From NCBI GenBank assembly GCA_017559135.1, contig JAFYSZ010000006.1:62001-126000 (forward strand): 64,000 nucleotides of DNA, read 5' to 3'. The notes beneath the pieces were generated by a model. That model was not told where the DNA came from. It saw nothing but the letters and a program-made list of their open reading frames with translations, and made no database searches. This stretch comes from Bacteroidales bacterium. GTDB taxonomy: Bacteria; Bacteroidota; Bacteroidia; Bacteroidales; P3. Shown here one piece after another: positions 1 to 64,000 of the stretch; within the stretch, counting starts at the first letter, position 1; every line of letters begins with the position of its first letter. The position numbers and the translations under genes were made by a program.

Positions 1-1260
1 TTGCCTAATGTATCAGAAACTTATCAAATAGCATTTAAATTAGTTGGTCAATATGCAAACGGAGCAGCTATTGATGCAGTATATGTTTACAATTCAGAAG
101 GAGAACCAGGCGGAAACCCAGATCCAGACCCTGAACCAGAACCTTGCGATGCACCAACAGCCCTTTCAGCAAACAATATCACACAAACAAGTGCAGATAT
201 TACTTGGAACGGAACAGCATCAACATACGAATTTAAGTTGAATGGTGGCACAGCAGAAACACTTACAACTACAACAAAAGCATTGACAGGTTTAACAGCA
301 AATACAGCTTACACAGTAGAAGTAAGAGCAATATGTGAAGACCAACAATCAGCATGGGTAACAACAACCTTCACAACCCTTGAAGAAGTTCCAGAAATCG
401 TAGCACCAGTTGTAACAACAACAGAAGCAACATCAGTAACTCACGAAAGTGCAATCCTAAACGGAACAATCACAGCAGGCAGTGAAGAAATTACAGCACA
501 AGGATTCCGTTACAAAACAGCAACAGCAAGCGAATGGATTGAAGTTTCAGCAACAGGCACAACAATTTCTGCAACAGTAAACAACCTAACAGCAGAAACA
601 GCTTACGTATTCAAAGCCTTTGCAACAACAGCAAGCGGCACAGTTGAAGGAACAGAAATGACCTTCACAACAATAGCAGCACCAATCGTGATAGTATTAG
701 GAGAAGTAAGCACACAACCAGCAACAGAAATAGGAAACACATCAGCAACCTTGAATGGAGCATTGGTAAGTGCAGGCGAATCTGAAAACTACACAGTAGG
801 ATTTGCATTAGCAACCGTAGCAGAATTTGCATTAGAAGATGCAGGAGTACAAAACATTACTGCAACTCTAACAGACAACACATTTGCTGCAACAGTTAAT
901 GACTTAATAGAAGGACAAACATATTTCTATCGTGCATACATCACAAACGAAGCAGGCACAGCATACGGAACAGTAGAAACCTTCACACTATTAGGCTTAA
1001 CTGATGCCGTAGCAAACCAAATAGCAGTTCAACTTTACCCTAATCCAGTAAGCGACAACGCAACATTAGACATCAACGGATTGAACCAAGATGCTAAGAT
1101 AGTAATCAGCGACTTACAAGGAAGAATCCTAAGTCAAGACAACATCAACGCAGGCACAACACGTTACACATTAAATGTTAGCGAAATGGCAAGCGGAGTT
1201 TACTACATCAGAATCATCACTGACAATGTAGTAAATACACAAAAATTGATAGTAGAATAA
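1..1260 (+). CDS. T9SS-exported fibronectin type III repeat protein, C-terminal part
   Basis: This is the C-terminal end of a large secreted protein; the reading frame is open at base 1, so the true start lies outside the window. The first ~33 residues look like the end of a beta-sandwich adhesion or carbohydrate-binding domain. A short linker rich in Asp, Pro and Glu follows (about 34-47). Then come three fibronectin type III-like domains (about 48-130, 136-228 and 234-330). The last ~77 residues are a type A T9SS sorting domain: LYPNPVSDNATLDI, a central SDLQGR motif, then GVYYIRI and a final KLIVE. Such domains direct outer-membrane passage and surface anchoring in Bacteroidota. Codons are unusually A/C-rich (many aca, gca, aac), consistent with repeat-driven composition. 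The ligand or enzymatic activity of the missing N-terminus is unknown. Confidence 0.9.
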   Translation: MPNVSETYQIAFKLVGQYANGAAIDAVYVYNSEGEPGGNPDPDPEPEPCDAPTALSANNITQTSADITWNGTASTYEFKLNGGTAETLTTTTKALTGLTANTAYTVEVRAICEDQQSAWVTTTFTTLEEVPEIVAPVVTTTEATSVTHESAILNGTITAGSEEITAQGFRYKTATASEWIEVSATGTTISATVNNLTAETAYVFKAFATTASGTVEGTEMTFTTIAAPIVIVLGEVSTQPATEIGNTSATLNGALVSAGESENYTVGFALATVAEFALEDAGVQNITATLTDNTFAATVNDLIEGQTYFYRAYITNEAGTAYGTVETFTLLGLTDAVANQIAVQLYPNPVSDNATLDINGLNQDAKIVISDLQGRILSQDNINAGTTRYTLNVSEMASGVYYIRIITDNVVNTQKLIVE

Positions 1261-1282
1261 AGATTCTAAAATCAAAATAACC

Positions 1283-1319
1283 AAAAGGGCGGCTCAAACA
1301 AAGGGCCGCCCTTTTTTTT
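1283..1319 (+). terminator. Rho-independent terminator
   Basis: GGGCGGC (1287-1293) pairs with GCCGCCC (1305-1311), extended by four A-T pairs and followed by a run of T. It ends the transcript of the fibronectin-repeat gene 23 bases after its stop codon. Confidence 0.92.
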
Positions 1320-1330
1320 CTATGATTTAC

Positions 1331-1390
1331 AGAAATATTTCATAGAGTTAGAAAATTATTTCATAGAGTAAAAAAAATATTTCTTTGATT
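1331..1390. repeat. 21-bp-period AT repeat array, three units
   Basis: Three C-starting sites, CATAG at 1341, CATAG at 1362 and CTTTG at 1383, are exactly 21 bases apart. Between them lie A/T cores AGAAATATTT, AGAAAATTATTT and AAAAAATATTT. This is an intergenic member of the repeat family seen at 13.26, 14.49, 18.8, 28.28, 34.85, 37.2, 50.23 and 62.58 kb. The 314-base gap from 1261 to 1574 holds only the terminator, this array, an AT-rich stretch and the iterons at 1471. Confidence 0.8.
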
Positions 1391-1470
1391 TTTTAAAAAA
1401 TTCAAAAAATGTATAATCCTATTATATTATCTATTTTTATTTATTACTATATTATAATTTATTATTATAT

Positions 1471-1527
1471 AACAAAATGTTAAGTGAAATTAACAAAATG
1501 TTAAGTTTGCTTGATAAAATGTTAAGT
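1471..1527. repeat. Three 21-bp-spaced direct repeats (iteron-like)
   Basis: The 12-mer AAAATGTTAAGT occurs three times, at 1474, 1495 and 1516, exactly 21 bases (two helical turns) apart, so all copies face the same side of the DNA. The spacer bases differ. The array lies ~50 bases beyond the stop codon of the small HTH protein encoded on the minus strand. It resembles a cooperative protein-binding array or replication iteron. The function is inferred from spacing only. Confidence 0.7.
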
Positions 1528-1574
1528 TTTTTTCTACATTGTGGAGGGTTTAGATACACTTGTTCAATGGGTTT

Positions 1575-1922
1575 TTACAATGATGGTTTTTGTTCTACAA
1601 AGGAGTAGTCAAGGAAGCTATCGTTGAAATAGATTGTATTGTCGTGTTTGTAGAGTATAGGTAGATATGTTCGGCAGTGTATGGTATCAAATATTGTTTT
1701 GAGACTTCTGCTGATTTGTTCTTGACTCATGCCTAATAGATTGCCTAATGAGACTTGGCTTCCGTAGTATCCTTGCTCGCCAAAGCCTCTTATGTAAAAG
1801 ATTATTAGTAATTCGGAATAAGATGGCTTTCTATTTAAATCTTTTCCTGAGCGGGCAAATGATTTAATGTATTGAAAGACTTCCCAATCGATTATTGTAA
1901 AGTTTTTGTTTTTCTTGTCCAT
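1575..1922 (-). CDS. Small helix-turn-helix DNA-binding protein
   Basis: A 115-residue protein with no assigned role. Residues about 55-80 (SQVSLGNLLGMSQEQISRSL) read as a helix-turn-helix of the winged type, with a recognition-helix-like segment and no other domain. A good promoter on the same strand (TATCTTTG, 1953-1960) gives a ~23-base leader, which supports the start at 1922. It stands alone between an exported-protein gene and a broken ATPase gene. Three 21-bp-spaced repeats just beyond its 3' end could be its binding site. It could be a transcription regulator or a remnant of a plasmid-type replication initiator. Only the HTH assignment is drawn from the sequence. Confidence 0.6.
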   Translation of the reverse strand: MDKKNKNFTIIDWEVFQYIKSFARSGKDLNRKPSYSELLIIFYIRGFGEQGYYGSQVSLGNLLGMSQEQISRSLKTIFDTIHCRTYLPILYKHDNTIYFNDSFLDYSFVEQKPSL

Positions 1923-1952
1923 AAATGATTTTTTTAAATTGGTTAGATGTTA

Positions 1953-1960
1953 CAAAGATA
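1953..1960 (-). promoter_or_regulatory. Promoter -7 element for the HTH gene
   Basis: TATCTTTG on the minus strand matches the Bacteroidota TAnnTTTG box, 31 bases upstream of the ATG at 1922. The -33 region is poor. Confidence 0.6.
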
Positions 1961-2125
1961 CAAAAAATATATTACATTGATTGCTCTATGTAGAATTGCA
2001 AGAGAGTAATGATATTGTTGAAGAGGTGTTGAATTTTTTTTGTTTGTTTGTATTGTTGGTTTAAAAACTTTCTTTATTTTTGTTGAATAAAAATGCGTAT
2101 ATACGCAATAATATTCAGTTATGTT

Positions 2126-3098
2126 ATGGAGATAAAGCGAGATTTATACTTAAACAAACTCATAATGAGTATGCACAACGGAATGATAAAGATTGTAACC
2201 GGAATCCGTCGTTGTGGAAAGTCGTATTTGCTTTTCAATATTTAGAGGTCGTGGTGATGAAATAAAGGTTGCACCCTTATCATTTAGCGAATATTTCTCC
2301 GTGTTTAATGGTTCTAAGCAAGAGGCAATGGAAGAGTATTTGACTTTTGGGGGACTTCCAAAGATTGCAACAATGCGAGGTAATGAAGAAAAGATGAAAT
2401 ATCTTCAAACCCTCTTTAAGAAAACATATATTACAGATATATTAGAGAGATATAAAATTAAGAACGAAGAAGAGTTGGAGGAACTTATAAATATTCTTGC
2501 TTCTTCAATCGGAGGGCTTATCAATCCAAATAAATTGGTGAAAACTTTTAAGTCGGTAAAGAATGTCTCAATTTCTCCCAATACATTGAGCTTTTATCTT
2601 GAAATACTACAAGAGGTTTTTATGGTAGAAAAATCTATACGCTACGATATTAAAGGAAAGAAATATATAGATACTCCTGCAAAGTATTACTTTGCTGATT
2701 TGGGTTTGCGTAATGCTCGTATTAATTTTCGTCAATATGAAGTAACTCACTTAATGGAGAATCTGATTTATAATGAACTTCGTGTTCGTGAATTATTTGT
2801 TGATGCTGGGGTTGTAGTGGTAAATACAAAAGATGAAGAAGGAAAGAGTCAGCGTAAACAATTAGAGGTAGATTTTGTGTGTAATCAAGGTAGTAAGCGT
2901 TGTTATATACAATCGGCATTGCGATTGCCAAACGAAGAAAAACGAGAGCAAGAATTACGCTCGTTAATGAATATATCGGATAACTTTCAAAAGTTTATAA
3001 TTACCGAAGATCCGATAAAACGTTATCAAGACGAAAATGGTGTCGTGTTTATGAATATTTATGAATTTTTGCTTGATAAGGAAAGTTTGAAGGTCTAA
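2126..3098 (+). pseudogene. DUF4143 AAA ATPase, broken by internal deletion
   Basis: This is a decayed copy of the ATPase encoded intact at 35933-37189. Reading from ATG 2126 gives the N-terminus with the P-loop GIRRCGKS, ending at TAG 2243-2245. The rest (FRGRGDEIKVAPLSFSEYF onward, including the DUF4143 domain) continues in another frame from 2214 to 3098. Relative to the intact paralogue, about 281 bp between the P-loop and the FRGRG motif is missing, removing Walker B. Since 281 is not a multiple of three, the frame shifts. ATTT flanks the missing segment on both sides in the paralogue, which suggests deletion at a microhomology. A GTG at 2214 could start the C-terminal part, but that product would lack the P-loop. 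Confidence 0.85.
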
Positions 3099-3146
3099 AT
3101 CAATGATTATTTATTGTTTTTAGCAATAGATATTTAATTATTTCGT

Positions 3147-3154
3147 TATCTTTG
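3147..3154 (+). promoter_or_regulatory. Promoter -7 element for the P-type ATPase
   Basis: TATCTTTG, followed by GC, lies 26 bases before the ATG at 3180 and fits the Bacteroidota TAnnTTTG box. A clear TTTG at -33 is not seen. Confidence 0.65.
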
Positions 3155-3179
3155 CGTGTTAATTTAATTAGAAAAGAAA

Positions 3180-5867
3180 ATGATAACAAACTATCAAGGT
3201 TTATCTGATAAAGAGGTTTTAGAAAGTAGGGCAAAGCATGGTGAGAATATTCTTACTCCTGCAAAGAAAGTGCCTTTATGGAAGAAGTTTTTGGAGAAAT
3301 TCAAAGATCCAATGATAATTGTCTTGTTGATTGCAGGGGCTTTGTCAATTGGAATTTCGTTTTATGAATATTTTTCGGGTGCTAAGGGATTTAGTGTCTT
3401 TTTTGAACCTGTTGGAATTTTTGTTGCTATTTTTCTTGCAACGGGATTGGCTTTTATTTTTGAACTTAGAGCCGATAGACAATTCGAGGTTTTGAATAAG
3501 GTGAACGATGACGAAATTGTAAAGGTGATACGCAACGGCAAAACCACAGAGGTTGCAAAGAAAGATGTGGTTGTGGGCGATATTGTCAAGATTACAAACG
3601 GAGATGAAGTGCCTGCTGATGCGGAATTGTTGGAAAGTAGTTCTTTAAAGATAGATGAGTCGAGCCTTACAGGAGAACCGATTTGCGAAAAAACGACTAT
3701 TGAGGCTGATTTTGATAAAGAGGCTACTTTTGCTTCAAATCACGTGATGAAAGGCACAAAGGTAATGGAAGGACACGGCATTTGTAGAGTGTTTGCAGTG
3801 GGAGATAACACCGAAAACGGAAAAGTGTTCACTGCTGCACAGATTGATTCAAGTGTTCGTACGCCTTTGAATGAGCAATTAGATAAATTGGGTTCGCTTG
3901 TCTCAAAACTTGGATATGCAATAGCTGGTTTGATTGTTGTGGGAAGACTTTTGCTTTATTTTACTTCTGGTGTAGAGTTTGAGTTAATGGGATTTCTTTC
4001 TTATTTGTTGCAAACCTGTATGATTGCTGTTACTTTGATTGTGGTTTCTGTGCCTGAGGGTTTGCCAATGGCGGTTACTTTGGCTTTGGCTTACAGTATG
4101 CAAAAGATGTTAAAGACAAATAACCTTGTTCGTAAGATGCACGCTTGCGAAACAATGGGTGCTACTTCTGTTATCTGCACTGACAAAACCGGTACGCTTA
4201 CTCAAAATCAAATGACAGTTTATCAAACAAAATTCTTTTCACTTCCTGAACAAAAACTTGCAGATGATAGATATTCTGTTTTGATAAAAGAAGGAATAGC
4301 TGTCAATTCTACTGCTTCTTTGGATTTAAGCGAAGAAAAACCAAAGGTTATTGGAAATCCAACCGAGGGTGCTTTGCTTCTTTGGTTAAGAGAAAATGGA
4401 GTTGATTACTCTCCTTTGAAAAGAAGCGTTGATGTAAAAGAGGAAATACCTTTTTCAACCGAAAGAAAGTTTATGGCGACTTTGGTTTACTCTCCATTGT
4501 TAGAAAAAAATGTTCTTTACGTTAAGGGAGCACCGGAAATTGTTCACGCAATGTGTTGCTCAACTTGTGAAAATGTTTCAAAAGAAGAAATAGACTCTAC
4601 TTTGCTTGGCTATCAATCACAAGCAATGCGTACTTTGGGCTTTGCTTACAAGATTGTTGAAGAAGGCGAGGAGGTAATCAAAGATTCAAAGGTTGTTGCA
4701 AAGGGATTAGAGTTTTTAGGCATTGTTGCAATTTCGGACCCTGTTAGAAAAGAAGTGCCACAAGCAATAAGAGATTGTATTTCGGCAGGAATAAATATAA
4801 AAATCGTTACAGGAGACACCACAGGCACAGCAAAGGAAATTGGACGTCAAGTAGGACTTTGGCAAGAGGGCGATGGAGAAAGAAATATCATTACAGGACC
4901 AGAATTTGCTGCACTTAGCGATGAAGAATTAAGAGAAAGAATTTTGGATTTCAAGATTATTTCTCGTGCAAGACCTATGGATAAGAAACGATTGGTAGAA
5001 ACTCTTCAAGAATTAGGTCAAGTGGTTGCTGTAACCGGTGATGGAACAAACGATGCTCCTGCTTTGAAGGCTGCACACGTTGGTTTGTCGATGGGAGATG
5101 GTACTTCGGTTGCAAAAGAAGCAAGTGATATTACAATAATTGACAGTTCTTTTGAATCAATCGGCAGAGCGGTTATGTGGGGACGTTCTTTATATCAAAA
5201 TATTCAAAGATTTATTCTCTTCCAAATGACAGTCAATGTTGCAGCTTGCTTGATTGTTTTGGTGGGAGCCTTTATGGGAACAGAATCTCCGCTAACGGTT
5301 ACTCAAATGCTTTGGGTGAACTTGATTATGGATACTTTTGCTGCAATGGCTTTGGCTTCGCTTCCTCCGACTCAAAAGGTGATGAAAGACAAACCAAGAG
5401 ATAGAAAAGACTTTATTATAAACAAATTTATGCGTTGGGCAATACTTGGCACAGGTGCTTTATTCTTTGCAGGTTTGTTTGTATTGCTTTGGGTTTTCCA
5501 ACACGTAGATATTCACTCTTTGAGCGAACTTTGTACTCAAACCTTTACTAATGATGGACATTTAAATAGATATGAAGAAAGTTTGTTCTTTACTATATTT
5601 GTAATGCTACAATTCTGGAATATGTTTAACGCTCGTGCATACAAGACAGGACGTTCAGCCTTTAACTTCAAGGATTGTGAAAGTTTTGGATTGATTGCCT
5701 TGATTATAGTCTTAGGTCAAGTCTTGATAGTAAGCTTTGGAGGTGAAATGTTTAATGTTACTCCTTTGTGTTGGCAAGATTGGTTGATTGTAATCTTTGG
5801 AACATCAATTGTTCTTTGGATTGGCGAGTTGTTTAGATTGATTAACAGACTTAAACTTAAAAAATAG
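3180..5867 (+). CDS. Calcium-type P-type ATPase (PMCA-like)
   Basis: A membrane pump that uses ATP to move cations, most likely Ca2+, out of the cytoplasm. The 895-residue length is typical. Visible parts are an N-terminal actuator region with SLTGEP (about 161-167), the PEGLP membrane motif of Ca2+/Na+,K+ pumps (about 291-295), the phosphorylation motif DKTGTLT with Asp335, and the hinge TGDGTNDAP (about 619-627). A C-terminal group of membrane helices follows. The PEGLP and P-domain sequences place it with type II pumps rather than heavy-metal pumps (no CPC). It has its own promoter at 3147. It is followed after two bases by tcdA, so the genes are probably cotranscribed. Ca2+ as the substrate is inferred from family. 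Confidence 0.92.
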   Translation: MITNYQGLSDKEVLESRAKHGENILTPAKKVPLWKKFLEKFKDPMIIVLLIAGALSIGISFYEYFSGAKGFSVFFEPVGIFVAIFLATGLAFIFELRADRQFEVLNKVNDDEIVKVIRNGKTTEVAKKDVVVGDIVKITNGDEVPADAELLESSSLKIDESSLTGEPICEKTTIEADFDKEATFASNHVMKGTKVMEGHGICRVFAVGDNTENGKVFTAAQIDSSVRTPLNEQLDKLGSLVSKLGYAIAGLIVVGRLLLYFTSGVEFELMGFLSYLLQTCMIAVTLIVVSVPEGLPMAVTLALAYSMQKMLKTNNLVRKMHACETMGATSVICTDKTGTLTQNQMTVYQTKFFSLPEQKLADDRYSVLIKEGIAVNSTASLDLSEEKPKVIGNPTEGALLLWLRENGVDYSPLKRSVDVKEEIPFSTERKFMATLVYSPLLEKNVLYVKGAPEIVHAMCCSTCENVSKEEIDSTLLGYQSQAMRTLGFAYKIVEEGEEVIKDSKVVAKGLEFLGIVAISDPVRKEVPQAIRDCISAGINIKIVTGDTTGTAKEIGRQVGLWQEGDGERNIITGPEFAALSDEELRERILDFKIISRARPMDKKRLVETLQELGQVVAVTGDGTNDAPALKAAHVGLSMGDGTSVAKEASDITIIDSSFESIGRAVMWGRSLYQNIQRFILFQMTVNVAACLIVLVGAFMGTESPLTVTQMLWVNLIMDTFAAMALASLPPTQKVMKDKPRDRKDFIINKFMRWAILGTGALFFAGLFVLLWVFQHVDIHSLSELCTQTFTNDGHLNRYEESLFFTIFVMLQFWNMFNARAYKTGRSAFNFKDCESFGLIALIIVLGQVLIVSFGGEMFNVTPLCWQDWLIVIFGTSIVLWIGELFRLINRLKLKK

Positions 5868-5869
5868 AA

Positions 5870-6637
5870 ATGTTTTCTCGTACCGAATTACTTTTAGGTC
5901 GTGAGGCAATAGAGAAATTGCAACAAGCCTCTATTCTCATCGTGGGACTTGGTGGGGTAGGGGCGTATGTTGCAGAAATGTTGTGCAGAGCAGGAGTAGG
6001 AAAACTTACTTTGGTTGATGGCGATACGGTGAGTGAAAGTAATAAAAACAGACAACTTTTAGCACTTTCTTCAACCGTTGGCAAGAATAAGACCGATGTA
6101 TTGAAGCAACGTTTAGAAGATATAAATCCAAATATAGAAATCGTAATACATACAGAGTTTCTTAGAGATGAAAGTATGATTTCGCTTTTAGAGAACAATA
6201 AGTTTGATTACGTTGTTGATGCAATAGACACCCTTTCTCCAAAAGTTTTTTTAGCGGCTTGGGCAGTTTATTTTGATATTCCAATAGTTAGTTCTATGGG
6301 AAGCGGAGGAAAAATAGATACTCAGCAAATAGAAATAGCAGATATTTCAAAGACTTATAATTGTGCATTAGCCAGAATGATGAGAAAGAAGTTGCATAAA
6401 TTAAAAGTGTATGAAAATATAATAGCAGTGTTTTCGCCCGAAGAGGTTTCAAAGGATTGTGTTGTGGAACAAAGAAGCGAAAACAAATTGTCTAATGTAG
6501 GAACAATATCTTATATGCCTGCAATGTTTGGTTGCACAATAGCAAGTGTGGTTATTAGAGAACTAATAGGCATAGAGGTAATAAAAAGAAAGAATAATGG
6601 AAGGAATGATAGAAGTGTTTTGCAGAAATACAGATAG
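5870..6637 (+). CDS. tcdA: tRNA threonylcarbamoyladenosine dehydratase (TcdA/ThiF family)
   Basis: An E1-like, ATP-dependent enzyme. In this family it converts the t6A base next to the tRNA anticodon into its cyclic form ct6A. The 255 residues show the dinucleotide-binding loop VGLGGVG (25-31), the acidic strand LVDGD, and SNKNRQLLAL, which fits the arginine and asparagine positions that bind ATP. The sequence AIDTLSPKVFLAAWA and the later SMGSGGK resemble YgdL/CsdL proteins more than MoeB or ThiF; no CxxC zinc pairs are seen. The gene follows the P-type ATPase by two bases and overlaps the next gene by 41 bases. It could act on another substrate of the ThiF family. Confidence 0.82.
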   Translation: MFSRTELLLGREAIEKLQQASILIVGLGGVGAYVAEMLCRAGVGKLTLVDGDTVSESNKNRQLLALSSTVGKNKTDVLKQRLEDINPNIEIVIHTEFLRDESMISLLENNKFDYVVDAIDTLSPKVFLAAWAVYFDIPIVSSMGSGGKIDTQQIEIADISKTYNCALARMMRKKLHKLKVYENIIAVFSPEEVSKDCVVEQRSENKLSNVGTISYMPAMFGCTIASVVIRELIGIEVIKRKNNGRNDRSVLQKYR

Positions 6638-8240
6638 ACGCTTTTTGGTGCCTTGTGGTGCTGACTTAAAAGAGGTTTTGAAGTATTCGCAATTGGAAAA
6701 TGAAGAAAGAATTTTGGGAGCTTTGGTAAACAACAAAGTTCAAAGTATGAATTACAAAATATATACTCCAAGAGAAGTAGAGTTTTTTGATTATAATTCT
6801 TCTTTTGGTAGAAGAATGTATGCTTTGAGTTTGATGTTTGTTCTCTATAAAGCAACAAAAGAAGTATGTCCTCAGTATGAAATCTGTATTCAACACTCTA
6901 TGAATGACGGATATTATGTTGAGTTTGAAAATTCGGAAGTTAATCTTGTGGAACTCTTGCCTGTGATTCTTGAAAAGATGAAAGAAATTGTAAAGGCAGA
7001 TATTAAATTTCAGCGAGAATTGATTCCTACAAACAAGGCAGTGGAATTGTTTAAGAAAGTGGGAATGAACGAAAAGGCAGACTTGCTTTCTTGTAGCAAA
7101 CGTTTGTATGCAAATGTTGATATTTTAGATGGTACTGTTAATTCTTTCTTTTTTGATTTAGTTCCTTCTACTTCTTATTTAAAAGTCTTTGATTTATATC
7201 CTTACAACAAAGGAATGATTCTTCAACTGCCTACAAAAAATCATAGAGAGAGTGATAAATTGTTTTCAGTCTTTCAAGAACATAAACAATGGTTGAAGGT
7301 TTTGAATACTCCTTTTGTTTCGGATTTGAATAAGGTTGTTTCTGCAAAGAAGGAAAATGAATTGATTCAAGTCAGTGAGGCATTGCACGAAAAGAAGTAT
7401 GCTCAAATTGCAGACGAAATCAACAAAAGAGAAGAGAAAGTAAAACTTGTGCTTTTGGCAGGGCCTTCTTCTTCGGGAAAGACAACCTCTTGCAGAAGAA
7501 TCTCTACACAACTTTCGGTTTTAGGCTACAATCCTATTCAGATTTCACTTGATGATTATTTTGTAAATAGGGAATACACTCCAAAAGATGAGAATGGAGA
7601 TTATGATTTTGAGTGTTTTGAGGCCTTGGATACAGAATTCTTTGTTTATCAAATGAAAGAGTTGATAAAAGGCAATAAAGTGAGCTTGCCAAGGTTTAAT
7701 TTCCTTACAGGACAAAGAGAAGAAACTAATCAAGTGCTTCAAATGAAGGAAAATTCCATTCTTATAATTGAAGGAATACATGCTTTGAATCCTCGATTAA
7801 CAGAAAGCATAGATGATAAGTATAAATACAAGGTGTTTGTTTCGGCTTTGACACAAGTAGCCTTAGATAAACACAACCTTATTTCAACCTCCGACAATAG
7901 ATTGATAAGAAGAATTGTGAGAGATAATAATTATAGAGGATATTCTGCTGAGGATACAATAATGCGTTGGGATAGTGTTCGCTCGGGAGAAGAAAAGCAT
8001 ATTTTCCCTTATCAAGAAAATGCCGATATTATTTTCAATTCTTCACTTTTATATGAAATTGGACTTTTGAAACCAATAGTTGAGCCTTTGCTTATGGAGG
8101 TTGGACAAAATTCTCCTGCATACGCTGAGGCTAAAAGATTGCAAACATTTTTAGCAAACTTTAAATCATTTCACTCCGATTTTATTCCTCCAACTTCAAT
8201 TATGAGAGAATTTTTAGGCGGTAGTAGTTTTAATTATTAG
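6597..8240 (+). CDS. Uridine kinase-like nucleoside kinase with TGS/ThrRS-like N-terminus
   Basis: A 547-residue cytoplasmic protein. The first ~60 residues resemble a TGS domain, and about 60-250 resemble the second additional domain of threonyl-tRNA synthetase. The remainder is a uridine kinase/phosphoribulokinase-type P-loop domain (LAGPSSSGKTT at about 286-296, then ISLDDYFVN and IIEGIHALNP). This arrangement is widespread in Bacteroidota and Firmicutes and is annotated as a nucleoside kinase; the natural substrate is not settled. The start overlaps tcdA by 41 bases. An ATG nine bases downstream (6606) is an alternative. It is probably cotranscribed with the ATPase and tcdA. Confidence 0.85.
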   Translation: MEGMIEVFCRNTDRRFLVPCGADLKEVLKYSQLENEERILGALVNNKVQSMNYKIYTPREVEFFDYNSSFGRRMYALSLMFVLYKATKEVCPQYEICIQHSMNDGYYVEFENSEVNLVELLPVILEKMKEIVKADIKFQRELIPTNKAVELFKKVGMNEKADLLSCSKRLYANVDILDGTVNSFFFDLVPSTSYLKVFDLYPYNKGMILQLPTKNHRESDKLFSVFQEHKQWLKVLNTPFVSDLNKVVSAKKENELIQVSEALHEKKYAQIADEINKREEKVKLVLLAGPSSSGKTTSCRRISTQLSVLGYNPIQISLDDYFVNREYTPKDENGDYDFECFEALDTEFFVYQMKELIKGNKVSLPRFNFLTGQREETNQVLQMKENSILIIEGIHALNPRLTESIDDKYKYKVFVSALTQVALDKHNLISTSDNRLIRRIVRDNNYRGYSAEDTIMRWDSVRSGEEKHIFPYQENADIIFNSSLLYEIGLLKPIVEPLLMEVGQNSPAYAEAKRLQTFLANFKSFHSDFIPPTSIMREFLGGSSFNY

Positions 8241-8408
8241 GTCTTTGAAATAGGTTTAAAATTTTATGAATCAATAAATTAACTTAAAATGTTAATAACC
8301 TATGTTGAAAAAAGAGTGAAATAAAGTGTGAGTAATGAAAAAAAAGTAGTAATTTAGCACCCTCAATAGATAGAAATAGAGTAATAAATAACAAACATCA
8401 ATAACAAG

Positions 8409-9101
8409 ATGGAAGTAAAAAAATCAGACAAAGCGAACTTGGAGAAATCAAAAGGTATCTTCTTTCAATTAGGTTTGGTTATAGCTTTAGGAATCGTTAT
8501 TGTAGCATTCGAATGGAAGAGTTATGACAAAGAAGCTGAAGAAGTACAAATTACCCAAGTTGTTCAAGAAGTGGAAGAAATGGTAATCCAAACAAAAGCT
8601 GAGGAACCACCTCCACCACCAGAAGAACCACCACAAGCAGAAACAACAGAATTTGAAATTGTTGATGATGACCAAGAGTTAGAGAACGAGTTCAATATTG
8701 AAAGTTTTGAAAACACAACAAATGCTGACGTTTTCATTCCACAAGTTGAAATTGAAGAAGTAGAAGAGGAAAAAGAAGAAACAACTATCTTTACTGTTGT
8801 GGAAGAAAGTGCGATGTTCCCTGGCGGACAAGCAGAATTGATGAAATATCTTGCTCAAAACATCAAGTATCCTCAACAAGCAAGAGAAACAGGTACACAA
8901 GGATTAGTTTATGTTACTTTCGTTGTGGAAAAAGATGGCTCTTTGACAGACATAAAGATTCTAAGAGATATAGGATCTGGCTGTGGAGAAGAAGCAATCA
9001 GAGTTGTAAAATCAATGCCTAAGTGGAAGGCTGCAAAGCAAAGAGGAAAGGCTGTGAGAATGCAATTCAACTTACCTGTTAAGTTCACATTGGCTGGATA
9101 A
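8409..9101 (+). CDS. tonB: Energy transducer TonB
   Basis: Couples the proton gradient of the inner membrane to TonB-dependent outer-membrane receptors. The 230-residue protein has a short cytoplasmic N-terminus, one membrane segment (about 17-36), a periplasmic linker with a proline/glutamate stretch (PPPPPEEPP, about 66-74), and a C-terminal TonB domain (about 140-230). The C-terminal domain carries the FPGG, YVTFVVEKDGS and LPVKFTL segments typical of Bacteroidota TonB. No ExbB or ExbD lies next to it. Several TonB paralogues are usual in this phylum, so this may not be the main one. A strong terminator follows. Confidence 0.9.
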   Translation: MEVKKSDKANLEKSKGIFFQLGLVIALGIVIVAFEWKSYDKEAEEVQITQVVQEVEEMVIQTKAEEPPPPPEEPPQAETTEFEIVDDDQELENEFNIESFENTTNADVFIPQVEIEEVEEEKEETTIFTVVEESAMFPGGQAELMKYLAQNIKYPQQARETGTQGLVYVTFVVEKDGSLTDIKILRDIGSGCGEEAIRVVKSMPKWKAAKQRGKAVRMQFNLPVKFTLAG

Positions 9102-9131
9102 AAAAGAAAATTTAAATTAATAATACTTTTG

Positions 9132-9170
9132 GATATAGATTGTAATCAACGCAATCTATATCTTTTTTTT
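9132..9170 (+). terminator. Rho-independent terminator after tonB
   Basis: GATATAGATTG (9132-9142) pairs perfectly with CAATCTATATC (9152-9162) and is followed by eight T residues. Confidence 0.93.
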
Positions 9171-9184
9171 TGATTAAGAGTTTA

Positions 9185-11101
9185 ATGATTACCGTAAATA
9201 GTATTTCAATTCATTTTTCAGGAAATTATTTGTTTGATAACGTAAGTTTTGTTGTTGGCGACAGAGACAGAATTGGCCTTGTAGGAAAGAATGGTGCAGG
9301 AAAATCAACACTATTGAAAATCATAGCTGGACAACAAGAGTGCGAAAAAGGAAATATAGTTGTTTCTAAATATCAAACAATAGGTTATCTTCCGCAAGAG
9401 ATGATTCCAAGTTCAACAATGAGCGTGATAGATGAGGCAATGACTGCTTTCAAAGAGGTTAATTCCATAAATGAAGAGTTGGAACGCCTTAATGAGCAAA
9501 TAATTGCTTCAACAGATTATCTTTCCAAAGAATATGAAAATCTATTACAAAGACATTCGGAATTAACCGAAAGACTCAACGTTATGGGAGCAAATAATAT
9601 GCAATCTCAAACCGAGAAAGTATTGCTTGGATTAGGGTTTACTCATAGCGATTTTACAAGAAAAATGAATGAATTTTCATCTGGCTGGCAGATGAGAGTA
9701 GAATTAGCAAAGATTCTTTTGCAAACACCAAATACAATCTTACTTGACGAGCCTACAAACCACCTTGATATTGAATCAATACAATGGTTGGAGAGTTTTT
9801 TGGCGAATTACTATGGTGCGGTAATACTTGTCTCTCACGATAAAGCGTTTTTGGACACTGTTTGCAAGCGTACGATAGAAATCAATTGTGCAAAGGTTTA
9901 CGACTACAAGGTTTCGTATAGCAAATATGTAGAACTTTTGCTTGAAAGACAACAACAAGAAATTTCTCAACTCAATAATCAACAAAAACAAATAGCAGAA
10001 ATTGAGAAATTTATAGAACGCTTTCGTTACAAGGCAACAAAAAGCAAGCAAGTGCAGTCTCGCATAAAGATGTTAGACAAAATGGAAAGGGTAGAGGTAA
10101 CTCAAACCGACACATCTAACATTCATTTTAAATTTCCGCCTGCTCCTCACTCTGGAAAGATAGTTGTGGAGATAAATAACTTAAATAAGAGTTATGGAGA
10201 TAAACTTGTGTTGAAAGATGTTAATCTTACGATTGAGAAAGGTGAAAAGGTTGCCTTTGTAGGAAAGAATGGAGAGGGAAAATCGACTCTTTCAAAAATC
10301 ATTGTTGGAGAAATAACCGATCAAAGCGGAGAATGCAAAATAGGACATCAAGTAAAAATAGGTTATTTCGCTCAAAACCAAGCCGCACTCTTAGATCCAA
10401 ACAAAACAGTCTTTGAAACAATTGACGATATTGCCGAGGGAGAAATCCGAACTAAGATAAGAACAATTCTTGGCAGTTTTCTTTTTGATGAAGAAGCAAT
10501 AGAAAAGAAAGTAAAAGTCCTTTCGGGAGGAGAAAAAACAAGACTTGCTCTTGCAAAACTTATTCTTGCTCCTGTAAATCTTTTGATTCTTGACGAGCCT
10601 ACAAACCATTTAGATATGGTGTCAAAAGATATTTTGAAAATGGCACTTATGCAATATGACGGAACTTTGATTGTGGTTTCTCACGACAGAGATTTTCTTC
10701 AAGGATTGACCGATACGCTTTACGAATTTTCACATCATCATATCAATATCTTCAAAGGAGATATTTTTGACTTCTTAGCAAGCAAGAAAATGGCTGACTT
10801 GAAAGATTTGGAAACCGCTTCGGAAAAGAAAAAAGAAGTTGTTGAAGAACAAATCTCTCAAAACAAAATAGATTATCAAAATCAAAAGGAAGCACAAAAA
10901 GAAGTTCGCAAGATAAAGAATCAAATCACAAAAATAGAAGAGGAAATAGAGGCAATAGAACAAGAAATTGCAAAAGCCGAAGAGGTGCTTTGCAATCAAG
11001 GAGAGGTGGATGCAGATTTTTATACAAAGTATGAAAACAACAAACAACTGCTTAACGAAAAAATGCAAAGATGGGAAGAATTGCAGACAATGTTAGATTA
11101 G
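9185..11101 (+). CDS. ABC-F family ATPase
   Basis: A soluble protein with two ABC domains and no membrane segments; members act on ribosomes as translation factors or antibiotic-protection proteins. ATG 9185 is chosen because the upstream TTG at 9170 sits in the terminator T-run. First domain: GKNGAGKS (about 34-41), FSSGWQ signature (about 163), LLDEPTNHLD (about 187). Second domain: GKNGEGKS (about 359), LSGGEK (about 445), LILDEPTNHLD (about 466). The linker between them is long and charged, and the last ~95 residues form a coiled coil rich in Lys and Glu, as in Uup/YheS-type members. The 638-residue length is usual for housekeeping ABC-F proteins. Its 3' end overlaps the MATE gene by 31 bases. 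Confidence 0.92.
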   Translation: MITVNSISIHFSGNYLFDNVSFVVGDRDRIGLVGKNGAGKSTLLKIIAGQQECEKGNIVVSKYQTIGYLPQEMIPSSTMSVIDEAMTAFKEVNSINEELERLNEQIIASTDYLSKEYENLLQRHSELTERLNVMGANNMQSQTEKVLLGLGFTHSDFTRKMNEFSSGWQMRVELAKILLQTPNTILLDEPTNHLDIESIQWLESFLANYYGAVILVSHDKAFLDTVCKRTIEINCAKVYDYKVSYSKYVELLLERQQQEISQLNNQQKQIAEIEKFIERFRYKATKSKQVQSRIKMLDKMERVEVTQTDTSNIHFKFPPAPHSGKIVVEINNLNKSYGDKLVLKDVNLTIEKGEKVAFVGKNGEGKSTLSKIIVGEITDQSGECKIGHQVKIGYFAQNQAALLDPNKTVFETIDDIAEGEIRTKIRTILGSFLFDEEAIEKKVKVLSGGEKTRLALAKLILAPVNLLILDEPTNHLDMVSKDILKMALMQYDGTLIVVSHDRDFLQGLTDTLYEFSHHHINIFKGDIFDFLASKKMADLKDLETASEKKKEVVEEQISQNKIDYQNQKEAQKEVRKIKNQITKIEEEIEAIEQEIAKAEEVLCNQGEVDADFYTKYENNKQLLNEKMQRWEELQTMLD

Positions 11102-12417
11102 CCTATCCTATTGTTCTCTCGGGCTTAGGACTTAGTATCGTTCAGTTTTTCGATACTTTAATGGTCGGACAAGTCAATAAAGAATCCTTGGCCGCTGTTG
11201 CCTTTGCTTCTGCTATTATTATAGTTTTCTTGGTCTTTGGTCAAGGAATGGGAATGGCTCAAACTCCTTTGGTTGGTCAAGCCTTCGCAAGAAAAGAAAC
11301 TAAAAGAGTAGCAATAATTTTTCAAAATGCAATCCTACAAAATACATTAGTAGGAGTTTTTATAGTCCTTGCCTTATTGATTTTGCTTCCTTTCTTACCT
11401 TATTTAGGACAAGACGCCGAGGTGATAAAGTTTGCAAAGCCGTATTTCATTGCTACGGCTCTTTCTCTTTTGCCTGCACAAATCTTTTTGGCATTTCGTC
11501 ATTTTATGGAAGGAGTCGGCAATACAAAAATCACTATGATAATAATCATTTCCGCCAATATTCTAAATATTATTCTTAATTACATTTTCATTTTCGGTAA
11601 AATGGGCTGTCCTGCAATGGGAGCATTCGGAGCAGGTCTTGCAACCTTAGTCGCACGCACTCTTATGCCGATTGCATACGTGGTTTTTATTCTCACAAAC
11701 AAAAAATACAGACGCTATACCTTCTTTTTCAAAAAATCAAACCTACAATTATATATGCAAAAGAATATTTTAAGGTTAGGATTTCCGATAGCAGTGCAAC
11801 AAACCTTAGAATGCTTTGCTTTTTCTATGATTACAATAATGATGGGTTGGTTTTCTACCGTTGTCTTAGCCTCATATCAAATAGCCTTAACCTTCTTTAC
11901 TATGACATTTCAAATATCTTGTGGAGTAGCAAGTGCAACTACAATTTTGGTTTCGCATAGTTATGGAAGAAAAGACTATGATGCAATAAGAGAACAGGCA
12001 AAAACAGGGGTAGGACTAAGTGTTGCAACAATGACTGTATTCGGAACAATATTTATTCTTTTTCCCGACTTCATAACCTCAATGTTTACCGATGATATAG
12101 AGGTAATAAAACAAGCCGCACCTTTGTTTTTGATTGCAGGAATATTTCAAGTAATAGACGGCACGCAGGTTACTTTGCTTGGAGCGTTGAGAGGAATGAA
12201 CGATGTAAACAAACCAATGAAGTATTCACTTTTTGGATATATTTTAATAGCACTTCCGCTTGCCTATCTCTTAGGATTTGTATTCAAATTAGGACCTTGC
12301 GGAACATTTTCAGGCATTGCAATCGGTTTATTAGTCTCTGCAATACTTTACAAAAAAAGACTGAAAACTATAATAATCAATAAAAAAATAGTATCTTTGC
12401 CCTCTGAAAATAAATGA
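11071..12417 (+). CDS. MATE family efflux transporter
   Basis: A 448-residue, 12-helix inner-membrane antiporter of the MATE/NorM type, which exports drugs or metabolites in exchange for Na+ or H+. The N-terminus ANVRLAYPIV-like segment, QFFDTLMVGQ, and the repeated half (VQQTLECFAFSMITIMMGWF) match the two six-helix bundles of the family. It overlaps the ABC-F gene by 31 bases and is overlapped by the next gene at ATGA, so the three genes are translationally coupled. The substrate cannot be read from sequence. Confidence 0.92.
   Translation: MGRIADNVRLAYPIVLSGLGLSIVQFFDTLMVGQVNKESLAAVAFASAIIIVFLVFGQGMGMAQTPLVGQAFARKETKRVAIIFQNAILQNTLVGVFIVLALLILLPFLPYLGQDAEVIKFAKPYFIATALSLLPAQIFLAFRHFMEGVGNTKITMIIIISANILNIILNYIFIFGKMGCPAMGAFGAGLATLVARTLMPIAYVVFILTNKKYRRYTFFFKKSNLQLYMQKNILRLGFPIAVQQTLECFAFSMITIMMGWFSTVVLASYQIALTFFTMTFQISCGVASATTILVSHSYGRKDYDAIREQAKTGVGLSVATMTVFGTIFILFPDFITSMFTDDIEVIKQAAPLFLIAGIFQVIDGTQVTLLGALRGMNDVNKPMKYSLFGYILIALPLAYLLGFVFKLGPCGTFSGIAIGLLVSAILYKKRLKTIIINKKIVSLPSENK
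12392..12399 (+). promoter_or_regulatory. Possible internal promoter before the 86-residue protein and efp
   Basis: TATCTTTG lies inside the end of the MATE gene, 15 bases before ATG 12414. It fits the TAnnTTTG box and could let the downstream small gene and efp be expressed independently. No good -33 box is seen. Confidence 0.5.
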
Positions 12418-12674
12418 AAATGAAAGCAGTCAAAATCGCAAAACTATTAGACGTACTCTCATACATAGCAATGTTAGGCGTTGTTATCTATTATTTTTTC
12501 GTTAAATTTGAAAAAATAGAGTATCTAATTCTATCGCTTTTAGGCGTGTGCATAATCAAAATGATAGCCTCAACCCTAAAAGCCTCTTATTACGAAAAAC
12601 ACTACAAACAATTAGAAGAAGACAATGAGTTTTTACAAAGAAGAATAAATGAATTAACAAATAATAATAAATAA
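12414..12674 (+). CDS. Small two-helix membrane protein with coiled-coil tail
   Basis: An 86-residue protein that I cannot assign to a family. It has two hydrophobic segments (about 12-30 and 36-55) and a charged C-terminus (about 60-82, [18 protein letters not shown]) that reads as a short coiled coil. The start ATG overlaps the MATE stop codon (ATGA), implying coupled translation, and efp follows after 14 bases. Its place between MATE and efp suggests a small inner-membrane protein expressed with them. Confidence 0.75.
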
Positions 12675-12688
12675 ACAAAATTAAATTT

Positions 12689-13252
12689 ATGGCAACAACT
12701 GCAGATATTAAAAACGGATTGTGTATAGAAATGAACAACGACTTATTCACAGTTGTAGAATTTCTTCACGTAAAGCCAGGAAAAGGAGCAGCATTCGTAA
12801 GAACAAAACTTAAAAGCTTCAAAACAGGAAGAACATTAGAGCATACATTCCCTTCTGGTACAAAAATAGAAACTTGTAGAGTAGAACGCCGTCCATATAC
12901 TTTCCTTTACAAAGACGATACAGGATATAACTTTATGCACGCAGAAACTTACGAACAAATAAACATAGAAGAAACTCTAATTAACGCACCTCAATTCCTT
13001 AAAGAAGGACAAGCAGTAGAAGTAGTAGTGCATGCAGACACAGAAACACCACTTTCATGTGAATTACCACCATTTGTAGAAATGGAAGTTACTTACACAG
13101 AACCGGGAGTAAAAGGAAACACAGCAACAAACGCAATGAAAGACGCCACAGTTGAAACAGGAGCAAAAGTAAGAATACCTTTGTTTATTGAAACAGGCGA
13201 AAGAATCAAAGTAGATACAAGAACAGCAGAATACTCAGAAAGAGTGAAGTAA
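12689..13252 (+). CDS. efp: Elongation factor P
   Basis: Binds ribosomes stalled on consecutive prolines and promotes peptide-bond formation. The 187 residues show the KOW-like N-terminal domain with the tip loop [14 protein letters not shown]; Lys32 is the position modified in many bacteria. Two OB domains follow, ending in the usual [10 protein letters not shown] segment. The length matches the family. It lies 14 bases after the small membrane-protein gene. No modification enzyme (EpmA or EarP) is in the window. Confidence 0.97.
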
Positions 13253-13258
13253 ATAAAA

Positions 13259-13343
13259 CAAAGAAATAATTTAATAAAGCAAAGAAATAGAAAAATATTT
13301 CTTTGCTTTATTTTTTTAATTCATAGAAATATTTCTATCTTTG
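13259..13343. repeat. 21-bp-period AT repeat array merging into a promoter
   Basis: C-starting sites lie at 13259 (CAAAG), 13280 (CAAAG), 13301 (CTTTG) and 13322 (CATAG), each exactly 21 bases apart. The stretch 13280-13305 is nearly palindromic around AAATATTT. The last unit leads directly into the promoter box TATCTTTG (13336-13343) of the next gene, with its C exactly 14 bases before TA. The array fills the gap between efp and the T9SS protein gene. Confidence 0.8.
13336..13343 (+). promoter_or_regulatory. Promoter -7 element with repeat in the spacer
   Basis: TATCTTTG, 28 bases before ATG 13372. CATAGAAATATTTC lies immediately upstream, in the same geometry as at 14549, 18841, 62646 and (minus strand) 18824. 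Confidence 0.7.
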
Positions 13344-13371
13344 TGGCGTCTAACCATAAAATATTAGCGTT

Positions 13372-14484
13372 ATGAAAAAAGCAGTATTTATTTTAGTTGC
13401 AGTTTTGCTTTATGGTACAATTGTAAACTCACAAAACATATCAGATACTTTATTTAATGATTATTTTTTGCCTGATTATATAGATATAGAGAATTGTGGC
13501 TCTACTATATATAGAGATTCTTCAACTTCTACGGTTGCGTTGAAAAGGGGACATTATTACTTTGGTAGTACAGGATGGCTTTATACAACAACAACTTCTG
13601 AGGGTATTCTTGATAGAGCACAGCCTTGTTATACAGATACTTTATTGACTGTAAAAGGAATTGCAATAGGGGTTAACTCTTTTTTTAATTCCTATAATTA
13701 TTCAAAAGTACAACATATTATTTGTACTCATGAAACTTTATGGCTTGATGAATGGATAGATCTATATAATTCCACACCAAAAGGTAAATTGAAGTTAATG
13801 AATGAGAACTTAAATAGAGAAATTATATCAGTTGATATTGATACTAACTTTTATGTAGTAAATACACCAGAATATGCTTATTTGGAATTTGATTTTGATA
13901 GAAATGTTAATGTAAATGGTTTGTTTTATATAGTGGAAGATATAACGAATACTTCTACTCGTTTACTTGATATAGTATTTACTCAATGTAATTTTAATTG
14001 GTTATCATTGGTACGTACTGCAGAAGATACTATAGCAACATCTTGGATAGAATGGAATCATCATCCTTTTAATAATCTTACTGATGGACCTATTGGACAA
14101 AATAGTTATTATATGTATTATTCAGATGGAGGGTTTAGTGCTATTCCTAATGATTGTCAAATGTATATGTTCCCTATTTTTGCGGAAACAGACACTACCT
14201 TAGGCGATGGCACGTATCCTGATACTAATGTTTGTCTTTATGATGTAAATGTTGATAGATATTCCAACGTTTACCCAAATCCTGCAAGTGATATAGTAAC
14301 AGTGCAATCATCTTTCAAAGTAAGAGAAATAGAAATCCATAATGCCTTAGGACAAGTTGTGCTAAGGAAACAAGGCAATCAAAACATTGAAACAATAGAT
14401 GTGTCAAATCTTCAAAGCGGTGCTTACATCGTAAGAATAAAGACACAACGAGGCTTTGCAAACAAAAAGATTCTGATAGAATAA
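13372..14484 (+). CDS. Secreted protein with T9SS type A sorting domain (paralogue 1)
   Basis: A 370-residue exported protein of unknown function. A signal peptide (about 1-20, MKKAVFILVAVLLYGTIVNS) leads into a body of about 265 residues. The C-terminal ~75 residues form a type A T9SS sorting domain (VYPNPASDIVTVQ, HNALGQVVLRKQG, GAYIVRIKT, final KKILIE). Its closest relative in the window is the product of 16081-17214. The two share motifs such as LDRAQPCYTDTLLTVKGIAIGVN, and the last ~120 residues are almost the same. A member of the 21-bp repeat family overlaps its promoter. The body has no domain I recognise; it is probably a beta-rich surface protein. Confidence 0.85.
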   Translation: MKKAVFILVAVLLYGTIVNSQNISDTLFNDYFLPDYIDIENCGSTIYRDSSTSTVALKRGHYYFGSTGWLYTTTTSEGILDRAQPCYTDTLLTVKGIAIGVNSFFNSYNYSKVQHIICTHETLWLDEWIDLYNSTPKGKLKLMNENLNREIISVDIDTNFYVVNTPEYAYLEFDFDRNVNVNGLFYIVEDITNTSTRLLDIVFTQCNFNWLSLVRTAEDTIATSWIEWNHHPFNNLTDGPIGQNSYYMYYSDGGFSAIPNDCQMYMFPIFAETDTTLGDGTYPDTNVCLYDVNVDRYSNVYPNPASDIVTVQSSFKVREIEIHNALGQVVLRKQGNQNIETIDVSNLQSGAYIVRIKTQRGFANKKILIE

Positions 14485-14486
14485 AA

Positions 14487-14570
14487 CAAAGAGTTAGAAA
14501 AATAAAGCAAAGAAAAAAAATTTTTTTCTTTGCTTTATTTATTTTTTTCAAAGAAATATTTCTATATTTG
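14487..14570. repeat. 21-bp-period AT repeat array merging into a promoter
   Basis: Sites at 14487 (CAAAG), 14508 (CAAAG), 14528 (CTTTG) and 14549 (CAAAG) are spaced 21, 20 and 21 bases. CAAAGAAATATTTC at 14549 abuts the box TATATTTG at 14563-14570. The long A/T dyad around 14510-14527 could also form a hairpin after the upstream stop codon. Confidence 0.78.
14563..14570 (+). promoter_or_regulatory. Promoter -7 element giving a long leader
   Basis: TATATTTG, then C, fits TAnnTTTG. Transcription would start near 14577, leaving a leader of ~170 bases before ATG 14750. That leader holds a possible leader peptide and a hairpin. Confidence 0.6.
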
Positions 14571-14589
14571 CAACACATATTCAAATATT

Positions 14590-14643
14590 ATGCAAAACTT
14601 CAAAAGCATAACCTACCTTTGCAAGAACAATTTAAGCAAATAG
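14590..14643 (+). CDS. Possible 17-residue leader peptide
   Basis: A short frame begins at ATG 14590, soon after the predicted transcription start, and ends at TAG 14641-14643. It encodes MQNFKSITYLCKNNLSK. A 10-bp hairpin starts two bases after the stop codon. It has no clear ribosome-binding site and could be the remnant of an old gene start. It is reported because it is the only short frame in the 265-base leader region and it is well placed for translation-coupled control. Confidence 0.25.
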   Translation: MQNFKSITYLCKNNLSK

Positions 14644-14644
14644 A

Positions 14645-14679
14645 GATGTTTGCTTCGTCTCTTGCTTTGAGCAAACATC
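14645..14679 (+). promoter_or_regulatory. 5'-leader hairpin without a T-run
   Basis: GATGTTTGCT (14645-14654) pairs perfectly with AGCAAACATC (14670-14679) around a 15-base loop. It is followed by GTTAAAATAAA rather than T residues, so it is not a standard terminator. It sits ~70 bases before the coding start at 14750. Confidence 0.5.
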
Positions 14680-14749
14680 GTTAAAATAAACCCAATCAAA
14701 GCAAAGAGAAAATAAAGTATTCACACTCTAAATTTTAGGAGGAAATAAA

Positions 14750-16063
14750 ATGAAAAGAAGTATAATATTACTATTGGTATTACTGCCAATAGTCGCATTT
14801 TCACAAATGCAACACATAATAAGTCAAGGAAATACCACCACAATACAAAGAATTTTAGGAGGTAGTAATACAATCGATTCAAGTTTAATAAAGATTAGAA
14901 ACATAGATAAGACTGATTTGCTTGTTTCTATGCCAGATTCTTCATTTATTCAAACAGTATTTGCTCATTCTACAATGGGAACAAATGCTACAACACTATT
15001 AACTTTTCCGCATTTAAAGATTTATGATTTTAAAATATTTGCAGGGAATATTTATTTTTGTGGACAAGATAGTAGTAGTGGAGTGGGATTTATCTCTTGG
15101 ATGTCGATAAGTAATTTGCTTTCTGCAAACCCAGTAGCATTTACTGTGCAAAAAATAACAAATCCGATAAAGCCAAAAGCTGTAACAGACTTAGAAGTTT
15201 ATAAATGGGAAGATAGCATACATGTTGTCGCATTAGCAGATAGTAGATACTTAATAGATATGAACACATCTAACCCAAGTACATATCAAATAATGCGACA
15301 AAATATTAGTCAGCCATTTAAAAAATTATCCGTTGGTAAAGATAAAATCATTACATTAGGTAAAGATAGTGATACATCACTTGTAATAACCGCTTTTGAC
15401 AAAGGAAATATTTCTCAATATATGTATAGAGGATTTACACATCCAGAGTTAAGGTACAATAAATATGTCTTAGAAAATTCGATGACTAATGAAGATATAT
15501 TTACCTTTGGTTATACTCATAGAGAATACACATCTAATAATTATTACAAAACAGATTTTGCTACATTTGAAGTAACAAATTGGATACACATAATAAATAA
15601 ACAATATTTGGAAATCCCTGATGGAAAATTAGAACCAATAGATTTAGAGTTTTGCCAAGAAGATAGCACCTTATTGTATTTGGCAGGAGGGAATTATGGA
15701 CATGATGAAATATTCCCAATAAAACATCTTGTGCATAATGACTATGTGATAAATACCATACAACCTAATGACACAATACAATATCCTATTAAGCAATATA
15801 ATAGCATTATCAGATACGATAACTATTATTTTGCTGCTTTTGCAAAAGACACACCGTCAAGTAGAGGACTTATATTTGATTGTAAAAGAGATGTTTCTTC
15901 ATTCCTAAATTGTGCAAGTTCAAATACAGGAAATGTTATAAATACTTTCTTTTTAGGGTACACATCTCTTAATGCTAATTATACATATATGTTAGGTCAA
16001 CAAGACACAATAGTATTAAAGCATTCGTATATATCAAATTCATACACAATTCAATGTCAGTAA
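14750..16063 (+). CDS. Secreted protein of unknown function
   Basis: A 437-residue exported protein that I do not recognise. The signal peptide (about 1-19) ends at VAFSQ. The body is rich in short beta-strand-like segments with aromatic and Asp/Ser turns and could be a beta-propeller, but I cannot count blades with confidence. It has no T9SS sorting domain and no lipobox, although both neighbours are T9SS proteins. It has a textbook Shine-Dalgarno sequence (AGGAGG, 14737-14742, seven bases before ATG), which is unusual in Bacteroidota. The gap to the next coding start at 16081 is 17 bases, so the two may be cotranscribed. Confidence 0.8.
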   Translation: MKRSIILLLVLLPIVAFSQMQHIISQGNTTTIQRILGGSNTIDSSLIKIRNIDKTDLLVSMPDSSFIQTVFAHSTMGTNATTLLTFPHLKIYDFKIFAGNIYFCGQDSSSGVGFISWMSISNLLSANPVAFTVQKITNPIKPKAVTDLEVYKWEDSIHVVALADSRYLIDMNTSNPSTYQIMRQNISQPFKKLSVGKDKIITLGKDSDTSLVITAFDKGNISQYMYRGFTHPELRYNKYVLENSMTNEDIFTFGYTHREYTSNNYYKTDFATFEVTNWIHIINKQYLEIPDGKLEPIDLEFCQEDSTLLYLAGGNYGHDEIFPIKHLVHNDYVINTIQPNDTIQYPIKQYNSIIRYDNYYFAAFAKDTPSSRGLIFDCKRDVSSFLNCASSNTGNVINTFFLGYTSLNANYTYMLGQQDTIVLKHSYISNSYTIQCQ

Positions 16064-16080
16064 TTTTAAAATTTAAGAAT

Positions 16081-17214
16081 ATGAAAAAAGTATTATTTAT
16101 TTTAGCATTTATTATGCTTACATCTTTTGTAGTGAAATCGCAAAACACTGAAAATTATTTTTTACCCGATTTTATAGATGTAGAATATTGTAGCTCTTTA
16201 TCATTTTATGACACAACAAGTATTGATACACAGACATATATGGCAAGGGATCATTATTATTTTTATGAAACAGGAAGAGCTCTGGGCATTAATCAACGTC
16301 TTGATAGGGCACAACCTTGTTATACAGATACTCTATTAACAGTTCAAGGCATTGCAATAGGCGTAAATAATCGTGTTTTTATAAAGAGTTTACAAAACGC
16401 AGCTTTCCCTGTACCTTCTGTGAGAGTAGCTATGATAGCAGGGGATGGTAATCCAATAGATATTAACTTTTATAGTTCTACTCCAAAAGGCAAATTGAGG
16501 TTAATGAATAACACTTTAAATAGAGAAATCATTTCCGTTGATATTGACACGAATTTTGTTCTTCAAGAATCAGGGTTATACTCTTACATTGAATATTATT
16601 TCCCTACTCCTGTAAATGTAAATGGCTTATTTTATATAGTAGAGGACATAACCACAAATTCAACCCAAATACCTCGTATGGTGTTTTCTGAATGTAATTT
16701 TGCATATCCATCATTAGTAAGGACAGCAGAAAATACGGCAGGATACACAATAGGCACTACTTGGATGCAATGGAGTGAACATCCTTACAATCAAGATTTG
16801 GAAGGAGAGTATTACTCTTCAAGATATCGTTATACCGATTTATATAATATAAGTCATGCGTTAGATTCACCAATTCCAAACACTTGTCAAATGTATATGT
16901 TCCCTATTTTTGCAGAAACAGATACTACCTTAGGCGATGGCACGTATCCCGATACTAATGTATGTCTTTACGATGTAAATGTTGATAGATATTCTAATAT
17001 TTACCCAAATCCTGCAAAGGATATAGTAACAGTGCAATCATCTTTCAAGGTAAGAGAAATAGAAATACATAATGCCTTAGGACAAGTTGTGCTAAGAAAA
17101 CAAGGTAGTCAAAACATTGAAACAATAGATGTGTCAAACCTTCAAAGCGGTGCTTACATCGTAAGAATAAAGACACAACGAGGCTTTGCAAACAAAAAGA
17201 TTTTGATAGAATAA
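16081..17214 (+). CDS. Secreted protein with T9SS type A sorting domain (paralogue 2)
   Basis: A 377-residue exported protein, paralogous to the product of 13372-14484. ATG 16081 is preferred because it begins a clean signal peptide (MKKVLFILAFIMLTSFVVKSQ); an in-frame start at 16054 would overlap the upstream gene and spoil it. The two paralogues share LDRAQPCYTDTLLTV, STPKGKLRLMN-like and NVNGLFYIVEDIT motifs. From CQMYMFPIFAETDTTLGDG to the end they are nearly the same, including the T9SS sorting domain ending KKILIE. The middle parts differ more. A strong bidirectional terminator follows. Function unknown; the pair probably arose by duplication around the 14750 gene. Confidence 0.85.
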   Translation: MKKVLFILAFIMLTSFVVKSQNTENYFLPDFIDVEYCSSLSFYDTTSIDTQTYMARDHYYFYETGRALGINQRLDRAQPCYTDTLLTVQGIAIGVNNRVFIKSLQNAAFPVPSVRVAMIAGDGNPIDINFYSSTPKGKLRLMNNTLNREIISVDIDTNFVLQESGLYSYIEYYFPTPVNVNGLFYIVEDITTNSTQIPRMVFSECNFAYPSLVRTAENTAGYTIGTTWMQWSEHPYNQDLEGEYYSSRYRYTDLYNISHALDSPIPNTCQMYMFPIFAETDTTLGDGTYPDTNVCLYDVNVDRYSNIYPNPAKDIVTVQSSFKVREIEIHNALGQVVLRKQGSQNIETIDVSNLQSGAYIVRIKTQRGFANKKILIE

Positions 17215-17224
17215 GAAAAAGATA

Positions 17225-17262
17225 GATAAAAAAAAGAGTGGAAAACCACTCTTTTTTTTATC
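17225..17262. terminator. Bidirectional terminator between the T9SS gene and rpoD
   Basis: A perfect 17-bp stem (17225-17241 with 17246-17262) has an AAAA loop; both arms carry eight A-T pairs next to GAGTGG/CCACTC. It can end transcription from the left on the plus strand and from rpoD on the minus strand. Confidence 0.95.
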
Positions 17263-18128
17263 TATTGTCCTAAGTAGGATTGTAAAATATGACTTCGTGA
17301 TGTTTGTTTCAAACGCTTAATTGCTTTTTCTTTGATTTGACGCACTCTTTCTCTTGTTAAATCGAAGTTTTCACCAATTTCATCTAAGGTCATAGGAGGA
17401 TAACCCTCTAATCCAAAAAACATTTTCAATATATCGCCTTCTTTTGGTGTAAGAGTTGAGAGTGCTCTGTTGATTTCTAATTTCAAACTTTCGTACATCA
17501 ATTCAGCTTCTGGTGTGTCTCCATCTTCGTTTTTCATAAAATCATACATTGTATTCTCTTCATCGCTTGCCAAAGGTGCGTCCATAGAAAGGTGTTTGCC
17601 TGAATGACGAAGGCTTTCTTTAACTTCTGCATCAGAAATATCTAATTCCATTGCTACTTCTTCAGGATTAGGAGTGCGTTCAAATTCTTGCTCTAATCTT
17701 GCATAGGTTTTTGTGATTTTATTCATCGAACCTATTTTGTTTAGAGGCAAACGAACTATTCTTGATTGCTCTGCCAATGCTTGAAGGATACTTTGACGAA
17801 TCCACCATACAGCGTATGAAATGAATTTAAAGCCTCGTGTTTCGTCAAAGCGTTGTGCTGCCTTTATTAAGCCGAGATTTCCTTCGTTAATAAGGTCTGG
17901 TAAACTCATTCCTTGGTTTTGATATTGTTTTGCAACAGATACAACAAATCTTAAATTGGCTTTTGTTAATTTTTCTAAGGCTATTTGGTCGCCTGCTTTA
18001 ATTCTTTGAGCCAATTTTACTTCTTCCTCAGGAGAAATCATTTCTAATCGCCCTATTTCTTGAAGATATTTGTCTAATGAGGTGATTTCTCTGTTGGTTA
18101 ATTGTTTTGTGATTTTGAGTTGTCTCAT
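17262..18128 (-). CDS. rpoD: Primary RNA polymerase sigma factor (sigma-70)
   Basis: The main promoter-recognition subunit. At 288 residues it is short and lacks region 1.1, as in Bacteroidota. Region 1.2 is about 17-45; region 2 includes [17 protein letters not shown] and the -10-binding [15 protein letters not shown]. Region 3 follows, then region 4 with the helix-turn-helix [28 protein letters not shown] near the end. The altered promoter consensus of the phylum (TAnnTTTG) is read by this class of factor and is seen throughout the window. It lies 56 bases after nadD on the same strand and ends in the shared terminator. Confidence 0.97.
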
Positions 18129-18184
18129 TATGTATTGTTTTTTTATTTTTTTCTAAAACTTCTTACGCCCTTTTGAAAAAATTG

Positions 18185-18778
18185 TTACAAATAATAAGCG
18201 TTTTTTTCAATTTCTTCTCTTACGCTATCAGGTATTAAATAACGTACTGATTTGTTGTTTCGTATGTTTTCTCTGATTAAAGAAGAAGAAATATCTATCA
18301 TAGGGGCGTTAATCTTGATAACGTTTTTTAAATTTAAAAGTTCACTTTTTTCACATCTCGGACGTGGATAAACAAATATTCTATAATAATCTAATATTGC
18401 TTGATGGTTTTTCCATTTGTGGAAATTCTTTAAGTTGTCTTCGCCAATTATGATTGTAAATTCTTTATCGGCATATTTTTCTTGCAAATAAGTAAGTGTA
18501 TCAATTGTGTAGGAGGGTAGAGGTAAAGAAAATTCTATATCACAAGCACGAAAATCATCGTTGTTTTCAATAGCCTTTTGAACTAAATAGTATCTTGCTC
18601 TATTATCTAAAAGATTGCTTCTTTCTTTAAATGGATTTTGTGGACTGACAACAAACCAAATCAAATCCAAATCGGAGTTTTCTAAAATTTGTTGTGCCAA
18701 AATCAAATGTCCGTTATGAATTGGATTAAAACTCCCAAAGTATAAACCTATCTTTTTATTGTATGTTTTCTTTGTCAT
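18185..18778 (-). CDS. nadD: Nicotinate-nucleotide adenylyltransferase
   Basis: Joins nicotinate mononucleotide and ATP to make deamido-NAD in NAD synthesis. The 197 residues show the nucleotidyltransferase motif GLYFGSFNPIHNGHL (11-25), the substrate-binding SPQNPFK, and the C-terminal ISSSLIRENI motif. Length and motifs fit NadD rather than CoaD, which is separate at 58543. Its promoter (minus strand, TACATTTG at 18803-18810) has a 21-bp-family repeat copy in the spacer and is divergent from the promoter of the next gene. rpoD follows on the same strand. Confidence 0.95.
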   Translation of the reverse strand: MTKKTYNKKIGLYFGSFNPIHNGHLILAQQILENSDLDLIWFVVSPQNPFKERSNLLDNRARYYLVQKAIENNDDFRACDIEFSLPLPSYTIDTLTYLQEKYADKEFTIIIGEDNLKNFHKWKNHQAILDYYRIFVYPRPRCEKSELLNLKNVIKINAPMIDISSSLIRENIRNNKSVRYLIPDSVREEIEKNAYYL

Positions 18779-18802
18779 AGTTATTTTTCTAAAAATTCAT
18801 TG

Positions 18803-18824
18803 CAAATGTAAAAATATTTCTTTG
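18803..18824 (-). promoter_or_regulatory. nadD promoter with embedded repeat
   Basis: On the minus strand CAAAGAAATATTTT starts at 18824 and is followed directly by TACATTTG (18810 down to 18803). The C lies exactly 14 bases before TA, as at four plus-strand promoters in this window. Confidence 0.7.
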
Positions 18825-18840
18825 TTTTATTCTCTCAAAG

Positions 18841-18862
18841 CAAAGAAATATTATTATCTTTG
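18841..18862 (+). promoter_or_regulatory. Promoter of the thioredoxin-like protein gene with embedded repeat
   Basis: CAAAGAAATATTAT is followed directly by TATCTTTG (18855-18862). Another family site, CTTTG at 18820, is exactly 21 bases upstream of 18841 and belongs to the divergent nadD promoter copy. The two promoters therefore share one two-unit array. Confidence 0.7.
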
Positions 18863-18895
18863 CCTAAGTTTTTTTTAATGAAACTTTATTTTGGT

Positions 18896-20284
18896 ATGAA
18901 AAGATTGTTTTTTATTATATTATTGTTTTCAAGTGTTTTTGTTTATTCTCAAAATGTTAGAGTAAATTTAACGGGTAAGGGATTGGAAAACAGAAAGGTG
19001 AAATTGTCTGTGGTCGAGGATAGAATTTCTCTTTTACAGACGGAAAAAAGTGTGCAAACTGTTGCTGCGGGTGATAGTGTTGTGAATTTTGCTCTTGTTT
19101 TAGATGGTGTGAGTGAGCTTGTGCTTAGTGTAGATGCGTATTCTTATTCTTTTTTGGCTCAACCTGGTAATATTTATGAGTTAAATCTTAAAGATTTTAA
19201 TTTTAATCTTGCAGATTCTTTTAATGTTTTGATGTATAGAGTGGAGTTGCCAATAGAGATTCTTAGTCCTGAAAATGAATTAACTGCAAAGATTATAAAA
19301 TATGATTATGATGTTCAATCTTATCTTTTAAATAATAAGAGAAAACTTTATCCTATGCGTGATAGTCTTGCAATTGCAGGATTGTATGAGTTGAAGAATC
19401 AGTTTTTGCAGGGAGAGGATAAGTCTTCTTATTTTTATAATTATGTGGAGTATGAGTTTGCTGCTTTGGAAAGAAGTCTCTCTATAAGAAATTATAATAA
19501 ACTTAGAAATAACCTCTTTATTGATAAGCCTATTCTTTATCATAATGTTGGTTATATGGATTGTTTTAATAATGTTTTTGATCATTATTTTTCAAAAGGT
19601 AACAAATTTGTGTCTCAAAGTGAGATTGAGTTTTGGCTTAATACTCACAATCATATTGATTTTTTAGATGCCTTAGGTAAGGACTCGGTTTTGAGAAATG
19701 AAAAGTTTAGGGAGTTGGTTTTTATAAAGGGCTTGAAGGATATTTACACAGATGGAACTTTTGAAAAGGCTGATGTGATAAAGCTTTTGGAGGCTTTGGC
19801 AAAGCAAACTAAGTTTGAAGAGCATAGAAAGATTGCTTTGAATACGGTTGAGGCGTTGTTGTCGATTTCTTTTTCCGGAAAGGAGTTCGCTAATTTTGTT
19901 TTGAAGAATGTTACTGATGAACTTGTTAATTTGTCTCAGTATAATGACAAGCCTTTGGTGTTGAATTTTGTGAAATTGAATGATGTGGAGTCAAAAAGAG
20001 AAATGGAGGTTGTTCATGCTCTTTATGATAGTGTGAAAACTAATTGTAATATTGTAACGATTAGTTGTGATAGAAATTTAGATGCTTTATATAATTTTGT
20101 GAAAAATACAAAAGTTGGTAGTAAGTATCAATGGCAAATGTTACATTTTGATGGTAATTATGATTTGCTTGAATATTATAAGGTGAAAGCCTTTCCTATG
20201 TTTATTTTAATTTCAAAAGAGGGTAAAATTCTTGAAAATCCTATGCGAAATCCGAGTGAGGGTAGCTTGTTAAGGTTTTTTTGA
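18896..20284 (+). CDS. Exported thioredoxin-fold protein lacking the CxxC pair
   Basis: A 462-residue exported protein. ATG 18896 starts a good signal peptide (MKRLFFIILLFSSVFVYSQ); starts at 18860 (TTG in the promoter) and 18878 are less likely. The N-terminal ~110 residues resemble the small beta domain found before TlpA-like thioredoxin domains in Bacteroidota, and a long helical middle follows. The last ~110 residues keep the thioredoxin pattern (PLVLNFVKLN, NIVTISCDRN, the cis-Pro region KAFPMFILISKEGKIL), but the position of the WCxxC motif reads KLNDVESKREM, so the catalytic cysteines are missing. It may be a non-catalytic periplasmic binding or scaffold protein. Its stop codon overlaps the convergent xerD gene by 15 bases. 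Confidence 0.72.
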   Translation: MKRLFFIILLFSSVFVYSQNVRVNLTGKGLENRKVKLSVVEDRISLLQTEKSVQTVAAGDSVVNFALVLDGVSELVLSVDAYSYSFLAQPGNIYELNLKDFNFNLADSFNVLMYRVELPIEILSPENELTAKIIKYDYDVQSYLLNNKRKLYPMRDSLAIAGLYELKNQFLQGEDKSSYFYNYVEYEFAALERSLSIRNYNKLRNNLFIDKPILYHNVGYMDCFNNVFDHYFSKGNKFVSQSEIEFWLNTHNHIDFLDALGKDSVLRNEKFRELVFIKGLKDIYTDGTFEKADVIKLLEALAKQTKFEEHRKIALNTVEALLSISFSGKEFANFVLKNVTDELVNLSQYNDKPLVLNFVKLNDVESKREMEVVHALYDSVKTNCNIVTISCDRNLDALYNFVKNTKVGSKYQWQMLHFDGNYDLLEYYKVKAFPMFILISKEGKILENPMRNPSEGSLLRFF

Positions 20285-21193
20285 TCTGTTTTTGTTTAAT
20301 TCTTGATAGTGTGGGTGATAAAGCATAAGTGTTTCTCTTAGATGCAGGGTGTCTAAGTGGGTGTATATTTCTGTGGAAACTACACTTGAATGTCCCATCA
20401 TTTCTTTTACTGCTATTAAATTGGCTCCTCCTTTTATTAAGGCTGAGGCAAAACTGTGTCTTAGTATGTGTGGGTGAATGTTTTTCTTTATTCCTGCTTC
20501 TTTGGCTATGGTTTTGATTGCTTGAAATACGTATTGACGTGTTAGTTGTTTTCCTCTTTTATTAAGGAATATAATGTCGTTGGATTTGGAATCAATGTTT
20601 GGTAGTTTGCTTCTGTGATTTTTTATGTAAAGTCTTAGTAATTTTAATGCTTTTTCGCCAATTGGAACAAGGCGTTCTTTGTTGCCTTTTCCTATTACTT
20701 TAATGTATTCGTATTTATAGTAAATGTCTCCTTTTTTTAGGTTTAATAGTTCACTTATTCTAAGTCCGCAAGCGTATAATACTTCAATTATGACACTGTC
20801 TCTAAAACCGTGGTAGGTGCTTTTGTCAATTACTGAAAGCATTTTTTGGATTTCTTCGTGAGAAAGAACGACAGGCAAAAGTTTTTCAATGCGAGAGGTT
20901 TCTAATAAGTCGCAAGGATTTTGTGTTATGCGATCTGTCATTATTAAAAAACGAAAATAGGCTCTTATTCCGCTGATTATTCTTCTTGTACTGCTGTTTT
21001 TTAGATTTATTTGCCAGAGAAATTCTTCTAAATGTTTCAATTCTACTGTGTGAATAGTGATTTCGGGATAGTTTTTATTCATAAAATCGAAGAATTTATT
21101 GCAATCCCTTTGGTATGCCTCAAATGTGTTGCTTGAAAGTGAGCGTTCAAAAAGTATATAGCTTTTAAAATCGTTTAAATCCTCTCCCCACAT
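20270..21193 (-). CDS. xerD: Tyrosine recombinase XerD-like
   Basis: A site-specific recombinase that resolves chromosome dimers at dif with its XerC-type partner. The 307 residues include an N-terminal SAM-like domain (about 5-90) and a catalytic domain. All expected residues are visible: Arg145 (ACGLRISELL), Lys169 (IGKGNKERLVPI), His242 and Arg245 (HILRHSFAS), His268 (MMGHSS) and the nucleophile Tyr277 (TEIYTHL). It lacks phage-integrase extras, and its neighbours are housekeeping genes, so it is chromosomal. It is 16 bases downstream of mtgA. Choosing XerD over XerC rests on overall likeness. Confidence 0.88.
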   Translation of the reverse strand: MWGEDLNDFKSYILFERSLSSNTFEAYQRDCNKFFDFMNKNYPEITIHTVELKHLEEFLWQINLKNSSTRRIISGIRAYFRFLIMTDRITQNPCDLLETSRIEKLLPVVLSHEEIQKMLSVIDKSTYHGFRDSVIIEVLYACGLRISELLNLKKGDIYYKYEYIKVIGKGNKERLVPIGEKALKLLRLYIKNHRSKLPNIDSKSNDIIFLNKRGKQLTRQYVFQAIKTIAKEAGIKKNIHPHILRHSFASALIKGGANLIAVKEMMGHSSVVSTEIYTHLDTLHLRETLMLYHPHYQELNKNRSKKP

Positions 21194-21209
21194 TGTTTTT
21201 TATTGAATT

Positions 21210-21869
21210 TTATTCAAATTTTACGGGACCTATGTTATTCATTAAACGCATAATTTTGTTTGCTCTGCGATTTAAATACTTGGTTGGGTGAGCGGGATTG
21301 CGTTTTAGGGGACTTGGAAGTGCTGCGGCAATGAGTGCGGATTGTCGTTTTGTGAGTTTTTTTGCTGAACGATTGAAATAGTGTTGTGAGGCGGCTTCTA
21401 TTCCGTATATTCCATCACCATATTCTATTACATTAAGGTAAACTTCCATTATTCTTTCTTTTGACCAAAAGGTTTCTATTAAAAAGGTGTACCAAACTTC
21501 TAATCCTTTTCGTAAATAACTCCTTCCATTCCATAAAAATACGTTTTTAGCAGTTTGTTGCGAGATTGTGCTTGCTCCACGCATTGGTTTGTTCTTGCGT
21601 TTCGATTCTTCTACTGCTATTTTAATCTGTTCAAAGTCAAATCCAGAGTGTGATAGAAATAAATTGTCTTCTGAGGCAACTACGGCTTGAATTATGTTTG
21701 GTGAAATTTCGTCTATATCGACCCATTGACGTTCTACTTTGCTTGGTCGTTGCATCATAAGAATTGTAATCGGGGGATTGATTACTATATAAGCCACAGT
21801 GAGCAATATGCTAAGGCATATATAAGATAGAATAAAGATTCCAATATATTTTAAGGCTTTTTTAAACAT
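21210..21869 (-). CDS. mtgA: Monofunctional peptidoglycan glycosyltransferase
   Basis: Polymerises lipid II into glycan strands at the outer face of the inner membrane. One N-terminal membrane segment (about 8-31) precedes a GT51 domain. It has the catalytic motif [14 protein letters not shown] (Glu67), the [13 protein letters not shown] motif, and the [18 protein letters not shown] segment that binds the donor. No transpeptidase domain follows, so it is the 219-residue monofunctional type rather than a class A penicillin-binding protein. Its start is 54 bases from the divergent bamD start. Confidence 0.94.
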
Positions 21870-21886
21870 TGTTCTTTAAATTTTGC

Positions 21887-21916
21887 TTGCAAAAATACAA
21901 AATTGTTGTATCTTTG
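21887..21916 (+). promoter_or_regulatory. bamD operon promoter
   Basis: TTG at 21887-21889, exactly 19 bases, then TATCTTTG at 21909-21916. The predicted start point is at or within a base or two of the bamD ATG (21924), so the mRNA may be leaderless. Confidence 0.8.
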
Positions 21917-21923
21917 CAAAATT

Positions 21924-22733
21924 ATGAAAAAAGCATTCTATATAATATGTACATTAGTTCTGTTTGCTTCTTGTGCTTCTACGAGCAAGCATAACAAACT
22001 TTTGAAAAGCAATGATCAAAACGCAAAGTATGAAGCGGCAATGAAGGCTTATGAAAAAGGAGACTATATGCACGCTAATCAATTGTTTGAAAATCTCTTG
22101 CTTTATTCGAGAGGAAGAGATATGTCTGAGAAAGTGAATTTGTATTATGCAAAAAGTTTGTTAGGAAGTAAAGATTACTATTCGGCAGGTTATCAGTTTG
22201 AGAGTTTTGTTAAATGGTTTCCTTATTCGCAATATGCAGAGGAAGCATTGTTTCAAGCTGCTTATTGTAAATATTTGGAGTCGCCTGAAACGTCTTTGGA
22301 TCAAACTTTGACAAAACAGTCAATAAATGCTTTTCAAGAGTATATTGAAAAATATCCTAAGAGCGAAAGGGTCGCAGAGGCAAATAAATTGATGGATAAA
22401 TTGCGTGAAAAGTTAATTGAAAAAGATTATCAAAATGCTTATAATTACTATAAAACTATGCAGTATCAGGCGGCTTGTGTGAGTTTCAAAAATTTTTTGA
22501 ATGATTATCCTGATTTGACTGAAAAAAGAGAAGATGCTATGTATTATATAGTGCTTGCAGGTTATGAATTTGCACGTAATAGTGTTGAGAATAAGTTGAA
22601 AGAAAGATACGAAACTGTTATCTTGGATTATGAACGATATTCTGTTGTTTTTTCTAATATGAAAGATAAGAAAAAACAAGAACAATTGAAGAAAATTTAT
22701 AATGAATCAAAAATAATATACAATGGATTATAA
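21924..22733 (+). CDS. bamD: Outer-membrane assembly lipoprotein BamD
   Basis: A lipoprotein of the BAM complex, which inserts beta-barrels into the outer membrane. ATG 21924 is chosen; the upstream TTG at 21903 lies in the promoter. The 269-residue protein begins with a lipoprotein signal ending LFASC (about 14-18). TPR-like repeats follow (YEKGDYMHANQLFENLL, KDYYSAGYQFESFVKWFPYSQYAEEALF, YPKSERVAEANKLM), as in the YfiO family. It overlaps rpoZ by 11 bases. The order bamD-rpoZ-coaBC-DUF4835 is conserved in Bacteroidota. Confidence 0.93.
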   Translation: MKKAFYIICTLVLFASCASTSKHNKLLKSNDQNAKYEAAMKAYEKGDYMHANQLFENLLLYSRGRDMSEKVNLYYAKSLLGSKDYYSAGYQFESFVKWFPYSQYAEEALFQAAYCKYLESPETSLDQTLTKQSINAFQEYIEKYPKSERVAEANKLMDKLREKLIEKDYQNAYNYYKTMQYQAACVSFKNFLNDYPDLTEKREDAMYYIVLAGYEFARNSVENKLKERYETVILDYERYSVVFSNMKDKKKQEQLKKIYNESKIIYNGL

Positions 22734-23073
22734 GAGAACAAAGGCTGATACGAGTATTAAAACAAGAAATTTAAATGACTTCGATACAATGACAGGCAAT
22801 CTTTACGAAACAATTGCTATGTTGAGTAAACGTTCTGATCAAATATCGGCTGATTTAAAGCAAGAATTGTACAAGAAAATTGAAGATTTTGCTGTTGCAA
22901 CAGATTCTTTGGACGAAATACACGAAAATAAGGAGCAAATTGAATTAGCAAAGTTCTATGAACAACTTCCAAAACCTTATCTTATTGCAATAAAGGAGTA
23001 TATGGACGATAAATTAGTCTATAAAAATCCTACTACAAAGGTGGGAATGGAAGAGAATAAAGATTTAAAATAA
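22723..23073 (+). CDS. rpoZ: DNA-directed RNA polymerase omega subunit
   Basis: The small assembly subunit of RNA polymerase in its Bacteroidota form (116 residues). The segment FDTMTGNLYETIAMLSKRSDQIS corresponds to the conserved omega helix that wraps the beta-prime C-terminus. The acidic middle and LPKPYLIAIKEYMDDKLVYKNP are typical of the phylum. The start lies inside the end of bamD and coaBC follows after 12 bases, so the genes are cotranscribed. Confidence 0.9.
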   Translation: MDYKRTKADTSIKTRNLNDFDTMTGNLYETIAMLSKRSDQISADLKQELYKKIEDFAVATDSLDEIHENKEQIELAKFYEQLPKPYLIAIKEYMDDKLVYKNPTTKVGMEENKDLK

Positions 23074-23085
23074 AAGCTTTTCGAT

Positions 23086-24270
23086 ATGAATTTAAGAGTT
23101 GTTGTTGCAATAAGCGGTGGAATAGCTGCTTATAAGGTGCCGTTACTTATACGAATGCTGAAAAAAGCTGGTTGTGAAGTAAAGGTTGTTGTAACGGAAA
23201 ATGCTCTTGAATTTGTTACAATTACAACTCTTCAAACGCTTTCACAGAATCCAGTGTATAGTGAAATGTTTGCTGAAAAAAAATCTGATTTTACTCAACA
23301 TATTGCTTTGGCAGATTGGGCTGACGTGTATATTGTGGCTCCTGCTACGGCAAATGTTATCGGAAAATATGCAAACGGAATAGCAGATGATTGTTTGACA
23401 ACTACTTTGTTGGCGTTTGATAAGATAGTTTTCTTTGCTCCTGCTATGAATACTAAGATGTATCATAATAAAGTGGTGCAGGACAATATTGAAAAGTTGA
23501 AATCTTTGGGTGTAAATATAATTTTACCTGAGAAAGGCGAATTGGCTTGTGGCGTTGTCGGTGATGGAAGAATGGTAGAGCCTGAAACTATTTTTGCAAC
23601 GTTAGAAAGTTTTGTTGAACAATCACAAGCATATAAAGGAAAGAAGGTTTGTATTACCGCGGGTCCTACCTACGAACAAATAGATGCTGTTCGCTTTATA
23701 GGAAACTATTCTTCTGGAAGAATGGGGTTTGAGTTAGCAAAAGTCTTTGCAGAAAAAGGAGCAGAGGTAAGTCTTATTACAGGACCAACTCAACAAACAA
23801 TTGAGCATTGCAATGTGAAAAGGTTTGATGTTAAGAATGCAGCTCAAATGTACGATAAGACAGTGGAATGTTTTGAAAATTGTGATATTGCAATTCTTTC
23901 TGCTGCGGTTGCAGACTATACTCCAAAATCCACTTTTGATACAAAATTAAAGAAAAAGACTGATAGCTTAGTTGTAGAACTTGTTCCGACAAAAGATATT
24001 CTTGCAGAATTGGGTAGGAGAAAAAAAGAAAATCAAGTTTTAGTTGGTTTCGCTTTGGAAACCGATAACGAGTTGGAAAATGCAAAAGAAAAACTTAATA
24101 GAAAGAATCTTGATTTTATAGTTTTGAACTCATTAAAAGATGCAGGCGCTGGTTTCAATGTTTCAACCAATAAAGTAACAATCATAGATGCTAAGGGTGA
24201 AATTTATAATTCTGAATTAAAGTCCAAATATGAAATTGCATTAGATATTTCCGAAAAAATATTGTCTTAA
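23086..24270 (+). CDS. coaBC: Bifunctional phosphopantothenoylcysteine decarboxylase/ligase
   Basis: Performs two steps of coenzyme A synthesis: it joins 4'-phosphopantothenate with cysteine, then decarboxylates the product. The N-terminal flavoprotein (CoaC) domain spans about 1-175, with SGGIAAYK near the start, His72 in QHIALADWAD, PAMNTKMY, and the active-site Cys155 in ELACGVVGDGRM. The CoaB ligase domain begins near 184 (ITAGPTYEQIDAVRFIGNYSSGRMG) and ends with LKKKTDS and LVGFALET motifs. At 394 residues it is full length. Its stop codon overlaps the ATG of the next gene by one base. Confidence 0.97.
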   Translation: MNLRVVVAISGGIAAYKVPLLIRMLKKAGCEVKVVVTENALEFVTITTLQTLSQNPVYSEMFAEKKSDFTQHIALADWADVYIVAPATANVIGKYANGIADDCLTTTLLAFDKIVFFAPAMNTKMYHNKVVQDNIEKLKSLGVNIILPEKGELACGVVGDGRMVEPETIFATLESFVEQSQAYKGKKVCITAGPTYEQIDAVRFIGNYSSGRMGFELAKVFAEKGAEVSLITGPTQQTIEHCNVKRFDVKNAAQMYDKTVECFENCDIAILSAAVADYTPKSTFDTKLKKKTDSLVVELVPTKDILAELGRRKKENQVLVGFALETDNELENAKEKLNRKNLDFIVLNSLKDAGAGFNVSTNKVTIIDAKGEIYNSELKSKYEIALDISEKILS

Positions 24271-25175
24271 TGAAAAGGTTTCTTGTTTTTTGTTTTGCTT
24301 CTCTTTTTCTTTTCTCTGCTTTTTCGCAAGAGTTTAGGGTGAGTGTGAGTGTTAATTCAACGCAATTACAATCTTCGGATAGAGAAGTTTTTCAACAAAT
24401 ACAAGAATTATTAAACGAGTTTGTCAATGAAAGAAAGTGGAGTGATATTATTTACGAGGAATTCGAGAAAATAGAAGGCTCTATTTCAATTACAATAACC
24501 GAACACAGCACTCAGGAAGATTTTAAAGGCGATATAAATATTCAATTAAGACGTCCTGTCTATGGTTCTACCTATACAACAACGCTTTTAAATACGCAAG
24601 AACAGAATTTTACATTTAAATTTATTCAAGGTCAGTCTTTGGAGTTTGATCAAAACAATTACACTAATAATTTGGTGTCTACCATAGCATTTTATTTATA
24701 TTATTTTTTAGCTCTTGATGCTGATAGTTTTGAATTAAATAGTGGTAATAAGTATTTTACTATTTGTCAAAATATTGTTACGGCTTCTCAACGTTCGGCC
24801 TCAAAAGGTTGGAAGAGAGCAGAGGATAATAAAAATAAATATTGGATGATAGAAAACTATACCAACACTACGTATAGATATATTCGTGAGGCAAGTTATC
24901 AATATCATCGTTTAGGATTAGATATGATGCAAGGTGAAAGTCAAGCCGAAGCAAGAAATAATATAATAGAGGGTTTGGAAAATGTTAAACGTGCACATAG
25001 AGAAAAATCTGACTTAGTTGTAGTGAAACAATTCTTAGATGCAAAGTCAGATGAAATAGTTAATATTTTTAAAGGTGCTCCTCAAAATGAGAAATCAAGG
25101 GTAGTGGATTTGATGAAAGTAATTGACCCTGCCAATACAAATAAATACGAACAAATATTACAACAAGGACAATAA
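24270..25175 (+). CDS. DUF4835 family exported protein
   Basis: A 301-residue protein with a signal peptide (about 1-19, ending SAFSQ). It fits the DUF4835 family found after coaBC in Bacteroidota: NSTQLQSSDREVFQQIQ near the start, TTLLNTQEQNFTF in the middle, LVSTIAFYLYYFLALDADSF, and a helical C-terminus. The biochemical role is unknown; a periplasmic place and constant link to bamD and coaBC suggest envelope upkeep. It overlaps coaBC by one base. In many relatives recN follows, but here an aminotransferase does. Confidence 0.85.
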   Translation: MKRFLVFCFASLFLFSAFSQEFRVSVSVNSTQLQSSDREVFQQIQELLNEFVNERKWSDIIYEEFEKIEGSISITITEHSTQEDFKGDINIQLRRPVYGSTYTTTLLNTQEQNFTFKFIQGQSLEFDQNNYTNNLVSTIAFYLYYFLALDADSFELNSGNKYFTICQNIVTASQRSASKGWKRAEDNKNKYWMIENYTNTTYRYIREASYQYHRLGLDMMQGESQAEARNNIIEGLENVKRAHREKSDLVVVKQFLDAKSDEIVNIFKGAPQNEKSRVVDLMKVIDPANTNKYEQILQQGQ

Positions 25176-25197
25176 AATAATTAAAAAATAAAATAAT

Positions 25198-26517
25198 ATG
25201 CAAAATATACCATTTAACAGAGCATTAGTCGATGAGATTATTGCTAAGAACAAAATCAAAAGTGTAGGTGCTGCTTCTATTAGAGAAGTGAAAAAAATCA
25301 TAGATGAAGTAGAAGCTGCAACCGGAGAAAAGTTTGTGAGAATGGAAATGGGTATTCCTGGAATCCCAGCAGTACAAATAGGAGTTGATGCAGAGATAGA
25401 AGCATTGAAAAAAGGTTGTGCTGCAATTTATCCAGACATATATGGAACAAAAGAATTGAAACACGAAACAGCTCTTTTCGTTAAAAATTTCCTTGATGTA
25501 GAAGTGGAAGACGATGCTTGTGTTCCAACAGTAGGAAGTATGCAAGCAAGTTTTGCAGCTTTTATGACAATCGCAAGAATGGACGAAAAGAAGAATAAAA
25601 TCTTGTTTATCGATCCAGGATTCCCTGTTCAAAAACAACAATGTAATATTTTAGGAATAGAAACTTTACACTTTGATGTTTATGATTACAGAGGAGAAAA
25701 ATTAGAAGCTAAATTAGAAGAATATCTTGCAACAGGAGAAGTTGCAGCGATGATTTACTCTTCTCCAAACAATCCTGCTTGGTTCTCATTCAACGAACAA
25801 GAACTTCAAATCATAGCAAAAGTAGCAAATAAATACGATGTTATTGTTTTAGAAGACTTAGCATATTTCGGAATGGACTTCCGTAAAGATTATTCTAAGC
25901 CAGGTGTTGCTCCATATCAGCCAACTGTTGCAAAATGGGCAAAGAAATTCGTTTTAATGATTTCAGGTAGTAAAGCATTTTCTTATGCAGGACAACGTAT
26001 TGCGGTAATGATTATCAGCAAAGACTTATTTGAAATGAAAACCGACTATATGAAGAAATACTTTACACAAGATTGTTTCGGTCGTGCAATCATTTTCGGT
26101 TCTCTTTACGCATTAACATCAGGAACTGCTTTCTCTCCACAATATGCTTTAACAGCAATTTTCAAGGCTTGTAACGATGGCTCATATAACTTCACAGAAC
26201 CATTGAAGGAATATGGAAGAAAAGCAGAGCAAATGAAGAAAGCTTTGGTGGAAAACGGATTTAAGATTGTTTATGATAAGGATTTAGATGTTGATGTAGC
26301 AGATGGATTCTATTTCACATTCTCTTATCCAGGATTTACAGGCGAAGAATTATTAAGTGAAATGGCTTACTATGGAGTAAGTGCAATTTCTTTAAGCATT
26401 TGTAGAAGTACAAGAATAGAAGGAGTAAGAGCGTGCGTTTCTTTGGTACCTAATGAAATGATTCCTGTATTTGCTCAAAGAGTTAAGAAGTTCCACGAAG
26501 ACCACCCAATTAAATAA
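25198..26517 (+). CDS. PLP-dependent class I/II aminotransferase
   Basis: A 439-residue fold-type I enzyme that transfers amino groups between an amino acid and a 2-oxo acid. The PLP-binding lysine is Lys259 in SGSKAFSYAGQR. PTVGSMQASFAAF, the SSPNNPAWFSF segment and LEDLAYFGMDF (the aspartate facing the pyridine nitrogen) are visible, and a conserved arginine appears near LSICRSTRIEGVRACVS. The N-terminus VGAASIREVKKI resembles a subgroup common in anaerobic Bacteroidota. The substrate cannot be read from sequence. Strong codon regularity suggests high expression. It is followed after six bases by the methyltransferase gene. Confidence 0.85.
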   Translation: MQNIPFNRALVDEIIAKNKIKSVGAASIREVKKIIDEVEAATGEKFVRMEMGIPGIPAVQIGVDAEIEALKKGCAAIYPDIYGTKELKHETALFVKNFLDVEVEDDACVPTVGSMQASFAAFMTIARMDEKKNKILFIDPGFPVQKQQCNILGIETLHFDVYDYRGEKLEAKLEEYLATGEVAAMIYSSPNNPAWFSFNEQELQIIAKVANKYDVIVLEDLAYFGMDFRKDYSKPGVAPYQPTVAKWAKKFVLMISGSKAFSYAGQRIAVMIISKDLFEMKTDYMKKYFTQDCFGRAIIFGSLYALTSGTAFSPQYALTAIFKACNDGSYNFTEPLKEYGRKAEQMKKALVENGFKIVYDKDLDVDVADGFYFTFSYPGFTGEELLSEMAYYGVSAISLSICRSTRIEGVRACVSLVPNEMIPVFAQRVKKFHEDHPIK

Positions 26518-26523
26518 GCATAA

Positions 26524-27714
26524 ATGCAACAAGAATATAAAAGACTTATCCTTTGTCCTCAAAAGGATAAGTCTGTTTTGCGTAAGCACCCTTGGATTTT
26601 CTCAGGTGCTTTACAAAAAGCCAAAAGCGAAATAAAAGAAGGCGAGTTTGTAGAGGTATATAATAGTAATAAAGACTTCTTATGTGTTGGTTTTTGGCAA
26701 AATGCGTCAATTGCAGTAAAGATTCTATCTTTTGAAAAAGAGCAAATCAATTATAATTTCGTTTTAAACAGAGTTAAACAAGCAGTTGATTATCGTAAAA
26801 GTTTAGGATTCTTCTCTAATCATGCAACAAATATTTTTCGTTTAATCAATGCCGAAGGTGATTTTATGCCTTCGCTTATAGCAGACTATTATAATGGACT
26901 TGTAGTCTTGCAATTCCATAGCGTAGGTATGCTTTCGCTTCAAGAATATATTGTTAAGGCTTTGCAAGAGGTTTTAGGAGAAGATTGTAAGGCTGTTTTC
27001 TCAAAATCTTCTTCTACTTTACCAAAACAATGCGAAGGAGAAACAGATAGATTCTTGTTTGGAAACATAGAAGGCGATTGGTTTGCAAAAGAAAACAATC
27101 TTTCGTTTCGTATAGACTTTAATCAAGGACAAAAAACAGGCTTTTTCATAGACCAAAGAGTTAATAGAGAATTAGTACAGACGCTTTCCAAAGATAGAAA
27201 CGTGCTAAATGCTTTCTCATACACAGGAGGATTTTCATTAGCTGCTATTCAAGGTGGAGCAAAAAGAGTTTTGAGTCTTGATATTTCTAAAAGAGCAGTA
27301 GAATTGTGTGAACAAAATGTAGAAGCTAATTTTTCAGAACACAATCATCAAGCCTTAGCGGTAGATGTCTTAGAATATTTAGATCAAGTGCCTAAGGGAG
27401 AATTTGATTTGATCGTTTTAGATCCGCCAGCCTTTGCAAAACACAATAGAAATCTTAATCAAGCCCTAAAAGGTTATAGACAAATCAATCAAAAAGCAAT
27501 GGAAAAAATTGCCAAAGGAGGATTTCTCTTTACTTTTTCTTGCTCACAAGCAGTTAGTAGAGAGGATTTTGGAACTATGTTATTTTCTTGTGCCGCTATT
27601 GTAAATAGAAAAATAAGAATAGTACAACGTTTGCCTCACGCAATGGATCATCCGCAGTCAATATTCCACCCAGAAGGAGAGTATTTGAAAGGATTTTTGC
27701 TACAAGTTGAATAA
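26524..27714 (+). CDS. rlmI: Class I SAM-dependent rRNA methyltransferase (RlmI-like)
   Basis: Likely methylates a cytosine (m5C) of 23S rRNA, as RlmI does at C1962. A PUA RNA-binding domain spans about 1-80 (KDKSVLRKHPWIFSGAL). A linker domain and a Rossmann methyltransferase domain follow: GQKTGFFIDQRVNR, NAFSYTGGFSLAAIQGGAKRV near 230, and the catalytic LDPPAFAKHN near 298. The C-terminal FSCSQAV supplies the cysteine of the family. At 396 residues it matches RlmI and its relatives. It lies six bases after the aminotransferase gene. Confidence 0.88.
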   Translation: MQQEYKRLILCPQKDKSVLRKHPWIFSGALQKAKSEIKEGEFVEVYNSNKDFLCVGFWQNASIAVKILSFEKEQINYNFVLNRVKQAVDYRKSLGFFSNHATNIFRLINAEGDFMPSLIADYYNGLVVLQFHSVGMLSLQEYIVKALQEVLGEDCKAVFSKSSSTLPKQCEGETDRFLFGNIEGDWFAKENNLSFRIDFNQGQKTGFFIDQRVNRELVQTLSKDRNVLNAFSYTGGFSLAAIQGGAKRVLSLDISKRAVELCEQNVEANFSEHNHQALAVDVLEYLDQVPKGEFDLIVLDPPAFAKHNRNLNQALKGYRQINQKAMEKIAKGGFLFTFSCSQAVSREDFGTMLFSCAAIVNRKIRIVQRLPHAMDHPQSIFHPEGEYLKGFLLQVE

Positions 27715-27737
27715 TCATTAAATTTTTTTTAATTTTG
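27707..27737 (+). promoter_or_regulatory. tsaB promoter
   Basis: TTG at 27707-27709, 20 bases, then TAATTTTG at 27730-27737, followed by CC. The start ATG is at 27764. Near-consensus Bacteroidota promoter overlapping the end of the rlmI-like gene. Confidence 0.6.
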
Positions 27738-27763
27738 CCACCGATTTTTTAGAGAATATAAGA

Positions 27764-28495
27764 ATGGAAACGCTGATATTATTGATTGAAACTGCAACAG
27801 AAAGATGCTCTTGTGCCTTAGCAAACGAGCAAGGTATTGTTTCGTATGCAGAAAGCAATGAACCAAATTCTCATTCTGCTAAATTATCACTATTGATTGA
27901 TGGTTTATTTACTCAAACTAAGCATTCTTACTCTGATTTATCGGCAATAGCAGTTTCTATTGGACCAGGTTCTTATACGGGATTAAGAATTGGTGTCAGC
28001 ACAGCAAAGGGTTTAGCATACGCTTTGGATATTCCTGTGATTGCTTTAAAGACTTGTGAAATTTTTGCAGCACCTGTACTTGAAAAAAATCCCGATGCTT
28101 GTTGCGTTGCAATGATTGATGCAAGAAGAATGGAGGCTTACGCAAGTATTTTCCATAATAAAAAAGAGATAAAGCCTTGTTCAGCAGATATTTTAGAAGA
28201 AGGAATTTATGAAGAATATCTTTCAGATAAAGAAAATGTGGTTTTTGTCGGAAATTGCTTAGAAAAATTAAAAAAAGTCTATGACTTAGAAAAATATTTC
28301 ATAGACTTAGAAAAATATTCCATAGAGTTAGGAAAATATTTCTTAGACTTTTCTGTGGAATTGAACGCAAAAAATATGCAAGGCTTAGCATTTGAAAAAT
28401 ATAATAAAAAAGAATTTGTAGATGTTGCTTACTTTGAACCTTTTTATTTAAAAAATTTTGAAGCAGCACCATCAAAAGTAAAAGGATTACGTTAG
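27764..28495 (+). CDS. tsaB: tRNA t6A synthesis protein TsaB with a heptad insertion
   Basis: Partner of TsaD (with TsaE) in making threonylcarbamoyl-adenosine at tRNA position 37. The N-terminal actin-like fold shows LLIETATERCSCAL and the hallmark SIGPGSYTGLRIGVSTAKGLA (the SGPGSFTGLR motif). At 243 residues it is near family length, but residues about 172-195 consist of an odd repeat: YDLEKYF, IDLEKYS, IELGKYF, LDFSVEL. The DNA there (28279-28350) is a 21-bp tandem array of the intergenic AT repeat family. It is in frame because 21 bases are seven codons. It follows the end of the rlmI-like gene by 49 bases, and trmB overlaps its stop codon. Confidence 0.9.
   Translation: METLILLIETATERCSCALANEQGIVSYAESNEPNSHSAKLSLLIDGLFTQTKHSYSDLSAIAVSIGPGSYTGLRIGVSTAKGLAYALDIPVIALKTCEIFAAPVLEKNPDACCVAMIDARRMEAYASIFHNKKEIKPCSADILEEGIYEEYLSDKENVVFVGNCLEKLKKVYDLEKYFIDLEKYSIELGKYFLDFSVELNAKNMQGLAFEKYNKKEFVDVAYFEPFYLKNFEAAPSKVKGLR
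28279..28350. repeat. 21-bp AT repeat array inside tsaB
   Basis: C-starting units at 28279 (CTATGACTTAG), 28300 (CATAGACTTAG), 28321 (CATAGAGTTAG) and 28342 (CTTAGACTT) are exactly 21 bases apart, with A/T cores AAAAATATTT between. This is the same unit as the intergenic array at 1331-1390 (CATAGAGTTAG). It is translated without a frame change. Confidence 0.85.
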
Positions 28496-29157
28496 TGGGA
28501 AAAAATAAATTAGCGAGATTTGCCGAAAATGAAACGTTTGCAAATCTTTTTCAATTAACATACGAGCAAATAACAAAAGAAGGATTTGCTCTAAAAGGCA
28601 AATGGAATAAAGAATTTTTTAAAAACGACAATCCAATCGTTTTAGAACTTGGCTGTGGTAAAGGAGAATACACAGTAGGCTTAGCAAAAAAATATCCAAA
28701 CAAAAACTTCATTGGCATAGACATAAAAGGAGCAAGACTTTGGAGAGGTTGCAAGACCTCAAACGAAGATAAAATGACAAATGTCGCTTTTGTGAGAACG
28801 CATATTCAAATGATAGAAAGTTATTTTGCACAAAACGAAGTGTCAGAGATCTGGATAACATTTCCAGACCCTCAATTAAAAAAGCCAAACAAACGCTTGA
28901 CTTGCGAAAGATTCCTTTCCTTATATAAAAATATATTAAAACCAGAAGGAATTGTTCATTTGAAAACCGATTCACAAGAATTATATGAATTTACCAAAGA
29001 TGAAGTTTTAATTCCAACCAAAAGGGAAATCCTTTACTTTACCTCAGATCTTTATAACTCTGATTTCAAAGAAGATGTTATAGAAATACAAACCTTTTAC
29101 GAGGCAATGTATTTGAAAATAGGCAAACCAATAACCTATTTGAAATTTAGACTTTAA
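28495..29157 (+). CDS. trmB: tRNA (guanine-N7)-methyltransferase
   Basis: Adds a methyl group to N7 of G46 in tRNA. The 220 residues show the SAM-binding motif LELGCGKGEYTVGLA (about 52-66), the acidic FIGIDIKGARLWRG, and the TrmB signature WITFPDPQLKKPNKRL (about 118-133). The start is GTG at 28495, overlapping the last base of the tsaB stop codon, so translation is coupled. No better ATG lies nearby. The length is normal. Confidence 0.94.
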   Translation: MGKNKLARFAENETFANLFQLTYEQITKEGFALKGKWNKEFFKNDNPIVLELGCGKGEYTVGLAKKYPNKNFIGIDIKGARLWRGCKTSNEDKMTNVAFVRTHIQMIESYFAQNEVSEIWITFPDPQLKKPNKRLTCERFLSLYKNILKPEGIVHLKTDSQELYEFTKDEVLIPTKREILYFTSDLYNSDFKEDVIEIQTFYEAMYLKIGKPITYLKFRL

Positions 29158-29236
29158 AATAATAAAGAATAAATATAATCGTTTATAAAACTGTAAAATA
29201 GAAATTAAATAATAAATTAATAAACACGAAAAAAAG

Positions 29237-30247
29237 ATGAAAAGAACAATCACAACATTTTTTATGATTATCTGTTCTGTTTTTGCCTTTGCACAACAAG
29301 CAGACGATGCAGCAGCAACAAATAAGTGGATTGAGGCATACGAGAATTACAACACAGCAAAAGATTGGAATTCTATGCTTTCACAAGCAGAAGCCTGCAA
29401 AGCAGAAATACCAAATTGGGAATTTGTTTACTACTATGAAGGATTAGCAAATTTCAACCTTAAAAACTATCAACAAGCAGTATCGGCTTTTGATAAATTC
29501 ATAGAAAAAAACACTGCAACTCCTGCTGCCTATCTTTATAGAGCAAATTCATATTTAGAAATGAAAGAAGCAGATTTTGCAATAAGAGATTACGATACAT
29601 ATTTACAAGCAAATCCAAATGATGTTGCAGTTATGCTAAACAAAGCACAAGCAAGAATGATTAAAAAGGATTATGCAAATTACATAAACGACCTTAACGC
29701 AGTCTTAGCTATTGAACCAACAAACGTAGGAGCCTTAGCAAATAGAGCATCTGCATACGCAATGCAAAAAAATTGGCAAGCAGTAATTACAGACCTTACT
29801 TCTGCTCTTGCAATTGAAGAAAAAGCAGATTTTTACTATGATAGAGGATTTGCAAACTACTCTATGAAAACACCTGAAAGCCTTCAAGCAGCAGTAGCTG
29901 ACTTTACAAAAGCAGAAGAAAAAGGAATGAAATCAGAACAATTGTTTAATTCAAGAGCAGTCTGCAATAAAGCATTGAAAAACTATGCAAACGAAGCAGA
30001 AGACTATACAAAATTAATAGAATTGAATGCAAACAATGAAAAATACTATTACAACAGAGGAGTAGCATTGTTTAGAGCAGAAAAATTCCAAGAAGCATTA
30101 GCAGATTTCTCAAAAGCAATAGAATTAAAACCTGATTACGTAAACGCATACAAATATAGAGCAAACACATACGGTAAATTGGGCGATAAAAAATCACAAG
30201 CAGCAGACGCAGCGAAAGTAAAAGAGTTGCAAGGACCAGCAAAATAA
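29237..30247 (+). CDS. Periplasmic TPR repeat protein
   Basis: A 336-residue exported protein with a signal peptide (about 1-19, ending VFAFAQ). About eight TPR units fill the rest, e.g. FVYYYEGLANFNLKNYQQAV, AAYLYRANSYLEMKEADFAI, and the last, KYYYNRGVALFRAEKFQEAL followed by YVNAYKYRANTYGKLGDKKS. TPR arrays hold protein partners; no catalytic domain is present. Residues are biased to Ala, Lys and Asn, giving an A-rich coding strand. A strong terminator follows. The partner is unknown. Confidence 0.85.
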   Translation: MKRTITTFFMIICSVFAFAQQADDAAATNKWIEAYENYNTAKDWNSMLSQAEACKAEIPNWEFVYYYEGLANFNLKNYQQAVSAFDKFIEKNTATPAAYLYRANSYLEMKEADFAIRDYDTYLQANPNDVAVMLNKAQARMIKKDYANYINDLNAVLAIEPTNVGALANRASAYAMQKNWQAVITDLTSALAIEEKADFYYDRGFANYSMKTPESLQAAVADFTKAEEKGMKSEQLFNSRAVCNKALKNYANEAEDYTKLIELNANNEKYYYNRGVALFRAEKFQEALADFSKAIELKPDYVNAYKYRANTYGKLGDKKSQAADAAKVKELQGPAK

Positions 30248-30272
30248 AAACAAAACGAATATAAAAAATTGC

Positions 30273-30312
30273 AAAAGACGGAGTGAAAAACACAAAACTC
30301 CGTCTTTTTCTT
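30273..30312 (+). terminator. Rho-independent terminator after the TPR gene
   Basis: AAAAGACGGAGT (30273-30284) pairs with ACTCCGTCTTTT (30297-30308), followed by more T residues. It separates this gene from mutA and shows that the apparent upstream extension of mutA to 30283 is not its real start. Confidence 0.93.
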
Positions 30313-30319
30313 TGTTTTA

Positions 30320-30351
30320 TTTGGATATGTATTAAAATCTTCATAATTTTG
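30320..30351 (+). promoter_or_regulatory. mutA promoter
   Basis: TTTG at 30320-30323, 20 bases, then TAATTTTG at 30344-30351, followed by CGGG. The mutA ATG is at 30388, giving a leader of ~30 bases. Confidence 0.7.
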
Positions 30352-30387
30352 CGGGCTGATTTAGTAGAAAATAAAAATAAATATATA

Positions 30388-32235
30388 ATGGAAAATAACA
30401 AGTTATTTGCTGAATTTCCCGAAGTGTCAACACAACAATGGGAAGAAGTGATAACAGCTGACCTTAAAGGAGCTGATTATAACAAAAAATTGATTTGGAA
30501 AACCTTAGAAGGATTTGATGTTAAGCCTTATTACAGAGCAGAAGATCTTCAAACACTTGAATATCTTAATGGAAACCCTGCACAAGCACCATTTGTAAGA
30601 GGTTACAAAAAAACAACAAATGCTTGGGATATTCGTCAAGATGTGATTGAATGTGATATAAAAACAGCAAACGCAATCGCATTAGCAGGAATAGAAAGAG
30701 GAGTAAATTCTTTGGGATTAGTTGCAAAGAATTTGAAAACTGCTGCTGATATGAAAGAAATGTTGAAAGGAATCAACTTAGAAGAAGTTAAAATCAACTT
30801 CATAAAGAGTGATAACTACCTTGAAACATTAAAACTTTTCATAGAAGAAGTTAAATCACAAAACTTAGATAAAGAAAAAATCAAAGGTTCGATTAACTTT
30901 GATGCATACGCATATGCATTAAGAAATGGTAAATTCTACGAAGATTTAGATAAGAGTTATAATACATTAGTTGAAATAATTAATCTCGTAAAAGAAAACA
31001 TACCTGCATTTGATGTATTAACAATAAACGGAAGCGTATTTAACAATGCAGGTTCTTCAATAGTTCAAGAATTAGCATACACACTTTCTGCTGCAAACGA
31101 TTACCTTTACAATCTAACTCAAAAAGGAATACCTGCTCATTCAGTAGGATACAGAACTGTTTTCTCATTTGCAACAGGTAGCAACTACTTTATGGAAATA
31201 GCAAAATTGAGAGCTGCACGTCTTTTATGGACAAAAATTATGGAACAATACGCTCCAAAATGCGAAACAGCATATCAATTACACATTCACACAGAAAGTT
31301 CATTCTACAACAAAACAATTTACGATCCATACGTAAATATGTTGAGAACAACAACTGAAACAATGTCAGCAGCAATAGCAGGAGCAGACTCAATCTCAGT
31401 TTATCCTTTCGATGTTGCTTACAAAAAAGCAGACGAATTCTCAACTCGTATAGCAACTAACCAACAAATCTTATTAAAAGAAGAATCTTACTTAGACAAA
31501 GTAGTAGATCCATCAGCAGGTTCTTACTATATTGAAAGTCTAACAAACGCAATAGCAGAAAAAGCTTGGGAATTATTCAAGGAATTAGAAGAAAAAGGCG
31601 GATTTGTAGAAGCTATCAAAGCAGGATTAGTACAAGACGCAATCGCAACAATAGCAGCAAAAAGAGCAAAAGACGTTGCAATGCGTAAAACAACTATCTT
31701 AGGAACAAATCAATACCCTAACTTAACAGAAAAGAAACCTGAAATCAACAAACCTTGCTGTTGTTGTGGTGAAAAGGCAAATGAAATCAAAACATTACCA
31801 TGTTCACGTTTAGCAGAGCCGTTTGAACAATTAAGAATGCAAACAGAAGAATCAGGAAAACAACCAAAAGTATTCTTATTGACTTACGGAAATCTTGCAA
31901 TGCGTAAAGCAAGAGCACAATTCACAACAAACTTCTTCGGATTAGCAGCATACGAAATCATAGACAACGTAGGATTTGCTACAGCAGAAGAAGGAGCAAA
32001 AGCAGCCGTAGAATCAAAAGCAGATGTTGTAGTATTATGTTCTTCTGATGACGAATACGCAGAACTAGTTGCAGGAGCACTTCCAACATTGAAACAATCA
32101 TTCAAACACATCATTGTAGCAGGAAACCCTGTTGAACAAATGGAAAGTTTCAATGCACAAGGCGTTACAGATTACATTAACGTAAAAACAAATGCCTTAG
32201 AAAGCCTTACAAATTACAACAAACAATTATTGTAA
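30388..32235 (+). CDS. mutA: Methylmalonyl-CoA mutase small (beta) subunit
   Basis: The non-catalytic subunit of the B12-dependent enzyme that interconverts succinyl-CoA and methylmalonyl-CoA in propionate metabolism. ATG 30388 is used because the longer frame begins inside a terminator. The 615-residue protein has a TIM-barrel-like N-terminal domain (LFAEFPEVSTQQWEEVITADLKG at the start, TTTETMSAAIAGADSISVYPFD, then VVDPSAGSYYIE). The cobalamin-like C-terminal domain lacks the B12-binding histidine motif (ARAQFTTNFFGLAAYEI in its place), as expected for MutA. Between them is an unusual four-cysteine run, Cys457-Cys460. The catalytic partner mutB, normally next, is absent: a strong terminator follows. 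Large codon bias suggests strong expression. Confidence 0.93.
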   Translation: MENNKLFAEFPEVSTQQWEEVITADLKGADYNKKLIWKTLEGFDVKPYYRAEDLQTLEYLNGNPAQAPFVRGYKKTTNAWDIRQDVIECDIKTANAIALAGIERGVNSLGLVAKNLKTAADMKEMLKGINLEEVKINFIKSDNYLETLKLFIEEVKSQNLDKEKIKGSINFDAYAYALRNGKFYEDLDKSYNTLVEIINLVKENIPAFDVLTINGSVFNNAGSSIVQELAYTLSAANDYLYNLTQKGIPAHSVGYRTVFSFATGSNYFMEIAKLRAARLLWTKIMEQYAPKCETAYQLHIHTESSFYNKTIYDPYVNMLRTTTETMSAAIAGADSISVYPFDVAYKKADEFSTRIATNQQILLKEESYLDKVVDPSAGSYYIESLTNAIAEKAWELFKELEEKGGFVEAIKAGLVQDAIATIAAKRAKDVAMRKTTILGTNQYPNLTEKKPEINKPCCCCGEKANEIKTLPCSRLAEPFEQLRMQTEESGKQPKVFLLTYGNLAMRKARAQFTTNFFGLAAYEIIDNVGFATAEEGAKAAVESKADVVVLCSSDDEYAELVAGALPTLKQSFKHIIVAGNPVEQMESFNAQGVTDYINVKTNALESLTNYNKQLL

Positions 32236-32262
32236 GACAAAGAAACACAATATATAATAAAC

Positions 32263-32302
32263 AAAAAGGTGGGTTATTTCAATAGAATAACCCACCTTTT
32301 TT
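32263..32302 (+). terminator. Rho-independent terminator after mutA
   Basis: A perfect 16-bp stem (32263-32278 with 32286-32301) with a 7-base loop; AAAAAGGTGGG on the left and CCCACCTTTTT on the right. Its A-run/T-run symmetry also suits the convergent operon that ends at 32348. Confidence 0.95.
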
Positions 32303-32347
32303 AATAATACTAAACCCGAAATCAGCTTTTAAATATTAAAACTCTTT

Positions 32348-33424
32348 TTACAATCCAATCATAATACCGAAAGAGAATGGTTTAGCTGAGTATTTGTAAG
32401 AATCTTTAAACATATCTACAAGTGCGTGGGTAACATAAAAAGTTGTTTTGTCGAGTTCTATGCCGAACATAGCGTCTGCCTTGAATGTATTAAACTCATT
32501 GAAAGCTGAACCTGTGTATTGTTCGGTTAATTCGCCGTTTTGTATGAAAGAACGTTTGAATCCTGTGTGAGCACAGCGGTAATTTATTCCGCCAATTGCA
32601 CCAATATGAAGTTTAATCTTTTTATGCAGTTTAAAATTGACCAATAAAGGAACTGTAACATAGCGCGCTACAAGTTTTGATTCTTCAATTGAGTAATTAT
32701 TTGTTTGAGGGGTTGTAGGAAAATCGTAATTGTAGAAACCGTTTTCAAAGTTAAAAATATTGCTTTGGTAACCTACGCCTGTTGTAATAGAGACTGTATG
32801 TGCTGGAAACAAGGTCCAATTCCATAAAATGTCCCATCGACTTGACCATTTTAAAGAATACGGATCATTTCCGCTTGGAGTAGAGAAGAAATCTTTGTTA
32901 CTCCAATTCAAATAACTATATCCGAAAGCAAAATTTGTCTTCAAAATCGGTTTCTTATTGTTTAAGTTAGGGTAAATGTGAGATAGAATTTCATAAAAAA
33001 CGTCAGTGGCAACCAATTTCGTATAATCTCTTACTTGTGCAGAGGAATAGCTGTAATTATGTTCACCATCGTAAACTATAATCGTTCTTACGTCCATTTC
33101 TTCCAATTCTTTTTCCAATACTACTGAATCGGCTTGAATGTAAATTGTATCATTGGTATATATTTTGTTTTTCTTATATACATTATCCAATTCGTTGTAA
33201 AGTACATCCAAAATTTTGTCGTGGTCTTTTTCTGCAAACATTACATCTTTCAGTTCTTTGGCTTGCTCTTTTGAAACTATACAAATATAGTTTTTATACC
33301 AACCTCCGCTGCCTTGATGCAAAGTTGCATTAAATTTAAGATTAGAATCATCTTCTTGTGCTTTGATTTCGTTTGCATAAAAGCCGAAAATCAAAACTGC
33401 AACTATTAAAATACTCTTTTTCAT
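32348..33424 (-). CDS. Outer-membrane beta-barrel protein (sigma-operon paralogue B)
   Basis: A 358-residue exported protein with a signal peptide (about 1-22, ending NEIKAQ). Its C-terminal two thirds alternate polar and hydrophobic residues as an outer-membrane beta-barrel would (LKTNFAFGYSYLNW, HTVSITTGVGYQSNIF, KLHIGAIGGINYR, final PFSFGIMIGL). The N-terminal part (QGSGGWYKNYICIVSKEQAKELKDVMF) is shared with the neighbour at 33446-34561, as are KWSSRWD-like and SIEESKLV-like segments. It is the last gene of a four-gene operon headed by an ECF sigma factor, with 21-base gaps between the barrel genes. It is probably controlled by, or signalling to, that sigma system. Function unknown. Confidence 0.75.
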   Translation of the reverse strand: MKKSILIVAVLIFGFYANEIKAQEDDSNLKFNATLHQGSGGWYKNYICIVSKEQAKELKDVMFAEKDHDKILDVLYNELDNVYKKNKIYTNDTIYIQADSVVLEKELEEMDVRTIIVYDGEHNYSYSSAQVRDYTKLVATDVFYEILSHIYPNLNNKKPILKTNFAFGYSYLNWSNKDFFSTPSGNDPYSLKWSSRWDILWNWTLFPAHTVSITTGVGYQSNIFNFENGFYNYDFPTTPQTNNYSIEESKLVARYVTVPLLVNFKLHKKIKLHIGAIGGINYRCAHTGFKRSFIQNGELTEQYTGSAFNEFNTFKADAMFGIELDKTTFYVTHALVDMFKDSYKYSAKPFSFGIMIGL

Positions 33425-33445
33425 AATAATATTTTTTTATTTGTT

Positions 33446-34561
33446 TTATAATCCATACATTACACCAAATGCGAAAGTTTTTGCAGAGAAAGGATAGGTG
33501 TTGTCAAACAAATCCACCATTGCATGATTGACATAGAAAGTTATATTATACATTTCTATTCCAAACATAAGGTCTGCTTTGAATTGATTAAAGTTATTGA
33601 AAGCAGATCCTGAGTATTGATTTGTTGTAACGCCGTTTTCCTCAAATGAACGAACAAATCCACTATATTGATTTGAAGTTACAATACCGCCCATTACGCC
33701 AAAGTGTAGTTTAATATCATCAAATAATCTTATATCTATTAAAATCGGAATAGTAACACAATGATGTATCAAATTGTTTTGCTTGATTGAATAATTATCT
33801 GTAAGAGGAGAGGTTGCAAACTCATAATTGTCAAATCCGTTTTTAAATAAAAAATAATTTGTTTGCAATCCTATGCCTGTTGTAAGCGAGATTATGCTTT
33901 CTGGGAATAAGGTGCATTTTATCAATACGTCGCTTTGCCAAGCCCATTTAACAGAATATGGATCATTTGCTGAAAGAGGTGTGAAGAAACCTTTGTTACC
34001 CCAATTCAAGCTGCTACTTCCTGTTACCAAATTACACTTTGCGATTGTGCGATTAGTGTATTTCTTTTTTACTTCTGTTTCTTCTCTCCAATCAACAGCG
34101 TTTCCTATTCCTGTAATTATGTCTGAAAAGGTTGATTTTTTTAAATTCAATGTTGTTGTATTGGAAAATTCTTGCGAGAGATTCTTTTTGTAAATAGTAA
34201 TTATTCTTTCGTCATATATCCTCTTCTTTTTTTGCGTTATGTTTTTGATAAAGTTTATAGAATCAGCTTGAATGAAAATAGTGTCTTTTTTTGAGCGATT
34301 TGTTTTACTATATAAATTATCTAATTCATCATGAATCTTTTTGATAATAACATCTTGATTTTCTATTGCATCAATTACGTTGTAGATTTCTTTGGCTTTT
34401 TCTTCCGAAACCAAGTAAATGTAGCTGTTTAACAAATATCCCTCGCCTTGATATATGGTTTTAGATTCACTATAAGAATTATCTTCATTTTGAGCCTTTA
34501 CTTTATTTGCCGAAAATAATAAAGCAATAAGTGATATTAATGTTACAATTTTTCGTGTCAT
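33446..34561 (-). CDS. Outer-membrane beta-barrel protein (sigma-operon paralogue A)
   Basis: A 371-residue paralogue of the following gene's product, with signal peptide about 1-23 (LFSANKVKAQ). The shared plan is an N-terminal segment with YQGEGYLLNSYIYLVSEEKAKEIYNVI, then a region that may face the periplasm. The C-terminal barrel (SSLNWGNKGFF, SIISLTTGIGLQTNYFLF, KLHFGVMGGIV, final TFAFGVMYGL) follows. It lies 21 bases after the anti-sigma factor gene. The two barrels differ throughout, so the duplication is old. A receptor or stress-sensing role is inferred from the operon only. Confidence 0.75.
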   Translation of the reverse strand: MTRKIVTLISLIALLFSANKVKAQNEDNSYSESKTIYQGEGYLLNSYIYLVSEEKAKEIYNVIDAIENQDVIIKKIHDELDNLYSKTNRSKKDTIFIQADSINFIKNITQKKKRIYDERIITIYKKNLSQEFSNTTTLNLKKSTFSDIITGIGNAVDWREETEVKKKYTNRTIAKCNLVTGSSSLNWGNKGFFTPLSANDPYSVKWAWQSDVLIKCTLFPESIISLTTGIGLQTNYFLFKNGFDNYEFATSPLTDNYSIKQNNLIHHCVTIPILIDIRLFDDIKLHFGVMGGIVTSNQYSGFVRSFEENGVTTNQYSGSAFNNFNQFKADLMFGIEMYNITFYVNHAMVDLFDNTYPFSAKTFAFGVMYGL

Positions 34562-34582
34562 AATATTTCGTTTTTTTATCTG

Positions 34583-35287
34583 TTAAACATTTTTACTTGT
34601 CTTTACTTTAAATTCTTTTTCTACTACTATCAATTTTTCTTCTCCTAACTCCTTTGCAAAATTTATTATCTCTTTTGCTTTTATTATGAATTTAGGAGTC
34701 TCTTCTATTATTATCTCTCTATCACTCCTATAAGTCTGTTTTATAAACTTTGTTTCGCTCTCTATTTTAGGAGTTGCAAGTTCTGTTTCTATGAATGCAA
34801 ATTGATGAATTATAGTGTCATTTTCGTCCTCTATTGAGAAGTAAAAATTTTTCTTTGTTTTAGAAATTTTTTTCTTTGTTTTAGAAAAATATTTCTTTGA
34901 ATTATTTTCTTTTTTCTTAGTTTTATTTTGAGTAATCAAAACAGGCGTTTTTCCTTCTATCACAACCTCTTTTTTTAATAGTGGTTTGATTGCAAAAAAT
35001 AGCAATAACACAGCGGCAATTCCACAAGCCCACTTCACGTATCTTGGAGCAAAAACAATCTTTCTTGCCTTTTTGCCTGTTGCAAGAGCGAAAAGTTCGT
35101 CCTTGTCCTCAAAAACTATGTTCAAAGGTTTGCTTAACTTCTCGCATTCTTGATATGAAGAAAGCATTTGCTTGTATTGAGGATTTTTTTCAAGAAAAGC
35201 CTCAACCTCTTTACGCTCTTGATTGCTCAAATTACCTTCTGCGTAATCAAAAAGAATAATTTCAATATTTTCTTTACTTATTTTCAT
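34583..35287 (-). CDS. Anti-sigma factor with single membrane helix and heptad insertion
   Basis: A 234-residue inner-membrane protein that probably holds the ECF sigma factor inactive. The N-terminal cytoplasmic domain (LFDYAEGNLSNQERKEVEAFLEKNPQYKQM) matches the anti-sigma fold without a zinc HxxxCxxC motif. One membrane segment lies at about 84-102. The periplasmic tail is Lys-rich and holds a short repeat: SKKYFSK, TKKKISK, TKKNFYF. The DNA at 34853-34899 is another 21-bp member of the AT repeat family, here read in frame. The gene overlaps the sigma gene by 14 bases. It could be a membrane-anchored regulator without proteolytic control; no protease site can be read. Confidence 0.82.
   Translation of the reverse strand: MKISKENIEIILFDYAEGNLSNQERKEVEAFLEKNPQYKQMLSSYQECEKLSKPLNIVFEDKDELFALATGKKARKIVFAPRYVKWACGIAAVLLLFFAIKPLLKKEVVIEGKTPVLITQNKTKKKENNSKKYFSKTKKKISKTKKNFYFSIEDENDTIIHQFAFIETELATPKIESETKFIKQTYRSDREIIIEETPKFIIKAKEIINFAKELGEEKLIVVEKEFKVKTSKNV
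34853..34899. repeat. 21-bp AT repeat array inside the anti-sigma gene
   Basis: CTTTG sites at 34853, 34874 and 34895 are exactly 21 bases apart; between them lie TTTTAGAAATTTTTTT and TTTTAGAAAAATATTT. This is the same unit as the arrays at 37197 and 62583. The minus-strand gene translates it as seven-residue repeats. Confidence 0.85.
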
Positions 35288-35735
35288 AAACTTCTTTTAG
35301 TTTTAATTTTGCACGAAATATATTTACTTTTACATCGCTTTCACTTAGGTTTAAAATCTCTGCGATTTCCTTTACCGAAAAGCCTTGCCACTCCTTTAAC
35401 ATTAAGCATTGACGCATTTTTTCGTTGAGTTGTTTTAGTAAATAGTCTAAAAATTGTTCGTTTTCGGTGTTTAACTCGGTTGTTGTAGGCGTTTCAAGAG
35501 TGTTTTCCCTTACTTTATTGTAGCGAATGTGTTTTAACATATTATTATGAGCCGTTGTAAAAAGCCATTGCTTTGTTTTCTCAAACTCAACACTCTCTTT
35601 ATTGTTCCAAAGAGCAAGAAAACTATCTTGAAGTAGGTCCTTTGCAACCTCGCTATCGTGAATATTCTTCACCAAATAGCGAAATACATCGTCAGAATGT
35701 AGTTTTATTAGTTTCTTATACTCTTTTTCAGTCAT
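35274..35735 (-). CDS. ECF RNA polymerase sigma factor
   Basis: A 153-residue extracytoplasmic-function sigma factor. Region 2 (about 10-75) has DVFRYLVKNIHDSEVAKDLLQDSFLALWNNKES and the -10-binding segment QWLFTTAHNNMLKHIRYNKV. Region 4 (about 95-150) has LNEKMRQCLMLKEWQGFSVKEIAEILNLSESDVKVNIFRAKLKLKE, a clear helix-turn-helix. It overlaps the anti-sigma gene by 14 bases and heads an operon with two outer-membrane proteins. A TACTTTTG box (minus strand, 35788-35795) lies ~53 bases upstream, so it can be read by the primary sigma factor. The signal is unknown. Confidence 0.92.
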   Translation of the reverse strand: MTEKEYKKLIKLHSDDVFRYLVKNIHDSEVAKDLLQDSFLALWNNKESVEFEKTKQWLFTTAHNNMLKHIRYNKVRENTLETPTTTELNTENEQFLDYLLKQLNEKMRQCLMLKEWQGFSVKEIAEILNLSESDVKVNIFRAKLKLKEVYENK

Positions 35736-35787
35736 TATTTCTTTCTTAGTCTTTGCTAATATAATCCCTTACCTACCTAATTGGTTA

Positions 35788-35795
35788 CAAAAGTA
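35788..35795 (-). promoter_or_regulatory. Promoter -7 element for the ECF sigma operon
   Basis: TACTTTTG on the minus strand fits TAnnTTTG and lies 53 bases before the ATG at 35735. It is divergent from the ATPase promoter; the 197-base gap between the two genes holds both promoters and two palindromes. Confidence 0.6.
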
Positions 35796-35824
35796 ATGAA
35801 AAAATCTTCTTTCAGTCGGAAAAA

Positions 35825-35840
35825 CTGTCAAAAATGACAG
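35825..35840. promoter_or_regulatory. Palindromic operator copy 1
   Basis: CTGTCAAAAATGACAG, a perfect inverted repeat (CTGTCA, AAAA, TGACAG). A second identical copy is at 35900-35915, exactly 75 bases away. The flanking bases are also shared (AAAA before, AAATT after). It lies upstream of the -33 region of the ATPase promoter. Confidence 0.75.
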
Positions 35841-35855
35841 AAATTTCGATTGAAA

Positions 35856-35887
35856 TTTGTTTTGCATTGAAAGAGTTTTTAATTTTG
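35856..35887 (+). promoter_or_regulatory. Promoter of the DUF4143 ATPase
   Basis: TTTG at 35856-35859, 20 bases, then TAATTTTG at 35880-35887. It is bracketed by two identical palindromes. Confidence 0.7.
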
Positions 35888-35899
35888 TAGTCGAAAAAA

Positions 35900-35915
35900 C
35901 TGTCAAAAATGACAG
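35900..35915. promoter_or_regulatory. Palindromic operator copy 2
   Basis: CTGTCAAAAATGACAG again, placed just downstream of the expected transcription start of the ATPase gene (about +5 to +20), where a bound protein would block RNA polymerase. The in-frame ATG at 35909 lies inside this palindrome, so 35933 is the better coding start. Confidence 0.75.
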
Positions 35916-35932
35916 AAATTCCGAATAGAACT

Positions 35933-37189
35933 ATGAAAAGAATTGATAGAAACAAGTATTTGAATGAGTTAATCTCATTAAAGAATAATGGAATGATAAA
36001 AGTAATAACAGGGATGCGAAGATGTGGAAAATCTTTTCTTCTTTTTGATATTTTTACTTCTTATCTAAAAGAAAACGGTGTTGATTCTGAACATATAATT
36101 ACTGTGAATTTAGAGGATTATAAAAGTAAGGCTTTGAGAAATCCAGATAATCTATATTCTTATGTTGAAAACAAAATTGTAGATGAGGGTTTGTATTATA
36201 TTTTGTTAGATGAAATTCAAATGCTTAATGAATTTGAAGATGTGTTGAATGGATTTTTGAAAATGAAGAATGTAGATATTTACGTCACAGGAAGTAATGC
36301 AAGGTTTTTATCAAAGGATGTTATTACGGAATTTAGGGGTCGGGGTTTTGAAATAAAGATGTATCCTTTAAGTTTTAAGGAATATTTTTCTGTTTCTTCG
36401 AGTTCTGTTTCTTCTGCCTTGAATGAATATATGCTTTATGGAGGTTTGCCTCAGGTATTAACATATGAGAAAGAAGAACAGAAAATAAAGTATTTGAAAT
36501 CTTTGTTTGAGGAAACTTATATTAAGGATATTAAAGAGCGTTACAAGATTAAAAAAGATGGGGATTTGGAAGAACTTATAAATATATTGGCTTCGGGAAT
36601 TGGTGCTTTATCTAATCCTAATAAATTGGCGAATACGTTTAAGAGTGAAAAGAAATCAAATATATCATACGATACAATAAAGGATTATATTGAGTATTTG
36701 TGCGATTCTTTCCTTATAGAAAAATCTACTCGCTATGATATAAAAGGAAAGAAGTATATAAATTCCCCTTTTAAGTATTATTTTATGGATTTAGGTCTTC
36801 GTAATGCTCGACTAAATTTTCGTCAGTATGAGAAAAGTCATTTGATGGAGAATGTAATCTATAATGAATTGCGATTAAGAGGCTTTAATGTTGATGTAGG
36901 TGTTGTTCCTATTGTTTTAAAAAATGAAAATGGTGGACAACAACGCACAAATTTAGAAGTGGATTTTGTATGTAATTTAGGAAATCAGCGATATTATATA
37001 CAATCTGCTTATCGTATGGAAACAGAGGAAAAGATTAAACAAGAAAGAGCTTCATTACTCAAAGTTGATGATTCGTTTAAGAAAATTATTATAATAGGAG
37101 AGGAAATTCCTATAATAAGAGATGAGAACGGAATCATAACAATGAGCATTTATAACTTTTTATTAAACGAGAATTTTTTGAATTTCTAA
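35933..37189 (+). CDS. DUF4143 domain AAA ATPase
   Basis: A 418-residue P-loop ATPase of the AAA_14/DUF4143 family, common in many copies in anaerobic bacteria and of unsettled role. Walker A is GMRRCGKS (27-34), Walker B is ILLDEIQ (about 90-95), and VTGSNARFLS is a sensor-like segment. The PLSFKEYF motif follows, and the DUF4143 domain fills about 190-370. It includes YFMDLGLRNARLNFRQYE and EVDFVCN, which resemble a nuclease-like EVDF core. ATG 35933 is used; 35909 lies in the operator. Its promoter is flanked by twin palindromes, suggesting tight control. A broken second copy is at 2126-3098. The gene stands alone. Confidence 0.88.
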   Translation: MKRIDRNKYLNELISLKNNGMIKVITGMRRCGKSFLLFDIFTSYLKENGVDSEHIITVNLEDYKSKALRNPDNLYSYVENKIVDEGLYYILLDEIQMLNEFEDVLNGFLKMKNVDIYVTGSNARFLSKDVITEFRGRGFEIKMYPLSFKEYFSVSSSSVSSALNEYMLYGGLPQVLTYEKEEQKIKYLKSLFEETYIKDIKERYKIKKDGDLEELINILASGIGALSNPNKLANTFKSEKKSNISYDTIKDYIEYLCDSFLIEKSTRYDIKGKKYINSPFKYYFMDLGLRNARLNFRQYEKSHLMENVIYNELRLRGFNVDVGVVPIVLKNENGGQQRTNLEVDFVCNLGNQRYYIQSAYRMETEEKIKQERASLLKVDDSFKKIIIIGEEIPIIRDENGIITMSIYNFLLNENFLNF

Positions 37190-37196
37190 TTTTTTT

Positions 37197-37264
37197 CTTT
37201 GTTTTACAAAATTTTTTCTTTATTTTAATTTCTTGAAACAAAGAGTTTTAGAATTTTTTCTTAA
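37197..37264. repeat. 21-bp-period AT repeat array
   Basis: CTTTG (37197) and CTTTA (37218) are 21 bases apart; CAAAG (37239) and CTTAA (37260) are 21 bases apart and continue the same register (37218 to 37239 is also 21). It lies directly after the ATPase stop codon and ~20 bases before the flavodiiron operon promoter. Confidence 0.78.
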
Positions 37265-37282
37265 AAAAAACTTGCAAAAATA

Positions 37283-37313
37283 TTTGTTGGTTTAAAGAAA
37301 ACGCTTATTTTTG
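37283..37313 (+). promoter_or_regulatory. Promoter of the flavodiiron/rubrerythrin operon
   Basis: TTTG at 37283-37286, exactly 19 bases, then TATTTTTG at 37306-37313. This is a full match to the Bacteroidota consensus and one of the best promoters in the window. Confidence 0.85.
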
Positions 37314-37328
37314 CAATCGAAATCAAAT

Positions 37329-37343
37329 TTGTAATGATTACAA
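37329..37343. promoter_or_regulatory. Per-box-like operator (7-1-7 inverted repeat)
   Basis: TTGTAATGATTACAA is a perfect 7-1-7 inverted repeat. It differs from the known Per/Fur-family box TTATAATnATTATAA by one symmetrical base change in each half. It lies at about +9 to +23 from the predicted start point, where a repressor would block transcription. The operon it controls encodes a PerR/Fur-type regulator (39833-40279), so autoregulation is likely. Confidence 0.8.
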
Positions 37344-37408
37344 TTTTGAAAAAATAAAATAAAAGAACAAGATAGTTAATTAAATGTTTAATATAAAAAA
37401 GTAAAACT

Positions 37409-38617
37409 ATGCACAACACAAGAAAAGTTACAAATGATTATTATTGGGTAGGAGGAAATGATCGCAGATTGGCGTTATTTGAAAATGTTATGCCGATTCC
37501 AAGAGGTGTTTCTTACAATGCTTATCTTTTAATGGACGAAGACAAGACTGTTCTTTTGGATACGGCTGATGCTTCTGTGTCTTACCAATTTTTTGAAAAC
37601 GTTAAGTACGTTTTAAATGGAAGAAATTTGGATTATCTTGTGGTTAATCACATGGAACCTGACCATTGTGCTTTGATTGAGGACTTAGTTTTGCGTTATC
37701 CTGAGTTAAAATTGATTGGAAATGCAAAAACTTTGACTATGATAAAGCAATTCTTCGATTTTGAAGTGGATAGCAGATTTATTACTGTGAAAGAAGGAGA
37801 TGTTTTTGAAACAAAAAATCACAAACTTACTTTCGTAATGGCTCCAATGGTGCATTGGCCTGAGGCAATGTTTACTTATGATATTACAAACAAGATTTTA
37901 TTCTCGGCAGACGCTTTTGGAACTTTCGGAGCCTTGAATGGAAATCTTTACAATGATGAAGTTAATTTTGATAGAGATTGGATTGATGATGCAAGACGCT
38001 ACTATACTAATATAGTTGGTAAGTATGGTCAATCTGTTCAAACGGTTTTGAAAAAGGCTTCTACGATTGAAATCAATATGATTTGTCCTTTACATGGTCC
38101 GGTGTGGAGAAGCGATTTGGGATACTTTATTGACAAATATAATAAGTGGAGTTTATACGAGCCAGAAGATAAAAGCGTGATGATTGTCTATGGTTCTATG
38201 TATGGAAACACTGAATCGGTTGCAGAAAAAACAGCAACTCTTCTTTCAGAGGCTGGCGTAAAAGATGTAAGGTGTTATGATGTGTCTTCAACTCACGTTT
38301 CTTACTTGATTTCTGAGGCTTTCCGTTGCTCACACATTGTTTTGGCGGCTCCAACTTATAATGGAGGAGTGTTTACTCCAATGGAAAATTTCTTAGTGGA
38401 CTTAAAGGCTCACGGTTTACAAAAAAGAAGTTTCGCAATCATTGAAAATGGAACTTGGGGACCTGTTGCTGGTTGCAAAATGCGTTCAATGGTTGAGGAA
38501 ATGAAGGATATGAAAGTTCTTGAATCAACTCTTACTGTTCGTTCTTCTATGAAAGAAAATCAAATTGCGATGTTAGAAGAAATGGTAAAAGAAGTTGTAG
38601 AAGATTTAAATAAGTAA
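37409..38617 (+). CDS. Flavodiiron protein (FprA family)
   Basis: A cytoplasmic oxygen or nitric oxide reductase of anaerobes. The N-terminal metallo-beta-lactamase-like domain (about 1-250) carries the diiron ligands His81-x-Glu83-x-Asp85-His86 (NHMEPDH), a later histidine in MVHWPEAM, an aspartate in FSADAFG, and the histidine in CPLHGPVW. The flavodoxin domain (about 255-402) binds FMN with YGSMYGNTESVA. Length 402 is typical. It is the first gene of a five-gene operon with a reductase-rubredoxin, rubrerythrin, PerR and rubredoxin, which together can pass electrons to O2 and peroxide. The leader holds a Per-box-like operator. Confidence 0.95.
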   Translation: MHNTRKVTNDYYWVGGNDRRLALFENVMPIPRGVSYNAYLLMDEDKTVLLDTADASVSYQFFENVKYVLNGRNLDYLVVNHMEPDHCALIEDLVLRYPELKLIGNAKTLTMIKQFFDFEVDSRFITVKEGDVFETKNHKLTFVMAPMVHWPEAMFTYDITNKILFSADAFGTFGALNGNLYNDEVNFDRDWIDDARRYYTNIVGKYGQSVQTVLKKASTIEINMICPLHGPVWRSDLGYFIDKYNKWSLYEPEDKSVMIVYGSMYGNTESVAEKTATLLSEAGVKDVRCYDVSSTHVSYLISEAFRCSHIVLAAPTYNGGVFTPMENFLVDLKAHGLQKRSFAIIENGTWGPVAGCKMRSMVEEMKDMKVLESTLTVRSSMKENQIAMLEEMVKEVVEDLNK

Positions 38618-38638
38618 TAATTAAAAAAAGTCAAAGAT

Positions 38639-39250
38639 ATGAATGTGTTAGATAAGTTAGAGTACGGACTATTTGTGTTATCGGCTCGCGAAAATCAAAA
38701 AGATAATGCTTGTATTACAAATGTTGCAATGCAGGTAACTGACAATCCGACAAGAATTGCTTTCACTGTGAACAAAAATAACCTAACTCACGATATGATT
38801 TTTAACACAGGTAAGTTTACTTTAAGCATTTTGACAACAGATGTGCCAATGGAATTGATACAACACTTTGGTTTCAAAAGCGGAAGAGAGGTCGAAAAAT
38901 TTGAAAACTACGCTTTTGCTCAAAGAAATGCAGAGGGAATGTATTATATCACAGAAAAGTATGCAAATGCTTATATTTCGGGAACGGTTTTCTCTAAAAT
39001 GGACTTAGGAACACATACATTGTTTTTGGCAGATGTAATAGAAACAAAAGATCTTTCTGAAAAGAAATCTCTAACATACGAATATTATCATCAAAACATT
39101 AAACCTCAACCAAAAAGTACAAAGAAAAAATCTTGGGTGTGCAAAGTATGTGGTTATGTTCACGAAGAAGAGAGTTTACCTCAGGACTTTATTTGTCCTT
39201 GGTGCCAACATGGTGTAGCAGATTTTGAAGTAATGGAAGTATCTAATTAG
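38639..39250 (+). CDS. Flavin reductase-rubredoxin fusion (high-molecular-weight rubredoxin)
   Basis: A 203-residue electron carrier with an N-terminal FMN-binding flavin reductase domain (about 1-155) and a C-terminal rubredoxin domain (about 163-200). The rubredoxin domain shows CKVCGYVHEE and CPWC, the two CxxC iron ligand pairs. In Moorella-type systems such proteins pass electrons from NAD(P)H to the flavodiiron protein. The gene starts 21 bases after the flavodiiron gene and 29 bases before rubrerythrin, which fits that role. Confidence 0.92.
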   Translation: MNVLDKLEYGLFVLSARENQKDNACITNVAMQVTDNPTRIAFTVNKNNLTHDMIFNTGKFTLSILTTDVPMELIQHFGFKSGREVEKFENYAFAQRNAEGMYYITEKYANAYISGTVFSKMDLGTHTLFLADVIETKDLSEKKSLTYEYYHQNIKPQPKSTKKKSWVCKVCGYVHEEESLPQDFICPWCQHGVADFEVMEVSN

Positions 39251-39279
39251 TATATTAATTTTAAAAACAAGAATGAATT

Positions 39280-39819
39280 ATGGAATTAAAAGGAAGTAAA
39301 ACAGAAAAGAATTTAATGGCTGCTTTTGCAGGAGAATCTCAAGCTCATACAAAGTATTTATATTATGCTTCAAAGGCTAAGAAAGATGGTTATGTACAAA
39401 TGGCAAATCTTTTTGAAGAAACAGCTTTGAATGAAAAGGAACACGCAAAGATTTGGTTCAAACTTTTGCATGAAGGTGAAGTTCCTGACACAATGACAAA
39501 TCTTAAAGATGCTGCATCAGGCGAAAATTATGAGTGGACAGATATGTACGCAAATTTTGCTAAGGAAGCAAGAGAAGAAGGCTTTACAAAAATTGCTGCA
39601 CTTTTTGAATTGGTTGCAAAAATCGAAAAAGAACACGAAGAACGTTATCGTAAATTGTTGAAAAACATTGAAGATGGTGTAGTATTCTCAAAAGAAAATG
39701 ATACAGTATGGCAATGTGCAAACTGCGGTCATATAATAATTGGAAAGAAAGCACCAAAGATTTGTCCGGTTTGCGACCATCCTCAATCATATTTCCAAGT
39801 TAGAGCAGAAAACTATTAA
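39280..39819 (+). CDS. rbr: Rubrerythrin
   Basis: A peroxide reductase of anaerobes. The 179-residue protein has an erythrin-like four-helix diiron domain (about 1-140): [27 protein letters not shown] and [13 protein letters not shown] supply the glutamates and histidine. A C-terminal rubredoxin-like domain has CANCGH and CPVCDHP. It receives electrons from rubredoxin, encoded 470 bases downstream. Its stop codon is 13 bases before the PerR start. Expected to be induced when the PerR-type repressor is oxidised. Confidence 0.95.
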
Positions 39820-39832
39820 GATAGGAAAGTAT

Positions 39833-40279
39833 ATGAGTGAGAAGTGGGAATTAAATGCGGTAAAGCAATATCTTATTGAGAAGGATATAAAGCCATCTGT
39901 GCAAAGGCTTGCGGTAATGACCTATTTATTAGAGCATCGCACTCACCCTACGGTAGATGAGATATATTCTGAATTGCAAGATAAGATACCTACTTTGTCA
40001 AAGACCACTATATACAATACTTTGAAACTATTTGTTGAAAAAAAAGCAATTCTCGCTCTAACGATTGATGAAAAAATGGTAAGATTTGACGGATATAGAC
40101 AAAGACATGCTCACTTGTTTTGCCATAGTTGCGGAAAAGTTGTTGATGTTCCTTTGGAATATGATGTCGAACTTCCACAAACCGAAGAGACAAAGGGTTT
40201 TGCTGACGTAGAAACACAGGTTTATCACAAGGGATATTGCAAAGAATGTTTGGAAACAAAGAATTTATATATTAAATAA
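39833..40279 (+). CDS. perR: Fur family regulator, PerR type
   Basis: A metal-dependent repressor that senses peroxide. ATG 39833 is used; an upstream in-frame start at 39740 would overlap rubrerythrin by 80 bases. The 148-residue protein has a winged-helix N-terminus ([29 protein letters not shown], then [13 protein letters not shown]) and a metal-binding C-terminus with [18 protein letters not shown] and GYCKEC, the two CxxC pairs of the structural zinc site. It is the fourth gene of the oxygen-defence operon whose leader holds a Per-box-like site. Confidence 0.88.
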
Positions 40280-40290
40280 AACACAAAGAT

Positions 40291-40452
40291 ATGAAAAAGT
40301 ATGAATGCACAGTTTGCGGATTCGTATATGATGAAGCAATAGGCGATCCTGATAACGGAATCGCTCCCGGAACAAAATGGGAAGACTTGCCACAAGATTA
40401 TACTTGTCCTTTATGTGGAGTTGGTAAGGAAGATTTTCAAGAAGTTAATTAA
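40291..40452 (+). CDS. Rubredoxin
   Basis: A complete 53-residue rubredoxin. It starts at ATG 40291, 11 bases after per[11 protein letters not shown] near the start and [11 protein letters not shown] near the end are the two CxxC pairs that bind a single iron; [15 protein letters not shown] between them is the usual rubredoxin signature. It carries electrons to rubrerythrin or the flavodiiron protein. It is the last gene of the operon, just before the terminator at 40457. Confidence 0.97.
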
Positions 40453-40456
40453 AAAG

Positions 40457-40483
40457 AAAGAGGCACTCGCAAGTGCCTCTTTT
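40457..40483. terminator. Terminator after the oxygen-defence operon
   Basis: AAAGAGGCACT (40457-40467) and AGTGCCTCTTT (40472-40482) form a perfect 11-bp stem with a CGCA loop. It serves the plus-strand operon and, read the other way, the minus-strand glucosaminidase gene ending at 40491. Confidence 0.93.
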
Positions 40484-40490
40484 GTTTTGC

Positions 40491-41216
40491 TTAAAATTCT
40501 ACTTCAAAATCTGTTCTGTTTACGTCTTGTTGGTCAATTATTTTTTGAAGTTCTTTTTCTAATTTACGTTTTTCTCTTTCCTTTTTTCTTTCTTTGCGAT
40601 TTTCTTTCCAACGTTTCCAGAAAGGTTTCTTCTTTTTTGGTTTTTCTATATTTTCTTTTTTGATTTCTTTTTCTTCTTGTGGTTTTGTCGCTGGTTTTAC
40701 ATTTTCTGTATACGTATCGCTTATGTTTGCTAAGTCGTAAAGTTCTATTATGTCAATCAATAACTGAGGATATTTTGGATTTGTGGCATATCCTGCTTTT
40801 TTTAACCCTTTTGCCCAACCTTTATAGTCAGTTATTTTTAATTGAAAGAGTTCGGCGTATCGTTTTTTGCCAACAAGAAAAAGCGAATGGTCAATAAAAG
40901 ATTGTTCTGCATTGTCATAAACTCTAAAACACTCGTTTTCTTTGTCGTCATCTTTGTACATTGTTTTCCCTTTCCAATCATTATGGCATTTTATCCCGAA
41001 ATGGTTGTTGGCTTCTGTTGCAAGACGCGAGCGACCGCTGCCTGATTCTAAAATTCCTTGTGCAAGAGTTATACAAGCGGGTATTCCGTATTGTTTTTCC
41101 TGCTCAATGGCAATTTTTGTATAGGTATTGATGTAATCTTGTGTGGAATTACTTTTGTTTTGTCCTATTACAATTATAGAACTTAACATTAAAAATAAGA
41201 ATGTTTTAACTTTCAT
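40491..41216 (-). CDS. Exported glucosaminidase-family peptidoglycan hydrolase
   Basis: A 241-residue exported enzyme that cleaves glycan strands in peptidoglycan. ATG 41216 begins a signal peptide (MKVKTFLFLMLSSIIVIGQ); the frame extends upstream to 41309 but without a plausible signal. The glucosaminidase domain spans about 25-170, with the catalytic Glu57 in LAQGILESGSGRSRLA, NNHFGIKCHNDWKG, and the final KKAGYATNPKYPQLLIDIIE. A basic, Lys/Arg/Glu-rich tail (about 185-235) may bind the cell wall or form a helix. It is convergent with the rubredoxin operon. Confidence 0.88.
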   Translation of the reverse strand: MKVKTFLFLMLSSIIVIGQNKSNSTQDYINTYTKIAIEQEKQYGIPACITLAQGILESGSGRSRLATEANNHFGIKCHNDWKGKTMYKDDDKENECFRVYDNAEQSFIDHSLFLVGKKRYAELFQLKITDYKGWAKGLKKAGYATNPKYPQLLIDIIELYDLANISDTYTENVKPATKPQEEKEIKKENIEKPKKKKPFWKRWKENRKERKKEREKRKLEKELQKIIDQQDVNRTDFEVEF

Positions 41217-41317
41217 AAAATATTTTAAATGATTATAAATTTTTTTGCGAAGATACAATAAAGAAACGAAAGTGAGCCTTTTTTGCGTTATGATTTTGTA
41301 TTTTATCAACTAAATAG

Positions 41318-41325
41318 TATTTTTG
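41318..41325 (+). promoter_or_regulatory. Promoter -7 element for the PrimPol fusion gene
   Basis: TATTTTTG, then C, lies 26 bases before ATG 41351 and gives a ~18-base leader. It supports ATG 41351 over the TTG at 41330. Confidence 0.6.
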
Positions 41326-41350
41326 CAAGTTGTCTTTAAAAGAAAAATAT

Positions 41351-43780
41351 ATGAGAAACGAATTATATTTATATGCTACTTATTATCAAAGTATGGGCAT
41401 GAATGTGTCACCGATTGAGAAATCAAACTACAAAAAGCCTATTATAGATAATTGGAAACGTTATTTGACTATAAAACAAGAAGAAATATACAATTTTAAT
41501 TGGGAAGATAGTGTTGGGATTGGATTGATTTCAGGATTTAATGACTATCGAGCATTAGATATTGACGAGTTGTATTATTCTTATTACGATAGGAAGGGAA
41601 GAATTGATGATTTTGTTGCAAAATGCCTTGCAATTTTAGGTTTACCACAGGATTATGCTTGGGTGATAGATAGCGGTAGTGGAAGAGGTCTTCATATTAT
41701 TTTCAGAATGAATGATTTTGAATATTCCGAAGAGGTATATTCTTATAGTGCAAAGCGTAGAGAAGAAAGAGAATTATTTAAAAGAATGGAACTTCGTTGG
41801 AAAGCCTTTTTGGTTTTACCACCTTCTCAACACAAAGAGGGCGGAAAGTATCAGTTTCGTAACAATGCGATTCCTGCTTATAAGCCTTACTATGTTAATA
41901 ATGATCATGTATATAATCTTTTAAATTATTTCTGTGGTGATTATCACTTTGAAGAGTGTAATTATAATGGAATGGATTTTAATCTTGTTAGAATTGCAAA
42001 GCAAGTTGCTACTTCTTCGCACGAAAACTGCTATGATGAGGTAGAAGACAATCTTGCGTTTATCAAAGATTGTAAATCAAAAGACGCTTTCAATACAATG
42101 GGAACGTTTTATGTTACTGGAAAAATGGTAGAACTTGATATGAATAAGGCTATCAATTATTTTAATCTTTCAAATAATGATATGTCTCATTTTAATATCG
42201 CTTCTTTGATTTCTATTGGCGTAATTTCTGGCTCGGAGGCTGATATGATGTTTCATTTGACGTTTTGTTCGGATTTTCCTACTGATAAATTGGATTTAGT
42301 CAAAGCAAATTATCAACTTAGAACAGGAAAACTATTTGAGAAATCAGATCAAACAAATAAAACTCAAATATTATTTTTTGACACAGAGGCAACTGGCTTG
42401 CCAGATGACTATGATGAACCAACTACAAATACGGCTAATTGGCCTCGAATAGTGCAATTGTCTTGGATTGTAACGAATGAAAAAGGCGAAAAACTGAAAG
42501 AACAAGATTTTGTAATATATCCCGATGGTTTTACTATATCTAAATCCGCAATTGACTTACATGGAATCACTCTTGAAAAGGCTTATGCAAACGGAAAGCC
42601 TATAAAAGAAGTGATTTCGTTGTTTTTAGAAGATTTTTATCAAGCAAAATATATTGTAGGACACAATATAGCTTTTGATAAGAAGATAATAGGAGCCGAA
42701 CTCGTTAGAATGGGACAAGAAGATGTAATGGAAGAAAAACAATCCTTCTGTACGATGTTGTTAAGTACTAATTATTGTCGCATTCCTGGTTATTACGGAT
42801 ACAAATATCCTAAATTACAAGAATTATATCGCAAATTATTCGGTGTAACCTTTGATGGCGTTCACAATTCTTTTACAGATGTAAATGCAACTGTGAAATG
42901 TTTTTGGGAAATGAATAGAATAGGTTTGATTCCTTTGGAAGAAAATTTAGTAAATTCAGAAAATAAAATTCCAATTATTGACATAAATTTTGATTCAGAA
43001 CAATTAAATTCTCAAAAACCACAAGAAGAAATAGAAATTCCACAAGAAGAGGAGGTAGAAGTAAAAGAAGAAGAACCTATTGTGGAAGAAAAAGTAGAAA
43101 TTGTAGAAGAAATAGAGGAAGAACAAGAAATTATTGAAGAAGTTCCGCAAGAAGAACAAATAACAGAAGAAAATCGAAAGTTTTCTATTAAAGGTGTTGA
43201 TTTTAATATGGTATTTGTAAAAGGGGCTTCGTTTAAAATGGGAGACGGAACTGAAAAAACTATTGGCGATTACTACATTTGTGATACTGCGGTAACACAA
43301 GCCTTATGGATTGCTGTAATGGGAAATAATCCTTCTTGGTATGAGAATGATAATTTCCCTGTTGAGAATATTAGTTGGAACGATGCGAGTGAGTTTGTAA
43401 GACGTCTTAGTGAGATAACAGGTAAAAATTTCCGTATTCCAACAGAAGCAGAATGGGAATTTGCAGCTCGTGGAGGTATTTACTCAAAAGGTTATCAATA
43501 TTCAGGAAGTAATGATTTGGATTGCGTGGCTTGGTATAAGGATAACTCATTAAGATCAACTCATGCAGTGAAAACAAAATTTCCAAACGAATTAGGCTTG
43601 TATGATATGAGCGGAAACGTTTTTGAATGGTGTGATGATTGGATTGATGGACAATATAAAATTCTCAGAGGTGGCTGTTGGGGAAGTGCAGCAAAGGCTT
43701 GCTTGATTACTTATCGTTTTGATTCTTCTCCAAAGACGAAAGGCGGAGACGGAGGTGTGAGAATTGCAATGGATATTTAG
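41351..43780 (+). CDS. PrimPol / DEDDh exonuclease / FGE-like three-domain fusion
   Basis: An 809-residue protein with an arrangement I do not know from a described family. Residues about 1-200 fit a bifunctional primase-polymerase: RALDIDE has the acidic pair Asp70 and Asp72, and SGSGRGLHIIF (about 108-118) is the glycine/histidine motif. A Sel1/TPR-like stretch lies at about 240-275. A DEDDh 3'-5' exonuclease of the DnaQ type covers about 338-525, with Asp344 and Glu346 (FFDTEATGL), Asp443 (GHNIAFD), His505 and Asp510 (VHNSFTDVNAT). A very acidic linker (about 560-608) leads to a formylglycine-generating-enzyme/SUMF1-like domain (about 615-809): IPTEAEWEFAARGG, LYDMSGNVFEWCDDW, LRGGCWG, GGVRIA. 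All catalytic-looking residues of the first two domains are present. It stands alone with its own promoter. A role in DNA repair, replication or defence is only inferred. Confidence 0.8.
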   Translation: MRNELYLYATYYQSMGMNVSPIEKSNYKKPIIDNWKRYLTIKQEEIYNFNWEDSVGIGLISGFNDYRALDIDELYYSYYDRKGRIDDFVAKCLAILGLPQDYAWVIDSGSGRGLHIIFRMNDFEYSEEVYSYSAKRREERELFKRMELRWKAFLVLPPSQHKEGGKYQFRNNAIPAYKPYYVNNDHVYNLLNYFCGDYHFEECNYNGMDFNLVRIAKQVATSSHENCYDEVEDNLAFIKDCKSKDAFNTMGTFYVTGKMVELDMNKAINYFNLSNNDMSHFNIASLISIGVISGSEADMMFHLTFCSDFPTDKLDLVKANYQLRTGKLFEKSDQTNKTQILFFDTEATGLPDDYDEPTTNTANWPRIVQLSWIVTNEKGEKLKEQDFVIYPDGFTISKSAIDLHGITLEKAYANGKPIKEVISLFLEDFYQAKYIVGHNIAFDKKIIGAELVRMGQEDVMEEKQSFCTMLLSTNYCRIPGYYGYKYPKLQELYRKLFGVTFDGVHNSFTDVNATVKCFWEMNRIGLIPLEENLVNSENKIPIIDINFDSEQLNSQKPQEEIEIPQEEEVEVKEEEPIVEEKVEIVEEIEEEQEIIEEVPQEEQITEENRKFSIKGVDFNMVFVKGASFKMGDGTEKTIGDYYICDTAVTQALWIAVMGNNPSWYENDNFPVENISWNDASEFVRRLSEITGKNFRIPTEAEWEFAARGGIYSKGYQYSGSNDLDCVAWYKDNSLRSTHAVKTKFPNELGLYDMSGNVFEWCDDWIDGQYKILRGGCWGSAAKACLITYRFDSSPKTKGGDGGVRIAMDI

Positions 43781-43847
43781 AAAAAATGTAATAATTCTTT
43801 GATTTAGTTGTCTAAACAGTAGATAGTAACCAATAAAATTTGATGTT

Positions 43848-45215
43848 ATGAAAAGATTTTTAAAATTAGTAGTTGTAGCATTCGTATTTATTTCAACATT
43901 GCTAATAACAAATGATACATTTGCAAGAAGGTATTCGCGTTCTTACACAAAAAATGTAATAAACAAAACAGCCTACATTATAGAACAAGCATACGACATA
44001 GCCTTTACGTATGATTTTTGGAGTGAGGCCTATCTTTCAAAAGCCGTTTATTATAATGATTACGCATACGATTTATATAGAATGAATTGTCGTAGTGCTG
44101 CTGTTCATTATTCACTAAAAGCTCGTCAATATGCCTTAATGGTTATAGATAATTGCGATGATTATTGGGAATTTTTCTACTTTACTTATTTCGGTTGGAG
44201 TTTTAGTTTTGGATATAATTCAAATTTTGCATACGCAAGCGGATATGCTAACGGATTTTACGATGGATATTTTGCAGCTTATTGCAATCGTCATAATCAT
44301 CATTACGATCCTCATCACCATCACCACAATCCACCTCACGGAAACAAACCTCCACACCACAATCCACACAATGACAATCACGGAAACACAAATCATGGAA
44401 ACGGACACGTAATAGGTAGAGGTGAAACAGGTAGTTTAAATCCTAATGTAGTAACCGGTGGTGGTGTTATAACAAGAAATAGTTTTAAAAACATAAATTA
44501 CGATGAGTATTTCTCTGCTGACGAAATGAAAGATTTGAAAGATGCTCCTAATGAAACAACATTAGATAATAACTTCAAGAAAGAACGTCCAAATGTAGTG
44601 TTTGACAGTAAGGAACTCGCAAAACCAAACAACGAAGTAATAAGACGTAACAAGGAAATTTCAAATGAATACTCTAAGGATAACAAAGACAAAGGTCAAA
44701 CTACAATAACAAAACAAATAGTGCCTGCTTCTGTAATAACTTCTAATAAAGAAATTAAACCAAATCAAGAAACTAAACCTGTAAGTAAGGAAACAAAACC
44801 TGCAAGCAAAGAAACTAAGCCTGCAAGCAAAGAAACAAAACCAATAACTAACAAGGAAGTTAAGCCAAACAAAGAAACTAAACCTGCAAGCAAAGAAACA
44901 AAACCTGCAAGCAAAGAAACAAAACCTGCAAGCAAGGAAACAAAACCTGCAACTAACAAGGAAGTTAAGCCAAACAAAGAAACAAAACCTGCAAGCAAAG
45001 AAACAAAACCTGCAAGCAAGGAAAAAGAAGTGAAATCTAATAAAAGTTCAAAAGATGTAAAGGCTTCAAAAAATAAAACTTCTAATAGATCAAAAGCAAC
45101 ATCAAAAGCATCATCTTCTTCTAAGAAAGCAAATTCTTCAAGTAAGAAAACATCATCTTCTTCTAAGAAAACCACTTCTTCAAGCAAAAAATCGGAAAAG
45201 AAACTTAGCAGATAA
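43848..45215 (+). CDS. Exported low-complexity protein: His-rich region and KETKPAS repeats
   Basis: A 455-residue exported protein of unknown function. The signal peptide (about 1-26) ends NDTFA. A folded-looking region rich in Tyr (about 30-145) is followed by a histidine/asparagine/proline stretch (about 148-185, HHHHHNPPHGNKPPHHNPHN), which could bind metal. The next ~110 residues are charged. From about 300 to 385 runs a tandem seven-residue repeat, KETKPAS, with variants; a seven-residue Ser/Lys repeat (SSSSKKA, NSSSKKT, SSSSKKT) closes the protein. In DNA both repeats have 21-bp units. The Lys-rich tail may bind the cell wall or polyanions. The spacing to the next gene is five bases. 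Confidence 0.75.
   Translation: MKRFLKLVVVAFVFISTLLITNDTFARRYSRSYTKNVINKTAYIIEQAYDIAFTYDFWSEAYLSKAVYYNDYAYDLYRMNCRSAAVHYSLKARQYALMVIDNCDDYWEFFYFTYFGWSFSFGYNSNFAYASGYANGFYDGYFAAYCNRHNHHYDPHHHHHNPPHGNKPPHHNPHNDNHGNTNHGNGHVIGRGETGSLNPNVVTGGGVITRNSFKNINYDEYFSADEMKDLKDAPNETTLDNNFKKERPNVVFDSKELAKPNNEVIRRNKEISNEYSKDNKDKGQTTITKQIVPASVITSNKEIKPNQETKPVSKETKPASKETKPASKETKPITNKEVKPNKETKPASKETKPASKETKPASKETKPATNKEVKPNKETKPASKETKPASKEKEVKSNKSSKDVKASKNKTSNRSKATSKASSSSKKANSSSKKTSSSSKKTTSSSKKSEKKLSR
44783..45024. repeat. In-frame 21-bp tandem repeat (KETKPAS units)
   Basis: Units close to AAAGAAACAAAACCTGCAAG plus one base (21 bp) are repeated about nine times, broken twice by a variant unit encoding TNKEVKPN. 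Adjacent units are nearly identical at the DNA level, as in recent slippage or unequal exchange. The array is likely to vary between strains. Confidence 0.85.
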
Positions 45216-45220
45216 ATAAT

Positions 45221-46816
45221 ATGAAAAGGATTGTAACTGTAATAAGTCTGTTATTAGTTGGTCAAATTCTTTTAGCACAAAAAGTAAAACCAAGAATAGA
45301 AAACGTAGTTGTTTATCCTAATGCAAGTTTAATTGAAAAAAACGCAGAGGTGAGCTTAAAAAAAGGAGATAATACCTTTTATATTGTAAGCAATTCACCA
45401 AGACTATTGCCCGAAAGCCTACGTTTTCAAACCAATGACCAATATCAGATAATCAGTTACAATCCTTTGTTTCAATATAACGAAGACTACAAAGAATATG
45501 TAAAAACTTTGCCGCAATCAAAGCAAGCATATTATATCTCTCTTACCGATTCAATAAAGAATAACGAAGAAGAAATATCAATTGTCAAAGAAAACATACA
45601 AATAACTCAAAAACAAATTACAGCACTTGATAATTTCCAACCAATATCTTGCTCACAAACTATTGATACAGTTGCGAAAATGAAGTCTGCCTTAGAGTAT
45701 TATCAAACTAAAATGCAGGAATTGAAAAAGACTTTGCGTAAACAACAAAAACAACTTTCAGACTTACAAAAACAAAAAAACTCCTTAGAAAAACAAAAAG
45801 CACTTTTCCACCAACAATATGAAGAACAAGTGCTATCAAATGTTGAGAAAAATTACACAATCAAAATAGAAATCTATTCTCAAACCGCAATAGAAAAAGC
45901 ACAATTAAACTATTCTTATCTTACAATAGCAAGTGCGTGGGAGCCAATCTATGATTTGAAAATAAATTCCACAACAAACAAAAACGAATTAAGCCTTCAA
46001 GCAAATCTTTTTCAAGGAACTTGTGAGGATTGGAAAGATGTAAACCTTTCTTTTACCAATGAAAATACAGGAAATACTGTTTTTTTACCCGAACTCTCTC
46101 CATACGTTGCAAATACTCTTGAAAACAGAGATGGATTCTTGAAATCTGCAAGAAAAATAGAAACTTCGTCAATGGAAGAAGAGGAAGATGTGGTTACGGA
46201 TAATCTTTTAGGAAAAGAATTTCATTTAGAAAGAAAAATAACTCTTCCTTCGAGCAATCAAAATAAAACAATAAACATAAGCAAACAAGATTTAAAAATA
46301 GATTATAAATACATTGTTCGTCCAAAACTAACAAACAAAGCCTATCTTCAAGCACTTATTTGTGATTGGCAAGAATTAAATCTAATAGATGCTCGTTGTA
46401 ACATATATTATAACAACAAATTTACTTCTACAACAATGCTTTCTCCTTCAAACACACAGACTGACACTCTTGTTTTGCCTGCGGGAGTTGATGAAAAGAT
46501 AGCAGTAAAAAGAAAAGTCCACAAAACAACACCCGAAAAGACTGCTTTTTCAAAAACATTAGAAACAACAGTTGAAATAGATATTGTAATAAAAAACAAT
46601 AGCGATAATACAGTTCGTTTAGAGATAGAAGACCAAATTCCAATCATTCATTATAATCCAGATATTATTATTACACCAATAGATTTGCAAGGAGCCGAAA
46701 TAGATAAAGACGGAATCCTTACTTGGAATAAGGAATTGAAGCCAAAACAAGACCTAAATCTAAAAGTAAAATACCAAGCCAAATATCCAAAAGGCGCAAA
46801 ACTCAATTTGAATTAA
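45221..46816 (+). CDS. MuiA/DUF4139 family exported protein
   Basis: A 531-residue protein of the mucoidy-inhibitor A (DUF4140/DUF4139) family, with a signal peptide (about 1-19, ending ILLAQ). The N-terminal beta domain (VVVYPNASLIEKNAEVSLKKGDNTFYI) precedes a coiled coil (about 150-205, many Gln and Lys). The C-terminal DUF4139 beta domain begins at about 220 (ASAWEPIYDLKINS) and holds EDWKDVNLSFTNENTGN and DYKYIVRPKLTNKAYLQA. The family's biochemical role is unknown; overexpression of the founding member suppressed capsule production. It starts five bases after the previous gene. Confidence 0.85.
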   Translation: MKRIVTVISLLLVGQILLAQKVKPRIENVVVYPNASLIEKNAEVSLKKGDNTFYIVSNSPRLLPESLRFQTNDQYQIISYNPLFQYNEDYKEYVKTLPQSKQAYYISLTDSIKNNEEEISIVKENIQITQKQITALDNFQPISCSQTIDTVAKMKSALEYYQTKMQELKKTLRKQQKQLSDLQKQKNSLEKQKALFHQQYEEQVLSNVEKNYTIKIEIYSQTAIEKAQLNYSYLTIASAWEPIYDLKINSTTNKNELSLQANLFQGTCEDWKDVNLSFTNENTGNTVFLPELSPYVANTLENRDGFLKSARKIETSSMEEEEDVVTDNLLGKEFHLERKITLPSSNQNKTINISKQDLKIDYKYIVRPKLTNKAYLQALICDWQELNLIDARCNIYYNNKFTSTTMLSPSNTQTDTLVLPAGVDEKIAVKRKVHKTTPEKTAFSKTLETTVEIDIVIKNNSDNTVRLEIEDQIPIIHYNPDIIITPIDLQGAEIDKDGILTWNKELKPKQDLNLKVKYQAKYPKGAKLNLN

Positions 46817-46840
46817 AGAAATAATTTTCGCTTTTTTTGT

Positions 46841-46848
46841 TAATTTTG
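46841..46848 (+). promoter_or_regulatory. Possible promoter -7 element
   Basis: TAATTTTG, then C, lies 16 bases before ATG 46865. It fits TAnnTTTG but has no clear -33 partner. Confidence 0.45.
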
Positions 46849-46864
46849 CAAAAAAAATATTGTA

Positions 46865-47248
46865 ATGAGAAATTTTTTCTTGATTTCGTTGATTTTTATC
46901 TTGATTTCTTCGTGTTCAAATTATGATAACCCGCAAGAAATGATAGAAAAAACAATGAATAGTTTTTATAAAAGTTTAAATAAACGTGATTTCGAGACAA
47001 TGAAGCTTTATGTTTCTCCAAGAATGCAACAAAAAGTTTCTTACTTTAAAAATATAGGAGATGAATTAGTCGTTTATAAAAGTTTTAAAGTGCGAAACAT
47101 AGAATTGAATGGCAATTTGGCAGTTGTAGAACTTGAATGTGTTGATGAATTTGATAATAAAATAATATGTAATTGGAATTTGGTAAAAGTAGATGATGAA
47201 TGGAAGATAGATGTTTTTGACTTTTCTTCTACCGAATCCTTGAATTAA
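46865..47248 (+). CDS. Small lipoprotein, DUF4878/NTF2-like
   Basis: A 127-residue lipoprotein. The signal sequence ends in the lipobox ISSC (Cys about 17). The rest reads as an NTF2/DUF4878-type fold: a helical start (PQEMIEKTMNSFYKSLNKRDFETMKLYVSP), then beta strands ending in WNLVKVDDEWKIDVFDF, as in small ketosteroid-isomerase-like lipoproteins. No enzymatic residue can be named. The next gene starts two bases after the stop codon, so the two are likely cotranscribed. Confidence 0.75.
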   Translation: MRNFFLISLIFILISSCSNYDNPQEMIEKTMNSFYKSLNKRDFETMKLYVSPRMQQKVSYFKNIGDELVVYKSFKVRNIELNGNLAVVELECVDEFDNKIICNWNLVKVDDEWKIDVFDFSSTESLN

Positions 47249-47250
47249 CT

Positions 47251-48327
47251 ATGATAAAAAAAGTATTATATATAATAAACCTTGTTTTTGTACTCCTATT
47301 GCTTGGTGTTTATGTAGGAGTGAGGGTAAGCCCCGAATTTATTGCCGAACTATCTTTGTTTTCCTATATTTACCCTTTTTTACTTATTGTAAATTTATTA
47401 TTTTGTCTGTTTTGGCTTTTTGTAAAATGGAAATATCTCATTCTTCCCTTAGTAGTTATTTTGATAGGTGTTGATTTTATCCCTCGATTTATAGGGATCA
47501 ATTCCTCAAATGAAAATATCAGCGAAAATTCTTTAAAAGTTATGACCTATAACGTAAAGGGCTTTTCTCAGGGTGCAGAAGAAGACAGAACAATTGCAAC
47601 AAGAAACAAAGATTCTATTTTATCCCTTATAGAAAACTACGATCCCGATATTGTATGTCTGCAAGAATATGGCTCAGTAAAGAAATCTGAGAAAAGTTTT
47701 CATTACATAATGACAAAGAAATTAGAATACAAATATTTTTATGCACCATATAATTATACGAATTACGTAAGAGGAAGTGTAATTTATTCAAAATACGAAA
47801 TTTCTCGCTCAGGAGCATTATTTCCTTTGGATAAAGAATTTTATCAAAAGACGTATGCCGATATTCATTTTTTAGATAAGAAATTCAGAGTCTATAATGT
47901 GCATCTTGATTCCTATATGTTGTCAGACGAAGAGAAGTTTGAAGTTGATAATATAAAGACAGGACAAATTACATCGAAACAAACAAGCAAAAATGTATTG
48001 AAAAAAATTGTGGAAACAACAAAAGAACAATCTAAGGAGGTAAGAGAATTGTCTTCTGTCATAGAAAATACAGATATTGCTTGCATTTTGGTTGGCGACT
48101 TCAACGCTACCGCATATTCTTATACCTATCAAATGCTTACTTCTAAGTTAAAAGACGGTTTTGTAGAGAAAGGACAAGGCTTTTCAGGAACTTACAATTA
48201 TTTTGCCCCTAAATTTAGGATAGATTACATACTTGTGAGCGATGAAATAGAAGTTGAGGCCTATCAACAAGACTATTTTGAATACTCAGATCACAATCCT
48301 GTTGTTGTAAGCTTTAAATTAGATTAG
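47251..48327 (+). CDS. Membrane-anchored endonuclease/exonuclease/phosphatase family protein
   Basis: A 358-residue protein with three N-terminal membrane segments (about 5-85), then an EEP-fold phosphodiesterase domain (about 98-358). Motifs fit the fold: LKVMTYNVKGF (metal-binding Asn), DIVCLQEYG (Glu), VGDFNATAYSYTYQ (Asp-x-Asn), DYILVSDEIEVEAYQQ, and YSDHNPVVVSF (Asp-His). Membrane-linked EEP proteins are common in Bacteroidota next to rhomboid proteases, but here the neighbours are a lipoprotein and nth. The substrate may be nucleic acid, a phospholipid or an inositol phosphate. Confidence 0.85.
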   Translation: MIKKVLYIINLVFVLLLLGVYVGVRVSPEFIAELSLFSYIYPFLLIVNLLFCLFWLFVKWKYLILPLVVILIGVDFIPRFIGINSSNENISENSLKVMTYNVKGFSQGAEEDRTIATRNKDSILSLIENYDPDIVCLQEYGSVKKSEKSFHYIMTKKLEYKYFYAPYNYTNYVRGSVIYSKYEISRSGALFPLDKEFYQKTYADIHFLDKKFRVYNVHLDSYMLSDEEKFEVDNIKTGQITSKQTSKNVLKKIVETTKEQSKEVRELSSVIENTDIACILVGDFNATAYSYTYQMLTSKLKDGFVEKGQGFSGTYNYFAPKFRIDYILVSDEIEVEAYQQDYFEYSDHNPVVVSFKLD

Positions 48328-48332
48328 TTTTT

Positions 48333-48992
48333 ATGAGAAAACAAGAACGTTATTCATTGGTTGCAGAAAAACTCAAAGGCTTATTTCCCGATGCAGACAC
48401 AGAATTGAATTACAATTCACCTTTTCAACTTTTAGTTGCCGTTATTCTTTCAGCACAATGCACCGATAAAAGAGTGAATAGCGTAACACCCGCCCTTTTT
48501 GAAAGGTATCCCGATGTAAAATCAATGTCAGAAAGTTCGCAAGAAGAGATTTATTCATATATAAAAAGCATTTCTTACCCTAATGCAAAGAGTAAAAATC
48601 TAAAAGCAATGGCTGATAGATTGCATACCGTATATAATGACGAAATTCCGAGCGATACCGATCAATTACAAACACTTGCCGGAGTAGGACGCAAGACTGC
48701 AATGGTTATGGCAGCGGTTTTGTATAAAAAAGCCGTGATGCCTGTTGATACACACGTGCATAGAGTTTCTGCTCGCATAGGTCTTACAACTAATGCAAAG
48801 AATGTCTTAGACACAGAACGACAATTACTTTCAAACTTAAAGAAAGAAAACGACCTTGCCGCAATACATCATCAGTTAATATTGTTAGGACGCTATATTT
48901 GCAAGGCTCGAAAACCTTTATGCGAGAATTGCAGCCTAACAATGGAGTGTAAATATTACAGTAGCGAAATAAAAAAGAAAAAAAATAAATAA
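48333..48992 (+). CDS. nth: Endonuclease III
   Basis: A base-excision DNA glycosylase/AP lyase that removes oxidised pyrimidines. The 219-residue protein has the helix-hairpin-helix LQTLAGVGRKTAMVM with the catalytic lysine, the catalytic aspartate in PVDTHVHRVSARIGL, and the iron-sulfur loop at the C-terminus with cysteines spaced C-x6-C-x2-C-x5-C (CKARKPLCENCSLTMEC). All expected residues are present. It follows the EEP-family gene by five bases and precedes a TPR lipoprotein by six. Confidence 0.96.
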   Translation: MRKQERYSLVAEKLKGLFPDADTELNYNSPFQLLVAVILSAQCTDKRVNSVTPALFERYPDVKSMSESSQEEIYSYIKSISYPNAKSKNLKAMADRLHTVYNDEIPSDTDQLQTLAGVGRKTAMVMAAVLYKKAVMPVDTHVHRVSARIGLTTNAKNVLDTERQLLSNLKKENDLAAIHHQLILLGRYICKARKPLCENCSLTMECKYYSSEIKKKKNK

Positions 48993-48998
48993 TTTATT

Positions 48999-49967
48999 AT
49001 GAGAAGTATTAGAAAAATATTTTTGTTCCTTACATTAGGTTTGGTTTTAGCCTGTGGAGGAAAAGAAAATGAGGTGAAATTTGAAGATATGTCGGAAACT
49101 GAAAAAATATCTTACTTAAATGCCAAAATAAGAAAAGCCCCCAACAATTCAGATCTCTTTTTCAAACGAGCAGAAACCCTTTTCAAAAAAGGAGAACTTG
49201 TAGAAGCACTTGTAGATATTGAAAGAGCAATATTGATTGATAAGAAAAAAGTAGAATACCACGTATTGAAAGCAGATATTCTTTTTGCACAAAAACAAAC
49301 TGCCGAAGCTTTTTCAGCACTTCAAACAGCAAAAGAAGTAGATGGTAAATATATAGAAGCCTATCTTAAATCGGCAGAATTAAGTCTTTACTTAAAAGAC
49401 TATGAAAAAACAATGTTCAATCTAAAACAAGCAATTCTTTTGGATAAACTAAATCCTACCGCATATTTCCTTAGAGGTTGGGCACTAAAAGAGCAAGGCG
49501 ACACGGTAAATGCAGTAAAGGATTATCAAAAAGCAATAGAACTGAAATCCGATTACGAACTTGCATACGAGGAATTAGGTTCTTTGTATGCAATAAAAGG
49601 AGATCCGCTCGCAATAGAGTATCTTAACAGCACAGTAAACATAAATCCAAATAATTATTCGGCACTTTATATTTTGGCATTGTTCTATCAAGAGCATGAA
49701 GCGATAGGGCAAGCCTTAGAAACCTATCAAAAATTATTGGAAATAAAGCCCGATCACGCCGATGCTTTGCATAATGTAGGTTACATCAATATGATAGACA
49801 AGCAAGAATACGATATAGCAATCGAATGCTTTACTTCCGCAATCAAAGCCGATACTCTCTTTTGGCAAGCCTACCTAAGCAGAGCCGAAGCCTACGAGAA
49901 AAAAGGCGAAACCAATAAAGCAAAAGCTGATTTCCAAAAAGCAGAAGAAATAAAAGCCTCTTTGTAA
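48999..49967 (+). CDS. TPR repeat lipoprotein
   Basis: A 322-residue lipoprotein (lipobox VLAC, Cys about 19) with about seven to eight TPR units: SDLFFKRAETLFKKGELVEALVDI, EYHVLKADILFAQKQTAEAF, TAYFLRGWALKEQGDTVNAVKDYQKAIELKSD, DALHNVGYINMIDKQEYDIAIECF. It is likely tethered to the inner or outer membrane and binds an unknown partner. It is the last gene of the small cluster beginning at 46865. No terminator hairpin is apparent immediately after it; a 614-base noncoding stretch follows. Confidence 0.82.
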   Translation: MRSIRKIFLFLTLGLVLACGGKENEVKFEDMSETEKISYLNAKIRKAPNNSDLFFKRAETLFKKGELVEALVDIERAILIDKKKVEYHVLKADILFAQKQTAEAFSALQTAKEVDGKYIEAYLKSAELSLYLKDYEKTMFNLKQAILLDKLNPTAYFLRGWALKEQGDTVNAVKDYQKAIELKSDYELAYEELGSLYAIKGDPLAIEYLNSTVNINPNNYSALYILALFYQEHEAIGQALETYQKLLEIKPDHADALHNVGYINMIDKQEYDIAIECFTSAIKADTLFWQAYLSRAEAYEKKGETNKAKADFQKAEEIKASL

Positions 49968-50080
49968 AAGAAAAATAAAGTCTTAATTTTCTAAGTCTAA
50001 GTTTTTCGGGAAATGTTTTTTATCCTTACGAAATTTTTCTTTGTGAGGGTTTGGAAATTTTTGACGAAAATTGAGCAAAA

Positions 50081-50169
50081 ATCGGAAGAAAATTTACTGA
50101 AATCGGAGGAAGATTTACGGAGATCGGAGAAAAATTTACGGAGATCGCAGAAAAAATTTTTTTTCTGCG
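50081..50169. repeat. Second 21-bp tandem repeat family and hairpin
   Basis: ATCGG/ATCGC starts at 50081, 50102, 50123 and 50144, exactly 21 bases apart, with units close to ATCGGAGAAAAATTTACGGA. The fourth unit runs into a perfect hairpin (CGCAGAAAAAA at 50146-50156 with TTTTTTCTGCG at 50159-50169). A 71-codon frame (50013-50228) spans it and would encode seven-residue repeats (KSEENLL, KSEEDLR, RSEKNLR), but it has no signal of being a gene. The rest of the gap 49968-50581 holds an AT repeat array at 50231, the serC promoter, and otherwise nothing I can assign. Confidence 0.75.
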
Positions 50170-50230
50170 ATAAAAATTTTCTAAAACGCGGTAAAAAATG
50201 GAGAAAAAACGTGAAAAAAACGCACTAAAT

Positions 50231-50280
50231 CATAGAAAAAATTGAGCAAATCAAGGCTTAAAAATATTAAGTCTTTGATT
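50231..50280. repeat. 21-bp-period AT repeat array
   Basis: CATAG (50231), CAAGG (50252) and CTTTG (50273) are exactly 21 bases apart; the core AAAAATATTAAG lies between the last two. It sits ~210 bases before the serC promoter. Confidence 0.65.
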
Positions 50281-50486
50281 TAGTGTTTTTTAATTAAGGT
50301 TAAATAAATCGAAAATTTCGGACAAAGATTTTGTTTGCCGAAAATATCGCAAGCATTTGGCGTTAAGTGGCAGGGAAAAAGTTTTATGGTGAATGAAAAT
50401 AGGGTTTTCTTTCTTGTTTTTGGCTTATTGGACGGTTGAGAGAATGTGTATTTTTATTTTAAAACAAAGAATTTTTGAATAATTGG

Positions 50487-50516
50487 TTGAGAATCTAAAA
50501 AAATAGACTATCTTTG
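50487..50516 (+). promoter_or_regulatory. serC-serA promoter
   Basis: TTG at 50487-50489, exactly 19 bases, then TATCTTTG at 50509-50516, followed by CAGG. The leader to ATG 50582 is about 60 bases. Confidence 0.85.
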
Positions 50517-50581
50517 CAGGAATTTTAGTAATAAAGAATAATAATTAATCACATTGTAAAATATTTAAAACAAAAAAAGAC

Positions 50582-51670
50582 ATGGCACAAGTACATAACT
50601 TTAATGCAGGTCCTTGCGTTTTACCAAAGCAAGCTATTGAATCTGCTATCGAAGCAATAAGAAACTTCGACAACACAGGAATTGGTATATTGGAAATCTC
50701 ACACCGTACTCCAGGTTGGGAAAGAATTATGGCAGAAACTGAACAATTGTGGAGAGATTTATTGAATATCCCTGACAATTATGAAGTTTTATTCTTAGGT
50801 GGTGGTGCTTCAACTCAATTCTTCCATGTTGCGGCTAACCTTTTGAATAAAAAAGCTGCTTATCTTCAAACAGGTGTTTGGGCAAAGAAAGCAATTAAAG
50901 AAGCAAAATTCTATGGAGAAGTTGAAGTTGTTGCTTCATCAGAAGATAAGACTTATTCTTATATTCCAAAAGGATATACAATCCCTACTGACGTAGATTA
51001 TTTCCATATTACTACTAATAACACAATCTATGGTACTGAAATAAAATACGATATGGATTGTCCTGTTCCTTTGGTAGCTGATATGTCTTCTGATATTATG
51101 TCAAGACCTGTTGATGTTACTAAATATGCTTTAATTTACGGTGGTGCACAAAAGAATGTTGGTCCTGCGGGAGTTACTTTCGTTATCGTAAGAAAAGACA
51201 TCTTAGGAAAAGTTGAAAGAAAACTTCAAACAATGGTTGATTATCGCACTCACATCGGAGAAGAAAAGAGAAACAAATCTATGTTCAATACTCCTCCTGT
51301 ATTCCCTATCTTTGTAATGCACGAAACTTTGAAATGGGTTAAAGAAGAAATGGGTGGCGTTGAAGGAATCAACAAAATCAATAATGAAAAAGCTGAATTG
51401 TTATACAACGAAATCGATAGAAACAAAATGTTTGTTGGAACTGCTGCTAAGGAAGATCGTTCTATAATGAACGTTTGCTTTGTTATGGCTCCTGGTTACG
51501 AAGACAAACAAGATGCTTTCATGGCTTTCGCAAAAGAAAGAGGTATGATTGGTATCAAAGGACACCGTTCTGTTGGTGGATTCCGTGCTTCTATCTACAA
51601 TGCTTGCCCTGTTGAATCAGTTAAAGCATTGGTTGCTTGTATGCAAGAATTTGAAAAGTTAAACGCTTAA
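50582..51670 (+). CDS. serC: Phosphoserine aminotransferase
   Basis: Converts 3-phosphohydroxypyruvate to phosphoserine in serine synthesis. The 362-residue fold-type I PLP enzyme begins with [16 protein letters not shown], has [30 protein letters not shown], and the PLP-lysine motif [19 protein letters not shown] (Lys about 198). The C-terminal [16 protein letters not shown] binds the phosphate. Length and motifs are fully typical. serA follows after 16 bases, giving two consecutive steps of the pathway in one operon. Confidence 0.97.
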
Positions 51671-51686
51671 TCTAAAAAATAAAGCA

Positions 51687-52607
51687 ATGACAAAAGTTTT
51701 AGTAGCAACAGATAAACCTTTTGCAAAGGCTGCTGTTGATGGAATTAGAAAAATTACAGAAGATGCTGGTTTTGAATTAGCGCTTTTGGAAAAATATACT
51801 GACGTAAATGATTTCTATGCAGCGGTTGCTGACGTAGATGCTTTGATTGTTCGTTCAGATAAAGTTACAAAAGAAGTTATTGATCACGCTAAAAATTTAA
51901 AAATAGTTGTTCGTGCAGGTGCTGGATTTGACAATTTAGATCTTGAAGCTTGTACTGCAAAAGGTATAGTTGCGATGAATACTCCTGGCCAAAATTCAAA
52001 TGCTGTTGCTGAATTAGCATTAGGTATGATGATTTATATGGCAAGAACAACTTTTACTCCTGCAACAGGAAGTGAATTGAAAGGAAAAAGAGTAGGTATT
52101 CACGCTTATGGAAACGTTGGTCGCTTAGTTGCTGAAAAAGCAAAAGCAATGGGAATGGAAGTTTGGGCATTTGACCCATTTGTTCCAGCAGAAAAAATGC
52201 AAGAAGAAGGCGTTAGACCTGCTGCAACAATAGAAGAACTTTATTCTAACTGCGATTATGTTTCTTTACACATTCCTGCAAACGATCAAACTAAAAATTC
52301 TATCAACTACGAACTTCTTTCTAAAATGCCAAAAGGTGCTTGCTTAGTAAATACTGCAAGAAAAGAAGTTATAAACGAAGCTGATATGGCTAAATTGTTA
52401 GCAGAACGTACAGATTTCAAATACGTTACTGACATAGCTGCTGGAAATAATGATGAATTAGCAGCATTTGCTCCTCGTTATTTCGCAACTCCTAAGAAAA
52501 TGGGTGCTCAAACAGCAGAAGCAAACTTAAATGCAGGTTTAGCAGCAGCTAATCAAATAGTTGATTTCATCAAAAACGGAGTAACAAAATTCCAAGTTAA
52601 TAAATAG
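51687..52607 (+). CDS. serA: D-3-phosphoglycerate dehydrogenase, short form
   Basis: Oxidises 3-phosphoglycerate to 3-phosphohydroxypyruvate using NAD+. At 306 residues it is the short type without ACT regulatory domains. Visible motifs are VRAGAGFDNLDL, the NAD loop GIHAYGNVGRLVA, HIPANDQTKNSI, and the catalytic arginine in NTARKEVINE. The usual catalytic histidine of the TPHxGAxTxEA motif is replaced: the sequence reads TPKKMGAQTAEA with Lys about 270. This may be a phylum feature. It pairs with serC in an operon closed by a strong terminator. Confidence 0.93.
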   Translation: MTKVLVATDKPFAKAAVDGIRKITEDAGFELALLEKYTDVNDFYAAVADVDALIVRSDKVTKEVIDHAKNLKIVVRAGAGFDNLDLEACTAKGIVAMNTPGQNSNAVAELALGMMIYMARTTFTPATGSELKGKRVGIHAYGNVGRLVAEKAKAMGMEVWAFDPFVPAEKMQEEGVRPAATIEELYSNCDYVSLHIPANDQTKNSINYELLSKMPKGACLVNTARKEVINEADMAKLLAERTDFKYVTDIAAGNNDELAAFAPRYFATPKKMGAQTAEANLNAGLAAANQIVDFIKNGVTKFQVNK

Positions 52608-52627
52608 GATTTAAGATATTCCAAAAT

Positions 52628-52672
52628 AAAAAAGGTCGCCTAACTTTCAAATTTGTTAGACGACCTTTTTTT
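52628..52672 (+). terminator. Rho-independent terminator after serA
   Basis: AAAAAAGGTCG (52628-52638) pairs with CGACCTTTTTT (52661-52671), extended by CTAAC/GTTAG across one mismatch. The opposite strand also has a T-run, so it can serve the convergent DUF4234 gene. Confidence 0.93.
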
Positions 52673-52685
52673 ATTTTTTCTTTGA

Positions 52686-53234
52686 TTAAATTGTTTCGTT
52701 GTATGCTTTGTTTAAGCGATTCATCGCTTCTATCAATTTATAGAAATAAAAGTATGTTAGAATTGCAGGTACTCCGCCAGAGATTGATGCCATATTTTCT
52801 TCAACTCCACAAAATTGTAAAATGATTATTATTGAATAAACTGCAACCAAAGGAACAACAAAATATGTTACAAATGTAGATGCTCCAAATTTATAATTTA
52901 CTTCTCTTCTTTTTAATTCTTTGCCTATTCTATCTGAGATTCCAAACAACCAAATAAAGAGAAAAATTGTTAAAGCAAAGACTAAAACAAAAGAAATCTT
53001 TGTTATAATCATTGATTTTACCCAGAATCCTAATGCAAAAAGCACACCTGCTCCTATAAGCATAAGCCACAGATAGATATAATTAAAGGTTTTCTTTCCG
53101 TCTTGTGCTACAATATTGATTTCTTTTGACATTTTATCAAGCATAAATGCTTGATAAATATGCATTGTTATAATATCAAGCAAGACATACATAGGAAAAC
53201 TTCTGTCAGTTGTTAATTTTTGTTTTTCTTGCAT
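52686..53234 (-). CDS. DUF4234-like membrane protein
   Basis: A 182-residue inner-membrane protein. ATG 53234 (MQEKQKLTTDRSFPMY) is chosen because a promoter box lies at 53269-53276; the frame extends upstream to 53321 but through that promoter. The N-terminal segment RSFPMYVLLDIITMHIYQAF resembles the start of DUF4234 proteins. Four membrane segments follow (about 16-32, 52-72, 77-97, 122-145), with the C-terminus again hydrophobic. Function unknown. It is divergent from the YggS-like gene. Confidence 0.7.
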   Translation of the reverse strand: MQEKQKLTTDRSFPMYVLLDIITMHIYQAFMLDKMSKEINIVAQDGKKTFNYIYLWLMLIGAGVLFALGFWVKSMIITKISFVLVFALTIFLFIWLFGISDRIGKELKRREVNYKFGASTFVTYFVVPLVAVYSIIIILQFCGVEENMASISGGVPAILTYFYFYKLIEAMNRLNKAYNETI

Positions 53235-53259
53235 AAGGCTATTTATTTTAAATTTTTGT

Positions 53260-53277
53260 TTACTTTTGCAAAAGTAA
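53260..53277. promoter_or_regulatory. Palindromic divergent promoter core
   Basis: TTACTTTTGCAAAAGTAA is a perfect 18-base palindrome that presents TACTTTTG to both strands (53261-53268 plus, 53269-53276 minus). Divergent genes start at 53296 (plus) and 53234 (minus). Each start point would fall in the other promoter's -7 box. Confidence 0.65.
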
Positions 53278-53295
53278 GAAAAAAAACGAGAATTT

Positions 53296-53976
53296 ATGTC
53301 AATAAAGGATAAGATCATCAATTATAATAATAAGATGAAAGGAAACACAAAATTGATTGCTGTTTCCAAGACAAAACCTATTGAAAACGTGCAAGAAGCC
53401 TACGATGCGGGACAACGTTTATTTGGAGAAAATAAGGCTCTTGAAATGAGAGATAAATATTTAGCACTTCCAAAAGACATTCGTTGGCATTTCATAGGAC
53501 ATCTTCAAACAAACAAGATAAAATACATTGCACCCTTTGTGGAATTGATTCATTCTGTGGATAGTCTTAACCTTTTGACTCAAATTAACAAAGAAGCAAT
53601 AAAAAATAACAGAGTTATAGATTGTTTATTGCAAATTGACATTGCTCACGAAGAAACAAAATTTGGTTTAGACGATGATTCTGCCAAAGAATTGTTGGAA
53701 AGTGAAGAGTTTTCTCAATTAAAAAATATTAGAATCTGCGGTTTGATGGGCATAGGCTCAATAACAGATGATAAAAGCAAAACAAGACAAGAATTTAAGC
53801 ATTTAAAAGAGTTATTTAATTGTTTTAAAGAGAAATATTTTGCTGATTGCGATTATTTTTCTGAAATTTCAATGGGAATGTCTGATGACTTTGAAATAGC
53901 AATCGAAGAAGGAGCAACTTATATTAGAATTGGAAGTTCTATTTTTGGTGCAAGAGATTATGTTTCAAAGAATTAA
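53296..53976 (+). CDS. yggS: YggS family PLP-binding protein
   Basis: A single-domain PLP-binding protein that helps keep the PLP supply in balance. The 226-residue protein has the alanine-racemase-like barrel with PLP lysine in LIAVSKTKPIENVQEAYDAGQRLFGENKA, WHFIGHLQTNKIKYI, IDIAHEETKFG, LMGIGSIT and the phosphate-binding SMGMSDDFEIAIEEGATYIRIGSSIFG near the end. Length is typical. It is near several PLP enzymes in the window, but no operon link with them is seen. Confidence 0.93.
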   Translation: MSIKDKIINYNNKMKGNTKLIAVSKTKPIENVQEAYDAGQRLFGENKALEMRDKYLALPKDIRWHFIGHLQTNKIKYIAPFVELIHSVDSLNLLTQINKEAIKNNRVIDCLLQIDIAHEETKFGLDDDSAKELLESEEFSQLKNIRICGLMGIGSITDDKSKTRQEFKHLKELFNCFKEKYFADCDYFSEISMGMSDDFEIAIEEGATYIRIGSSIFGARDYVSKN

Positions 53977-54031
53977 ATGGTTTTGTTGATTTTTTGATTT
54001 GAAAGATTATTAGAATTTGGAAATTTATTAG

Positions 54032-54039
54032 TACTTTTG
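54032..54039 (+). promoter_or_regulatory. Promoter -7 element for the DUF3276 gene
   Basis: TACTTTTG lies 33 bases before ATG 54073 and fits TAnnTTTG. The -33 region is weak. Confidence 0.5.
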
Positions 54040-54072
54040 TAAAAAATAAATCATAAAAAAATATAGATTGTT

Positions 54073-54417
54073 ATGGATTTTGGAGAATCAAGAGAGAGAG
54101 AAAGAGAAGATGTTTTTTCCAAAGCTGTTAAAGCAGGGAAGAGAACTTATTTTTTTGATGTAAAAGAAACTAAACAAGGCGAAAAGTACCTTACTATCAC
54201 AGAAAGTAAACGTAAATTTAATGGTGATGATGGTTCTTTTTCGTATGAAAAACACAAAATCTTCCTTTATAAAGAGGATTATGCGAAATTTCAAAACGCA
54301 TTGAATGGTGTTATCAATTTTATTGAAACAGGTGTTGAGCCAGTTTTTGAAGATGAGGCTGTAAGTGCTGTTGAAGAAGAATTTAATGCTGAAATAGAAA
54401 ATATTAAATTCGACTAA
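54073..54417 (+). CDS. DUF3276 PUR-alpha-like nucleic-acid-binding protein
   Basis: A 114-residue protein of the DUF3276 family, a compact PUR-type fold that binds single-stranded nucleic acid, known from Bacteroidota and spirochaetes. The central part (VKAGKRTYFFDVKETKQGEKYLTITESKRKF, then YEKHKIFLYKEDYAKFQNALNGVINFI) shows the beta-beta-beta-beta-alpha pattern of the PUR repeat. The C-terminus is acidic. It has its own promoter and terminator, so it is a single-gene unit. The target is unknown. Confidence 0.88.
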   Translation: MDFGESREREREDVFSKAVKAGKRTYFFDVKETKQGEKYLTITESKRKFNGDDGSFSYEKHKIFLYKEDYAKFQNALNGVINFIETGVEPVFEDEAVSAVEEEFNAEIENIKFD

Positions 54418-54441
54418 TAGATTTTAGAATTAAAGTGTTAT

Positions 54442-54472
54442 AAAGCTGCTTTTTGCTTAGCAGCTTTTTTTT
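54442..54472 (+). terminator. Rho-independent terminator after the DUF3276 gene
   Basis: AAAGCTGCT (54442-54450) pairs with AGCAGCTTT (54459-54467), followed by a T-run. Confidence 0.92.
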
Positions 54473-54495
54473 GCAAGAAAAACAAAATAATATAA

Positions 54496-55263
54496 ATGGG
54501 TAAAGTAATTGCTATTGCAAATCAGAAGGGTGGTGTAGGAAAAACAACAACTGCAATCAATCTTAGTGCGGCTCTTGCGGTTATGGAGAAAAAAACTTTA
54601 CTGATTGATGCCGATCCACAAGCGAATGCTTCTTCTGGTGTCGGGGTTGAACAAGAAGAAGTAAAGGCTTCTATATATGACTGTTTGATAAATGGTGTTG
54701 AAGCAAAGAATGCTATCGTTCAAACATCAACTCCTAATTTGGATCTTTTGCCTGCAAGTATAGATTTGGTTGGTGCGGAAGTTGAATTGCCAAAAATGGA
54801 AGACAGAGAAGAGAAATTGAAAAATATAATCGCACCTATAAAAGACGAATACGATTATATAATAATAGATTGCTCACCTTCTCTTGGCTTAGTAACGATA
54901 AATGCCTTTACTGCTTCAAATAGTGTTATTATTCCCGTACAATGTCAATATTTTGCCTTGGAAGGTTTAGGCAAATTATTGAATACTATCAAGATTGTAC
55001 AAAATAGACTCAATACAGAGTTGCAAATCGAAGGAATTTTACTTACAATGCTTGACGCAAGACTGAGATTGAATCGTCAAGTAGCAGAAGATGTACGTCA
55101 TCACTTTAAACACATTGTCTTTGATACCTTAATATATAATAATGTTAAGTTGGCAGAGGCTCCAAGTCATGGGAAAAGTGTGATAATGTACGATGCAAGT
55201 TCGACAGGTGCGATAAATTATATGAATCTTGCGAACGAAATAATTGAAAAGAATACTCTATAA
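54496..55263 (+). CDS. parA: Chromosome partitioning ATPase ParA (Soj)
   Basis: The ATPase that moves ParB-bound origin regions apart. The 255-residue protein has the deviant Walker A motif KGGVGKTT (11-18), LLIDADPQANASSGVGV (Walker A-prime), YIIIDCSPSLGLVTINA (Walker B) and VIIPVQCQYFALEGL. It lacks the N-terminal HTH domain of plasmid ParA proteins, which fits a chromosomal system. parB follows after 23 bases. No parS-like site could be identified in the window. Confidence 0.95.
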   Translation: MGKVIAIANQKGGVGKTTTAINLSAALAVMEKKTLLIDADPQANASSGVGVEQEEVKASIYDCLINGVEAKNAIVQTSTPNLDLLPASIDLVGAEVELPKMEDREEKLKNIIAPIKDEYDYIIIDCSPSLGLVTINAFTASNSVIIPVQCQYFALEGLGKLLNTIKIVQNRLNTELQIEGILLTMLDARLRLNRQVAEDVRHHFKHIVFDTLIYNNVKLAEAPSHGKSVIMYDASSTGAINYMNLANEIIEKNTL

Positions 55264-55286
55264 AAATAAAATAAAGAAAGATTGAT

Positions 55287-56171
55287 ATGGCAATTAAGAA
55301 AACTCCTGCCTTAGGAAAGGGATTAGAAGCTCTACTTGGAAATATAGACACTAAAACTTCTACTGAAAAAAATATTAGTTCGGTTACAGCTGAGTTGTGT
55401 TACATTCCAATTGACAAAATAGAACCTAATCCAGATCAACCAAGAAAAGAATTTGATCAAACGGCATTAGAAGAACTTGCTCAATCAATCAAAGAAAACG
55501 GAGTAATTGTTCCGATTACAGTAAAGAAGGAAAACGATAAATATTTCCTAATTGCGGGTGAGAGACGTTATCGTGCGAGCAAGATTGCGGGCTTGAAAGA
55601 AATTCCTGCTTACATAAAAATTGCAACAAAGCAAGAAGTGATGGAGATGGCTTTGGTTGAAAACATACAAAGAGAAGATTTGAACGCTATTGAAATTGCT
55701 TTATCGCTTAAAGCCTTAATTGAAGAATGTAATATCACGCAAGAAAAGATGAGTGAACGCATTGGCAAAAGCCGTTCAACAATTACTAATCATTTAAGAC
55801 TGTTAAAACTTCCTGCTGACGTACAATTGGCACTTCGCAACAACAAAATAACAATGGGACACGCACGTTCATTGATTAGTTTGGAAGATGAACACGCACA
55901 AATCAGCATTGTAAAAGACATAATTGAGAAAGATTTATCGGTTCGTCAAGTTGAACAAATCGTAAACCGATTAAAAAACGAAGAAAAACCACAAACAAAG
56001 AAAAAAGAAAAGAAATCACTACCTGATTTTCATAATTCACAAAAAGAAAACCTAATAAAAAAATTAGATACCCAAGTAGAAATAACACGTTCTCAAAGAG
56101 GAAAAGGAGCAATCACTATTTCATTTAAAAATGACGAAGATTTTCAAAGAATTATCTCATTGTTAGAATGA
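55287..56171 (+). CDS. parB: Chromosome partitioning protein ParB
   Basis: A CTP-dependent DNA clamp that loads at parS sites. The 294-residue protein has the ParB/Srx domain (about 35-125): CYIPIDKIEPNPDQPRKEF, SIKENGVIVPITV and the CTP-binding GERRYRASKIAGLKEIPAYI. A central HTH follows (about 150-185, ITQEKMSERIGKSRSTITNHLRLLKLP), then a linker with Lys and Glu and a C-terminal dimerisation segment. It lies between parA and a DUF5683 gene, the usual Bacteroidota order. Confidence 0.95.
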   Translation: MAIKKTPALGKGLEALLGNIDTKTSTEKNISSVTAELCYIPIDKIEPNPDQPRKEFDQTALEELAQSIKENGVIVPITVKKENDKYFLIAGERRYRASKIAGLKEIPAYIKIATKQEVMEMALVENIQREDLNAIEIALSLKALIEECNITQEKMSERIGKSRSTITNHLRLLKLPADVQLALRNNKITMGHARSLISLEDEHAQISIVKDIIEKDLSVRQVEQIVNRLKNEEKPQTKKKEKKSLPDFHNSQKENLIKKLDTQVEITRSQRGKGAITISFKNDEDFQRIISLLE

Positions 56172-56184
56172 TACCTCTTGCGAA

Positions 56185-56715
56185 ATGAAAAAGATTATCT
56201 TATTTTTATTTTTTATTTCACTTTCTTTTTCGTATTTATCAGCACAAAATACAAACAAACCACACTCTGCCAAAAAAGCAAGTACGCTTTCGGCAATTTT
56301 ACCCGGTGCAGGACAAGTCTATAACAAACAAGCATGGAAAATTCCTATTATTTACGCGGGAGCAGGTGCGGTTACATATTTTGCAATCAATAATTACCAA
56401 AATTCAATTAAGTTTAAAAACGAATATTACAATAGAATCAATGGGAATACTGCTGATTTACTAACTGATTATACCAAATACACTGACGAAAACATACTTT
56501 CCTTATACGATGCCTACAACAAAAATTTCCAACTCAGCCTTGTAATCGGAGCAGCCGTTTATTTATTGAATATAATTGACGCAATGGTGTATGGGCATCT
56601 ATATGAATTTGATATAGATGACAATCTAACAGCAAAAATATCACCATATTATCTACCAGCATCACCATTTACAAACTACAATTTCGGAATAAATTTGAGT
56701 GTAAAAATAAAATAA
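56185..56715 (+). CDS. DUF5683 family exported/membrane protein
   Basis: A 176-residue protein with a signal peptide (about 1-21, ending YLSAQ). The DUF5683 segment KASTLSAILPGAGQVYNKQAWKIPIIYAGAGAVTYFAINNY (about 31-72) contains a Gly-rich loop and a hydrophobic helix. A second hydrophobic helix lies at about 115-135 (SLVIGAAVYLLNIIDAMVYGHL). The family commonly follows parB in Bacteroidota, but its role is unknown. It starts 13 bases after parB and is followed after seven bases by hutI. Confidence 0.85.
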   Translation: MKKIILFLFFISLSFSYLSAQNTNKPHSAKKASTLSAILPGAGQVYNKQAWKIPIIYAGAGAVTYFAINNYQNSIKFKNEYYNRINGNTADLLTDYTKYTDENILSLYDAYNKNFQLSLVIGAAVYLLNIIDAMVYGHLYEFDIDDNLTAKISPYYLPASPFTNYNFGINLSVKIK

Positions 56716-56722
56716 GATAAAA

Positions 56723-57958
56723 ATGAGAACACTTATTACAAATATTAAGAGCTTAGTTCAAGTAGAAGACAAAAAAAGAATAGCAGTCTGCGGAGAAGAA
56801 ATGTCAAAACTCCATTCTATTGACAACGCATATATGATTATAGAAGGAGATAGCATAGTTGATTTTGGAGAAATGAAGAATCTGAAAGAAACTAACGCAG
56901 AAAAAATCATAGATGCAAAAAATCGTTTTGTGTTACCAACATTTTGCGATTCACATACACACTTAGTCTATGCAGGTTCAAGAGAAATAGAATACATAGA
57001 TAAGATAAAAGGATTGAGTTATGAAGAAATCGCAAAAAGAGGTGGTGGAATCCTAAACTCTGCAAAGCGTTTACAACAAGCAAGTGAAGAAGAATTGTAC
57101 GAAGACGCTATGCAACGTTTAGAGGAAATAAAATCATACGGTACAGGAGCGGTAGAAATAAAATCAGGCTATGGACTTACAACAGAGGCTGAATTAAAAA
57201 TGTTACGCGTTATTAGAAAACTAAAAGAAAATTCACCTCTTACAATCAAAGCGAACTTCCTTGGAGCACACGGAGTGCCGTTAGAATACAGAGGACGTCA
57301 AGGAGATTTTGTAGATTTAGTAATAAACGAAATGATTCCACTTGTTGTAAAAGAAGAACTTGCTGATTTCATTGATGTATTCTGCGACACAGGATTCTTT
57401 ACCGTAGAAGAAACCGACAGAATGTTGTTTGCAGGAGTTAAAAATGGTTTAATACCAAAAATACACGCAAACGAATTAGATTATTCGGGTGGAATACAAG
57501 TAGGAGTGAAGTATAACGCACTTTCTGTTGATCATTTAGAATGTGTAGGCGAAGAAGAAATAGAATGTTTAAAAGCCTCACAAACAATGCCTACTATTTT
57601 ACCAGGAGCAGCCTTCTTTTTAAATATGCCATACTCGCCTGCAAGAAAAATGATTCAAGCAGGACTTCCGGTAGCGATGGCCTCAGACTTCAATCCTGGC
57701 TCTTCACCAAGCGGAAATATGCAAATGGTACTTACATTCGCTTGCGTAAATTACAAACTCACACCGCAAGAAGCAATAAACGCAACAACTCTCAACTCAG
57801 CCTATGCAATGGGAATCAGTAACACACACGGCTCAATTTCAAAAGGTAAAAAAGCAAACTTCTTTATAACAAAAGACATACCAACAATAGAATACATACC
57901 TTATTACTATGGAACAAATAAGGTAGATAGAGTATTCTTAAACGGAATAGAACAATAA
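56723..57958 (+). CDS. hutI: Imidazolonepropionase
   Basis: The third enzyme of histidine degradation; it opens imidazolone-5-propionate to formiminoglutamate. The 411-residue metal-dependent amidohydrolase has CDSHTHLVYAGSRE near 75 (the two metal-binding histidines), GGGILNSAKRL, a further histidine in GAHGVPLEYRG, KIHANELDYSGGIQV, and the metal aspartate in ASDFNPGSSPSGNMQ. Length and motifs fit HutI. It lies seven bases after the DUF5683 gene, so it seems to be transcribed with parAB. The other hut genes are not in the window. Confidence 0.93.
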   Translation: MRTLITNIKSLVQVEDKKRIAVCGEEMSKLHSIDNAYMIIEGDSIVDFGEMKNLKETNAEKIIDAKNRFVLPTFCDSHTHLVYAGSREIEYIDKIKGLSYEEIAKRGGGILNSAKRLQQASEEELYEDAMQRLEEIKSYGTGAVEIKSGYGLTTEAELKMLRVIRKLKENSPLTIKANFLGAHGVPLEYRGRQGDFVDLVINEMIPLVVKEELADFIDVFCDTGFFTVEETDRMLFAGVKNGLIPKIHANELDYSGGIQVGVKYNALSVDHLECVGEEEIECLKASQTMPTILPGAAFFLNMPYSPARKMIQAGLPVAMASDFNPGSSPSGNMQMVLTFACVNYKLTPQEAINATTLNSAYAMGISNTHGSISKGKKANFFITKDIPTIEYIPYYYGTNKVDRVFLNGIEQ

Positions 57959-57973
57959 GAAAAATAAAAAGAC

Positions 57974-58546
57974 TTATTTCTTCTTTTTTTGAACAGAAAA
58001 ACCGAAGAAACCTAATTGTTCTCCAATAGAATAATACTTACCGTGAGAATAAGTCATAAGTTTAGCGGATTGTAAATCAAACAGTCCGCTTTCTTTATTG
58101 ATATACTTTTCATCAGCGTGTACTCCCACAACATTTGCTATGAACATATCGTGACTTCCAAGCTCTTTAATTTCGACAACCTTGCATTCAATACATAAAG
58201 GGCTTTCATCAATCATCGGAGCCGCTATGTTAGGAGCTTTTATCGCAGTAAGATTCATTTCTTTGAATTTATTCACGTCTCTTCCTGACTTAACACCACA
58301 CCAATCCGTTTGTTTAGCAAGTTTTTCAGTCGTAAGATTAAGCACAAATTCTTTGGTACGAGAAATAATTGAATGAGAATGCCTTTGTTTTCTAAGACTT
58401 ATATAACACATAGGCGGATCAGAACAAATAGTTCCTGTCCAAGCAACAGTTGCAATATTATATTCCTCAGGCTTTTCGCCACAACTAACCATCAAAGCAG
58501 GCAAAGGATAAATCATAGTGCCTGGTTTAAAACTTACTCTACTCAT
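57974..58546 (-). CDS. Flavin reductase family protein
   Basis: A 190-residue FMN-binding split-barrel protein. MVSCGEKPEEYNIATVAWTGTICSDPPMCYISLRKQRHS matches the FMN-binding core of the flavin reductase-like domain, and CKVVEIKELGSHDMFIANVVGVHADEKY is the usual second half. It lacks a rubredoxin domain, unlike the related protein at 38639. It may supply reduced flavin or act as an NAD(P)H-flavin oxidoreductase. Its start overlaps the coaD stop codon (ATGA), so the two are coupled. Confidence 0.87.
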   Translation of the reverse strand: MSRVSFKPGTMIYPLPALMVSCGEKPEEYNIATVAWTGTICSDPPMCYISLRKQRHSHSIISRTKEFVLNLTTEKLAKQTDWCGVKSGRDVNKFKEMNLTAIKAPNIAAPMIDESPLCIECKVVEIKELGSHDMFIANVVGVHADEKYINKESGLFDLQSAKLMTYSHGKYYSIGEQLGFFGFSVQKKKK

Positions 58547-59025
58547 TTTTCTAAATCTTTTGAAGTAATTACAATGTTTTCAGGAACAAACTTTGATACA
58601 TCACCCTTGAAAGTCAAAATTTCTCTTACCAAAGAAGAACTAATTGCAGCATCATCAGGTTTTGTCAAAAGAAATATCGTTTCAATCTCGCTATCTAACT
58701 CCTGATTTATGCGAGCAATATTCCTTTCATACTGAAAATCCACAGAATTTCTTAAACCTCTCAAAATATATTTAGCACCAATTTGTTTACAATAATCAAC
58801 CGTCAAACTATTAAAGACAGAAATCTCAATATTGTCATAACCTGCAAATGTTTGTTTAATCCATTCAATTCTCTTTTCAAGAGAAAAAATAGTATTTTTT
58901 GCATTATTGTTACCGATTGCAATCACAATTTTATCAAACATCGGCAAAGCTCTAAGCACAACCGACTCATGACCTTTTGTTATAGGGTCAAAACTCCCTG
59001 GAAACAAAGCTATTTTTTCGTTCAT
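58543..59025 (-). CDS. coaD: Phosphopantetheine adenylyltransferase
   Basis: Transfers AMP to 4'-phosphopantetheine, the penultimate step of coenzyme A synthesis. The 160-residue protein has the motif FPGSFDPITKGHESVV (8-23), EISVFNSLTVDYCK, YILRGLRNSVDFQYE, and the C-terminal ISSSLVREIL. Length is typical. It lies eight bases after the outer-membrane protein gene and overlaps the flavin reductase gene. With coaBC at 23086, two parts of the same pathway are in the window but apart. Confidence 0.96.
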   Translation of the reverse strand: MNEKIALFPGSFDPITKGHESVVLRALPMFDKIVIAIGNNNAKNTIFSLEKRIEWIKQTFAGYDNIEISVFNSLTVDYCKQIGAKYILRGLRNSVDFQYERNIARINQELDSEIETIFLLTKPDDAAISSSLVREILTFKGDVSKFVPENIVITSKDLEK

Positions 59026-59033
59026 ATAAAAGT

Positions 59034-59750
59034 CTAATAAGAAGTTTTGTTAATATTTCTATCCAATTCCTTGCTACTACGTTCGTTTATCATATAAAGG
59101 ATTCTAAAACTCATATAATTATTCCTAAAATCACGTGACCACGATTTAAAACCTTGTGTTCCCGCAGGGTATCCGTTGTAAAACCATACGTCTTCCCTAA
59201 TTGGTGCAAGTGAATATTGATAGCGAAAAGAGAATTTTATCTTTTCCCAAATCGTAAAGCGAATATCTGCAACTACACTAAAATCATTGCGTTTGAAAGC
59301 AGGTAAAATTCCATCAACAGGACGCTCAAAAGATTGAATAACTTCATTTGGTAAGCCCCAATCCTCATTTATCTTGAACAAACGACCATATTGAGCACCT
59401 AAACCAAAGGTTAAACCACCTCTTACGTCAATAAAATGAATCATTACAGGAATATCTACATAATGAAGCGAAGTATTGTAACGAAAAGGGTCGAGTTTTT
59501 CGTTTGCACCTCGTTGAGAGTAAAGTAACTCTGTGCTTAATTGCCAGCCTTCATTAGGTTTTCTCATATTAAAAGGCATTATGATTCCTAAACCTGCTTG
59601 TGGAGAAAATTTTTCATAGCCAAAAACTTCATCACCATCAATTTGAGCAGCGTTTAAGCCTAATACAGCATAGGCCTTCAACATTTGAGCCGAAGAAACA
59701 AAGCCTAAGAAACAAAAAACTAATATTAAAACAAATTTACGATAATTCAT
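59034..59750 (-). CDS. PorT-like outer-membrane beta-barrel protein
   Basis: A 238-residue exported protein with a signal peptide (about 1-21, ending VSSAQ). The pattern of aromatic-ended strands (AYAVLGLNAAQIDGD, FSPQAGLGIIMPFN, WQLSTELLYSQRGAN, YVDIPVMIHFIDVRGGLTFGLGAQYGRL, IKFSFRYQYSLAPI) fits the outer-membrane barrel family that includes PorT. The function cannot be set; PorT itself is a T9SS component, but this family is broad. It ends eight bases before coaD and follows tex by two bases, so trmH-tex-barrel-coaD-flavin reductase reads as one operon. Confidence 0.75.
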   Translation of the reverse strand: MNYRKFVLILVFCFLGFVSSAQMLKAYAVLGLNAAQIDGDEVFGYEKFSPQAGLGIIMPFNMRKPNEGWQLSTELLYSQRGANEKLDPFRYNTSLHYVDIPVMIHFIDVRGGLTFGLGAQYGRLFKINEDWGLPNEVIQSFERPVDGILPAFKRNDFSVVADIRFTIWEKIKFSFRYQYSLAPIREDVWFYNGYPAGTQGFKSWSRDFRNNYMSFRILYMINERSSKELDRNINKTSY

Positions 59751-59752
59751 AT

Positions 59753-61840
59753 TTATTCATTAAATAATTTCATACTCAATTCCACACGTTTCTTTTCATA
59801 ATCTACCGAAATAACCTTTACTGTTACCCTTTGATTAAGAGATAAAACATCACTTGCATCTCCCTTAAAGTCTTCGGTAATTTTGCTTTTATGAATAAGT
59901 CCCGTGATGTGCATACCCAAATCAACAAAAGCACCAAAAACTGTTAGATTAACAATCTTTCCTTCTAAAATTTGCCCTTCTTTAATTTCTGTAATAGAAT
60001 TTATACCATTATTAAACGAAACTACTTCAAATTTAGTACGAATATCTCTTGAAGGTTTTGCTAATTCATTCAAAATATCAATCAAAGTATGCAATCCACA
60101 GTTGCCTTCAACATATTTATATAGGTTTAAACTATCTCTATAATCAGAGTTATTTATCAAATCTTGCACACTACAACCCACATCCTTTGCCATTTGTTCA
60201 ACAACAGTATATCTCTCGGGGTGAATAGCCGTATTATCCAAAGGATTTACACTTTGACGAACACGAAGAAAGCCTGCTGATTGTTCAAACGCCTTTTCTC
60301 CAAAGCGTTTGACTTTCAATAAATCTCTTTTTGAAGAAAACGCTCCGTGTTCGTTTCTATATTCAACTATATTCTTTGCAAGCGTAGGTCCAATGCCCGA
60401 AACGTATGAAAGCAACTGCACACTTGCAGTGTTAAGCTCAACTCCCACAAGATTAACGCAATTCTCTACGGTTCTATTCAAACTTTCCTGTAAAAGAGTC
60501 TGATTCACATCGTGTTGATACTGTCCTACACCAATAGATTTTGGCTCAATTTTCACTAATTCTGCCAAGGGGTCTTGCAATCTTCGTCCTATACTTACCG
60601 CTCCTCGCACCGTGATGTCATAATTACCTAATTCTTCTCGTGCAACCTCCGAAGCAGAATAAACCGAAGCACCACTTTCGTTTACGATACTGATAATTAA
60701 TTCTTTTTCAAAGTCAATTCCTTTGACAAAGGCCTCAGTTTCTTCTGAAAAAGTGCCATTGCCTATTGCGATTGCTTCAATATCATAGGTTTTTACAAAA
60801 TATTTAAGAATGCGTGTTGATTCTGTAATGTTAGTTTGTGGAAAAATAACATCGTGAGCAAGCAATCTTCCGTTAGAGTTAAGGCATGCTACTTTGCAAC
60901 CTGTTCTTATTCCGGGATCTATTGCTAAGGTGCATTTTTCTCCAAGAGGTGCTTCTAACAAAAGCTGACGCAGATTTTTTGAAAATATATATATTGATTT
61001 TTCATCAGCTTTTTCTTTTAAGAATGCTCTAAATTCATTTTCCAAAGAAGGAGCTAAAAGTCTTTTATAAGCATCTTCGCAAGCATAAAGTTTTTGCAGA
61101 CTTGAAGGATAGTCAAATTTTACAAAGCCTTTCGCAAGATATTCTATTGCCTTATAGTTATCTTCGGGTAAAATCGAGAGTTTTAATTCCCCTTCGGCTT
61201 CGGCCCTAAACAAAGCTAATATTCTGTGGCTCGGAGCAGGGTATGCGTGTTGCTTTATATCAAGTAATTCTTCATACTTAGAGTTTTTTTTGTAGCCTTT
61301 ACCTTTTGAAGTTTTGATAACAGCGTTTCGCATAAAGTATTTACGCATTCTTTTACGCGTAATAATGTTTTCGTTTATCCATTCCGCAACAATATCTCTC
61401 GCTCCTGAAATTTCATTATCCGTAAAGTTAGCAAAAGAAAAGTTTTTCTCGTTCATAAACAATTTTGCAAGCGGTTCCAATCCTCTTTCCCTTGCAATTG
61501 TTGCACGAGTACGTCTTTTAGGTTTGTATCTAAGATAAAAATCCTCTAAATCTGTAATATCATTTATTTCTTCTATCTTTTCTTTGAGTTCTTCGGTCAA
61601 TAAGCCTTGATTTTCAATGCTATTGAGAACAACTTCTTTACGTGCAAACAAGGCTTTGGCTTTTTCAAGAGCTTTTAGTATAGAATTTATTTGCACCTCG
61701 TCTAATCCGCCCGTTAATTCTTTTCTATATCTTGCTATAAAAGCAACTGTACAACCGTTTTCAATAAGGGAGATCGTGTTATCAACATCTGTTGTGTTCA
61801 ATATCAATCTTTCGGCAATGTATTCGCTAAACTGATTCAT
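59753..61840 (-). CDS. tex: RNA-binding transcription accessory protein Tex
   Basis: A 695-residue nucleic-acid-binding protein. It has an N-terminal helical region (ENGCTVAFIARYRKELTGGLDEVQI), a YqgF/RuvC-like domain (LAIDPGIRTGCKVACLNSNGRL near 325), helix-hairpin-helix domains (LLSYVSGIGPTLAKNIVEYR near 485), and a C-terminal S1 domain (about 620-692, GQILEGKIVNLTVFGAFVDLG). In Firmicutes and proteobacteria Tex acts in transcription and stress; length here is slightly under the usual 720-780. It overlaps the stop codon of trmH by one base. Confidence 0.93.
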   Translation of the reverse strand: MNQFSEYIAERLILNTTDVDNTISLIENGCTVAFIARYRKELTGGLDEVQINSILKALEKAKALFARKEVVLNSIENQGLLTEELKEKIEEINDITDLEDFYLRYKPKRRTRATIARERGLEPLAKLFMNEKNFSFANFTDNEISGARDIVAEWINENIITRKRMRKYFMRNAVIKTSKGKGYKKNSKYEELLDIKQHAYPAPSHRILALFRAEAEGELKLSILPEDNYKAIEYLAKGFVKFDYPSSLQKLYACEDAYKRLLAPSLENEFRAFLKEKADEKSIYIFSKNLRQLLLEAPLGEKCTLAIDPGIRTGCKVACLNSNGRLLAHDVIFPQTNITESTRILKYFVKTYDIEAIAIGNGTFSEETEAFVKGIDFEKELIISIVNESGASVYSASEVAREELGNYDITVRGAVSIGRRLQDPLAELVKIEPKSIGVGQYQHDVNQTLLQESLNRTVENCVNLVGVELNTASVQLLSYVSGIGPTLAKNIVEYRNEHGAFSSKRDLLKVKRFGEKAFEQSAGFLRVRQSVNPLDNTAIHPERYTVVEQMAKDVGCSVQDLINNSDYRDSLNLYKYVEGNCGLHTLIDILNELAKPSRDIRTKFEVVSFNNGINSITEIKEGQILEGKIVNLTVFGAFVDLGMHITGLIHKSKITEDFKGDASDVLSLNQRVTVKVISVDYEKKRVELSMKLFNE

Positions 61841-62547
61841 TATTGTATTGAAAATAATCGTTTCATTAGTTCTTTTTCTATCATATCGCTTCGTCTAATA
61901 GTGCGTTTTGCCCATTTGATAAGCGTTTCTATTCGTCTGTCGGCAGAAAGGTGATAATCCACACCGCTTTTTCTTAATCTGTCTGTCAATGTGTACATAC
62001 AAATTGCAGCAGAGACCGATATATTAAAACTTTCTGTAAATCCATACATCGGAATCTTCATATAAATATCCGCATTCTCTATTAACTCCGAAGAAAGTCC
62101 CTCAACCTCGTTGCCAAAGACTATTGCCATTTTTTGATTCACATCCAAATCGGGCAAATACACATCTTTCTCGTGCGGAAGTGTTGCTACAATTTTGTAA
62201 CCCTGTGATTTAAGTTTATTTATGCAATCAAGAGTGTTGTTTTCCTTGCGATTGTAACGATGAAGGTCTATCCATTGACTTGAACCCAAAGCAACATCGG
62301 GATTTATCTGATAAGTATTATTATTTTCTATTACATGCACTTGCTGAATGCCGACACAGTCGCACGTTCTCAGTACAGCAGAAGCATTTTGTGATTGATA
62401 TATATTTTCAACTACTACACATTGCATATCGGTTCTTTCCTCTATGACTTTCTCAAAAAGAGAAACCCTTTCGGGAGAAATCATTTCACAAAGTTCTTTG
62501 TAGTATATTTGTTTTTGTTCAAAGGTTAATTTTTCTAAATAATTCAT
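61840..62547 (-). CDS. trmH: tRNA (guanosine-2'-O)-methyltransferase TrmH family
   Basis: A SPOUT methyltransferase, likely acting on G18 of tRNA. ATG 62547 is preferred: a TAGATTTG box (62578-62585, minus strand) sits just upstream, which would leave starts at 62580 or 62568 almost without leader. The 235-residue protein shows VVENIYQSQNASAVLRTCDCVGIQQVHVIE, the SAM-knot motifs IVFGNEVEGLSSEL and IPMYGFTESFNISVSAAICMY, and the C-terminal basic extension WAKRTIRRSDMIEKELMKRL found in TrmH. The gene begins a likely five-gene operon. Confidence 0.9.
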   Translation of the reverse strand: MNYLEKLTFEQKQIYYKELCEMISPERVSLFEKVIEERTDMQCVVVENIYQSQNASAVLRTCDCVGIQQVHVIENNNTYQINPDVALGSSQWIDLHRYNRKENNTLDCINKLKSQGYKIVATLPHEKDVYLPDLDVNQKMAIVFGNEVEGLSSELIENADIYMKIPMYGFTESFNISVSAAICMYTLTDRLRKSGVDYHLSADRRIETLIKWAKRTIRRSDMIEKELMKRLFSIQ

Positions 62548-62577
62548 TACAAAAAATGATTTAAACATTCGGTTTTG

Positions 62578-62585
62578 CAAATCTA
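62578..62585 (-). promoter_or_regulatory. Promoter -7 element for trmH
   Basis: TAGATTTG on the minus strand, followed by C, fits TAnnTTTG. It overlaps the end of the 21-bp repeat array that begins at 62583. Confidence 0.55.
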
Positions 62586-62667
62586 AGAAAAAAAATTTTT
62601 TTTCTTTGTTTTTTTGAATTATTTCTTAGAGTTATTTTCTTAAAACAAAGAAATATTCGTACTTTTG
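62583..62667. repeat. 21-bp-period AT repeat array between trmH and the YitT gene
   Basis: Sites CTAAG (62583), CTTTG (62604), CTTAG (62625) and CAAAG (62646) are exactly 21 bases apart over four units. The last (CAAAGAAATATTCG) leads directly into TACTTTTG (62660-62667), the promoter of the YitT gene; the first overlaps the trmH promoter. The array therefore bridges two divergent promoters. Confidence 0.82.
62660..62667 (+). promoter_or_regulatory. Promoter -7 element for the YitT gene with repeat in the spacer
   Basis: TACTTTTG, then CAAAG, lies 22 bases before ATG 62690. The repeat-family C at 62646 is 14 bases before TA, as at four other promoters in the window. Confidence 0.7.
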
Positions 62668-62689
62668 CAAAGAAAAATTTAAAGATTTT

Positions 62690-63658
62690 ATGACAACAAC
62701 AAAACAAGGTTTTACAACAACATTGAAGAGTGTAGGAAACATTCTAAAAACTTCTAAGTTTTGGATAGAATTGCTAATAATGACACTCGGTATGATGGTA
62801 ACTGCTTGTGCAGTTTACTACTTTTTGGTTCCAAGTAAATTGATTATTGGAACAATTTCTGGTTTATCAATTGTATTAAGCGGAGTTTCAGAACAATTAT
62901 TTGGAGTTGCTTTGCCGGTTTCTACGGTTATTTTTGTAATCAACGCAATTCTTTTGGTGCTTGCTTACTTTTTGATTGGCAAAGAGTTCGGAATTAAAAC
63001 AGTTTATACAGCTTTAATTCTTGGACCTATGATTAGCGTTTTGGAAACTTACTTTCCATACGAAAACTTCATAAGAGAAGGCGGTGCAATCCCATCTATC
63101 ATGGGCGATATTTGGTTTGACCTTTGTTGTTTCGTACTTCTTTTGAGTGCTGCACAAACTGTGCTTTTCCGTATCAACGCTTCAACAGGTGGACTTGACA
63201 TTTTAGCAAAGATTGTAAACAAATATTTACATTTTGACATAGGTGCTTCGGTTTCTGTCGCAGGTGCAATAATTTGTTGTACAGCTTTTGCAATCAATCC
63301 TTTCCACATGGTTGTTATAGGTTTGATTGGCACATGGATTAACGGACTTGTGATAGATTATTTCACAGCTGGCTTAAACAACAAAAAGCGTGTGTGTATT
63401 ATTTCTTCACAACACGAACGCCTAAGAGAGTTTATCGTTAATGATTTAGTAAGAGGAGTTACTCTTTACGAAGTAATAGGTGGATATAGTCAAGAAAAGA
63501 AAATAGAAATTGAAGTTTTGCTTAACAAAGATGAGTTTACAAGATTGATGAAACTAATAGATGAAGAAAAAATTGATGCTTTCGTTACAGCAGGTAATGT
63601 AAGCGAAGTTTACGGTCTTTGGATGAGCAAGAAAAGCAAACAAAGAAGAAAAATTTAA
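62690..63658 (+). CDS. YitT family membrane protein
   Basis: A 322-residue inner-membrane protein of the YitT (DUF161/DUF2179) family. Six or so membrane segments lie between about 22 and 220, including VTACAVYYFLVPSKLIIGTISGLSIVLSG and the NASTGGLDILAKIVNKYLH motif. A C-terminal soluble DUF2179 domain follows (about 240-310, IISSQHERLREFIVNDLVRGVTLYEVIGGYS). Members are widespread but their transport substrate or role is not established. It is a single-gene unit with promoter and terminator. Confidence 0.9.
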   Translation: MTTTKQGFTTTLKSVGNILKTSKFWIELLIMTLGMMVTACAVYYFLVPSKLIIGTISGLSIVLSGVSEQLFGVALPVSTVIFVINAILLVLAYFLIGKEFGIKTVYTALILGPMISVLETYFPYENFIREGGAIPSIMGDIWFDLCCFVLLLSAAQTVLFRINASTGGLDILAKIVNKYLHFDIGASVSVAGAIICCTAFAINPFHMVVIGLIGTWINGLVIDYFTAGLNNKKRVCIISSQHERLREFIVNDLVRGVTLYEVIGGYSQEKKIEIEVLLNKDEFTRLMKLIDEEKIDAFVTAGNVSEVYGLWMSKKSKQRRKI

Positions 63659-63666
63659 TCAAAGAA

Positions 63667-63700
63667 AAAAAAGCAACCTTTTTGGTTGCTTTTTTCTTTT
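63667..63700. terminator. Bidirectional terminator
   Basis: AAAAAAGCAACC (63667-63678) pairs with GGTTGCTTTTTT (63684-63695), flanked by A and T runs. It serves the YitT gene and the convergent T9SS protein gene ending at 63703. Confidence 0.92.
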
Positions 63701-63702
63701 TG

Positions 63703-64000
63703 TTAGTTTACGATAAATTTCTTATCAATCTTTCCTCTTTCGGTCTTAATTCTAAGGATATATGTTCCTGATTTGTATTGCGAAACATCTATTTGCATTG
63801 TCTTAGAGTTTGTATTCTTTCTTTCAATCAAACGATTCAAAGCATCATACACCTCTATTTCTAAAACATTGTAATCACAAGAAATATTTAATTCATCTCT
63901 TACAGGATTAGGATAAAGTTCTACACTCTCTTCTGAAAGAAAAACAGAAATCAAACCGCTTGTTGTATCAGAATTAGTAGTATCTTCAACAAACATAATA
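63703..64000 (-). CDS. T9SS type A sorting domain, C-terminal end of a larger protein
   Basis: The last ~97 residues of an exported protein whose start lies beyond the window's right edge; the frame stays open to the end. After a Thr/Ser-rich linker, the sorting domain begins at VELYPNPVRDELNIS, has YDALNRLIERKNTNSK, GTYILRIKTERG and ends KKFIVN. It resembles the tails of the 13372 and 16081 proteins but differs throughout. The functional part of the protein cannot be seen. A shared terminator follows its stop codon. Confidence 0.85.
   Translation of the reverse strand, partial: IMFVEDTTNSDTTSGLISVFLSEESVELYPNPVRDELNISCDYNVLEIEVYDALNRLIERKNTNSKTMQIDVSQYKSGTYILRIKTERGKIDKKFIVN

Follow-up and report, generated by a model that had tools for sequence, protein, structure and literature searches.

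Immune systems whose effector acts by making DNA are so far mostly those with a reverse transcriptase. PrimPols take part in DNA repair and in the tolerance of damage (PMC4538821, PMC5295015). The PrimPol protein Ppol of Thermus thermophilus HB27 (ICETh2) lowers the uptake of environmental DNA; it is encoded with a helicase and has a proposed Argonaute partner, and neither an exonuclease nor an FGE domain is reported in the accessible part of the source (PMC7693054). CAPPs, an immunity-linked class that is almost confined to Bacteroidetes, work with Cas1-Cas2 and have cas1/cas2 adjacent; some of them are fused to TPR, and the portion of the report available to us describes no fusion to DEDDh or FGE domains (PMC8211822). 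FGE/CLec domains have been proposed as putative invasion sensors; in the DGR-associated examples, an FGE-subtype lectin fold lies C-terminal to an effector or signalling domain, and a PrimPol with an exonuclease is not among the effectors named in the accessible parts of these papers (PMC7159879, PMC10907252).

We identified a gene that combines these domains in the window, i.e., the whole 64,000-nucleotide stretch of DNA from a gut Bacteroidales bacterium that was analyzed. The gene lies at 41351..43780 on the forward strand, as do all of its features given below, starts with ATG, and encodes a protein of 809 aa with the order PrimPol domain, helical region, DEDDh exonuclease, acidic linker, and FGE/C-type-lectin-like domain. 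The preliminary description had recognized this 809-residue frame as a union of three domains, and all three were above the Pfam cut-offs. As far as the available text of the sources goes, Thermus Ppol (PMC7693054) and CAPP (PMC8211822) share the Prim-Pol domain with the window protein; in contrast to the CAPP loci, no cas genes were seen near the window gene or its six relatives described below. The C-terminal position of the FGE domain is the same as in the DGR-type sensors. In the literature searched, in which subscription journals were thinly covered so that the result is weak evidence, we found no described family with the PrimPol-DEDDh-FGE architecture.

An in-frame TTG at 41330 is an unlikely start because it lies near the expected transcription start. 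A putative promoter of the Bacteroidota -33/-7 type, TTTG-N19-TATTTTTG, was located by pattern search and position at 41295..41325, with 25 bp between its end and the ATG, and its -7 part is also retained in a congeneric genome (G140) in which most of the gene is deleted. The earlier statement that the gene has its own promoter thus gained a candidate site, which is plausible by its position only, as the pattern occurs 9 times in the window where chance predicts 4.15, an approximately twofold excess.

The Prim-Pol (AEP) domain occupies aa 1-200 (41351..41950) and matched PF09250 over aa 11-172 with an E-value of 7.4e-10 and 39.9 bits, above the gathering cut-off of 22.8; the lack of a Prim-Pol profile match, named beforehand as a ground for refutation, did not arise. 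Asp70, Asp72 and the SGSGRGLHIIF motif were present as initially read. In particular, D70 and D72 (DxD), S110 and H115 (SGSGRGLH; SxxGxH) and E147 were invariant across eight PrimPol-DEDDh proteins, and E147 is the probable third carboxylate of the Prim-Pol site. The Prim-Pol domain is followed by a fourth region, overlooked in the preliminary description, which is helical and spans aa 201-335 (41951..42355). This region looks Sel1-like by eye but had no Pfam match, and a Sel1 repeat in aa 201-340 found no profile support. AlphaFold models of the full-length protein and of aa 1-340, for which the shallow input alignments held 4 and 2 sequences, reached mean pLDDT values of 30.5 and 29.9, respectively, too low for the models to be used.

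The DEDDh 3'-5' exonuclease domain was found at aa 336-540 (42356..42970), where RNase_T (PF00929) matched aa 342-518 with an E-value of 4e-14 and 53.9 bits against a cut-off of 24.0. All the residues listed earlier for a complete DnaQ-type exonuclease (D344, E346, D443, H505 and D510) were present. By profile, the domain and its motifs are common to Cas2-DEDDh and to the DnaQ/PolC exonucleases (8fy9, 9qpc), whereas the fusion partners differ and the nearest sequences to the window domain are DEDDh proteins from its own family of bacteria, with which it shares 52-57% identity. These family proteins are found on their own or C-terminal to a Sel1 repeat (L024) or to BspA-type LRRs (L017), which shows the exonuclease to be exchanged between architectures. 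The protein at L017 (19-2082), a BspA-type LRR protein with a C-terminal DEDDh exonuclease, is itself an unusual fusion. The very acidic linker was also confirmed: a Glu-rich segment at about aa 541-606 (42971..43168) is 44% identical to the corresponding segment of the full-length orthologue described below.

The FGE-sulfatase/C-type-lectin-fold domain occupies aa 607-809 (43169..43777), and PF03781 matched aa 647-806 with an E-value of 3e-29 and 102.9 bits, over the cut-off of 23.3, in line with the FGE/SUMF1-like domain first assigned to the C-terminus. By profile, the domain belongs to the same family as the formylglycine-generating enzyme SUMF1 (6muj), but the catalytic cysteine pair of that enzyme is not kept: the second Cys aligns with Ala, and the orthologue has Ser in place of the first (CWGSAAKAC in the window protein and SWGGTIKSC in the orthologue). 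Enzymatic FGE activity is therefore unlikely. The closest solved structure was TvpA of Treponema denticola (2y3c, E-value of 2.3e-29), a DGR-diversified lectin-fold protein, whose variable region aligns with the C-terminus of the window FGE domain. This correspondence had gone unnoticed in the initial reading of the sequence; the matching segment, ILRGGCWGSAAKACLITYRFDSSPKTKGGDGGVRIAMDI, lies at 43661..43777 and was defined by alignment with TvpA and with the template repeats of two DGRs from the window's bacterial family (L110 and L115).

Each of these two DGRs comprises a reverse transcriptase, a template repeat and an FGE target, at reverse-strand positions 596-726 and 2281-2411 (L110) and 594-724 and 2282-2412 (L115). 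The mismatches between variable and template repeats fell at template adenines in 16 of 16 and 17 of 17 cases, respectively. An RVT_1 match of some kind was present in 65 of the 190 genomes of the family. Conversely, a profile search of the window genome gave no RVT_1 match, and no template repeat matching the FGE C-terminus was found in that genome; a DGR was thus ruled out there, and the FGE domain is not being diversified at present. Additionally, codons such as GGA, GCA, AAG and TTG in the variable-region-like segment do not fit an NNY pattern derived from AAY, and hence there is no sign of recent DGR action. From this comparison, the window FGE domain is best described as a presumed frozen member of a DGR-diversified sensor family. 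Fusions of FGE domains to TIR and protein-kinase domains also occur in the same bacterial family (L022, L023, L035, L026, L044); their C-termini resemble DGR variable regions, and they may form a sensor-effector set.

Relatives were searched for in sampled genomes of the order (393), the phylum (395) and the class (395), in 244 genomes of the class to which G669 belongs, and in plasmids. Six Bacteroidota proteins of 408-473 aa were found that have a DEDDh or DEDDh-like domain C-terminal to a Prim-Pol domain, with no FGE domain and no counterpart of the helical region; within the class of G669, no PrimPol-DEDDh protein was found beyond that of G669 itself. By Pfam, none of the PrimPol-DEDDh proteins contains a helicase or PriCT domain. 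The DEDDh residues are intact in the window protein (P0001), its orthologue in G141, P0002, P0006 and P0007, while the alignment, judged by eye, showed that several of them were lost in P0003, P0004 and P0005. Because the exonuclease site is degenerate in these three proteins, PrimPol is taken as the constant part of the core, to which the exonuclease appears not to be essential. Domain trees for DEDDh and Prim-Pol had several long branches and resolved little beyond the pairing of the window protein with its orthologue. Prim-Pol proteins of 700-800 aa from other families were set aside as a separate kind, as they have long C-termini that look helicase-like by eye and lie beside tyrosine recombinases. 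A viral origin was also considered and rejected: in IMG/VR, neither the full N-terminal query nor the first Prim-Pol alignment had a relative, and the second alignment had only a distant primase-like match, and GenBank phages gave no Prim-Pol match and only generic DEDDh matches.

The PrimPol-DEDDh core had strong defence neighbours at three of these six loci (P0007, P0005 and P0004) and suggestive ones at the other three. P0007 (G1125) is encoded 274 bp downstream of, and on the same strand as, a complete type III CBASS operon (locus at L088:6040-11010), with E-values of 1.1e-140 for the cyclase, 3.9e-75 for HORMA, 9.6e-129 for TRIP13 and 5.8e-91 for NucC. P0005 (G669) adjoins HsdR (E-value of 0), IetS (1.4e-40), IetA (1.8e-75) and GmrSD/Orf5 (1.7e-178). 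P0004, from the Hymenobacter swuensis plasmid pHsw1, is encoded among a type III MTase and REase, DrmD and a PDC-S68 helicase, in a locus that also holds a TmtA-like protein and a DinG-type helicase. As for the weaker cases, P0006 (G1282) follows a HEPN_AbiU2 gene and has a piece of HsdM 3.3 kb away; P0002 (G539) lies in a region that looks prophage-like by eye, between a weakly DrmC-like PLD protein and an unknown gene; and P0003 (G517) lies near a HEPN_LA2681 protein, on a contig of 5.6 kb. For a control, 20 other positions on these contigs were chosen and the longest frame at each was compared with PADLOC; in this small set of single genes, none reached an E-value of 1e-20 (the best was 2.5e-18), and 17 of the 20 had no match at 1e-10.

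The preliminary description had considered it possible that the protein serves in defence or repair and carries a recognition module, and the neighbours of the relatives, together with the DGR-type FGE domain, now lend this suggestion contextual support. Since its closest relatives lie among anti-virus genes, the window protein probably represents a type of bacterial immune protein that has yet to be described. We give an even chance to its being a stand-alone anti-invader protein directed against phage or foreign DNA. A more specific version is put forward tentatively: the protein may be a sensor-effector immune protein, in which a PrimPol-exonuclease effector is joined to a DGR-type lectin-fold sensor that was fixed after loss of the retroelement, and it may form, with the two-domain relatives, an undescribed defence-associated PrimPol-DEDDh family in Bacteroidota. 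Standing against a defence role, the window gene lies amid housekeeping genes (by eye, PerR-like, rubrerythrin, flavodiiron protein and glucosaminidase genes) with no defence island, and defence islands also gather unrelated genes.

Under the sensor-effector reading, the effector would be a PrimPol that initiates DNA strands on a single-stranded template and is linked in cis with the DEDDh 3'-5' exonuclease, and the sensor would be the C-terminal lectin fold on its flexible acidic linker, of a type that is DGR-diversified in sister lineages and frozen here. The lectin-fold domain would bind an invader protein, and binding would free or position the PrimPol-exonuclease, although this regulatory link between the domains is a guess. 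Priming and trimming would then take place on exposed single-stranded DNA, such as replication forks or incoming single strands, and would yield a duplex cleavable by nucleases or toxic aberrant ends. HsdR, the type III REase and NucC are nucleases of double-stranded DNA. As three of the neighbouring systems use such nucleases, the PrimPol might supply them with substrate by making incoming single strands double-stranded, which is likewise a guess. We infer these steps, as well as the defence role of the window gene itself, from domain content and from the loci of the relatives. If the reading is true, a PrimPol behind a lectin-fold sensor would represent a new effector class, and DGR-type recognition would be tied to DNA metabolism. 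PrimPol-DEDDh would then be a clear gene family for anti-phage testing in Bacteroidota.

Alternatively, the protein could be an enzyme of DNA repair or damage tolerance. Stalled forks would then be re-primed by the PrimPol, proofreading would fall to the exonuclease and the FGE domain would be a docking site for a partner. This role, which we regard as unlikely, agrees with the known function of PrimPols noted above and with the presence of oxidative-stress genes and an endonuclease III-like gene (48333-48992) among the neighbours of the window gene. It also agrees with strong purifying selection on the enzymatic core. Among the 190 genomes of the window's family, only one other full-length protein was found, in the congeneric species RGIG9858 from yak rectum (G141/L045); it is 75% identical overall and 90% identical in the PrimPol domain, and its gene occupies the same locus, flanked by a glucosaminidase gene and a gene for a Lys/Glu-rich repeat protein. 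The FGE fusion is thus confined to two of the genomes searched. Comparison of the two genes gave dN/dS values of 0.05 for the PrimPol domain, 0.07 for the helical region, 0.125 for the DEDDh domain, 0.64 for the linker and 0.23 for the FGE domain, all of them rough, as they come from a single pairwise comparison with high dS (0.8-1.7). The enzymatic half is strongly constrained, and the linker and FGE domain evolve faster; the last 54 FGE residues had a dN/dS of 0.30, a modest contrast with the rest of that domain (p 0.03).

The repair role is opposed by the distribution of the gene in the genus, where it is absent or deleted in four of the six genomes, some of which are incomplete. The site is empty in two congeners (G139 and G142), with no trace of the gene. 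In a third congener (G140), whose flanks are close to those of the window, only the initial codons, MRNELYLYATYYQSMGMNVSPVGK, and the final 13, KGGDGGLRIVMDI, are left in an intergenic region (L052, about 1175-1500); about 2.35 kb is gone, the junction being read from a fragmented assembly. The common ancestor of the window species and those of G141 and G140 probably had the gene, which was then lost in one of the three. This pattern of loss and absence indicates that the gene is accessory and dispensable in the genus. Moreover, the relatives lie in defence loci rather than repair loci, and a repair role leaves the DGR-sensor-type domain without a reason.

A domesticated replication protein of a mobile element, either kept or decaying without a host role, is a still less probable explanation. 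Most of the other Prim-Pol domains that the searches gave from Bacteroidota are in the 700-800 aa primase proteins beside tyrosine recombinases, and among the relatives P0004 is plasmid-borne and P0002 lies in the prophage-like region. However, the lack of helicase and PriCT domains in the PrimPol-DEDDh proteins and the strong constraint on the enzymatic half of the window protein argue against such an origin, and neither a recombinase nor a mobile-element boundary was seen at the window locus. We consider it very unlikely that the protein is a futile-cycle effector, in which polymerase and exonuclease in cis would convert dNTPs to dNMPs after activation by the sensor and so deprive a phage of nucleotides; five of the eight proteins have both active sites intact, but the degenerate exonuclease of the other three means that it cannot be the common mechanism. 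Least probable is a CRISPR adaptation factor, in which the PrimPol would fill prespacers and the DEDDh domain would trim them, two steps performed individually by CAPP and by DnaQ/DEDDh proteins: the PADLOC CRISPR-associated DEDDh profile matched the window exonuclease (E-value of 1.9e-23), Cas1 is encoded elsewhere in the window genome, on contig C8, and CAPPs, according to the accessible text, act with Cas1-Cas2 (PMC8211822), but that profile match is generic to DEDDh nucleases and the loci of the window gene and its six relatives showed no cas gene.

Several other features were observed in the window. The Lys/Glu-rich protein gene adjoining the PrimPol gene contains 21-nt repeats at 44743-45057 that encode KETKPAS units. 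AT-rich direct repeats of the ATTTCATAGAGTTAGAAAAAT type, also with 21-nt spacing, were found at 1318-1399, 28277-28358, 34830-34932 and 37174-37255. Finally, the genes at 13372-14484 and 16054-17214 form a related pair whose C-terminal regions are 93% identical over 300 nt, and this near-identical region resembles a T9SS sorting domain.
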